NCBI RefSeq assembly: GCF_000227725.2
Contig: NZ_MU255057.1
Location: forward strand, 175,738-211,520
Length of the DNA stretch: 35,783 nt
Direction: 5' to 3'
From: Thiorhodospira sibirica ATCC 700588
GTDB taxonomy: Bacteria; Pseudomonadota; Gammaproteobacteria; Ectothiorhodospirales; Ectothiorhodospiraceae
In this document: positions 1 through 35,783 of the stretch, in pieces
How positions within the stretch are numbered: position 1 is the first letter of the stretch
Layout: each line of letters opens with the position of its first letter
The notes under the pieces: generated by a model
What the model was told of the DNA's origin: nothing
What the model saw: the letters and a program-made list of their open reading frames with translations, nothing else
Database searches by the model: none
Program-made: the position numbers and the translations under genes

Positions 1-249
1 GGTGCCACCCTCACCGTCTGCGAGGCCTTCGACGGCACCATCACCCTCCTGCACCAGGGGCACATCATGCCTTACCGTCTGTTGGCTGAGGGCGAACCGC
101 CCACACCGCTGGATGATGAAAAAAGTGTCCACCACAGCGTCGACCAGGCCAAGGCAAAACAGACCGCCAAGCCAACCTACAAACCGGCGCCGGACCACCC
201 TTGGAGAGGTCGGGGCAACATCACTCCGGCACCAGCCCAAACACCATAA
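1..249 (+). CDS. Transposase C-terminus, 5'-partial (ISNCY/IS481-like)
   Basis: The reading frame is open from base 1 to a TAA stop at 247-249, giving 82 visible residues. The gene is cut by the window edge, so the catalytic DDE core is not seen. The visible part reads as the small beta-rich region after an integrase-type core (CEAFDGTITLLHQGHIMPYR), followed by a lysine- and proline-rich tail with PAPDHPWRG near the end. That HPWR tail is familiar from ISNCY/IS481-like transposases. An inverted copy of the same frame ends the window on the other side. Confidence 0.7.
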   Translation, partial: GATLTVCEAFDGTITLLHQGHIMPYRLLAEGEPPTPLDDEKSVHHSVDQAKAKQTAKPTYKPAPDHPWRGRGNITPAPAQTP

Positions 250-313
250 CCACGCATTCTACGGGGGACACTTCTGCTTTGCACAAAAGGGGACTTTTCT
301 GAATTGGGTTGAC
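1..313 (+). mobile_element. 3' end of a DDE-transposase insertion sequence, left copy
   Basis: This is the terminal part of an insertion sequence: the C-terminal coding end of a transposase, then a noncoding tail ending in GGGTTGAC at 306-313. Positions 141-313 match the reverse complement of 35611-35783. The identity stops abruptly at 313, which fixes that IS end. The other end lies outside the window. The type is probably ISNCY/IS481-like, judged from the transposase tail and the tail sequence style. The family assignment is an inference. Confidence 0.8.
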
Positions 314-343
314 AGGGACACCCGCGCCACAGCGCTACCCTTC

Positions 344-392
344 ACCAGTGATGGGCGAGAAGCCCCCGGCTTTAGCCGTGGGGGGTGTCAAA
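344..392 (+). repeat. IS200/IS605-type end hairpin remnant
   Basis: A palindrome of the CCCCCGGC-TTTA-GCCGTGGGG type, preceded by caccagtgatgggcgaga. The same block recurs at about 11680-11724 with a few changes. Such hairpins form the ends of IS200/IS605 elements. No transposase accompanies this one, so it is an orphan end. Confidence 0.55.
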
Positions 393-541
393 AGTAGATT
401 AAGATAAACAATCGCCATGACAGCACCTCAGAAGCTGTTTGGAAGGTATCGCCTCAAGCCAAGCGGAGAGTCTAAACCTAGGTTTTATTATGTTAACTTT
501 TGCTTACATTTTTAAACAAAAGTAGAGCTAAAAACTGTTGC

Positions 542-569
542 TTGATTTTTTTCTGCAAATATCTATAAT
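542..569 (+). promoter_or_regulatory. Sigma-70-type promoter of IS607 tnpA, apparently leaderless
   Basis: A -35 box TTGATT (542-547) is followed after 16 bp by a perfect TATAAT (564-569). The best tnpA start codon is at 577, only 7 bp past the -10 box, so transcription would begin at or within a base of the ATG. This gives a leaderless or nearly leaderless message and would keep recombinase expression low. Inferred from sequence only. Confidence 0.5.
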
Positions 570-576
570 CGCTTAT

Positions 577-1206
577 ATGAGCAAGATATATCGCATTAAC
601 GAGTTTGCGAAACGGATCGGAAAAGCACCCTCGACAATTCGGCGCTGGGAGCGCGAGGGGAAGCTCGTCGCAAAGCGCCATCCTTCCGGACATCGCTATT
701 TTGACGCAGCGGATGTGCGCTTGATGCTTGGTGGGGCGCCCCGTGAGCGGGATGTCGTGGTCTATTGCCGGGTTTCTAGTGCCGGACAGAAAGACGATCT
801 CGCTTCGCAGGTCCAAGCGATGGAAACCTACTGCCTGGGCGCGGGGATCGCGGTGGATGAATGGATTCAAGAGATCGGTGGCGGGATGAACTTCAAGCGC
901 AAGCGGTTTCTTGGCTTGGTTGATCGGATTCAGCGCGGTGAAGTGCGCCTGCTGCTGGTGGCGCACAAAGATCGGTTGATGCGCTTTGGCTTTGATCTCT
1001 TTGCGCACCTGGCGGATGAAAACGGCTGCAAGATCGTGGTGGTCAACCAGGAATCGCTCTCGCCCGAGCAGGAAATGGTCGAGGATTTATTGGCGATTGT
1101 GCAGACCTTTTCTTGTCGGCTGTACGGGATGGGCAAATACAAACAATCCATCAAGGAGGACTTTGCAGAGATGCCCGTTCGCCAGCCCAAGGATTTGTGC
1201 GAATGA
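577..1206 (+). CDS. tnpA: IS607-type serine recombinase TnpA
   Basis: A 209-aa protein, normal for IS607 TnpA. It begins with a MerR-like winged helix (residues ~1-45, NEFAKRIGKAPSTIRRWERE, then GHRYF) that binds DNA. The small serine-resolvase catalytic domain follows, with YCRVSS at about residues 63-68 holding the nucleophilic serine, and AHKDRLMRFGF in the resolvase core. It would cut and rejoin DNA through a 5'-phosphoserine link, moving the element via a circular intermediate. I chose the ATG at 577 because the MerR-like domain starts there and the upstream extension to 538 overlaps the promoter. The stop overlaps the tnpB start as ATGA (1203-1206), implying translational coupling. It appears intact and possibly active. 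Confidence 0.9.
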   Translation: MSKIYRINEFAKRIGKAPSTIRRWEREGKLVAKRHPSGHRYFDAADVRLMLGGAPRERDVVVYCRVSSAGQKDDLASQVQAMETYCLGAGIAVDEWIQEIGGGMNFKRKRFLGLVDRIQRGEVRLLLVAHKDRLMRFGFDLFAHLADENGCKIVVVNQESLSPEQEMVEDLLAIVQTFSCRLYGMGKYKQSIKEDFAEMPVRQPKDLCE

Positions 1207-2027
1207 AAGTCACGCGGATTTTGTGCGCCAAGCGCCCGAACCAGGGCAAAGTCGGGGCGTTGCGCGAACAGGCGCAGCGACTCGGGCAGGTGCGCTCCGA
1301 AGTCTTGGTCGATTCCGACGGCGACCACCACGGCCAGGAACTGGGCGCGATCCTCACCGACCAATCCGACAAACTCAAGATCAAATACCAGCGTCGCGCC
1401 AAGCTGCGGGCACTCGCCAACAACACCCGCAACCCGCGCAAGCGTCAACACATTCGCCAGTTCAACTTGGGGCGCAAGAAGCTCAACCGGCAGATGAGCA
1501 AAACCCATGCGCGCATCCGCGACATCGTATTTCAATCCGTTCACAAGGTGGTCGATAAAGCCGCCGTGATCGCGGCAGAAGATTTAACCGCCCCCATGGC
1601 GAGCAAGTCCTTCGGCAAGAATGCCAATCGTCGGCTGGCAAGCTGGACGAAAGGTGTTATTGCCCAAGCACTTGACAGTGTTTCAAGCCGTCGAGGTTCG
1701 ACGGTCGTTCTGGTCAATCCGGCTTACACATCGCAAATGGATTCTCGAACTGGATGCCTTGACGGCAAACGGCAAGGGGATCAATTTTACTGTTCCGACG
1801 GGGTTGTGTTGCAGGCAGACCAAAACGCTGCGCGAAACGTGCTGACGAGGTTATCAGACCCGGACATTGAGCGGTTTACCCCGTTCAAGCGGGTCAAGGC
1901 GATCTTGCTGGAACGCACTGAGCGCCATTGGTTGGGACTGCTCAACCAGGACTCCAGTTGCTCGCCCTTCGGGGCGCTATCAACGGAGAGCGAAATGCCT
2001 AAAAATCGCATAAGCAACTTTGCTTAG
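1203..2027 (+). pseudogene. tnpB: IS607 TnpB with an internal in-frame deletion
   Basis: TnpB proteins are RNA-guided RuvC-type nucleases and Cas12 ancestors. This frame encodes 274 aa, whereas IS607-type TnpB is usually well over 400. The N-terminus (REQAQRLGQVRSEV, where family members continue into a long domain) is joined directly to a sequence that normally lies just after RuvC motif I (VDSDGDHHGQELG). The WED/REC-equivalent region and the first RuvC aspartate are therefore missing while the frame stays open. Motif II (AAEDLT, Glu) and motif III (LQADQNAARN, Asp) remain. The zinc-finger region has no CxxC pair: a single Cys in TGCLDGKR and one in FYCSDG are visible. It cannot be a normal nuclease. 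It may be a plain decay product, and a retained nucleic-acid-binding role is only a possibility. Confidence 0.75.
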
Positions 2028-2090
2028 GTTTTTAGGAACAGCAGCAGCAGTAGCAACTGATAATTCCTTGCTAGCCGCTCATAGCGCGTG

Positions 2091-2135
2091 GCGCCATCCA
2101 TCTTCAGCGCACGGTGCGCCGTCAATGGATGGCGC
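2091..2135. other. Long hairpin at the 3' end of acpS
   Basis: An 11-bp perfect stem GCGCCATCCAT (2091-2101) pairs with ATGGATGGCGC (2125-2135), with an inner GCGC/GCGC stem in the loop. It abuts the acpS stop codon at 2135-2137. There is no T-run, so it is either a weak terminator or an mRNA 3'-end stabilising structure for the recO-pdxJ-acpS message. Confidence 0.5.
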
Positions 2136-2545
2136 TATTCTGTGGCACACGACACTTGGCCCGCAGGACCGCTTAACACCACAAAGGCCAACGCAAATTC
2201 GCGCTCATCGGCCAGACTGACATGCTTTTGCACGACACCAAGGCGTTGAGCAGTGGCCAACGCCTGGCCGCTCAGACCTAAGGTGGGTTGACCCAGATCG
2301 GTGTATTCCAGCCAGGCATCCTGCAGGCTCATATATTGTCCAATGCCCACGCCGAGCGCCTTGCTCACCGCCTCCTTCAGAGCAAAGCGTCGCGCCAGAA
2401 AGGCGGCGGGGTCGTGCTGCGAGGAATAGCGCGCCCATTCCAGAGGATGCAAGATACGCTGGGCGAAGCGCTCCTCGTGGCGCTCAATCACCTGACGGAT
2501 ACGCGCAATGCTGACCAGATCAGTACCGATACCGATAATGTTCAT
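2135..2545 (-). CDS. acpS: Holo-[acyl-carrier-protein] synthase AcpS
   Basis: AcpS moves the 4'-phosphopantetheine group from coenzyme A to a serine of apo-ACP, activating it for fatty-acid synthesis in the cytoplasm. The 136-aa protein opens with [12 protein letters not shown], whose aspartate is a magnesium ligand. The second signature [16 protein letters not shown] lies at about residues 53-68, with the other metal-binding glutamate. Length is typical (about 126). The start ATG overlaps the pdxJ stop (ATGA at 2542-2545), so it is translated with pdxJ as in many proteobacteria. It is the last gene of the operon here, followed by a hairpin and the IS607 element. It appears intact. Confidence 0.95.
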
Positions 2546-3288
2546 GCCTTGCGCGCCGCATCCATCAGGCGTCGCATTTCGGCAACGGCAGGCCCGATGC
2601 CATCAAACAGGGCGCGGGCGACAATCGCGTGGCCGATATTGAGTTCATTGAGTACCGCAATCGCGGCAATCTCGGTCACATTGCTATAGTCCAGGCCATG
2701 TCCTGCATTCACTATCAAGCCTAACTGATGCCCGTAAGCGGCAGCCTGACGAATGCGCTGCAGTTCTTTTGCATGTTCAGCGGGTGTGAGAGCATGAGCG
2801 TAGCGGCCAGTGTGCAATTCCACCACGGGCGCGCCGATGCGCCTGGCGGCCTCCAGATGCGCAGGCTCTGGCTCAATGAACAGGGAGACCTCAATGCCAG
2901 CCTCACTTAATACCTGACAATAGTCGCGCAGGGCTGCTTCATGGGTGAGCACATCCAGCCCGCCCTCGGTGGTCAGCTCCTCGCGCCGTTCCGGCACCAG
3001 ACAGCACGCCTGGGGACGCAGGCGCAGGGCAATGGCCTGCATCTCGGCGGTGGCCGCCATTTCCAGATTCATCGCGGTTTGTATCAGCGGGCGCAGGGTT
3101 TCGACATCGGCATCCTGAATATGCCGACGATCCTCGCGCAGATGCAAGGTGATGGTGTCTGCACCGTGTGCCTCAATAATGCGCACGGCGGCGACGAGAT
3201 CCGGATACGGGGTGTTGCGCACCTGGCGGATGGTGGCGATATGATCAATATTGATACCCAATTTCAAGGCAAAGGATTCACAGACCAT
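2542..3288 (-). CDS. pdxJ: Pyridoxine 5'-phosphate synthase PdxJ
   Basis: PdxJ condenses 1-deoxyxylulose 5-phosphate with 3-amino-2-oxopropyl phosphate to form pyridoxine 5'-phosphate, the ring-closing step of DXP-dependent vitamin B6 synthesis. The 248-aa TIM-barrel protein has [15 protein letters not shown] near the N-terminus, [57 protein letters not shown] and [11 protein letters not shown]. These are all conserved blocks of the family, including the catalytic Glu and His positions. The 5' end overlaps the last codons of recO by 11 bp and the 3' end overlaps acpS by 4 bp. A start a few codons later is possible but lacks an in-frame ATG near LKLGIN. Confidence 0.95.
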
Positions 3289-3960
3289 GTTTTGTGGTAA
3301 ATAATTGTCGAGTCATCAAGGGTTTGCCATGTAAATAATGGGCGATCACATGGCGTAGAAAGTATTTTACCTGCGCCCGCTGCAGCGCATCGTGAAAGCG
3401 CAGCGTCAATAAAGCGCCCAGCGCATCGCCACGAATACAGTGTGCTTCGCCCTGTTCGCTCACGCGAGCCTCGCGCAAGCCCTGCTGTGGTTCAAACACA
3501 TACCATGCGTGTGCATGCAGCGTATCGGGGTCAATGAATTCAAGCCCACTGCCCAGCACCCGCAACAGACCCAGCTCATAAGCGCGCAAGGTGTCTGTCA
3601 TGGGGTATTCGGGGTTTGCCAGGTCGGCGACACAGGCGGCATAGTGTGCAAAAAACTCCGCCTCCGGGGCCAGACGCGGCAGCAATTTTAGCGCAAGCTC
3701 GTTTAGATATAGACCACACCATAAACGTTCCCGCTGCAAGACAAAAACCTGCTGTTCCTCAGGCTGCTGCAAGGTGGGTAACTCACCGCGCCCGCGCACA
3801 GAAAACAGATAGCGGGTAAACAGCGTACAGCGCCCTGTCTGGCGCGAGCCTCCATGCAGGCGATACGCCCTTCCTCCAGGCTCAGCCATTCAAGCACCCG
3901 GCTGTTTTCCCGAAACGGGCGGGCATGCAAGACAAAACCGCTTAACGGCTCAGTGAGGAT
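3278..3960 (-). pseudogene. recO: recO (recombination mediator) broken by a frameshift and missing its start
   Basis: RecO anneals ssDNA and loads RecA with RecR in the RecFOR pathway. The C-terminal two thirds reads in one frame (3278-3889: LFTRYLFSVRGRGEL, GLYLNELALKLLPRL, and [10 protein letters not shown] near the end). The N-terminal OB-fold part (GFVLHARPFRENSRVLEW, LSLEEGRIACM) lies in another frame ending near 3825. At the junction about five to six residues seem lost compared with E. coli RecO, suggesting a small deletion rather than a single miscall. No ATG, GTG or TTG sits at the expected native start near 3960. Instead the frame runs unbroken upstream into IS200/IS605 debris. The zinc-cysteine cluster of some RecO proteins is not visible. 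Confidence 0.75.
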
Positions 3961-3965
3961 AGACT

Positions 3966-4373
3966 GCCCTGCTGTTTTTTGCTGCTCCTCTCCCTGAAGG
4001 AAGAGGATTCCTACGGCGAGGTTGCACAATGCACATACAACACACGCTTCGGTGGGTTCCTGCCCTGAGACCGCCCAAGAAGATGGCTTGGTTATCGCCG
4101 CTAAGCTCCACGCGGGAGCTTTTACGGTGGCGAACCAACCCACCTGCCTGCCGCGACGCACCTGCCTGCGCCGCGCGCGTCGCGGCAGGCAGGTGCTCCC
4201 CAGGACTCACATTCTCGTCTCTGACAGGCGTTACTTTCGGTCCGCCCGACCGTAGGTTCATAGAACATGGCCAGTATAGCGGCGCTATGCGAATCTCCAC
4301 AAGCGAGATTCCCGCGCCGTGCGCTATCCCTCCCCGGCCTGAAGGCCGGGGTTTCTCGCGGAGAAACTGATGA
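3966..4373 (-). mobile_element. IS200/IS605-type remnant with a TnpB C-terminal tail
   Basis: About 0.4 kb bounded by two outward-facing end hairpins: CCTCTCCC-TGAA-GGAAGAGG at 3987-4006 and CCCCGGCC-TGAA-GGCCGGGG at 4332-4351. On the minus strand the frame reads SGQEPTEACVV then AVGILFLQGEE, which resembles the extreme C-terminus of IS200/IS605 TnpB. The inside also carries a 12-bp CACCTGCCTGCC-type inverted duplication near 4140-4195. It lies exactly where era (upstream of recO) and trpG (downstream of trpE) would be expected, so it marks a rearrangement junction. Confidence 0.65.
4322..4373 (+). repeat. 52-bp inverted repeat flanking trpE, 3' side
   Basis: The block running from the palindrome CCCCGGCC/GGCCGGGG through TTTCTCGCGGAG and AACTGATGA matches the reverse complement of 5902-5953 with one visible mismatch (GGAGAAACTG here, GGAGGAACTG there). 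It is the outer end of the IS200/IS605 remnant downstream of trpE. Confidence 0.8.
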
Positions 4374-4413
4374 GGAAAGCAGCGCGGCATCTGGAAGATG
4401 CCGCGATTTTACG

Positions 4414-5904
4414 TCAAGGGGTTGGGGCTTTGGGTCCGTCGAGGCCGGCTTCGACCATGGCGACGGCGCGAAACACGGCGCGCCCTTTGTTCAGCGTTTC
4501 GGCCCATTCATTGTCTGGCAGTGAGTCATAGACAATGCCTGCTCCGGCCTGAATGTGCAGGGTGTGGTTTTTGATGACGGCGGTGCGAATGGCAATGGCG
4601 GTGTCCATATTGCCCTGCCAGGAGAGATAGCCCACCGCGCCGGAATAAACGCCGCGCTTGACCGGTTCAAGTTCGGCGATGATCTCCATGGCACGCACTT
4701 TGGGGGCACCGCTGACGGTTCCAGCGGGAAAGGTGGCCCGCAAGACATCCATGGCTTTCAGACCCGGCTGTAAGCGGCCTTCGACATTGGAGACGATGTG
4801 CATCACATGTGAATAGCGCTCTACCACCATTTGCTCGGTGACCCGCACGGTGCCGGTGGCACTGACCCGCCCGGCATCGTTGCGCCCCAGATCAATGAGC
4901 ATCAGGTGTTCGGCGCATTCCTTGGGATCGGCCAGCAGATCGGCCTCCAGTTGCACATCTTTCTCCGGTGTTTCACCGCGTGGGCGAGTGCCGGCAATGG
5001 GGCGTACAGTAACCGTGTCATGCTCCAGACGCACTAAAATTTCCGGCGAGGCGCCAACCACCTGATGATCGCCCAAGTCCAGATAAAACATATACGGGGA
5101 GGGATTTAAACAGCGCAGCGCCCGGTACAAATCCAGCGGGCGGGCCTTGAATGGAATCGACAAGCGCTGCGATAACACTACCTGCATCACATCGCCGTCG
5201 ATGATATAACGACGGCAGCGCTCCACTGCGGCCTTAAAGCCCTCTTCCGTAAAGCCGGAAATGAAATCCGATTCCGCCACCCGGCGATGATCCTGCGTCG
5301 TCGCTGGCGGCGTTAAGGGAGCCTGCAAGCGCTGATATAAATCGGCCAGCCGCGCCTCTGCCGCTGACAGGCCGTCAGGTTTTGCATGGACCACCAGATA
5401 CAGGCGTCCGGCCAGATTGTCATAGACCACCAGCTCATCACACAGCATCAGCAAGATGTCGGGCACCTCCAGCGGATCGGCTTTCGGGGTATCCGGGCGC
5501 AGACGCGGCTCGATATACTCAATGGTCTCATAACCGAAATAACCGACCAGCCCGCCAGTAAAGCGCGGCAGACCGTCATGCTCGGGGACCCGATAACGCG
5601 CCTGATAAGCCTCGATAAAGGCCAGCGGATCATCTACGGTCTGGCGCTCCACAATCTGCCCATCCTCCTCAATCAACACCTGCTGTCCATAGACCTTGAG
5701 CACGGTTTTTGCTGGCAAACCCACGATTGAATAACGCCCCCACTTCTCCCCCCCCTGCACCGACTCTAGCAGGCACGAATAGGGCATACTGGCCAGTTTT
5801 AGATAAACACTCAGTGGCGTGTCCAGGTCTGCAAGGATTTCCTTGACCAGAGGGATGCGGTTATAACCTTGTTCAATCAGTGTGTTAAATTGCTCAGGTG
5901 TCAT
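4414..5904 (-). CDS. trpE: Anthranilate synthase component I TrpE
   Basis: TrpE makes anthranilate from chorismate, the first committed step of tryptophan synthesis, using ammonia delivered by TrpG. The 496-aa protein has the N-terminal regulatory domain with the feedback-inhibition motif LLES (about residues 45-48). The chorismate-binding domain follows: [90 protein letters not shown] and GAGIVYDS. All expected catalytic and metal-binding blocks are present, so it looks functional. Upstream rpe and gph are the usual neighbours. The expected downstream trpG, trpD and trpC are absent, replaced by IS debris. Its SD sequence GGAGGA lies inside the end of the upstream mobile-element remnant. Confidence 0.97.
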
Positions 5905-5953
5905 CAGTTCCTCCGCGAGAAACCCCGGCCTTCAGGCCGGGGAGGGATAGCGG
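5902..5953 (-). repeat. 52-bp inverted repeat flanking trpE, 5' side; carries the trpE ribosome binding site
   Basis: The reverse complement of this block equals 4322-4373 except for one base. On the minus strand it ends ...GCGGAGGAACTG directly followed by the trpE ATG. The mismatch relative to the other copy (G instead of A) creates the GGAGGA Shine-Dalgarno motif four bases before the trpE start. Confidence 0.75.
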
Positions 5954-6330
5954 CTACGCGCTTGCAGCCGCCGGAATTAAGTGCAGGCCTTTCACCTGCT
6001 GGGCCGTGAGGCTCTGCCCGTAAGGGCCTGGTGACGGACAACGCCTCGCGGCGTGGTCGCTCCCCTCGCCAATGTGTACAACCGGCTCCCGCTTGCACGG
6101 CGATCAAAACCTTCGACGTTTTACCTTTCGTCAGCATGATCCTGACCTTTCAGAGCGGCAGACTGAGGAAGCATCCGCCGGTGAGTCTTAACGACCTGTT
6201 GTACACGTAGCCCCTTTAACAGGGCTTAGGCTGGTCAACCCAGCTTGTTTTCACCTGTCTGCGCCGCGTGCGGCGCGGCAGGCAGGCAAGCTCCGCCTTT
6301 TAGGGCGGGGTAGTTGATGGTTCGCTGTGT
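5905..6330 (+). mobile_element. IS200/IS605-type remnant between gph and trpE
   Basis: About 0.43 kb bounded by the palindrome CCCCGGCC/GGCCGGGG at 5923-5942 and by CCGCCTTTTAGGGCGG near 6304-6319, both typical IS200/IS605 end hairpins. A CGCGGCAGGCAGGCAAGC block near 6275-6295 echoes the CGGCAGGCAGGTG block of the remnant at 3966-4373. No transposase frame survives. A 77-aa minus-strand frame ending in the translated hairpin ([13 protein letters not shown]) is debris. It splits the rpe-gph-trpE gene string. Confidence 0.65.
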
Positions 6331-6348
6331 CGTGTCGGCAGAGGGGGG

Positions 6349-7014
6349 TTAGGTAAACAGCCTGGGCAGTTCATCCAGGCGATCAATCACGGCATCCGGC
6401 TGCTGTAAGCGGATATCTTCGCCGTGATTATAGCCATAACTGACACACACAATCTGAAAACCTGCACTGCGGGCGGCCTGCACGTCGGTGCGCGAATCGC
6501 CTACCATCAAGGCCTCCTGCGGTTTAAGCCTAAACCAGCCAGCGGCATAAAACAAAGGCCCTGGGTCGGGTTTGCTGCGCGGGAGTGTATCGCCACTGAC
6601 TACCAGCGAGAAGTGATCGGCAATGCCTTTGTCGTGCAGCAATTGCGTGGTGAAGCGCTCCGCCTTGTTGGTGACACACCCGAGTTTAAAGCCTGCCTCG
6701 CGCAACATCGCCAGGCCCTCCAGCACACCCGGATACAAACGGCTGCGTTGCGAGGTATTGTCCTGATACAGCGCCAGAAACAGCGGCAAGGCGCGGGCAA
6801 ACAAGGCTGCATCTGGCTCGCCCTCAAGCTGGCCCAGCAAGGCCCGCTTGACCAAGCGTTCCACGCCATTACCCACCCAGGTGCGCACTGCGGCCTCGCC
6901 ATGCGGCTGTTTGCCCAATTGTTGCATCATGCCATCCACACAAAAAGCCAGATCGGGTACGCTATCGACCAGGGTTCCGTCAAGGTCGATGAGAATCATT
7001 TGCGGTCTTTGCAT
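6349..7014 (-). CDS. gph: Phosphoglycolate phosphatase Gph
   Basis: Gph hydrolyses 2-phosphoglycolate, formed during DNA-end repair or by Rubisco oxygenation, to glycolate. It is a 221-aa HAD-superfamily enzyme. Motif I is LIDLDGTLVDS (about residues 8-18, nucleophile Asp), motif II the Thr in VTNKAERF, motif III the Lys in RSKPDPGPLF and motif IV MVGDSRTDVQAA. The helical cap domain lies between motifs I and II. It starts 12 bp after the rpe stop, so it is co-transcribed with rpe. An alternative start five residues later (MILIDLDGT) is possible. Confidence 0.93.
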   Translation of the reverse strand: MQRPQMILIDLDGTLVDSVPDLAFCVDGMMQQLGKQPHGEAAVRTWVGNGVERLVKRALLGQLEGEPDAALFARALPLFLALYQDNTSQRSRLYPGVLEGLAMLREAGFKLGCVTNKAERFTTQLLHDKGIADHFSLVVSGDTLPRSKPDPGPLFYAAGWFRLKPQEALMVGDSRTDVQAARSAGFQIVCVSYGYNHGEDIRLQQPDAVIDRLDELPRLFT

Positions 7015-7026
7015 GATAAGGTCGCT

Positions 7027-7716
7027 TCAAGCCTTGGCCAGTTCAGCGCGCATCGCCTGGATGATGCTGTCATAACGGTTAGGATCGCTGGCCTTGGCCG
7101 CGCCGAAAATTGCCGAACCCGCGACAAAGGTATCGGCCCCGGCGGCCTTGATCTCGCGGATATTATCCACCTTCACGCCCCCGTCGATCTCCAGACGAAT
7201 CTCACACCCGCTGGCATCAATGCGGCGGCGCACCTCACGCAGTTTTTCCAGCGTGGACGGGATGAAGGCTTGTCCCCCAAAGCCGGGGTTAACCGACATC
7301 AATAAAATCATATCCAGCTTATCCATCACATAATCCAGATACGACAACGGCGTGGCCGGATTAAACACCAGACCCGCCTTGCAACCCTCGGAACGGATCA
7401 GCTGCAAGGTGCGGTCAACGTGCTCGGAGGCCTCGGGGTGAAAGGTAATATAGGTCGCGCCGGCCTTGGCAAAATCCGGAATGATCCGATCCACCGGCTT
7501 GACCATCAAATGCACATCAATCGGCGCGGTCACGCCATGCTTGCGTAAGGCCTCACACACCAGGGGGCCAATGGTCAGATTCGGCACATAATGATTGTCC
7601 ATCACATCAAAATGCACCACATCGGCACCGGCTTTCAAAACCTGATCCACCTCTTCCCCCAGGCGGGCAAAATCAGCGGACAAAATGGATGGCGCAATAA
7701 AATCAGGGCTTGGCAT
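7027..7716 (-). CDS. rpe: Ribulose-phosphate 3-epimerase Rpe
   Basis: Rpe interconverts ribulose 5-phosphate and xylulose 5-phosphate in the pentose phosphate or Calvin cycle. The TIM-barrel protein has [15 protein letters not shown] at the N-terminus, then [46 protein letters not shown] and LEIDGGV. These supply the metal-binding His/Asp ligands and the phosphate-binding loop. I chose the ATG at 7716 (229 aa) because AAGAG lies just upstream and the family start aligns there. An ATG six codons earlier (7734) has no evident SD. First gene of the rpe-gph(-trpE) string. Confidence 0.93.
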
Positions 7717-7734
7717 ATCTCTTGTCGTCCTCAT

Positions 7735-8141
7735 GCATCAATATTTTTAGAATGGTGCAATCCCCGGAGCACGCACCTCACATTCCTTGGGATATACGTT
7801 TTGAGCTTACACCTAGGTTTCGATTCGCTAACATTCAAATACAAACCCTCCTAGACAGCTCAGTTAGAAATAGGGTTTACATACGCTTTAGCATACCTTA
7901 CGATGGCCTTAGCCCGAGAACCAAGGGCTGTTCTAGTTCTTTAATGAGTTTAGGTTTGCGGTTATCTGGGCAAGTCTTAGATGTAAAACCTGAATCGTAC
8001 TCAAGAACTTGGCGCCAGATGTTTGTTCATTTGGCTTTGGCGGATCGGCCCATCCTCACTTGAGGGTGCGCGCTAACGTTTGTTAGCGAAACTCGATCAG
8101 TATATGCGAATGCAGGCAACACAGCCAGCGCCGTACCCGGA
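7735..8141. other. Gene-free stretch with possible IS debris
   Basis: No convincing coding frame. It is more AT-rich than its surroundings, and short frames on the minus strand break repeatedly, consistent with a decayed transposase, which I could not identify. It contains one copy of a 33-bp sequence (7803-7835) that recurs inverted at 11232-11264. A palindrome GCTAACGTTTGTTAGC lies near 8073-8088. Confidence 0.5.
7803..7835 (+). repeat. 33-bp inverted repeat, left copy
   Basis: Contains CTTACACCTAGGTTTCGAT and CGCTAACATT. It matches the reverse complement of 11232-11264 at 32 of 33 positions by my count. The pair brackets the four-Cys protein, fbpC and fbpB. Confidence 0.75.
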
Positions 8142-8270
8142 TCAGTCTTTTTTGATCTTCACCGGATCGCAGACCTGCTTTTTCTTTTCCACCACAGCCT
8201 TGCATTTTTTGCAGCGAAATGCGCCGGGATGGGGATCAATTTTGGATTTTCCTTGACGGCATTTACCCAT
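8142..8270 (-). CDS. 42-aa four-cysteine (zinc-ribbon-like) small protein
   Basis: A short gene reading MGKCRQGKSKIDPHPGAFRC and ending KKD. It is very lysine-rich, with cysteines at residues 4, 20, 23 and 34. The central CKKC pair and the spaced outer cysteines suggest a small zinc-binding ribbon. I recall similar short MGKC..KIDPHPGAFRCKKC proteins in other proteobacteria, but their function is unknown to me. It ends upstream of debris and starts 4 bp after the fbpC stop, so it may be the last gene of the fbpB-fbpC transcript. A link with metal handling is only suggested by this position. Confidence 0.7.
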   Translation of the reverse strand: MGKCRQGKSKIDPHPGAFRCKKCKAVVEKKKQVCDPVKIKKD

Positions 8271-8274
8271 TAAA

Positions 8275-9384
8275 TCAACTCTCTGAAAAAGCGCGGGGGG
8301 CTTTGCTCATCGACGCGGGCTGAGGCGCATCGGCGGCAAATACGACCAGATGGTTAAAGCCTGGACGGATGCCGATGCGTTCGCCCAGGGCGTAGTTTTC
8401 ATGGCTGCGCGCCAGTAACAGGATTGGCTGGCCGCTGGGGAGGCGCAGCGTATAGAGAAAAGCCGCGCCGCGAAAGGCTTTGGCGCTGACTTCCCCGATG
8501 ATGGTGCTGCTCGGATCGGGAGCGATATCATCCGGACGCACCAGCACATCCACCGCATCGCCTGGCCCGCAACCGGCGGGAATGTGGCCGGTGATCACCC
8601 CCAGTTCGGTGCCAACCTCGTGTGCATTCAACACCGTACCAGACAGCAACTCCCCCTGACCGATGAAGTCCGCGACAAAACGTGCCGCCGGGCGATGATA
8701 GAGATTATAGGCATTATCCCATTGCAGGATGCGCCCTTCGTGCATCACCGCAATGCGATCGGCAATGGCAAAGGCCTCAATCTGATCATGCGTCACCAGC
8801 AAGGCGGTGATCTGCTCGTGTTTGAGAATGGCGCGCACCTCCCGTGCCAGCCCCTCGCGCAATTCCACATCCATGCTGGAAAAAGGCTCATCAAGCAGCA
8901 ACAGCCGGGGCCGGGGTGCCAGCGCACGCGCGAGGGCAATGCGCTGTTGCTGGCCGCCGGACAGGGCATGTGGATAGCGCCGGGCATAGTCTGGCAAGCC
9001 CACCAGGGCGAGTAATTCCTTCACCCGTTCACGCCGCTTGGCCTGTGGCCAGCGCTGGATACCAAAGGCGATATTATCCGCCACGCTCAGATGTGGAAAC
9101 AGGGCAAAATCCTGAAACACCATGCCCACCTGACGCCGCTCCGGGGCCAGCGTTCTGCCCGGCTGGCTGACCGCTTCGCCATCGAGTTTGATGGTGCCAC
9201 GCGCCAGCCCCTCAAAACCGGCAATGGCGCGCAGCAAGGTGGTTTTGCCGCAGCCGCTGGGACCCAGCAGGCAGCCGATGACCCCCTTGCGCAGGCCCAA
9301 GGTGACGTTGTGTACCACGGTTTTGCCGTGATAACCGATATCGACGTGATCTATTTCCAGTTCCAGGGTAGGGGCTGCACTCAT
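8275..9384 (-). CDS. fbpC: Iron(III) ABC transporter ATP-binding protein FbpC
   Basis: The cytoplasmic ATPase that drives import of ferric iron through FbpB. The 369-aa protein has Walker A GPSGCGKTTLLRA (about residue 41), Q-loop MVFQDFALFPHLSV, signature LSGGQQQRIALARAL, Walker B LLLLDEPFSSMD and H-loop LLVTHDQIEAF. A C-terminal TOBE-like regulatory domain of about 120 residues follows, as in FbpC-type ATPases. A spermidine/putrescine or sulfate importer ATPase would look similar, but pairing with a fused two-domain permease and a Fur-like site favours iron. The start overlaps the fbpB stop by 4 bp (9381-9384). No periplasmic FbpA gene is in the window. Confidence 0.87.
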   Translation of the reverse strand: MSAAPTLELEIDHVDIGYHGKTVVHNVTLGLRKGVIGCLLGPSGCGKTTLLRAIAGFEGLARGTIKLDGEAVSQPGRTLAPERRQVGMVFQDFALFPHLSVADNIAFGIQRWPQAKRRERVKELLALVGLPDYARRYPHALSGGQQQRIALARALAPRPRLLLLDEPFSSMDVELREGLAREVRAILKHEQITALLVTHDQIEAFAIADRIAVMHEGRILQWDNAYNLYHRPAARFVADFIGQGELLSGTVLNAHEVGTELGVITGHIPAGCGPGDAVDVLVRPDDIAPDPSSTIIGEVSAKAFRGAAFLYTLRLPSGQPILLLARSHENYALGERIGIRPGFNHLVVFAADAPQPASMSKAPRAFSES

Positions 9385-11027
9385 GGATTGGCATGTCCGG
9401 GGCGAGAGGTGGCAATGGTGCGGCTGAGCAGGATCACCGGAATGATCCCCACCAGCACAATGGCTAAAGCCGCGCTGGCAGAATCGGCCAGGCGTTCATC
9501 CGAGGCCAGCTCAAAGGCGCGTACCGCCAGGGTATTGAAGTTAAAGGGACGTAAAATCAGGGTGGCGGGCAATTCCTTGAGCACATCCACAAATACCAAT
9601 AACAAGGCAGTCAACACGCTGCCGCGCATGATCGGCAGGTGGATTTTATACAATACCTGAGATGGCGACATCCCCAGACTGCGGGCGGCATCATCCATCG
9701 ACGGCTTGATCTTGGTCAGCGCCGCCTCAACGGTATTCAAGGAAACCGCCAAAAAACGCACGCAATAGGCAAACACCAGTGCTACCAGCGTTCCGGAAAG
9801 AATCAGGCCGGTGGAAATATCAAACTGTGCGCGCATCCAGTCATCCACCACATTATCAATAAAGGCAAAGGGCAGCATCACCCCCACCGCAATCACCGTG
9901 CCGGGAATGGCATAGCCCATGCCCGCCACCCGCACCGCCAGCGCCACCCCAAGACCGGGGCGCAGACGCTTGGCGTAGGCCATGAACAAGGCCAAAACCA
10001 CCGCCAGTACCGCCGCAATCGCTGCCAGTGACAGCGAATTCCACACCAGGGTGAAAAACTCAGGATGAAACCAGCGTTCAAAGGTCAGATAGGACCAAAA
10101 GCCCAGCTGCCAGCTTGGTAAAATAAAGCCCAGCAATACCGGCAACAGACACACCCCGAAGGCCCCCAGGCGCTTCCAGCCCTGTAGCTGATAGCGCGGC
10201 AGCCGCGAATAACGCGAGCTGGTGTGATGAAAGCGCGCCTTGCGCCGTGACAGGCGTTCCAGCAAAATCAGGATAAACACAAAACTCATCAGAATCGCCG
10301 CCAGCTGCGCCGCCGCGCCGGGATCGCCCAAGCCAAACCAGGTACGAAAAATACCCGTGGTAAAGGTCGGAATGCCGAAATATTGCACCGTGCCATAATC
10401 GGCCAGCGTCTCCATCAGCGCCAGCGACAGGCCGGTGATAATCGCCGGGCGCGCCAGCGGCAACGCCACCCGCCGAAAACCGCCCCACGGACCGGCCCCC
10501 AGGGTGCGCGACACCTCCAACACACACACCGATTGCTCCAAAAACGCCGCCCGGCTAAGCAGATACACATACGGATACAGCACCAGCGAGAGCATCAAAA
10601 TCGCCCCGCCCAGCGAGCGAATCTCGGGAAACCAATAATCGCCATAGCCCCAGCCAAACCACTCGCGCAGCTGCGCTTGCACTGGCCCCGGAAAATCCAG
10701 AATCCCGGTGTAGGTATAGGCGATGATATAGGCCGGAAAAGCCAGCGGCAGCAGCAAGGCCCATTCAAAAATGCGCCGCCCCGGAAACTCGCACAGACTC
10801 ACTAGCCAGGCTGTGGGCACACCGATCAGCAACACCCCGGCCCCCACGCCTAGCATCAGTAATAGCGAATTGCGCACATAATCGGATAATACGGTGGCCT
10901 GAAGGTGTTGCCAGACCTCCGTGGTCGGCAAAAATACATGCGCAAACACCACCAACACGGGCAGCGCCAGGATAAGCGCGACGAGGATAACACCGATGTG
11001 CCAAGAATCAGGCCGTGTTGCAGGCAT
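9381..11027 (-). CDS. fbpB: Iron(III) ABC transporter permease FbpB (fused two-domain)
   Basis: An inner-membrane permease of 548 aa carrying two homologous ABC-permease units in one chain, as in FbpB/SfuB/HitB ferric-iron importers. About twelve hydrophobic segments are visible. The two EAA-type loops that touch the ATPase are EVSRTLGAGPWGGFRRVALP (about 170-190) and DDAARSLGMSPSQVLYKIHL (about 430-450). The 3' end overlaps fbpC by 4 bp. Upstream, at about -50 to -70 from the start, a Fur-box-like sequence overlaps a plausible promoter. The binding-protein gene (fbpA) that usually precedes it is absent here; upstream sequence is IS debris. Confidence 0.87.
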   Translation of the reverse strand: MPATRPDSWHIGVILVALILALPVLVVFAHVFLPTTEVWQHLQATVLSDYVRNSLLLMLGVGAGVLLIGVPTAWLVSLCEFPGRRIFEWALLLPLAFPAYIIAYTYTGILDFPGPVQAQLREWFGWGYGDYWFPEIRSLGGAILMLSLVLYPYVYLLSRAAFLEQSVCVLEVSRTLGAGPWGGFRRVALPLARPAIITGLSLALMETLADYGTVQYFGIPTFTTGIFRTWFGLGDPGAAAQLAAILMSFVFILILLERLSRRKARFHHTSSRYSRLPRYQLQGWKRLGAFGVCLLPVLLGFILPSWQLGFWSYLTFERWFHPEFFTLVWNSLSLAAIAAVLAVVLALFMAYAKRLRPGLGVALAVRVAGMGYAIPGTVIAVGVMLPFAFIDNVVDDWMRAQFDISTGLILSGTLVALVFAYCVRFLAVSLNTVEAALTKIKPSMDDAARSLGMSPSQVLYKIHLPIMRGSVLTALLLVFVDVLKELPATLILRPFNFNTLAVRAFELASDERLADSASAALAIVLVGIIPVILLSRTIATSRPGHANP

Positions 11028-11062
11028 GGGATTATGCGTTAGGTTGTGAAAAAGAAGCTGGA

Positions 11063-11098
11063 ATGCTAAGCGGTTTATTAATGAGAATCAATCTTTAT
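11063..11098 (-). promoter_or_regulatory. Promoter with overlapping Fur-box-like operator for fbpBC
   Basis: On the minus strand TTGATT (11086-11091) and TAGCAT (11063-11068) are 17 bp apart and lie upstream of the fbpB start at 11027. The sequence ATTAATGAGAATCAATC on the plus strand at about 11077-11093 contains AATGAGAATCA, close to the AATGATAATCA core of Fur boxes. It covers the -35 box, so iron-loaded Fur would block transcription. Confidence 0.5.
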
Positions 11099-11231
11099 CT
11101 ATTCGACGAAGCGACAGAACGCCGCGCACCAAAGCGACAAGAAAACCACGCAAAGCCCACCGCTTCATGCCGTGGCCGATGCTCGACGCTCAGGGCTGGG
11201 CCTTAGAGGCTGTTTGGAAATTAATCACGTA

Positions 11232-11264
11232 AATGTTAGCGCATCGAAACCTAGGTGTAAGCTC
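11232..11264 (-). repeat. 33-bp inverted repeat, right copy
   Basis: The reverse complement matches 7803-7835 with one mismatch. It is preceded by GAGGCTGTTTGGAAAT at 11207-11222, and GCTGTTTGGAA also occurs at 434-444 near the IS607 element. This looks like the terminal part of an IS whose body is gone. Confidence 0.75.
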
Positions 11265-11760
11265 CCGTGCTCAGGGTCGGTCGGCATGATCGAGCGGTGA
11301 GTCTTACCGGCTGATCCAGACCCAGCATTACCACCTGTCCAGTTCCCGACGCCCCCACGGGACCATCACCTGATCAGGGTTTGTAACTGGTGGCCATAAT
11401 ATGCGTTTTTCTATGAAAACCTCCTATTTTCTCGATAACTTGACAACCCGCCGAGCGGTTATATAGAGTTTGTCCAGCACGATAACCCAGTGCTGATCAT
11501 GGTCGCGACGCGCTCAGGCGAGACCTTAAACGCACGCAAGAGCCAGGCAAGACGGGTTCGCCCGCAATGGCGTTGACGGCGTGAACATGCCAAAGATCAT
11601 CATAGATTTTCGTGATTTTCCTAAGCATTTTATGAGCGGTCTAATAAGGATAACGACTCAAACGCTGCTTGATCCAGTCACCAGTGATGCGCGAGAATCC
11701 CCCGGCTTTAGCCGTGGGGAGCAAAAAACAGCAGCAGGGTGTCAAAAACCTGTCAATTGC
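11265..11760. other. Gene-free stretch of IS debris
   Basis: No gene recognised. GGTGAGTCTTA at about 11294-11304 recurs in the gph-trpE remnant at about 6180-6190. An IS200/IS605-type hairpin CCCCCGGC-TTTA-GCCGTGGGG lies at about 11698-11720 with the same upstream block as at 344-392. The stretch seems to be layered remnants of such elements. Confidence 0.5.
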
Positions 11761-11767
11761 TGGGAGC

Positions 11768-11784
11768 GCCGAGTTGTACTCGGC
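11768..11784. repeat. Solitary hairpin of the GCCGAGT family
   Basis: Arms GCCGAGT and ACTCGGC with loop TGT. It is followed by CTGGTCGGGCAACCGGGA and GGATGAAAAACCAAGCCGAC, the same layout as the long unit of the array at 22.7-23.6 kb. This shows the unit is dispersed and not confined to the array. Confidence 0.7.
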
Positions 11785-11890
11785 TGGTCGGGCAACCGGG
11801 ACTTGGATGAAAAACCAAGCCGACTACACACCAACGCCCGGTAATGGCCGAGCTTACACCTGCTACACACTCGGCGCTCCGCAAATTCCC

Positions 11891-11919
11891 TTGCCACACC
11901 CCGCCCCATCCCCTATAAT
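11891..11919 (+). promoter_or_regulatory. Promoter of tRNA-Thr
   Basis: -35 TTGCCA (11891-11896), 17-bp spacer, perfect -10 TATAAT (11914-11919). A GC-rich discriminator (CGGGCGCCC) follows, as is usual for stringently controlled stable-RNA promoters. Transcription would begin near 11926, about 17 bases before the tRNA. Confidence 0.75.
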
Positions 11920-11942
11920 CGGGCGCCCAAAAACAAACGCAC

Positions 11943-12018
11943 GCTGGCGTAGCTCAGTTGGTAGAGCGGCTGATTTGTAATCAGCAGGTCGCGGGTTCGA
12001 TCCCTGTCGCCAGCTCCA
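11943..12018 (+). tRNA. tRNA-Thr (anticodon UGU)
   Basis: Full cloverleaf: acceptor arm GCTGGCG (11943-11949) pairs with CGCCAGC (12008-12014). The D-arm region is GCTCAGTTGGTAGAGC, the anticodon stem is GCTGA/TCAGC and the loop TTTGTAA has anticodon TGT at 11976-11978. The T-loop is GGTTCGATCC. The CCA end is encoded at 12016-12018. It reads ACA codons. It stands alone here rather than in the common Tyr-Gly-Thr cluster next to tufB. Everything after it to the right is accessory in character. Confidence 0.96.
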
Positions 12019-12137
12019 TGACACCCCCATTCCACAATGACGCTAGGGAGCAGCGCGGCATACTCAGCAAGTTCCCCGTCCCGCACTTTACAATAGCCAG
12101 GCTGAACATTTTCATTAATTATGTTGAGGTAAAGCCC

Positions 12138-14141
12138 ATGTCGTTTTATTCCATTAAACTGCAAACGTTAGGGTATTGCCTGCTTGGTATCATCTTGCTG
12201 GCGACGGGATTCGCCCACGCAGAAACGCAGCCATACCGCCCGCACGTCTACATCAATGAAAATCCAAGGCCGACCCGGCTGAATTACGATGCTGACAAAG
12301 ACGTAGCCTTTATCAACATATCCGGCCTAACCGGTGTGTTAGCCATCCGCCCCGTACCCAACGAGATCTATCAACACAATATTGACATCAACCTGACCAC
12401 AGCGCGCGCCGTCGCTGATGTCAGCTATGCCATTGCCCGCAAGGCACATTTCAGACTCTACCCCGAAGAAGAGTACACCTATCACTTCAACCCTGACACA
12501 GCGCGCATAGAAATCACCAATAGCCAAAATATCCGGGTATTAACGCTGCCAGTCAATCGTGAAGGGCTATCTCCCTGGGTTAGCCTGGGGAACTATCAAG
12601 CGCGCCAGATCAGAGTCAATGTTAACGACGACGGCACGTTCAGCATACGCGAAAGCAGCAAACCCACGCGCCTGCCCGTCATTGTCCCCAGACCCAGCGC
12701 GCTGAGCTATGCATATGACGAAGCACTTGGCGCAATGCATATCGCCTGGACACTGCCCCCACCGGAGGCCATTGACGACGAAGAGATCCCCTTTAATCCC
12801 AACGATTACCAATTTGCCCTATGCTATGCTCACAGCGCACACGCAGACACCATCACAGCGTTTGCCCGGCTGGAAGAACTGCTCACCTTTAACGAGCGCG
12901 ATGCGCAAGAAGAAGGCCATTGCATCACCGACCTGACGGCAACCGAATATGAACTGATCGACTTTTTCACAGACATTCCCTACACCATCGTTGTCTATGC
13001 CTACGATCTCAGCAAATTCAGCGAACCCAGTAGCCCGGTCAATTTCCTCCTGGAAAACCCCCTGCAGCCGATTCCGCTCAACGACACCGGCATCACCTAC
13101 TGCGCCCATGCCAGTGCCACCACCCGTTGCCGCTATCCCTTCTTGCCCGATCAAGACGGTGACAGCGGACGCGACTGGCAACACCAGCAAGCCACCTTGA
13201 GCAAACAAGGCAACGCCGGATCAGCCGGCTTTGACTTTGAAACCCTCAACGCCAACGGCCAACGGGTTGCACCGGGCAACCATCGCTGCGTATACGACCA
13301 CCACACCCAGCTGACCTGGCAAATTGCCCCAACCTCAGCCAGGGCCACGCAACTATACACCCGCGATCAGGCACTGGCCTACATGGAAGAAATCAACCAA
13401 AGCGGAATTTGCGGCTATCGTGACTGGCGCCTGCCCACACGCCTGGAGCTGCACACCATCCGCAACCTTGGGCGCTTGCAAGATCCACCGATTGACACCG
13501 ATGCCTTCCCGGACACCCAACGCGGCAACTACTGGTCGGCCTCACCCCACGCATCCGGTGAGGATACCTACTGGCACATCCGCTTCGCCATCACCGGCAT
13601 CGGCGTACACCTGGGCGAGCAGGCGCACAAAGACACCCCTGCCTATCTTAGACTGGTGCGCAGCAACTACGTCATACACCCGCGCGCCCGCTCCTATTGC
13701 AGTCTGGGCACCAGCACCCCCGAAGGCGAATTCATTGAAATGGACAACGGCAGCACCCTCTGCCACACCGCCACCGGCTTAAAATGGCAGCGCTGCAGCC
13801 TCGGACAAACCTGGAACGGTGTTCGCTGCACCGGCACCGCCAGAATGGAATCCTGGCAAACGGCGCTCATGCTGGCTCGCGACCAGGCAGACTGGCGCAT
13901 ACCCAATATTAACGAACTTAGTACCCTGGTAGACCAATGCCGCACACTGCCGGCCATCAACCCGTCACTCTTTCCCAACGTCACCGGCAGCTTATACTGG
14001 TCCTCATCGCCCTACGGAGCCGACAGCAGCCGCGATGCTGCCTGGGTCATCGGTTTTAACACCGGCAACGGCATCCTGTCAGGCCGAGCCTCACCGGCAT
14101 TTACCCGCTTGGTCAGTAACACCCCCTGCCAGGCCCCATAA
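12138..14141 (+). CDS. Secreted protein with two DUF1566 (Lcl C-terminal) domains
   Basis: A 667-aa exported protein. Residues 1-29 form a Sec signal peptide (LGYCLLGIILLATGFAHA, cleavage after AHA). A region of about 250 residues with a fibronectin-like beta style follows (LSYAYDEALGAMHIAWTLPP). Two DUF1566 domains come next: one around CGYRDWRLPTRLELHTI and GNYWSASPHASG, and a second around ADWRIPNINELSTLVDQC and LYWSSSPYG. DUF1566 domains have a C-type-lectin-like fold and occur in bacterial surface proteins, where they may bind sugars or collagen. The start at 12138 has GAGG upstream and begins the signal peptide. The frame stays open upstream into the tRNA, which is not coding. It is likely a periplasmic or outer-surface adhesin-like protein; the ligand is unknown. 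Confidence 0.8.
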   Translation: MSFYSIKLQTLGYCLLGIILLATGFAHAETQPYRPHVYINENPRPTRLNYDADKDVAFINISGLTGVLAIRPVPNEIYQHNIDINLTTARAVADVSYAIARKAHFRLYPEEEYTYHFNPDTARIEITNSQNIRVLTLPVNREGLSPWVSLGNYQARQIRVNVNDDGTFSIRESSKPTRLPVIVPRPSALSYAYDEALGAMHIAWTLPPPEAIDDEEIPFNPNDYQFALCYAHSAHADTITAFARLEELLTFNERDAQEEGHCITDLTATEYELIDFFTDIPYTIVVYAYDLSKFSEPSSPVNFLLENPLQPIPLNDTGITYCAHASATTRCRYPFLPDQDGDSGRDWQHQQATLSKQGNAGSAGFDFETLNANGQRVAPGNHRCVYDHHTQLTWQIAPTSARATQLYTRDQALAYMEEINQSGICGYRDWRLPTRLELHTIRNLGRLQDPPIDTDAFPDTQRGNYWSASPHASGEDTYWHIRFAITGIGVHLGEQAHKDTPAYLRLVRSNYVIHPRARSYCSLGTSTPEGEFIEMDNGSTLCHTATGLKWQRCSLGQTWNGVRCTGTARMESWQTALMLARDQADWRIPNINELSTLVDQCRTLPAINPSLFPNVTGSLYWSSSPYGADSSRDAAWVIGFNTGNGILSGRASPAFTRLVSNTPCQAP

Positions 14142-14886
14142 GCAACGCTCAGGGAACGCAAAGCCCACCGGGAGCGCGGAGCGCACCGGGAGCGCGGAGC
14201 GCTAGCTCCGCACCGGGGGTGGGAGAGCTCCAGCTCTCCCTTTAGCTAAATCGCCAAAGCCAGGAGCGCAGAGCTCCCGCGCTCCCTTGGCAGCCCGGCG
14301 CTCCGCATCGCCTGGAAACAGAATATGCTTAATTCATCCTTGCCAGCACCCGATAAATGTTCTATGATCCAAGCCCCATTAAGGATGAATACTAAAATCC
14401 GATACCCAGAACTCGGTTTCCAGTCTAAAACAATGCCGGACAATTGTGCCTCTCGCAAAACCTCACCCAGCGTGTCGCTTTTTTGTCACAAAAAAAAATC
14501 TGTGTCGTTTAAACGCACATTTTCAGTTGACAACACCCCCCAACCGGGATAGCCTTCCACTTTGCTGGAGCAGGTGAATGTTTCGCGTGACATGGATCAA
14601 CCAAGGTAGCCTATCCGATGCTATACACCAGACAAAAAACCATAGGCCACACGGCAAATCCATCGCCATGCACAGACACCGCTTCGTACTGCCCTACTGT
14701 AAAACACCAAGCACAGGACAACGCATGTTGGCTGAAGCAAACATATCAATCGGCGCTACTTGAAAAACCACATGCAATGGAATGATGCGACTGGAAAAAA
14801 TTCCCCCCGCAAAGGGATTGCGTTAATGCCTCAATCGCCACATAATGAACCTGATTTTTTCAACAACCCTCTACGGAGACTCCTAA
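14142..14886. other. 745-bp gene-free leader region of the giant gene
   Basis: No convincing gene; frames of 60-75 codons here have no support. The first 150 bp carry GC-rich hairpins. The rest is AT-richer and probably holds the promoter and 5' leader of the 2276-aa gene. A TTGACA hexamer lies at about 14527-14532, but no good -10 box follows it at 17 bp. GGAGA at about 14876-14880 is the ribosome binding site for the ATG at 14887. Confidence 0.45.
14184..14240. repeat. Double hairpin: GCGGAGC/GCTCCGC plus GGGAGAGC/GCTCTCCC
   Basis: Hairpin 1 has arms 14194-14200 and 14205-14211 with loop GCTA. Hairpin 2 has arms 14221-14228 and 14233-14240 with loop TCCA. The spacer is CACCGGGGG. The same double unit recurs at 34319-34372 with almost the same flanks, but there hairpin 1 has arms GCACAGC/GCTGTGC. 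A degenerate partial copy (GGGAGCGCGGAGCGC) sits just upstream at 14169-14184. Confidence 0.75.
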
Positions 14887-17800
14887 ATGTCAGCAAGACC
14901 AATTAGCTACGGACCCAAACAGCTCGCCATGGAAATCTACGCCGGTATCTGGGGTAGAACACCAGATTGGGAAGGGGCCGATTACTGGACACAGCAGCTC
15001 ATCAGCGGATCCATGAGCCGTGTAGATATCGCGACCAGCTTCTTTGACCAGCCTCTGGTCAAAAGCCAATATGCCGGCCTGAGCGGAGATGACTTCCTTG
15101 AGGCCCTCTACCTCAACATCTTCAACGTAGCTGAACCTGACGCCGAAGGCTTCGCCTACTGGCAGGGCAAAATCGAAGAAGACCCCAGCCTGCTGAGCGT
15201 CAACATCGGCACCCTGGTCATCCAGATGATCGACGGCATGTGGGGCAATCCCGAGGCCGCCGACACCCACGCCCTGTACAAAAACTTCGTATTGTCGGGT
15301 GAGCGTTTTGTAGACGCCCAGAAAGCCGCCGGGGTGCGCGCTTTCAACCACATGAACTCCGACGAGCGCGAGGCATTCCTTGACGTCGCCGCGACCCTGC
15401 GCGAAGGCATCACCGCCACCACCACCTCCAGCCAGATCGACACCCTGATTGCCAGCGCCATGCAATCCTTGGGCTATGATGCAGGTCAGCCGGGCGGTCC
15501 TTCGCAGACCCTCTATCTGACCGAAGGGCGCGATACGCCTGAAACCCTGGTAGCGAGCAACAGCGACACCAAATTCATTGGTGATGTTGTGCAAAATCTG
15601 TTCGGTGCGCAGGTCAACACCCTCGGCACCGGTGATCGCCTTGACGGTCGTGGCGGCAACAACAGCCTGCAGGCCCAGGTCACCGAAGGTGCCTTCATGG
15701 GTGGCGGTAACATGCCCATCCAGCCAGTGACCCACCGCATCCAGGACATCAAGCTCGAAGCCCTGAATGCACATATCGGCGGCACCTTTGCTAACCCGAA
15801 TAGCAACTCCGAAGTCTACGTCAACGCCAAAAACATGCACGGCATTGACAAAATCGGCTCGTGGTACTCCAATGCCAACCTGACCATCAAAGACCTCACC
15901 ACCAAAGACGACAACGGCGTTGCCCGTCCGCTGGAAAGCATGACCATCGGCATGGAATACACCGGCAATGGTGACAGCCGCTGGCAGGCCTCCGACCTGC
16001 ACGTCTTCTTTGACCAGGACTACCTCGTCCCCACCCTGGACCGTGGTGTTGAGCGCGTCGTATACCGCCTGCTCAACGAAGACTGGTACGACCAGATCGC
16101 CAATCCCAACGGCGGCATCGCCCTGGAACCGTTAAACGCCGTCGCCGTACAGCGTCTGGAATTTGCCATTGACTGGTCAAATGGCAACGGCACCAACGAA
16201 ACCCGCTTCACCGCCTTTAACGAGCTGCTGCACGGTCTGGAAATCGCCACCCCCGGTAACGTCTTCGTCACCGTACAAGACCTGGCGAACTTCCTGAACA
16301 TAGCTGCCGTGCCTATGGTGCGTGGCGATCTTACAGCGGCCGAAGCGGCCCAGGCGTGGTTTGACTTTGCCGGCCGTCCAGCAGGTTTTGACACCCACGT
16401 CTCGCAAGACGATCTGACCGCACTGCTCAGCAACTGGACGCAGACCCTGCAACAACAGGATGCCATCTGGAGCACCCTGGATCTGAGCTTCTCCGTAGGT
16501 CAACCCTTCCTGGCCGACATCAGCCCCGTATCCGGTGCCCAGCGTATCGGTACCGACCTCGTCCTCGAAGTCCCTGCGGCCCAATTGGTTCGTCCTGGCA
16601 CCACCGACAGCTTCGGCACACTGCGTACCGAAGACGCCTGGGCGGTCATTGAGCCCGTCGAGCGGATCAATCTGCAAAACCACCCTACCGTCATCGATCG
16701 AGGCATTACCGATCCGCGCGACCTCAACAGTAACCGCTTTGAACGCGCCAGCCGTGAAGAAGCCGAGCAGAGTCAAGATCTCATCATCAACGTAGATCTT
16801 GAAAAAGTCGGTCGTGCCAGCGATGGTGGCGAACTGATCATCGGCGGCATGTCCAAGACCAACGCCAACGTCTGGGACGCCGGCTCCGGCTCCAAAGGCA
16901 TTGACATCTTCAACATCACCGTGCATGGCGGTGCCGACAAGCCCAGCTCGCTCTCCAGCCTGGCCTCGACCAACAACAGCCTGCGCGAAGTCTATGTCTC
17001 CACGGCAGCGGCTAACGCCAACAACCCGGCCAACCTGACCATCGGCAACACGAACACCGCCAACAACTACGCGGGCGATGGCATCTCGTTGAAAGACGTG
17101 CGGGTTCTGGACACCACGCAATTCCTCGGTGATTTCACCCTGCGTCATGCAGAAATCACTCGTGAAAGCATTGCCAAGTACATGGACCTGCGTGACCGTG
17201 CGCCCAACCAGCCACAAGACGACAACGTCTTTTTCACCTATCACCTGGGCGATGGCGACGACTTCCTGGCACTCAATGTCAACTGGCAGGTGCTGGCGCG
17301 TGAAGACTTCCGTTTAGACATTCAAAGCGGTGCAGGCAATGACCGCATCATCCTGAATGAAAACTACACCGCAGGCTACACCGCCAACCGTCTGGTCAAC
17401 CAGCAGCTCAACGACAACATCGCCATCCATGCCGGCGACGGTGACAACTTCGTCAACACCTGGGGTGCAGGTAATGCCCGCATCACCACCGGCAGCAACG
17501 ACGACGTCATCAAAACCGACAACTCAGGTGCCAAAGCACAGTTCATTTTCAACTCCGTAGCCGGTTTCCGGGGTGATGGTAATGAACTGAGCAACAGCGG
17601 TGTGCTCGATTCCTCCCGTGGCAACGACCAGGTACAGACCTTTAACTTCTTCAAAGGCACCGTACAGGTCACCTTCCAGGGGATTGAAACCCGTCACATC
17701 GAAATCCCCAGCACGGGCTACACCAGCAGCACCCTGCAAATCAATCAGGCCATCAAGAAAGCCATCAATGACGATCCAGTCCTGAGCAAAGTTCTGGATG

Positions 17801-20800
17801 CCAAAGACGGCCCCGGCAACACCCTGCTGGTCGAATCCAGAATTGACGGGCGCATGGTGTTCAATGACCTTGACGTCACCCTGTTCGCCCCGCTGGCCTA
17901 CAATGCCAACCCCACGGCCGCCGAGCGGGCGCTCATGGCCGAAGGTCGCCTGATGCTCAACAGTGGTGATCTGGCCGCCGCTGATCGCAGTCATGCCGAC
18001 ATCAACACCGCAGTGGACAATGCCAGACCGTTGTATGACACCGCGTTTGTCATGAGTGGTCAGCGTGACCCAGTGGTCTTTGAGCAAAGCATCAATTTTG
18101 CCGGATTCCAGACCAGTGATGACCATATTGACCCGGTCTTCTCAGGCAGCAATATCATCGAGGTCGGTGGTATACGGATCACCTTGCAAGATGACATGAG
18201 CTCCGCGCAGATTGCCCAGGCGGTTGCCACTGCCCTGCAAGGTGCCATCAACGCTTCAGGGGGTGCGGCCCGGCTGAGCACCAGCGATGGCTATCATTAC
18301 CTCAACAGTGCCACCGTCAATGGTAGCGTTGTAAATCTTCAATTCATTGAAGGCATTCGTGTGCCCTTTGGTGATCGGCCCGGTACTGTCACGGTCGGTC
18401 GTGTTGACGGTGCAGAAGATGCCTATCTGAGCACCACCAACCCGCAGGATGGTGGTGGAATGAATGTATCCAGTGCCGCGCCATTGGCTGCAACCGGTGG
18501 CACCACCGCCTGGCAAACCACCACCTTCGATTTTGCCAACAGCAAAATTGCCGTTAATGGCGGTGGTCAGTTTACGCTAAGCTCCGATCTAAGCGGTTTA
18601 CCGGCTGTGGGTCCGGCCTCCACCACCGTGGTTACACCGCTCAACATCGCTGTGACGGTTGCCAATGGCGACGGCCCCCTGGCGATTGCCAACAAAGTCG
18701 CTGCTGCAGTCAATCTCAGTGGCGAAGGCTGGGCAACAGTACGCGGAACGCAGGTAGAAATCCGCTGGTTTGAAGAAAGTGCGCCGACCCAGACCGAAGT
18801 TGGCAAAGGCAATCATGGTACCGTTAGCATCGCCGCAGGCAGTGCTACCCTGGCCGCCGGTAGCAGCTTGCCAAGTGGTTCAAGCACCGCCTATGCCTCT
18901 ACTGTCATCACCCCGGCCACCGGTACGCTGACCCAGACCATCAACACCAGCGGCATGGAAGTGACCGAAGCGGGCACCTTAACCATTGCAGGTCGTGATA
19001 TTGCGCTGGACTACGGTGACAACGATCTGGCGATTGCCGACAAGATTGCCCAGGCACTCAACGGCCAAAGCGATCTGCTGGGTGGTCAGGCCAGCGTGAC
19101 TGCCACCGCCAATGGCGCCGTGGTCACCGTGACCCAGACGGCCACCGCCGGCAGTGTGGCCGTGAATCCTATTGTCAATGTTTTCAGCGATGCCAAATTT
19201 GCTGCCAAACAGCTGCCCAGTGTAGTTACCAATAACTGGACCTGGAGCCTCAATGAAGGTGCCATTCAGGCAGGTACAAACAGCACGGCAGAAAGCGACA
19301 ACGTCATTAACGCCGGCAACGGTCAAGACGTCATTGTGCTGGGAACCGGTGCCTACAGCAACGACACCATCGTCCTGGCGGGCAACTTTGGACGCAACAC
19401 CATCTTCAACTACGATGGTAATTCCAGCAGCACCGCCCGTGACTACATTGATGTCAGCGCCTATGGCATCCGTGGCATCATTTACGACGCGAAAACGCCG
19501 GGCAAGTTCGTCATGGATCAGGTACAAGCGGCTTCCGGTCAGCTCAACAACGACGCCGTTGTCAGCCTGGAAGTCAATGCTGCAGATTTTGCCCGTCTCA
19601 GTGGTGAGCTGGTGCGTGCCAACCTCAACGGCACCGCCACCGCAACCGACAACATTGCCGGCCTGCCCAGCAGCGTCAATGCCCAGTCCGGTCTGAATGC
19701 GGCCAGCAACTATGTGCTGATGGTACACAACAGCGAAAACCCAGGTGAATACAAACTGTTTCACCTGACCGCCGCTGCCGGTGCCAACAACAACCAGTTC
19801 GCTACCGCAACTGCGATCGGCGTGCTGGATTTTGGCACCAACAATTTTGCTGCGCCGGGTCCGATCACCCCGCCCGCAGTTTCACCCTGGTTTAACTGGT
19901 TTAGCATTAACCAGCTGAATGAAATGGGGAATGTCTCTCTGCCATATAGCCTCCATGTTAGTGTCTCTGGTACGGAGACGCTCGCAGCGCATATCAGCAG
20001 CGCCTCCATGACGTTCCACATGAATGGGGGGACCGTCAACCTGACCGGCAGCCTGAGACTCAATGGCGATCTCACCGTCAACAGCGGCACCCTGAATACG
20101 ACGGCAGGCCAGATCAGCGTAGCTGGCAGCATCACGGTTAACTCCGCCCTGGTAGTAACCGCTGCCCAGGCAATGAGTTTTGTCCATGCAGATGTATTGT
20201 TCTCCTCCCTCACGGGTCAAGGCCAGCTCATCATTGATGGTCAAGCCTTACAGCTGACCCAAATGCCGCAGCAGCTCCAGTTTGCAGATGGCAAATTCAG
20301 CTTTGAGGATGTGATTGAGCCGCCAGGCAGTGCCGTACTGGTAGTGGACTCCATCACCCCAGTGCCTGCTGACGTCAAAGCCGGCGAAGCCTTTGATGTA
20401 GTCGTTGAGCTGCAAAACACCGGCGATGCGGCTCCGGTTGGCCTGAATGCGGTATTGACGGTAAACAACGTCAATTACGGGGGCATCATTAATGGATTGC
20501 AAATCACCTTCCCAGGTGTGACGGTTGACGAAGCCGCTGAGGAGGTAGCACTGGATGTCACGGTGCGTGCAGACAACGCACAAGACGTCTCCAGCAGCAC
20601 CTTCATCACCGTTCTGCCTGATGAAACCACGGTTGATCCTGCCGTACTGTCTGTCGCCATTGTCGATGTCAGCCCAGCAGAGCCCAAAGCCGATGAAGAA
20701 TTCAGCGTCACCGTTGAAGTCACCAACTTAACCCCGGAAAATGATCCCGGTGCAATCCGTGTTACCCTGACGCTCAACGGCACAGAAATACCTGATGTTG

Positions 20801-21717
20801 ATGTTGGCCCGGATAACCGTGCGGTCTTCTCCGGTCTGACCAAGCCAGCGGGTGATTACACCCTGACAGCCAGCGTCAGCGCAGACAACGGAGCCGGCGA
20901 GCCAGTGGTACAAGCCATCACCGTTCTGCCAGACGATGTGATCCCGCCGGTTGAATTCGACGATATCATTACCGTTGCTGACCTGCAAACCTACGATGCT
21001 GCCGCAGGCAACATCAAATATGTGCTGGACTTCAATGGCGGCGTTAATGTAGCCACCATCCAGAACTTCAGCGCCGGTGATGCCATCGACATGAGCGATG
21101 CACCAGACGGTAGCGGCATGGTCGTTGACACCACCGGCACCACTGAGCTCAACATTGCCTTTGGTGACGTTACCAACTTTACCAACACCTGGGTGCTCAA
21201 CTTCCACAACGTGGATGCTGCCCTGGTGGCTGCTGTCGAAGCCAACGAAGGTAACTTGGATGCACAGGTCAACCTGATCAGCGCCCAATGGGCCGACTGG
21301 CTGATTGACAGCGACAACGGCGGTGGCAACGGCGGTGGTGGCACCCCTGGTGAATTTGACAACAGCATCATTGTCGTCGATCTGCAGACTTACGACGCAG
21401 CTACCGGCAACAATGAATATGTGCTGAGCTTCAATGGCGGTGTCAATGTAGCCACCATTCAAAACTTCAGTGCCGGCGATGCCATCAACATCAGCGCCGA
21501 GCCTGCAGGCAGTGGCATGGTCATCGACACCACCGGCACCACCGAGCTCAACATTGCCTTTGGTGACGTTACCAACTTTACCAACACCTGGGTGCTCAAC
21601 TTCCACAACGTGGATGCTGCCCTGGTGGCTGCTGTCGAAGCCAACGAAGGTAACCTGGATGCACAGATCCAGCTAATCGCGGCACAATGGACTAGCGACT
21701 GGTTGATTGCCGCCTAA
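14887..21717 (+). CDS. Giant DUF4214/CARDB surface protein (S-layer-like or adhesin)
   Basis: A 2276-aa protein without an N-terminal signal peptide, as in type I secretion substrates. Residues ~10-100 resemble DUF4214 (YAGIWGRTPDWEGADYWTQQ, then LYLNIFNVAEPDAEGFAYWQ), a helical domain found at the start of many S-layer and RTX proteins. A long Asn/Gly/Thr/Asp-rich beta region follows, with RTX-like stretches such as GTGDRLDGRGGNNSL, HAGDGDNFVNTWGAG and INAGNGQDVIVLG. Two CARDB-like domains lie at about residues 1815-1910 and 1920-2015. The end consists of two near-identical ~130-aa modules (FDDIITVADLQTYDAA, then TIQNFSAGDAI), probably calcium-binding or secretion-related. Cysteine seems absent. 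SD GGAGA precedes the start. Proposed role: the major surface layer or a giant adhesin; the family of the middle part is unrecognised. Confidence 0.8.
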   Translation: MSARPISYGPKQLAMEIYAGIWGRTPDWEGADYWTQQLISGSMSRVDIATSFFDQPLVKSQYAGLSGDDFLEALYLNIFNVAEPDAEGFAYWQGKIEEDPSLLSVNIGTLVIQMIDGMWGNPEAADTHALYKNFVLSGERFVDAQKAAGVRAFNHMNSDEREAFLDVAATLREGITATTTSSQIDTLIASAMQSLGYDAGQPGGPSQTLYLTEGRDTPETLVASNSDTKFIGDVVQNLFGAQVNTLGTGDRLDGRGGNNSLQAQVTEGAFMGGGNMPIQPVTHRIQDIKLEALNAHIGGTFANPNSNSEVYVNAKNMHGIDKIGSWYSNANLTIKDLTTKDDNGVARPLESMTIGMEYTGNGDSRWQASDLHVFFDQDYLVPTLDRGVERVVYRLLNEDWYDQIANPNGGIALEPLNAVAVQRLEFAIDWSNGNGTNETRFTAFNELLHGLEIATPGNVFVTVQDLANFLNIAAVPMVRGDLTAAEAAQAWFDFAGRPAGFDTHVSQDDLTALLSNWTQTLQQQDAIWSTLDLSFSVGQPFLADISPVSGAQRIGTDLVLEVPAAQLVRPGTTDSFGTLRTEDAWAVIEPVERINLQNHPTVIDRGITDPRDLNSNRFERASREEAEQSQDLIINVDLEKVGRASDGGELIIGGMSKTNANVWDAGSGSKGIDIFNITVHGGADKPSSLSSLASTNNSLREVYVSTAAANANNPANLTIGNTNTANNYAGDGISLKDVRVLDTTQFLGDFTLRHAEITRESIAKYMDLRDRAPNQPQDDNVFFTYHLGDGDDFLALNVNWQVLAREDFRLDIQSGAGNDRIILNENYTAGYTANRLVNQQLNDNIAIHAGDGDNFVNTWGAGNARITTGSNDDVIKTDNSGAKAQFIFNSVAGFRGDGNELSNSGVLDSSRGNDQVQTFNFFKGTVQVTFQGIETRHIEIPSTGYTSSTLQINQAIKKAINDDPVLSKVLDAKDGPGNTLLVESRIDGRMVFNDLDVTLFAPLAYNANPTAAERALMAEGRLMLNSGDLAAADRSHADINTAVDNARPLYDTAFVMSGQRDPVVFEQSINFAGFQTSDDHIDPVFSGSNIIEVGGIRITLQDDMSSAQIAQAVATALQGAINASGGAARLSTSDGYHYLNSATVNGSVVNLQFIEGIRVPFGDRPGTVTVGRVDGAEDAYLSTTNPQDGGGMNVSSAAPLAATGGTTAWQTTTFDFANSKIAVNGGGQFTLSSDLSGLPAVGPASTTVVTPLNIAVTVANGDGPLAIANKVAAAVNLSGEGWATVRGTQVEIRWFEESAPTQTEVGKGNHGTVSIAAGSATLAAGSSLPSGSSTAYASTVITPATGTLTQTINTSGMEVTEAGTLTIAGRDIALDYGDNDLAIADKIAQALNGQSDLLGGQASVTATANGAVVTVTQTATAGSVAVNPIVNVFSDAKFAAKQLPSVVTNNWTWSLNEGAIQAGTNSTAESDNVINAGNGQDVIVLGTGAYSNDTIVLAGNFGRNTIFNYDGNSSSTARDYIDVSAYGIRGIIYDAKTPGKFVMDQVQAASGQLNNDAVVSLEVNAADFARLSGELVRANLNGTATATDNIAGLPSSVNAQSGLNAASNYVLMVHNSENPGEYKLFHLTAAAGANNNQFATATAIGVLDFGTNNFAAPGPITPPAVSPWFNWFSINQLNEMGNVSLPYSLHVSVSGTETLAAHISSASMTFHMNGGTVNLTGSLRLNGDLTVNSGTLNTTAGQISVAGSITVNSALVVTAAQAMSFVHADVLFSSLTGQGQLIIDGQALQLTQMPQQLQFADGKFSFEDVIEPPGSAVLVVDSITPVPADVKAGEAFDVVVELQNTGDAAPVGLNAVLTVNNVNYGGIINGLQITFPGVTVDEAAEEVALDVTVRADNAQDVSSSTFITVLPDETTVDPAVLSVAIVDVSPAEPKADEEFSVTVEVTNLTPENDPGAIRVTLTLNGTEIPDVDVGPDNRAVFSGLTKPAGDYTLTASVSADNGAGEPVVQAITVLPDDVIPPVEFDDIITVADLQTYDAAAGNIKYVLDFNGGVNVATIQNFSAGDAIDMSDAPDGSGMVVDTTGTTELNIAFGDVTNFTNTWVLNFHNVDAALVAAVEANEGNLDAQVNLISAQWADWLIDSDNGGGNGGGGTPGEFDNSIIVVDLQTYDAATGNNEYVLSFNGGVNVATIQNFSAGDAINISAEPAGSGMVIDTTGTTELNIAFGDVTNFTNTWVLNFHNVDAALVAAVEANEGNLDAQIQLIAAQWTSDWLIAA
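20953..21714 (+). repeat. Tandem duplication encoding the C-terminal module
   Basis: Two in-frame units about 399 bp apart. The stretch from 21127 (GACACCACCGGCACC) for about 140 bp reappears at 21526 with only two differences I can find, while the first half of each unit differs more. This suggests recent duplication or ongoing gene conversion. A Gly/Asn linker (DNGGGNGGGG) lies between the units. Confidence 0.9.
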
Positions 21718-21733
21718 AGCGGCCTGACCCGGA

Positions 21734-21767
21734 TACCCACGGCGTAGCTGCATTCACGCCGTGGGTA
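21734..21767 (+). terminator. 12-bp perfect hairpin after the giant gene
   Basis: Arms TACCCACGGCGT (21734-21745) and ACGCCGTGGGTA (21756-21767), loop of 10, 17 bp after the stop codon. There is no T-run, so it may act as an mRNA 3' stabiliser rather than a classic terminator. A second hairpin with 10-bp arms CCGGGGTCGC/GCGACCCCGG follows at 21804-21845. Confidence 0.5.
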
Positions 21768-22009
21768 ACGGTTAGCCGGTAACAAAACGCAACATGCATC
21801 AAACCGGGGTCGCCCCTCGGCCTCGCCGATCAAAAGCGACCCCGGCCTAGACACAACGCACCCACTGACGACCGCATAGGTCACGATGATTGAAGGAACA
21901 TCACATGCACAGCAGCACATCAACCATCACACCCTGATTAACCAAACCATCCACTGTGTACCATTTCGCGCTATTTCATCATCGGCAGCGGCATAACAGG
22001 TAACATACG

Positions 22010-22696
22010 ATGTCACGACTAACCGGCTCGTCATTATCCGAACACCTATTAAACAGTCTCGGCGTCAACCTCAACGCCTTGCTGCAAACGACCTTCAGCA
22101 ACAAACTACAAAACATGATCAATGCGCAGCAAGACAGCAACCTTGCCCTTGCCGCCGTATTCATGCAATCCTCCGATGTTCGCGCCGCCGTCAACGGCCT
22201 CATCACCGCCCTGTCGGCTGAAATTGCCGCAACCAAAGCCCAACTGGGTGAAGAACCGGGCGGCTGGCGCCTGCACTACGCCCAAGATGGCAGCAGCGCC
22301 CAAACCCTCAGCGGCCAAACCGGCGTACAAGACCTCTTTATCCTCAACTACCTGTTTGATGAACGCAACGGCGGCTTCTCCAGCTTTGGCCAGGTCACCA
22401 TCAACAACTATCGCCAGGCCGACGGCGACCGCATCGTCTTCATCGACCAAAGCAACACCCAAGGCATCGACATCACCCAATTCAGCAACTACGTCGAACC
22501 CCAGGAAGGCAACGCCCGCATCCTCTTCAACCCATCTCCGGACAACCCGCCCCAACCGGAGCAATGGCTACAGATCATGGGCGCCGCCAGCCCGCCCTTC
22601 GGCGGCACACCCAAAGACATTGAAGGCGTTGAATTCGTCCTGCTCACACAACAACAGATCGAACTCACCGGCATAGAACCCGCCCTCGGTCTATAG
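22010..22696 (+). CDS. 228-aa secreted-type protein sharing its N-domain with the RsaA-like protein
   Basis: Residues 1-80 (TGSSLSEHLLNSLGVNLNAL, AAVFMQSSDVRAAVNG) are roughly half identical to residues 1-80 of the 1115-aa protein at 23681. The rest is a single beta-rich domain (LSGQTGVQDLFILNYLF, NYRQADGDRIVFIDQS, DIEGVEFVLLTQQQIEL). Its DGDRIVFI segment resembles the C-terminal modules of calcium-binding type I secretion substrates. It has no signal peptide and no cysteine. It may be a minimal type I secreted partner: shared N-domain plus one terminal module. I do not recognise the family. It stands between the giant protein and the hairpin array, with 290 bp upstream holding two hairpins. 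Confidence 0.75.
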   Translation: MSRLTGSSLSEHLLNSLGVNLNALLQTTFSNKLQNMINAQQDSNLALAAVFMQSSDVRAAVNGLITALSAEIAATKAQLGEEPGGWRLHYAQDGSSAQTLSGQTGVQDLFILNYLFDERNGGFSSFGQVTINNYRQADGDRIVFIDQSNTQGIDITQFSNYVEPQEGNARILFNPSPDNPPQPEQWLQIMGAASPPFGGTPKDIEGVEFVLLTQQQIELTGIEPALGL

Positions 22697-23583
22697 GATC
22701 GCCGCGCTGGATCGCCGAGTTGCACTCGGCATCATGGATCGCCGACTTTTAGTCGGCTGGTCGGGCAGCCGGAGCATGGATTTATTATGCCGAGTACAAC
22801 TCGGCGATCCAGGCCCAATGGATCGCCGACTTTTAGTCGGCTGGTCGGGCAGCCGGAGCATGGATTTAAAACCAGCCGACTTGGAGCGCCGACTTGCAGT
22901 CGGCATCATGGAGCGCCGAGTTGCACTCGGCATAATTTATGATAGATCGCCGACTTGCAGTCGGCGGGTCGAGCAGCCGGAGCATGGATTTAAAACCAGC
23001 CGACTTGGAGCGCCGAGTTGCACTCGGCATCATAGATCGCCGACTTGCAGTCGGCGGGTCGAGCAGCCGGAGCATGGATTTAAAACCAGCCGACTTGGAG
23101 CGCCGACTTGCACTCGGCATCATGGAGCGCCGACTTGCAGTCGGCATATGATAGATCGCCGACTTGCAGTCGGCGGGTCGAGCAGCCAGAGCATGGATTT
23201 AAAACCAGCCGACTTGGAGCGCCGAGTTGCACTCGGCATAATTTATGATAGATCGCCGAGTTGCACTCGGCGGGTCGAGCAGCCGGAGCATGGATTTAAA
23301 ACCAGCCGAGTACAACTCGGCGATCCAGGCCCAATGGATCGCCGACTTGCAGTCGGCGGGTCGAGCAGCCGGAGCATGGATTTAAAACCAGCCGACTTGG
23401 AGCGCCGAGTTGCACTCGGCATAATTTATGATAGATCGCCGACTTGCAGTCGGCGGGTCGAGCAGCCGGAGCATGGATTTAAAACCAGCCGAGTACAACT
23501 CGGCGATCCAAGCCGAGTACAACTCGGCGATCCAAGCCGAGTACAACTCGGCGATCCAAGCCGAGTACAACTCGGCGATCCAT
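22697..23583. repeat. Array of 22 short hairpins of the GCCGA(C/G)T family
   Basis: I count 22 units of a 7-bp stem with a 3-nt loop between 22714 and 23576. Two arm versions occur, GCCGACT/AGTCGGC and GCCGAGT/ACTCGGC, with loops TGC, TTT or ACA (ACA being TGT read in reverse). Many are linked by a longer conserved spacer: GGGTCGAGCAGCCGGAGCAT, then GGATTTAAAACCAG. One unit (about 23103-23119) is a hybrid, GCCGACT with ACTCGGC, and so has one mispair. The last four units are a simple tandem with GATCCAA between them. The array fills the gap between two paralogous secreted-protein genes. Confidence 0.9.
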
Positions 23584-23680
23584 AAACCGTGCAAATGCAT
23601 TGCGATTTAAATGCTTTGCGAATAGAATCATTCACAGCTGTTTTAACCCACTTTGTTCAGTAAGGAAAAGGTAATACACT

Positions 23681-26600
23681 ATGTCTCAAGTCACAGGCTC
23701 CACCCTGATTGCTCAAATTCTTGAAAACCTCGGCGTGCAGCTCAACGCGCTGTTGATGCAGGCCTACACCGCCAAGCTGCAAGCGATGCTCGATAGCGGC
23801 CAGGCCAGTAACCTCGCCGTTGCTGCCGTCTTGATGCAAAGCAGCGACGTGCGTACCGCCGTCAATGGCAACACGGTGGCCTTGTCAACCCAGGTCCAGC
23901 AAGCCAAAGACGAAATCGAAGGCGGCACCCCCCCCGGCGAGCTGACCTTCACCCTCTCCGGCCCGAGCCAGGTCAACGAAGGCGAGAGCATCAGCTTCAC
24001 CCTGACCGCCTCGCGTCCATTGGAAGAAGGCGAAGCCAGAACCTTCGCCCTGTCATTCCAAGGCGATACCCTTGATGGTACCGTGGATGCAGCCACCGTC
24101 GGCGGTGCCAATACCGACTTCGGCACCCTGCCCAGCACCGTCACCATGGCAGTGGGCGCCAGCACCGCCACTTTCAGCGTGCCAATTCGCGCTGATAATG
24201 TGGTTGAAAACACCGAAGGCTTCCGCGTCACTGTGCTTGATGGCACCACCCCCGTCGCCACTGCCCGCGCGCTGATTCTCGATGTCATCACCGACCAGGA
24301 AGCTCCGGTCATCGCTGCTAACCAGACCTTCAGCTATGCCGAAAACCAGGCGGCTAACGCCGTACTCGCCACCGTCGCCGCCACCGACAATGTCGGCGTG
24401 ACCGGCTTTGAAATCGTCTCTGGCAATGACAACGGGTATTTCCAGATCGACGAACAAGGGCGCATCACCCTGACCGAGGCCGGTCTGGTCAACAAGCCCG
24501 ACGGCCAAGCCGCCGGTGCCAACGACTTTGAAAGCGGTGCCAACACCTTCACCCTGGGCATTCGCGCCGTCGATGCCGCGGGCAATCAGTCCGCGCCCGT
24601 CCCAGTCGTGCTCAATGTCACCGACCTCAACGACACCCCGCCGGAGTTGGTGAATGCCGCCGTGTCTGGCTCCAGTGTGGTGCTGGGTTACAGCGAAAAC
24701 CTCAATCCGGCCAACCTGCCGCTGCCCACTGATTTCAGCGTGGTACAAGGCACAACCGCCATTGGTGTGCAAACCGTCAACATTCAGGGTTCCACTGTCA
24801 CCTTGACCCTGGCACAGGCACCGACCGCCAATATCACCATCAGCTACACACCCAACGCCACGGCAAGCCGTCAGTTGCAAGACATGGTCGGCAATGCCGC
24901 GCTGGCACTGACCAACCAGACCGCTGCGGTGGACAACACCGCCCCAACGCTGGTGAGCAGCACGCCTGCCGATGGTGCTGCCAACATCCCCGTGGGCAGC
25001 GACATCGTGCTGACCTTCTCCGAGCCGGTCAAAGCGGGTACGGGCAACATCCAGATCGTCAACCCCACCAACAGCGCCGACACCCGCACCATCAGCATCA
25101 CCGATGCCACCCAGGTGACCTTTGACGGCGCGCGCGTGACCATCAATCCAACCAATGATCTTCTGGAAGGGGTCAACTACCGCGTGATCATGCAGTCTGG
25201 CGTGATCACTGACCTGGTGGGCAATGCCTTTGCCGGGCTGTCGGGCACTGAACTCGACTTCTCCACCCCGGGTGGCGAGACCCCGACCGAGGGCCAAACC
25301 TTCACGCTCACTACCGGTCTTGACAATCTCGTTGGCACATCGGGTAACGACACGTTCGTGGGTGATAATTCTGCCGGTTTAGTTACGGTCAGTGCTGGCG
25401 ACAAGATCGACGGCGCTGCCGGGACCGATACGTTCAATTATTTCGGTGCGGCCGCTGCAGTGGTTCTGCCGCAGATGAGTGGTGTCGAAGTGTTGAACCT
25501 GTTCGCTCCGACGGCAACGACTGGCCTCAATACCTCTGCTGTTAGCGGTCTTGAGCAAGTGAACTACGTTAATGCCGCGCTCACTACTGCAAACTTGTCC
25601 GGTATTACGTTGGCAGCCACTCAGCAGCTTGGACTGAACAACGTCACAACCACTGGTACCGTTACTGCGACGGTCGGCAACACCGCAACCGCAGCCACCC
25701 TGAACCTGAGTAATGGTTCGTATGTGGGCACAGTCACCCTTAACGGCACCGCCATCAAGACCCTGAATGTCAGCTCCTCGGGTAGCAAGGCCAACGTGGT
25801 TAAGGGTTTGGCCTCTGATGGCACCGAAGAGACGGTGACCATCACTGGCGACCAAAAGCTGACCGTTACCGATGCACTGGCTGATACCGTCAAGACCGTT
25901 GACGCCTCTGCAATGACCGCAGGTGGTGCGCTCGTCACTGCAGGCGCGGCAGATGTGAAATTTACCGGTGGTGCAGGTGATGACACGATCACCTTTGCTG
26001 CAACTGCGTTCAACTCTAAGGACGTGGTCGATGGTGGCGCTGGTCGCGACACCGTAGTAATCGGCGACGCGGCTCTCACCGCCGAGATCACGAAGGGTAT
26101 CAATGCCTTCACCAACGTCGAGGTCCTTGGGCTGAGCGATGCTGCTACCGTGGATGTCTCTACGATCACATCGCTGTCTGAGTACTCGGTTCTGAACGCG
26201 GGTACTACGACGTTCAACGCGGCGTCAGCAACAAACAAGTTCTCCGTCGATGTCGCCGGTGCTACAGTGACTGAGGTCGAGATCAGCAACAAGGTGGGCG
26301 AACTCTCCACCACGGTGACACTGAACAACCAGCATACCGCTGCTCAGACCATCACCACGCTGGACATCAATGGTGCGGGCACGACGAACATCGTCTCGTC
26401 GGGCAAGTTTGCCAACATCATCGGCACTTTGGAAGTTCAGGACAACAGCAGCATCGTGATCACGGGTTCCAAGGACCTGACCATCACGAATGCGGTCGCG
26501 GCCGTTGGTACGGGTCACAAGATCGATGCGTCTGCGCTCACTGGCAAGTTGTCTGTGACGGGTAGTGGTTCTGCAGACATCATCATCGGCGGTTCCGCTG

Positions 26601-27028
26601 CGGATACGATCTTCGGCTCGGCCGGCAAAGATACGATCACGCTCGGTGCTGGTAACGACGTTGTCGATTACAACGCCGCAACTGAATCCTTTGTTGGCGC
26701 TACCCTTGCAGATCAGGTCGCTTCTATTGACGTGATTACCGACTTCGGGAATGGTGCTAACAAACTCAACCTCGTAGACTTTACGGGTGGCACGACCTTT
26801 GTTTCACAGGTGACGGTTCAGACTGCAGTAGGTAATGCAGCTGATCTGGCGGCTGCCTTTACTGCAGCGGCTGTGGCCATTGGCGCGAATGGTGTTGGAG
26901 CCTTCCAGTTCGACGGCAACACTTACGTCCTCGCCCAAGACGCGAGCGCTGCTCTTGCCGATACTGATCTGGCCGTGCAGCTTACTGGGCTGCATACGCT
27001 TACGGCTGATAACTTCGTACTTGTCTAA
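23681..27028 (+). CDS. RsaA-like S-layer/RTX protein
   Basis: A 1115-aa protein with the N-domain shared with the 228-aa neighbour (residues 1-80). A Calx-beta-like domain follows at about 88-195 (PSQVNEGESISFTLTASRPL), then a cadherin-like domain at about 205-315 (YAENQAANAVLATVAATDNV), an SwmB-like repeat at about 318-420 (VVLGYSENLNPANLPLPTDF) and a Big_5-like Ig domain at about 420-530 (PADGAANIPVGSDIVLTFSE). From about residue 540 it resembles Caulobacter RsaA: DNLVGTSGNDTFVGD and AGDKIDGAAGTDTFNYFGAA. RTX-type repeats sit near the end (GSGSADIIIGGSAADTIFGS) and the RsaA-like terminus has FQFDGNTYVLAQDAS and LTGLHTLTADNFVLV. Such ends direct type I secretion and the repeats bind calcium. 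It is probably a surface-layer protein. No rsaD/E/F-type exporter genes are in the window. A strong terminator follows. Confidence 0.87.
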   Translation: MSQVTGSTLIAQILENLGVQLNALLMQAYTAKLQAMLDSGQASNLAVAAVLMQSSDVRTAVNGNTVALSTQVQQAKDEIEGGTPPGELTFTLSGPSQVNEGESISFTLTASRPLEEGEARTFALSFQGDTLDGTVDAATVGGANTDFGTLPSTVTMAVGASTATFSVPIRADNVVENTEGFRVTVLDGTTPVATARALILDVITDQEAPVIAANQTFSYAENQAANAVLATVAATDNVGVTGFEIVSGNDNGYFQIDEQGRITLTEAGLVNKPDGQAAGANDFESGANTFTLGIRAVDAAGNQSAPVPVVLNVTDLNDTPPELVNAAVSGSSVVLGYSENLNPANLPLPTDFSVVQGTTAIGVQTVNIQGSTVTLTLAQAPTANITISYTPNATASRQLQDMVGNAALALTNQTAAVDNTAPTLVSSTPADGAANIPVGSDIVLTFSEPVKAGTGNIQIVNPTNSADTRTISITDATQVTFDGARVTINPTNDLLEGVNYRVIMQSGVITDLVGNAFAGLSGTELDFSTPGGETPTEGQTFTLTTGLDNLVGTSGNDTFVGDNSAGLVTVSAGDKIDGAAGTDTFNYFGAAAAVVLPQMSGVEVLNLFAPTATTGLNTSAVSGLEQVNYVNAALTTANLSGITLAATQQLGLNNVTTTGTVTATVGNTATAATLNLSNGSYVGTVTLNGTAIKTLNVSSSGSKANVVKGLASDGTEETVTITGDQKLTVTDALADTVKTVDASAMTAGGALVTAGAADVKFTGGAGDDTITFAATAFNSKDVVDGGAGRDTVVIGDAALTAEITKGINAFTNVEVLGLSDAATVDVSTITSLSEYSVLNAGTTTFNAASATNKFSVDVAGATVTEVEISNKVGELSTTVTLNNQHTAAQTITTLDINGAGTTNIVSSGKFANIIGTLEVQDNSSIVITGSKDLTITNAVAAVGTGHKIDASALTGKLSVTGSGSADIIIGGSAADTIFGSAGKDTITLGAGNDVVDYNAATESFVGATLADQVASIDVITDFGNGANKLNLVDFTGGTTFVSQVTVQTAVGNAADLAAAFTAAAVAIGANGVGAFQFDGNTYVLAQDASAALADTDLAVQLTGLHTLTADNFVLV

Positions 27029-27081
27029 TCTCCCTTGGAGAGCCCCTGCCACCCCGGTGGCTTGGGTTTAGGTGACACTGC

Positions 27082-27117
27082 AAACCCTGTCCTTCGCAAG
27101 AGGGGCAGGGTTTTTTA
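27082..27117 (+). terminator. Rho-independent terminator of the RsaA-like gene
   Basis: Arms AACCCTG and CAGGGTT with a T6 run (27111-27116), about 55 bp after the stop. A clear intrinsic terminator. Confidence 0.85.
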
Positions 27118-27472
27118 ATGTCTAAAGGTGACCCATTGAGCACGTTAACCAGTTGGAATCAAAGGGGCCATATATGGTCCGCCCCGCGATGCAAGAGGAA
27201 AATCGCTGTTTGGTAGAAGGAAACGTTGCGGCCATATATCCGGCATCGTTAGCGGGATCATCATCGAAGTCGATCCCCGTGCCCTAATGGAATTCGCGTA
27301 CCTCGCCGTCCTCAATCAGCAATTAAAGGGGTCAGGTACGAATTAATTTTCCAGCCACCCCTTTGAGACCCTAACCCCTCGGGCACGGATGCCCGCGTCA
27401 CTCTTAACCAAACCTCGCTCCCGACCCCCCGGGGGCGGGGTTTTTTGTTGGGGGGGTGTGGTATGCTGAACC
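27118..27472. other. Gene-free stretch with repeat fragments
   Basis: No gene seen. GGCCATATATGG at about 27166-27177 is a 12-bp palindrome, and GGCCATATATCCGGC recurs at 27230. AAAGGGGTCAGGTACGAATT at about 27327-27346 is a phrase I associate with REP-associated transposase flanks, but no such transposase is present. A GGGCACGGATGCCC hairpin (27382-27395) recurs at 34238-34251. The CCCCGGGGGCGGGGTTTTTT block (27427-27446) is a likely terminator or element end. Confidence 0.4.
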
Positions 27473-27754
27473 ATGAATTTTGAATGGGACGAAACCAAAA
27501 GTGATACCTGCTTTGTCCAGCGTGGGTTTGATTTTGCCTATGCAGCGAGAGCTTTTTTCGACCCAGACCGCTTGATCCAAGCCGATACCCGATACGACGA
27601 TGGCGAAGATCGCTACCAACTGCTGGGCAAAATTGAACAGCGCCTATTTGTGGTGGTTTATACAGTGAGAAATGACAGCACCCGCATCATCTCGGCACGC
27701 AAAGCCAACCAACGAGAGGTGAGCTATTATGAAAACAGTACGCATCAAGATTGA
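27473..27754 (+). CDS. brnT: BrnT family toxin (ribonuclease)
   Basis: A 93-aa protein beginning MNFEWDETKSDTCFVQRGFD and continuing FAYAARAFFDPDRL, YDDGEDRYQLLGKIEQRLF, VVVYTVRNDSTRIISARKAN and EVSYYE. These are the diagnostic BrnT blocks (FEWDexK, the R-x-x-G region and the RIISARKA segment). BrnT is a RelE-like RNase that halts translation and is neutralised by BrnA. Its 3' end overlaps the downstream antitoxin gene by 26 bp, the usual toxin-first order. It seems complete. Confidence 0.92.
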   Translation: MNFEWDETKSDTCFVQRGFDFAYAARAFFDPDRLIQADTRYDDGEDRYQLLGKIEQRLFVVVYTVRNDSTRIISARKANQREVSYYENSTHQD

Positions 27755-27935
27755 CCCAACTATCCCGGCATCGCTGGCATCCGGGCGAATTGACCCGGCA
27801 CGAGTGGATGCCACCACCGAAGCTGAGCTTGCCAAACAAGCGGCGACCGACGAGGCAAACGCCATACAGGATGCGGCTAGATTCGCTCGCCGTCGCTGCA
27901 AGCGCGTAACCCGTCAGGCAGATTCGGCGCGTTAG
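27729..27935 (+). CDS. brnA: BrnA-like antitoxin with a REP-encoded C-terminus
   Basis: A 68-aa protein in the BrnA position behind BrnT (MKTVRIKIDPTIPASLASGR, EAELAKQAATDEANAIQDAA). BrnA antitoxins bind BrnT and repress the operon through a ribbon-helix-helix region, but the usual ribbon-helix-helix motif is not obvious here, so this may be a shorter variant. The last residues TRQADSAR and the stop come from the REP element at 27910-27947. The identical peptide ends the antitoxin at 29749. Confidence 0.7.
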   Translation: MKTVRIKIDPTIPASLASGRIDPARVDATTEAELAKQAATDEANAIQDAARFARRRCKRVTRQADSAR

Positions 27936-27947
27936 CGACAATCCGCC
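27910..27947 (+). repeat. REP-like element, copy 1
   Basis: The unit CCCGTCAGGCAGATTCGG through ACAATCCGCC folds into a GGCrGATT/AATCCGCC stem. Related copies lie at 29724-29761, 30781-30815, 32231-32264, 33235-33269 and 34184-34221, with a half copy at 28885-28902. Each sits at the 3' end of a gene. Confidence 0.85.
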
Positions 27948-27953
27948 CCCGTG

Positions 27954-28014
27954 GCGGCATCATCCTGATGCCGCACAAAAAGCGCCACCCGTGGCGGCAC
28001 CTTCCAGGTGCCGC
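27954..28014. repeat. Two TCC-loop hairpins with different matched arms
   Basis: Hairpin at 27954-27974: arms GCGGCATCA/TGATGCCGC, loop TCC. Hairpin at 27994-28014: arms GCGGCACCT/AGGTGCCGC, loop TCC. The same family occurs at about 28914-28934, 29766-29787, 31254-31274, 32268-32289, 33270-33293, 34414-34435 and, reversed, 35396-35416. Confidence 0.85.
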
Positions 28015-28057
28015 TTTACCCCCAGCGAACGCAAGATGCGTCCGCCACCTTCAACCC

Positions 28058-28098
28058 AACCCCGCGCCGAAGTGATTGCATTTCGGGCGGGGTTTTTT
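28058..28098 (+). terminator. Repeated rho-independent terminator, copy 1
   Basis: CCCCGC-GCCGAA / TTTCGG-GCGGGG stem with loop GTGATTGCA and a T6 run. Copies with near-identical sequence: 28976-29016, 33493-33534, 34267-34308 and 35308-35350. Confidence 0.85.
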
Positions 28099-28147
28099 GT
28101 TTGTGCTATGCTTGACAGAGAAGCAACCCGTTAGAGAGTGACCGCCG

Positions 28148-28225
28148 ATGACTGAGAATGTGGAAAATTTGGTGCTGGAGCAATTGCGGGCGATTCGCGC
28201 AACGCACGAGGCGAACCACGCTTGA
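28148..28225 (+). CDS. 25-aa small ORF upstream of the PIN toxin
   Basis: ATG at 28148 to TGA at 28223-28225, reading MTENVENLVLEQLRAIRATH then EANHA. It overlaps the TTG start of the PIN gene as TTGA, so it may couple translation. The sequence resembles the first residues of longer coiled-coil small proteins often found in proteobacteria, so it could be a truncated gene. The same leader (ACCCGTT to GAGTGACCGCCGATGAC) recurs at 33561-33588 without this ORF. Confidence 0.45.
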   Translation: MTENVENLVLEQLRAIRATHEANHA

Positions 28226-28701
28226 AACCTTTAGTCTATGTTGAAACCTCGGTCATTTCTTATCTGACAGCGCGCCCGAGCCGAGATGTAGTGACGGCGG
28301 CGCGTCAGGTTTGGACGCGTGACTGGTGGGATCAAGCCGATCAACACTGGACGCGGGCGATTTCTGAACTGGTGATCGACGAAGCTGCAAAAGGTGACCC
28401 TGCAGCGGCACAGCGTAGGCTGGATGCGGTGCGAAGCATTGAGATTCTCCGAATCAATCCTGACTGCGAGCGGTTGGCGCAACAGATCATCGAGGCGGGT
28501 GCGCTTCCAGCAACGGAACCAGAGGATGCGCTGCATGTTGCGCTGGCCAGCTATCACGGCGCTCGCTATCTTTTGAGCTGGAACTTTGCCCATCTTGTTG
28601 GACCGGAGCAAAAATCCCGACTGCTCGATACACTCATTTCACTGGGTCAGACACCGGCCTTACTGACCACACCCGAAGAACTACTCGAAGGCATCCGATG
28701 A
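28222..28701 (+). CDS. PIN-domain toxin (VapC-like)
   Basis: A 159-aa PIN-domain protein; these are magnesium-dependent RNases acting as type II toxins. Acidic active-site candidates are the Glu in VYVETSVISYL (the canonical residue is often Asp), the Glu in SELVIDEAA, and the Asp in ATEPEDALHVALASYHG. The closing block YLLSWNFAHLVG corresponds to the TWNxxH motif of this subfamily. The TTG start at 28222 is adopted because the domain begins immediately after it and no ATG is near. It overlaps the next gene by 4 bp. Confidence 0.85.
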   Translation: MKPLVYVETSVISYLTARPSRDVVTAARQVWTRDWWDQADQHWTRAISELVIDEAAKGDPAAAQRRLDAVRSIEILRINPDCERLAQQIIEAGALPATEPEDALHVALASYHGARYLLSWNFAHLVGPEQKSRLLDTLISLGQTPALLTTPEELLEGIR

Positions 28702-28892
28702 CATTACCAGATCAAACCCAACCTCAACCCATGAGCGCGCCTGATCCAATTCTTGCTGAACTTTGGGAGGTGAAGCGTCAATTGAATGAGGCCGCAGGCT
28801 ACCGTGTCGCAGAGCGGGCGCGGATGGCTCATGAAGCCGCATTGCAGATCGAAGCGCGCTGGCATGATGAATCAAATACATCAAACCCGTAA
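28698..28892 (+). CDS. Small partner protein of the PIN toxin (putative antitoxin)
   Basis: A 64-aa protein overlapping the PIN gene as ATGA. The conserved-looking core DPILAELWEVKRQLNEAAGY is followed by RVAERARMAHEAALQIEARW, an amphipathic helical region. Small proteins with an ILAELWEVKRQ-type core are frequent next to PIN toxins of this kind and are probably antitoxins. I cannot name a domain. Its TAA stop lies in a half copy of the REP element (28885-28902). Confidence 0.7.
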   Translation: MTLPDQTQPQPMSAPDPILAELWEVKRQLNEAAGYRVAERARMAHEAALQIEARWHDESNTSNP

Positions 28893-28902
28893 GGCGGATT
28901 CG

Positions 28903-29052
28903 CCCCCCGTGGCGGCACCTTCCAGGTGCCGCTTTACTCCCAGCGAACGCAAGATGCGTCCGCCACCTTCAACCCAACCCCGCGCCGGAGTGATTGCATT
29001 TCGGGCGGGGTTTTTTGTTGCCTTGATTCTCGCCCAGAGCCGCCGCTATAAT
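28903..29052 (+). promoter_or_regulatory. Hairpin, terminator copy 2 and a sigma-70 promoter
   Basis: A TCC-loop hairpin (about 28914-28934) is followed by the repeated terminator at 28976-29016. A promoter then has -35 TTGATT (29023-29028), an 18-bp spacer and a perfect -10 TATAAT (29047-29052). It would drive the HI1419/HI1420-type pair. Confidence 0.65.
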
Positions 29053-29127
29053 CGAGCGAAACTCATTCATTTTTGAAATTTTAAGCCAATGCTTGTCTTT
29101 TTATCGTTTAAGAACTGCAATCATTAA

Positions 29128-29426
29128 ATGATTGACATCAAACAGACTCATACTTACCTAAAGTGGGAAAGTCAACTCCGCGACGCTCGTGCCAAAGCGT
29201 TGATTGCAGCACGGATCTTAGGTTAGCCAATGGTTTAGCCGGTGATGTCAAACCTGTTGGTCAAGGCGTGAGTGAATTGCGTATTCATCATGGCCCTGGG
29301 TATCGTGTTTACTTCAAGCAGCATGGCAACGAGCTGATCATCCTGCTATGCGGTGGTGATAAAAGTACTCAACAAGATGACATTGCAACCGCACACCGCT
29401 TAGTTGCTGAATGGGAAGCCAAATGA
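29128..29426 (+). pseudogene. HI1419-type (RelE-like) toxin broken by a frameshift
   Basis: The N-terminal part reads from ATG 29128 ([20 protein letters not shown], then RI) and stops at a TAG at 29224-29226. The C-terminal part continues one frame over from about 29217 ([50 protein letters not shown]), the hallmark of the HI1419-type toxin family (TIGR02683). Loss of one base near 29216-29222 explains the break. The toxin is thus probably inactive while its antitoxin remains intact. The internal ATG at 29163 would give a chimeric N-terminus and is unlikely to be the true start. Confidence 0.85.
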
Positions 29427-29749
29427 ACGAAATATTCTACGACTATGACCCTGCAGCCGCTTTGGAGAGTGACGAAGCCATTGCGATCTTTCTGGCCGAT
29501 GCTTTAGAAACAGGCGATGCGGCTTTTATTGCCAAAGCAATGGGGGTCGTTGCACGCGCCAAGGGTATGGCTGTACTGGCGAGTGAAACAGGACTTTCGC
29601 GTGAACAACTCTATCGCTCCTTCAGCGAGCAAGGCAACCTAACCCTCAAAACCCTGCTGGCCGTGATGAAGGCTTTGGGTGTGGATTTAACGGCACGCCT
29701 GCATCAGCCAACTAACCCCGTAACCCGTCAGGCAGATTCGGCGCGTTAG
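29423..29749 (+). CDS. HI1420-type antitoxin (HTH)
   Basis: A 108-aa protein of the downstream HI1420 antidote family (TIGR02684). [20 protein letters not shown] is at the N-terminus. An XRE-like helix-turn-helix follows ([20 protein letters not shown], then [17 protein letters not shown]). The ATG at 29423 overlaps the toxin stop as ATGA and is preferred to the ATG four codons upstream. It would bind the toxin and repress the operon. The C-terminal TRQADSAR and the stop are encoded by the REP copy at 29724-29761. Confidence 0.85.
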
Positions 29750-29787
29750 CGACAATCCGCCCCCGTGGCGGCATCATCCTGATGCCG
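29724..29787 (+). repeat. REP copy 2 plus TCC-loop hairpin
   Basis: Same order of REP then GTGGCGGCATCA hairpin as behind brnA (27910-27974), so the whole block is duplicated. It lies between the antitoxin and the first Rpn gene. Confidence 0.8.
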
Positions 29788-29852
29788 CCACAGCCGCCGC
29801 GCCACTCTGCTAAACTGTCCGTATCCTTGATTGATCCTGCATGAGGTGATGG

Positions 29853-30803
29853 ATGCTCGGCCACTATGTCAACCTCTTCACCGATTTTGGCTTTAAAAAA
29901 ATCTTTGGTGAAGACAGCAGCAAAGCGCACCTGATCAGCTTTTTAAACACCCTGCTGCCCCAAAAACACCAGATCAGGGATTTAACCTTTATTCAAAACG
30001 AATACCAGGGCGCGAGTGCGCTGGATCGCAAGGCGATATTTGACCTCAACTGTGTCAGTGATCGCGGCGAGCACTTTATTGTCGAACTGCAAAAAGCCAA
30101 GCAGAACTTTTTTAAAGACCGCAGCCTGTTTTACGCCACCTTCCCGATTCAACAGCAAGCCCAAAAAGGCGACGACTGGAATTTCAAACTGGCGGCGGTT
30201 TACACCATCGGCATTCTGGATTTTGTGTTTGATGAGGACAAAAACGACCCGCAGCACAAAGATCAGGTGGTGCATCAGGTGCAACTGAAAAATCAGCACA
30301 ATCAGGTGTTTTACGACAAACTCACCTTCATTTACCTGACCTTGCCCAACTTTTGCAAAACCGAAGAAGAACTGCAAACCCTGCAAGACAAATGGTTCTA
30401 CCTGTTTCGGCACTTGCACCGCTTGCAAGAGCAGCCGCAAAAACTGCAAGAACGCATCTTTACCAGCCTGTTCAAACACGCCAGCATCGCCCGTTTTAAA
30501 CCCGAAGAACGCATCGCCTACGAATCCAGCCTGAAATACTACCGTGATTTGACCAATGTGATTGATACCGCCTGGGGGGATGGTGAGAAAGTCGGCTTAG
30601 AAAAAGGCAGACAGGAAGGCCGGGAGGAAGGCAGGGAGGAAGGCAGACAGGAAGGCAGGGAGGAAGGCAGAAATGAAATGGTGCTCAATATGCTGCAAGC
30701 CGGTCTGCCAGATGATCAGGTGATGCGCATTGCCCAGATCACGGCTGACGAACTGGCAGCCATCAAAGCACAACAAACGCATCAGGCGGGTTCAGCGCGT
30801 TAG
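29853..30803 (+). CDS. Rpn/PD-(D/E)XK nuclease family protein, copy 1
   Basis: A 316-aa protein of the Rpn (recombination-promoting nuclease) family, also called PDDEXK_2 or TIGR01784 'transposase'. FTDFGFKKIFGEDSSKAHLI opens the protein. The catalytic region has the Asp of RKAIFDLNCVSDRG and the Glu of FIVELQKAKQ, giving a D...ExQ core as in this family. These proteins cut DNA and are linked to RecA-independent gene transfer or to phage defence. The C-terminal part holds an Arg/Glu/Gly tetrapeptide repeat (GRQEGREEGREEGRQEGREE). SD GAGGTG precedes the ATG. The last residues THQAGSAR come from a REP copy. It seems intact. Confidence 0.88.
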   Translation: MLGHYVNLFTDFGFKKIFGEDSSKAHLISFLNTLLPQKHQIRDLTFIQNEYQGASALDRKAIFDLNCVSDRGEHFIVELQKAKQNFFKDRSLFYATFPIQQQAQKGDDWNFKLAAVYTIGILDFVFDEDKNDPQHKDQVVHQVQLKNQHNQVFYDKLTFIYLTLPNFCKTEEELQTLQDKWFYLFRHLHRLQEQPQKLQERIFTSLFKHASIARFKPEERIAYESSLKYYRDLTNVIDTAWGDGEKVGLEKGRQEGREEGREEGRQEGREEGRNEMVLNMLQAGLPDDQVMRIAQITADELAAIKAQQTHQAGSAR

Positions 30804-31132
30804 CAACAGTCCGCCACGTCTTAATGCGCCCCTGGGAGCGCGTAGCACCAGCTACGCATAGAGGCCGCAGGCCTCGTGGGGTTTAAAAGACATGCGCCCC
30901 TGGGACCGCGTAGCACCGGCTACGCACCGAGGCCGCAGGCCTCGTGGGGTTTAAAAGACATGCGCCCCTGGGAGCGCGTAGCACCAGCTACGCATCGAGG
31001 CCGCAGGCCTCGTGGGGTTTAAAAGACATGCGCCCCTGGGACCGCGTAGCACCGGCTACGCATCGAGGCCGCAGGCCTCGTGGGGTTTAAAAGACATGCG
31101 CCCCTGGGAGCGCGTAGCACCAGCTACGCATC
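30781..31132. repeat. REP copy 3 and a 68-bp tandem repeat with alternating hairpins
   Basis: Repeat units begin at 30824, 30892, 30960, 31028 and 31096, exactly 68 bp apart; the fifth is partial. Each has hairpin GCGTAGC/GCTACGC and hairpin GAGGCC/GGCCTC (loop GCA), then TGGGGTTTAAAAGAC. Units alternate between GGAGCGCG with loop ACCA and GGACCGCG with loop ACCG, so the real period is 136 bp. No coding frame. Confidence 0.92.
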
Positions 31133-31245
31133 AAAAAAAACTCCCCTCCTTTTCAATGAGGGGTGCCCCGTAGGGGCGGGGTGGTTGTTTTGAACCCCCT
31201 CCCCGCCTACGGCGGGACTCCCCCTTGGCAGGGGGAGAGTTTTTA
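31133..31245. mobile_element. ~120-bp palindromic (MITE-like) element, copy 1
   Basis: The ends AAAAAACTCCCC and GGGGAGAGTTTTT are inverted. Inside are hairpins CCCCTCC/GAGGGG, GCCCC-GTA-GGGGC, CCCGCC/GGCGGG and CTCCCCCT/AGGGGGAG. Copies: 33299-33422, 34437-34560 and 35471-35595. No coding capacity. Confidence 0.75.
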
Positions 31246-31352
31246 ACCCCGTGGCGGCATTATCCTGATGCCGCACAAAAAGCGACACCGAGAAGATGCC
31301 GCCACTCTGCTAAACTACCCGTATCCTTGATTGATCCTGCATGAGGTGATGG

Positions 31353-32252
31353 ATGCTCGGCCACTATGTCAACCTCTTCACCGATTTTGGCTTTAAAAAA
31401 ATCTTTGGTGAAGACAGCAGCAAAGCGCACCTGATCAGCTTTTTAAACACCCTGCTGCCCGAAAAACACCAGATCAGGGATTTAACCTTCATCCAGAACG
31501 AATACCAGGGCGCGAGTGCGCTGGATCGCAAGGCGATATTTGACCTCAACTGTGTCAGTGATCGCGGCGAGCACTTTATTGTCGAACTGCAAAAAGCCAA
31601 GCAGAACTTTTTAAAGACCGCAGCCTGTTTTACGCCACCTTCCCGATTCAACAGCAAGCCCAAAAAGGCGACGACTGGAATTTCAAACTAGCGGCGGTTT
31701 ACACCATCGGCATTCTGGATTTTGTGTTTGATGAGGACAAAAACGACCCGCAGCACAAGGATCAGGTGGTGCATCAGGTACAACTGAAAATCAGCACAAT
31801 CAGGTGTTTTACGACAAACTCACCTTCATTTACCTGACCTTGCCCAACTTCCGCAAAACCGAAGAAGAACTGCAAACCCTGCAAGACAAATGGTTCTACC
31901 TGTTTCGGCACTTGCACCGCTTGCAAGAGCAGCCGCAAAACTGCAAGAACGCATCTTCACCAGCCTGTTCAAACATGCCAGCATCGCCCGTTTTAAACCT
32001 GAAGAGCGCATCGCCTACGAATCCAGCCTGAAATACTATCGTGATTTGACCAATGTGATTGATACCGCACGCGATGAAGGCAGGGAGGAAGGCAGACAGG
32101 AAGGCAGGGAGGAAGGCAGAAATGAAATGGTACGCAACATGCTACAAGCCGGTCTGCCGGATGATCAGGTGATGCGCATTGCCCAGATCACGGCTGACGA
32201 AATGGCAGCCATCAAAGCACAGCAAACACATCAGGCGGGTTCAGCGCGTTAG
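31353..32252 (+). pseudogene. Rpn/PD-(D/E)XK family protein, copy 2, three frameshifts
   Basis: Nearly identical to copies 1 and 3 but with three single-base losses in homopolymers: T6 to T5 at about 31608-31612, A5 to A4 at about 31787-31790, and A5 to A4 at about 31937-31940. Because the total loss is 3 bp, the C-terminal part returns to the original frame. The middle (about residues 87-196) is scrambled. It has a shorter Arg/Glu repeat (DEGREEGRQEGREEGRNE) and the REP-encoded tail THQAGSAR. It may be genuine decay or uncorrected sequencing error. Confidence 0.85.
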
Positions 32253-32289
32253 CAACAGTCCGCCCCCGTGGCAGCATCATCCTGGTGCC
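32231..32289 (+). repeat. REP copy 4 plus an imperfect TCC-loop hairpin
   Basis: REP at 32231-32264 supplies the tail of copy 2. The following hairpin GGCAGCATCA-TCC-TGGTGCCGCC has two non-matching positions, unlike the perfect copies elsewhere. Confidence 0.7.
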
Positions 32290-32341
32290 GCCACTCTGCT
32301 AAACTACCCGTATCCTTGATTGATCCTGCATGAGGTGATGG

Positions 32342-33256
32342 ATGCTCGGCCACTATGTCAACCTCTTCACCGATTTTGGCTTTAAAAAAATCTTTGGTGA
32401 AGACAGCAGCAAAGCGCACCTGATCAGCTTTTTAAACACCCTGCTGCCCGAAAAACACCAGATCAGGGATTTAACCTTCATCCAGAACGAATACCAGGGC
32501 GCGAGTGCGCTGGATCGCAAGGCGATATTTGACCTCAACTGTGTCAGTGATCGCGGCGAGCACTTTATTGTCGAACTGCAAAAAGCCAAGCAGAACTTTT
32601 TTAAAGACCGCAGCCTGTTTTACGCCACCTTCCCGATTCAACAGCAAGCCCAAAAAGGCGACGACTGGAATTTCAAACTAGCGGCGGTTTACACCATCGG
32701 CATTCTGGATTTTGTGTTTGATGAGGACAAAAACGACCCGCAGCACAAGGATCAGGTGGTGCATCAGGTACAACTGAAAAATCAGCACAATCAGGTGTTT
32801 TACGACAAACTCACCTTCATTTACCTGACCTTGCCCAACTTCCGCAAAACCGAAGAAGAACTGCAAACCCTGCAAGACAAATGGTTCTTTCTGTTTCGGC
32901 ACTTGCACCGCTTGCAAGAGCAGCCGCAAAAACTGCAAGAACGCATCTTTACCAGCCTGTTCAAACACGCCAGCATCGCCCGTTTTAAACCCGAAGAGCG
33001 CATCGCCTACGAATCCAGCCTGAAATACTACCGTGACCTAACCAATGTGATTGATACCGCCTGGGGGGATGGTGAGAAAGTCGGCTTAGAAAAAGGCAGA
33101 CAGGAAGGCCGGGAGGAAGGCAGAAATGAAATGGTGCTCAATATGCTGCAAGCCGGTCTGCCGGATGATCAGGTGATGCGCATTGCCCAGATCACGGCTG
33201 ACGAACTGGCAGCCATCAAAGCACAACAAACGCATCAGGCGGGTTCAGCGCGTTAG
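32342..33256 (+). CDS. Rpn/PD-(D/E)XK nuclease family protein, copy 3
   Basis: A 304-aa intact copy, differing from copy 1 by a few substitutions (for example RKTEEELQ for CKTEEELQ, and KWFFLFRHL for KWFYLFRHL) and by a shorter Arg/Glu repeat (GRQEGREEGRNE). Same D...ExQ catalytic region, same SD and the same conserved 60-bp upstream sequence (CTGCTAAACTACCCGTATCC, then TTGATTGATCCTGC). Same REP-encoded end. The three genes form a tandem family with about 1-1.5 kb spacing. Confidence 0.88.
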   Translation: MLGHYVNLFTDFGFKKIFGEDSSKAHLISFLNTLLPEKHQIRDLTFIQNEYQGASALDRKAIFDLNCVSDRGEHFIVELQKAKQNFFKDRSLFYATFPIQQQAQKGDDWNFKLAAVYTIGILDFVFDEDKNDPQHKDQVVHQVQLKNQHNQVFYDKLTFIYLTLPNFRKTEEELQTLQDKWFFLFRHLHRLQEQPQKLQERIFTSLFKHASIARFKPEERIAYESSLKYYRDLTNVIDTAWGDGEKVGLEKGRQEGREEGRNEMVLNMLQAGLPDDQVMRIAQITADELAAIKAQQTHQAGSAR

Positions 33257-33534
33257 CAACAGTCCGCCCCCGTGGCGGCATCATCCTGATGCCGCCACAA
33301 AAAACTCCCCTCATTTTCAAGGAGGGGTGGCGCGTAGCGCCGGGGTGGTTATAAAAGACTTAAAACAAGACCCCCTCCCCGCCTACGGCGGTACTCCCCC
33401 TTACCAGGGGGAGAGTTTTTAACCCCCTGGCGGCGGCTTCCAGCCGTCGCATTACTTCCAGCGAACGCAAGATGCGTCCGCCACCCTCAACCCAACCCCG
33501 CCCCGAAGTGATTGCATTTCGGGCGGGGTTTTTT
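33235..33534. repeat. REP copy 5, TCC-loop hairpin, MITE copy 2, terminator copy 3
   Basis: A run of repeat modules with no gene: REP 33235-33269, hairpin 33270-33293, MITE-like element 33299-33422 (inner arms GGCGC-GTA-GCGCC), hairpin GCGGCGGCT/AGCCGTCGC at about 33430-33450 and terminator 33493-33534. Then a 50-bp leader like that at 28103-28150. Confidence 0.8.
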
Positions 33535-33652
33535 GTTTGTGGTATGCTTGGCAGAAATGCAACCCGTTGGGGAGTGACCGCCGATGACAACCAGCAACGG
33601 GAGTCAGGTTAGAATAAATTTTGTTTAGTTTTTATTAAAGTGACCTTTCATC

Positions 33653-33913
33653 ATGCCAATCATTAGTCGCTTTTTTGGAATTTTGGTACGAATGTTTTTC
33701 AATGAACATGCGCCACCACATTTTCACGCAGAGTATGGCTCGTATCGCGTTGTCATTGATATTCGAAAATTAGAAGTCATCGAGGGCAAGTTTCCGCGTC
33801 GCGCTTTGAATCTCGTACTCGACTGGGCTGAACTTCATCGGGATGAGTTATTGGAAAATTGGGAACGGTGCCAGGCTCATCAGCAACCCGTTGAAATACC
33901 TCCACTGGAGTGA
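33653..33913 (+). CDS. DUF4160 protein
   Basis: An 86-aa protein with FFGILVRMFFNEHAPPHFHA at the N-terminus, the HxPPHFHAEY block that defines DUF4160, then KLEVIEGKFPRRALNLVLDW and a basic/acidic helix (HRDELLENWERCQAHQ). DUF4160 proteins are almost always followed by DUF2442, a pair suspected to be toxin-antitoxin-like but not proven to my knowledge. Upstream DNA (33600-33650) is AT-rich and differs from the GC-rich surroundings. The stop overlaps the neighbouring frame. Confidence 0.88.
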   Translation: MPIISRFFGILVRMFFNEHAPPHFHAEYGSYRVVIDIRKLEVIEGKFPRRALNLVLDWAELHRDELLENWERCQAHQQPVEIPPLE

Positions 33914-33918
33914 TCGTG

Positions 33919-34176
33919 ATGTTGAATTGGGAAGTCATCGAAGCAAAAGTCATCGAGCACGGTCGTCTCCATGTCCGTTTCGCTGACGGACTTGAAGGCC
34001 AAGTGCGGTTTCTCCCCTCAGCCTACAGGGGTGTTTTTTCGCGATTGCTCGACCCCAGTGAGTTCGCAAAAGTCACCGTGAACGGCTATTTTGTCACCTG
34101 GCCCGGGGAACTTGATTTGGCACCAGACGCGATGTATCAGGCAATCGCTACGAATGGTGAGTGCGTTCTAAGCTAA
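33919..34176 (+). CDS. DUF2442 protein
   Basis: An 85-aa protein from ATG 33919 (MLNWEVIEAKVIEHGRLHVR). A GTG at 33910 overlapping the DUF4160 stop as GTGA is an alternative start, adding three residues. The family blocks LHVRFADGLEGQVRFLPS, GVFSRLLDP and WPGELDLAPDAMYQAI are visible. DUF2442 has a small alpha/beta fold, function unknown; it pairs with DUF4160. A REP copy follows 7 bp after the stop. Confidence 0.88.
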   Translation: MLNWEVIEAKVIEHGRLHVRFADGLEGQVRFLPSAYRGVFSRLLDPSEFAKVTVNGYFVTWPGELDLAPDAMYQAIATNGECVLS

Positions 34177-34183
34177 CCCGTAA

Positions 34184-34308
34184 CCCGTAAGGCGGATTCG
34201 GAGCGCAAGCGACAATCCGCCATTGTCGGGATTGACCACGGGCACGGATGCCCGAGACCCCTAACCCAACCCCGCGCCGAAGTGATTGCATTTCGGGCGG
34301 GGTTTTTT
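34184..34308 (+). repeat. REP copy 6, GGGCA hairpin and terminator copy 4
   Basis: REP 34184-34221, with the most complete stem GGCGGATT/AATCCGCC. Hairpin CGGGCA-CGGA-TGCCCG at about 34237-34252, and the repeated terminator at 34267-34308. Confidence 0.8.
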
Positions 34309-34318
34309 ATCGCCCCTC

Positions 34319-34372
34319 CGGGAGCGCACAGCTCCAGCTGTGCACCGGGGGAGGGAGAGCTCCAGCTCTCCC
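34319..34372. repeat. Double hairpin GCACAGC/GCTGTGC plus GGGAGAGC/GCTCTCCC
   Basis: Arms 34326-34332 and 34337-34343 (loop TCCA); arms 34353-34360 and 34365-34372 (loop TCCA). Flanks match the double hairpin at 14184-14240, 20 kb away, but the first stem is different and still perfectly paired. Confidence 0.85.
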
Positions 34373-34436
34373 TTTATTTCCAGCGCTCCCGGTAAAAGCT
34401 CCAGCATTCCCCGTGGCGGCATCATTCTGATGCCGC

Positions 34437-34560
34437 AAAAAAAACTCCCCTCCTTTTCAAGGAGGGGTGCCCCGTCAGGGGCGGGGTGGTTGTGGTGGTT
34501 GTTTTGAACCCCCTCCCCGCCTGCGGCGGGACTCCCCCTTAGCAGGGGGAGAGTTTTTAA
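34437..34560. mobile_element. ~120-bp palindromic (MITE-like) element, copy 3
   Basis: Same ends and internal order as copy 1, with inner arms GCCCC-GTCA-GGGGC and a TGTGGTGGTTGT expansion. It is preceded by a TCC-family hairpin at about 34414-34435. Confidence 0.75.
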
Positions 34561-34615
34561 CCCCGTGGCGGCGGCTGTGCGATAATCATGCTAACTATCG
34601 CCGGAGGAATATCCC

Positions 34616-35230
34616 ATGAGCCAAACCAACCCCACACTCGATGATGTCTGGCGGCTGTTTCAGGAAACCGACCGCAGGTTTCAGGAAACTGAACGCCAGA
34701 TGAAAGAATCAGCGCTGGAAACGGATCACAGGTTTCAGGAAACTGAGCGCCTGATCAAAGAATCAGCAAAGGAAACCGAGCGCCTGATCAAACAACTATC
34801 CAAAAACCTGGGCGATATCGGCAATCGGCTCGGTGAGTTTGTCGAACAGATGGTCGCGCCGGCGGTAGTGCGCGTGTTTCGTGACCAAGGCATCGAGGTT
34901 CATGCCGTCTATCCGAACATCAGTGCCAAACGCAACGGCGTGGAACTCGAAATTGACCTCTTGGTGGTCAACGATGGTGCCCTCATCGGTGTTGAATGCA
35001 AAAGCAAACTGGTGGAAGCACACATCGACGCCCATTTGGAGCGCCTGAGCAACCTCAAGCGCGTCTTGCCCATCTACAAAGACCATCAAGTGATGGGCGC
35101 TGTCGCAGGCATGGTGGTGGAAGAAAAAGTCGCCAAGTATGCACTCCAGCAGGGTTTATATGTCCTGCGCCCAAATGGCGAACAGATTGACCTCTCCACC
35201 CCGCCCGGATTTAAACCGGCGGTGTGGTAA
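34616..35230 (+). CDS. DUF3782-like coiled-coil plus PD-(D/E)XK fold protein
   Basis: A 204-aa protein. Residues ~10-65 are a charged coiled coil made of RFQETERQMKES-type repeats (RRFQETERQ, HRFQETERLIKES, KETERLIKQL), encoded by imperfect 36-45-bp DNA repeats. Residues ~85-200 hold a restriction-endonuclease-like fold with ELEIDLLVVNDGALIGVECK, where Asp and the ECK triad form a PD-(D/E)XK motif. Proteins of this layout (DUF3782) are common in cyanobacteria and sulfur bacteria and are of unknown role. SD GGAGG lies 8 bp before the ATG. It stands alone between repeats. Nuclease activity is inferred only from the motif. Confidence 0.82.
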   Translation: MSQTNPTLDDVWRLFQETDRRFQETERQMKESALETDHRFQETERLIKESAKETERLIKQLSKNLGDIGNRLGEFVEQMVAPAVVRVFRDQGIEVHAVYPNISAKRNGVELEIDLLVVNDGALIGVECKSKLVEAHIDAHLERLSNLKRVLPIYKDHQVMGAVAGMVVEEKVAKYALQQGLYVLRPNGEQIDLSTPPGFKPAVW

Positions 35231-35470
35231 TCCATCCCCTGGGACCGCGTAGCACCCGCTACGCATTAAAACATGGCAGCAGCTCAGGTGCCGCCACCCC
35301 CTAAACCCAACCCCGCGCCGAAGTGATTTCATTTCGGGGCGGGGGTTTTTATCCCCCCTGGGAGCACGTAGCACCCGCTACGCAATGTTTTTGTGCGACA
35401 CCTGGAAGGTGCCGCCATGTCTTAATGCGCAGCTGGTGCTGCGCGGTCCCAGGAACACCCGCTACGCATC
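35231..35470. repeat. Gene-free run of hairpins and terminator copy 5
   Basis: Hairpins GCGTAGC-ACCC-GCTACGC at about 35247-35264 and ACGTAGC-ACCC-GCTACGC near 35366. A reversed member GCGCAGC-TGGT-GCTGCGC sits at 35427-35444, and a reversed TCC-family hairpin at about 35396-35416. Terminator copy 5 is at 35308-35350. No gene. Confidence 0.8.
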
Positions 35471-35595
35471 AAAAAAAAGACTCCCCTCCTTTTCAAGGAG
35501 GGGTGGCGCGCAGCGCCGGGGTGGTTATGTGTTAAAAAACAAGACCCCCTCCCCGCCTACGGCGGGACTCCCCCTTAGCAGGGGGAGAGTCTTTA
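35471..35595. mobile_element. ~120-bp palindromic (MITE-like) element, copy 4
   Basis: Ends AAAAAAAAGACTCCCC and GGGGGAGAGTCTTT are inverted with the matching extra GA/TC change at both ends. Inner arms GGCGC-GCA-GCGCC. It abuts the right IS copy. Confidence 0.75.
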
Positions 35596-35610
35596 ACCCC
35601 GTAGCAGCAT

Positions 35611-35783
35611 GTCAACCCAATTCAGAAAAGTCCCCTTTTGTGCAAAGCAGAAGTGTCCCCCGTAGAATGCGTGGTTATGGTGTTTGGGCTGGTGCCGGAG
35701 TGATGTTGCCCCGACCTCTCCAAGGGGTGGTCCGGCGCCGGTTTGTAGGTTGGCTTGGCGGTCTGTTTTGCCTTGGCCTGGTC
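35611..35783 (-). mobile_element. 3' end of the same DDE-transposase IS, right copy (inverted)
   Basis: The reverse complement matches 141-313 with no difference I can see. The copy begins with GTCAACCC at 35611 and runs off the window. With the left copy it forms an inverted pair whose transposase genes both point into the window. Confidence 0.85.
35675..35783 (-). CDS. Transposase C-terminus, 5'-partial, right copy
   Basis: Minus-strand frame ending at the stop at 35675-35677 (TTA on the plus strand). It encodes the same final residues as the left copy (KPAPDHPWRG, then GNITPAPAQTP). The rest lies beyond the window edge. Confidence 0.7.
   Translation of the reverse strand, partial: TRPRQNRPPSQPTNRRRTTPWRGRGNITPAPAQTP

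Follow-up and report, generated by a model that had tools for sequence, protein, structure and literature searches.

A hairpin array occupies 22709..23581 (unstranded, GGAKC and GMTCC tags included) of the window, the whole 35,783-nt stretch of the Thiorhodospira sibirica genome that was analyzed, and lies between two co-directional genes. The upstream gene (22010..22696, plus strand) encodes a protein of 228 amino acids without a Pfam match, and the array begins 12-18 nt past its stop codon. The downstream gene (23681..27028, plus strand), whose start lies ~100 nt beyond the array, encodes a protein of 1115 amino acids with Big_5, an SWM repeat, and RTX nonapeptide repeats. The N-terminal domain that the initial annotation had described as paralogous is indeed common to both proteins (52% over 86 aa). 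Farther upstream (14887-21717), the window encodes a DUF4214 protein of 2276 amino acids, the last part of which carries two near-identical ~90-residue repeats.

Between 22714 and 23576, 22 sites match GCCGASTNNNASTCGGC; the chance expectation for the entire window was ~0.5, even allowing two mismatches. Twelve units have GCCGAGT/ACTCGGC arms (GAG-type), nine have GCCGACT/AGTCGGC arms (GAC-type), and one is a C:C-mispaired hybrid, so that all 22 units and both arm types reported initially were recovered. The hybrid, GCCGACT TGC ACTCGGC, does combine one arm of each type with one mispair, and it is located at 23102..23118 (plus strand), one base to the left of the position first given (about 23103-23119). 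The predicted DNA hairpin with an intact 7-bp stem and 3-nt loop had a free energy of -7.3 kcal/mol, that of the hybrid -4.0 kcal/mol.

The array is a mosaic in which GGAKC (or AGATC) heads stand to the left of forward units and GATCC to the right of inverted ones; truncated halves of inverted units (AACCAGCCGACTTGGAGC) also occur. The shared spacer motif pointed out earlier, ATTTAAAACCAG, occurs seven times. The ACA loop was found only in inverted units, which have GATCC on the right and are all GAG-type, and the TTT loop only in two GAC-type units. The loops are thus tied to the class and orientation of the unit and do not vary independently, contrary to what had been proposed. At 22736..22810 (unstranded), a near-complete REPIN-like doublet, GGATC-[GCCGACT TTT AGTCGGC]-spacer-[GCCGAGT ACA ACTCGGC]-GATCC, has the same architecture as copies dispersed through the genome. 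Tandem Repeats Finder recovered nested periods across the array, including a 183-nt module in two tandem copies with 97% matches (23154..23514, unstranded) and four exact copies of the 24-nt inverted unit AGCCGAGTACAACTCGGCGATCCA (23487..23582, minus strand). Thus, we deduced that the cluster grew by repeated tandem duplication. Units in both orientations and repeated spacers ruled out a CRISPR array. A 283-aa open frame (22734-23585) was not called by the hexamer coding model, and an Rfam search returned only sub-threshold chance matches (animal microRNA families and one sRNA).

The window-type hairpin pattern (family 2) matched 108 sites in the 3.2-Mb genome, of which 86 lie outside the array, and a control pattern matched none. 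In 57 related genomes, none of them congeneric, the same pattern was found zero times or once each. The GAG type made up 83 of the 86 outside sites, whereas the GAC type accounted for 9 of the 22 inside (Fisher P ~1e-5), implying that the GAC type was amplified locally. The C:C hybrid of the GAC/GAG pair is a single instance genome-wide.

Genome context was read from sampled stretches, including an unbiased 400-kb sample (L073-L092). As evident from 78 collected non-window hairpins, the GGAKC tag is polar: it stood on exactly one side in 72, on both sides in one, and on neither in five. The family-2 head is GGAGC or GGATC, with T as the preceding base in 47% and G as the next one in 27%. Dispersed copies have the form GGAKC-hairpin-TGGTCGGG...TTTAAAACCA-hairpin-GMTCC, that is, an inverted doublet with the heads pointing outward. 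Many doublets have a spacer of 25-41 nt; singlets also occur, some of them with a degenerate partner, and the window itself holds one single family-2 hairpin with a GGAGC head (11763..11784, plus strand). At three genomic loci (L023, L031, and L036), a family-2 doublet is preceded by one and the same flank; the doublet's right hairpin is GCCGACTACAAGTCGGC at one locus and GCCGACTACACGTCGGC at the other two. Hairpin clusters were extragenic in 48 of 51 cases in a genome that is ~87% coding. In the fetched regions, clusters elsewhere contained one to three hairpins each, and the window array is therefore an exception in size.

Neighboring genes around the dispersed clusters were in tandem in 23 cases, convergent in 10, and divergent in 8. 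These data bear on the idea that the array is a functional intergenic RNA or DNA element of its locus, such as an mRNA stabilizer, an attenuator, or a terminator for the downstream RTX-type gene, with the repeats being secondary. Its placement, close behind the stop codon of one gene and ahead of the start of a second gene with the same direction, would fit such a role, as would 11 terminator-like matches in the array versus 1.3 in shuffled sequences. Yet the 86 other copies stand beside unrelated genes in all orientations, and the hairpins are followed by spacer motifs such as ATAATTTATG rather than by T-runs. We regard a dedicated local function as very improbable; any local effect of the array is more likely a by-product.

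A second hairpin population, family 1, coexists with family 2 in the genome. It has the form C[TC]GGGAGC-GCnnAGC-loop-GCTnnGC and ~104 sites, and GGAGC was the most frequent head among perfect 7-bp hairpins in the unbiased 400-kb sample. That sample contained several further palindromic families, for instance CGGCATC..GATGCCG (in some cases after GTG or GTGG) and CCCCTCC/AAGGAGGGG, which often adjoin GGAKC hairpins. Within the window, family 1 is represented on the plus strand by GGAGC-GCGGAGC GCTA GCTCCGC (14189..14211), by GGAGC-GCACAGC TCCA GCTGTGC (34321..34343), and by a tandem cluster (GGGAGC/GGGACC-GCGTAGC..GCTACGC) with a ~68-nt period (30835..31129). This cluster directly follows the first of two genes for Rpn-type PD-(D/E)XK recombination-promoting nucleases (29853-30803 and 32342-33256), which are 95% identical and differ mainly in a 12-residue EGRE repeat.

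The two free stem positions of family 1 were paired in 79 of 99 copies compared with a mean of 23 after shuffling arms, counts that are not independent in that some copies are related by duplication. Five compensated stem types were observed (GG, GC, GT, AC, and CG). Thus, the C/G flip in the window is one case of a general rule by which stems change and pairing is kept. Mispaired copies amounted to 20 of 99. In four of them, each arm belongs to an established type and the two types are unlike at two positions; these four chimeras suggest exchange between different hairpins.

The initial annotation had attributed the window hybrid to arm-to-arm copying. If one arm had served as the template for the other within a hairpin (quasipalindrome correction) and so produced both the stem switch and the hybrid, the arms would be expected to agree, as they do in 21 of the 22 units, and mutation by template switching is well established for quasipalindromes. 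Such copying is not required, however, since the hybrid could equally have arisen by one crossover between units of the GAC and GAG types, within the TTGCA that they share, or by a single substitution. The right arm of the hybrid and its next neighbor match the GAG-then-GAC order at 22714 and 23012. Ordinary mutation would also be expected to yield a mispaired unit, and the family-1 chimeras carry two differences with both arms of established types. Arm-to-arm copying is therefore considered an unlikely source of these patterns, and crossover and single substitution may explain the hybrid equally well.

The genome encodes one full-length Y1-type gene of the RAYT kind (C4:2140959-2141660), far from the array. 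Its product, a protein of 234 amino acids, scored 86.5 bits against NF047646 (cut-off 80) and matched the TnpA-REP structure 4er8 with an E value of 8e-6; its HUH histidines and the YIHxNP-type tyrosine are kept in three orthologs. A second Y1 match (L002) was rejected as a RAYT because it looks like an IS200-type remnant, and the genome yielded no further full-length Y1-type transposase. The RAYT gene has family-1 hairpins on either side, and they run into its 3' end. There the reading frame continues through the hairpins (L001:1339-1450, GAHSTSLSGAHSTSCAPG tail), adding ~30 residues that are absent from the orthologs. No family-2 hairpin was detected within ~1.5 kb of the gene, allowing three mismatches.

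Among 369 genomes of the class, the three closest relatives of the resident RAYT all have hairpins with GGAGC or GGAC heads at their flanks. Identities to the resident RAYT are 51-53% for G007, ~42% for G303, and 52% over 124 aa for G399, in which the RAYT reading frame appears broken. Beside the G007 ortholog, CTGGGAGC-GCCAAGC...GCTTGGC hairpins are repeated in a long tandem array with a ~122-nt period. At L044:2131-3458, at least 12 GGGAGC-hairpins in tandem, together with inverted partners, adjoin a RAYT ortholog of another genus. The G399 ortholog sits between C[TC]GGGAGC-GCCGGCG-TCC-CGCCGGC hairpins, of which there are 54 copies genome-wide. The flanks of the G303 ortholog contain GGAC-CGCGGAGT-TGC-ACTCCGCG and GGAGC-GGCGAGT-TGC-ACTCGCC hairpins, whose apex, AGT-TGC-ACT, is that of the window hairpins. 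GGAKC-headed perfect hairpins were present at four of four subclade loci versus 1 of 33 other RAYT-like loci (P ~8e-5).

Among 58 relatives, family-1-type hairpins were most numerous in G000, G007, and G010; these are the three genomes in which the RAYT subclade was matched, the match in G010 being a fragment only. The family-2-type pattern reached its highest counts among the 369 class genomes in G000 (64) and G399 (54). Exceptions were G103 and G294, which have no close RAYT of the subclade but five and seven such hairpins. The idea that a change at the GTAG-contact residue Q95 gave rise to the new head was rejected: the residue is M in G007, but Q is kept in G303 and G399. The lead toward RAYT and REP elements given by the initial annotation thus held up in the dispersed copies, the RAYT encoded in the genome, and the like-headed hairpins flanking the close relatives of that RAYT; its interpretation as a whole is partly supported.

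A REPtron unites a RAYT gene with the cognate REP hairpins at its flanks. In this genome, it is family 1 that adjoins the RAYT gene, and the AGT-TGC-ACT, GGAGC/GGAC-headed relative of family 2 adjoins the G303 ortholog. Family 2 might accordingly belong to another mobilizer, an insertion sequence or a lost RAYT, and merely resemble the family 1 of the resident enzyme. The exclusive presence of family 1 at the resident gene speaks for such an origin, and the families differ in loop length (3 nt in family 2, 4 nt in family 1) and head context (GGAKC versus C[TC]GGGAGC). Against it stand the G303 flanks, with their GGAGC/GGAC heads and shared apex, the existence of family-1 members with the stem GCCGAGC, only one stem pair away from family 2, and the lack of a second full-length Y1-type transposase among the genes found. 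A separate mobilizer therefore appears unlikely, though less so than a local function or arm-to-arm copying.

Published definitions of REP sequences require a GT[AG]G tetranucleotide at the 5' foot of the hairpin (PMC3686654, PMC6006769). This head is absent from the window hairpins, and for this reason the element is filed as a REP variant. Other REP features are present, namely a palindrome right after the head, high copy number, and a mostly extragenic location, as is the REPIN feature of paired inverted REP-like units at short spacing. Like REPs and REPINs (PMC2817692, PMC3116915), the elements are short, polar-tagged, extragenic palindromes with ~100 copies, inverted doublets, and tandem clusters, and a single RAYT per genome is directly adjoined by hairpins (here family 1). 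They differ in having GGAKC (family 1: C[TC]GGGAGC) in place of GT[AG]G. Large tandem REP clusters are already known (PMC3116915, PMC3733652); the array has 22 hairpins, whereas the largest tandem REP arrays of SBW25 have 12 REPs (PMC3116915). Escherichia coli BIME-2 (for BIMEs, see PMC8266576) is likewise a tandemly amplified mosaic, composed of direct and inverted REPs and recurrent spacers, but the stems here are short and perfect, with a 3-nt loop, no bulge, no GTAG, and unrelated sequence. Variant heads have a precedent, since atypical non-GT[AG]G hairpins have been reported for TnpA-REP subclasses 2.6 and 3 (PMC6006769). The resident RAYT shares the HUH-Y1 enzyme type with the TnpA-REP subclasses that Quentin et al. 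(2018) defined, but in a by-eye comparison with Table 1 of that work (PMC6006769) its motifs, NH[IV]H, YWDRYIRD, and YIHxNP, fit no subclass exactly. For a GGAGC-headed REP, only unrelated papers were found in the part of the literature that was covered.

Taken together, we conclude with a probability of roughly 85% that the array is a REP/REPIN-like, putatively RAYT-dependent dispersed element that was amplified in tandem between two genes. The hairpins would be REP-like units of a non-autonomous element with the full form GGAKC-hairpin, 25-41 nt spacer, and hairpin-GMTCC. By analogy with characterized TnpA-REP proteins, which use head and palindrome to bind one strand's hairpin and cut beside it (PMC8266576), each GGAKC-tagged strand would form a hairpin when single-stranded; the resident RAYT, an HUH-tyrosine enzyme, may similarly recognize, cut, and join the tagged hairpin strand in trans, including that of family 2. 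Selection for hairpin recognition would keep the arms complementary, so that stem types differ between copies and covary within a copy. One or more doublets presumably inserted between the two paralogous genes, and secondary tandem duplication of units and inverted partners would then have given rise to the 22-unit cluster.

In a broader proposal, to which we assign even odds, one genome harbors two REP-like populations at once, both maintained by a RAYT subclade that has a distinct guide head (GGAGC, or C[TC]GGGAGC), and the stems of these populations drift by coordinated arm changes and inter-copy arm exchange with head and hairpin form fixed. If this is right, GT[AG]G is not the universal REP head; a RAYT subclade present in three families of one class would use GGAGC-headed hairpins, and such REPs would escape searches based on GT[AG]G. 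With two stem families, their many compensated types, and one enzyme, the genome would constitute a natural test of whether a RAYT reads head and shape or the letters of the stem, and the densely packed, marked units of the array would allow the growth of REP clusters to be measured.
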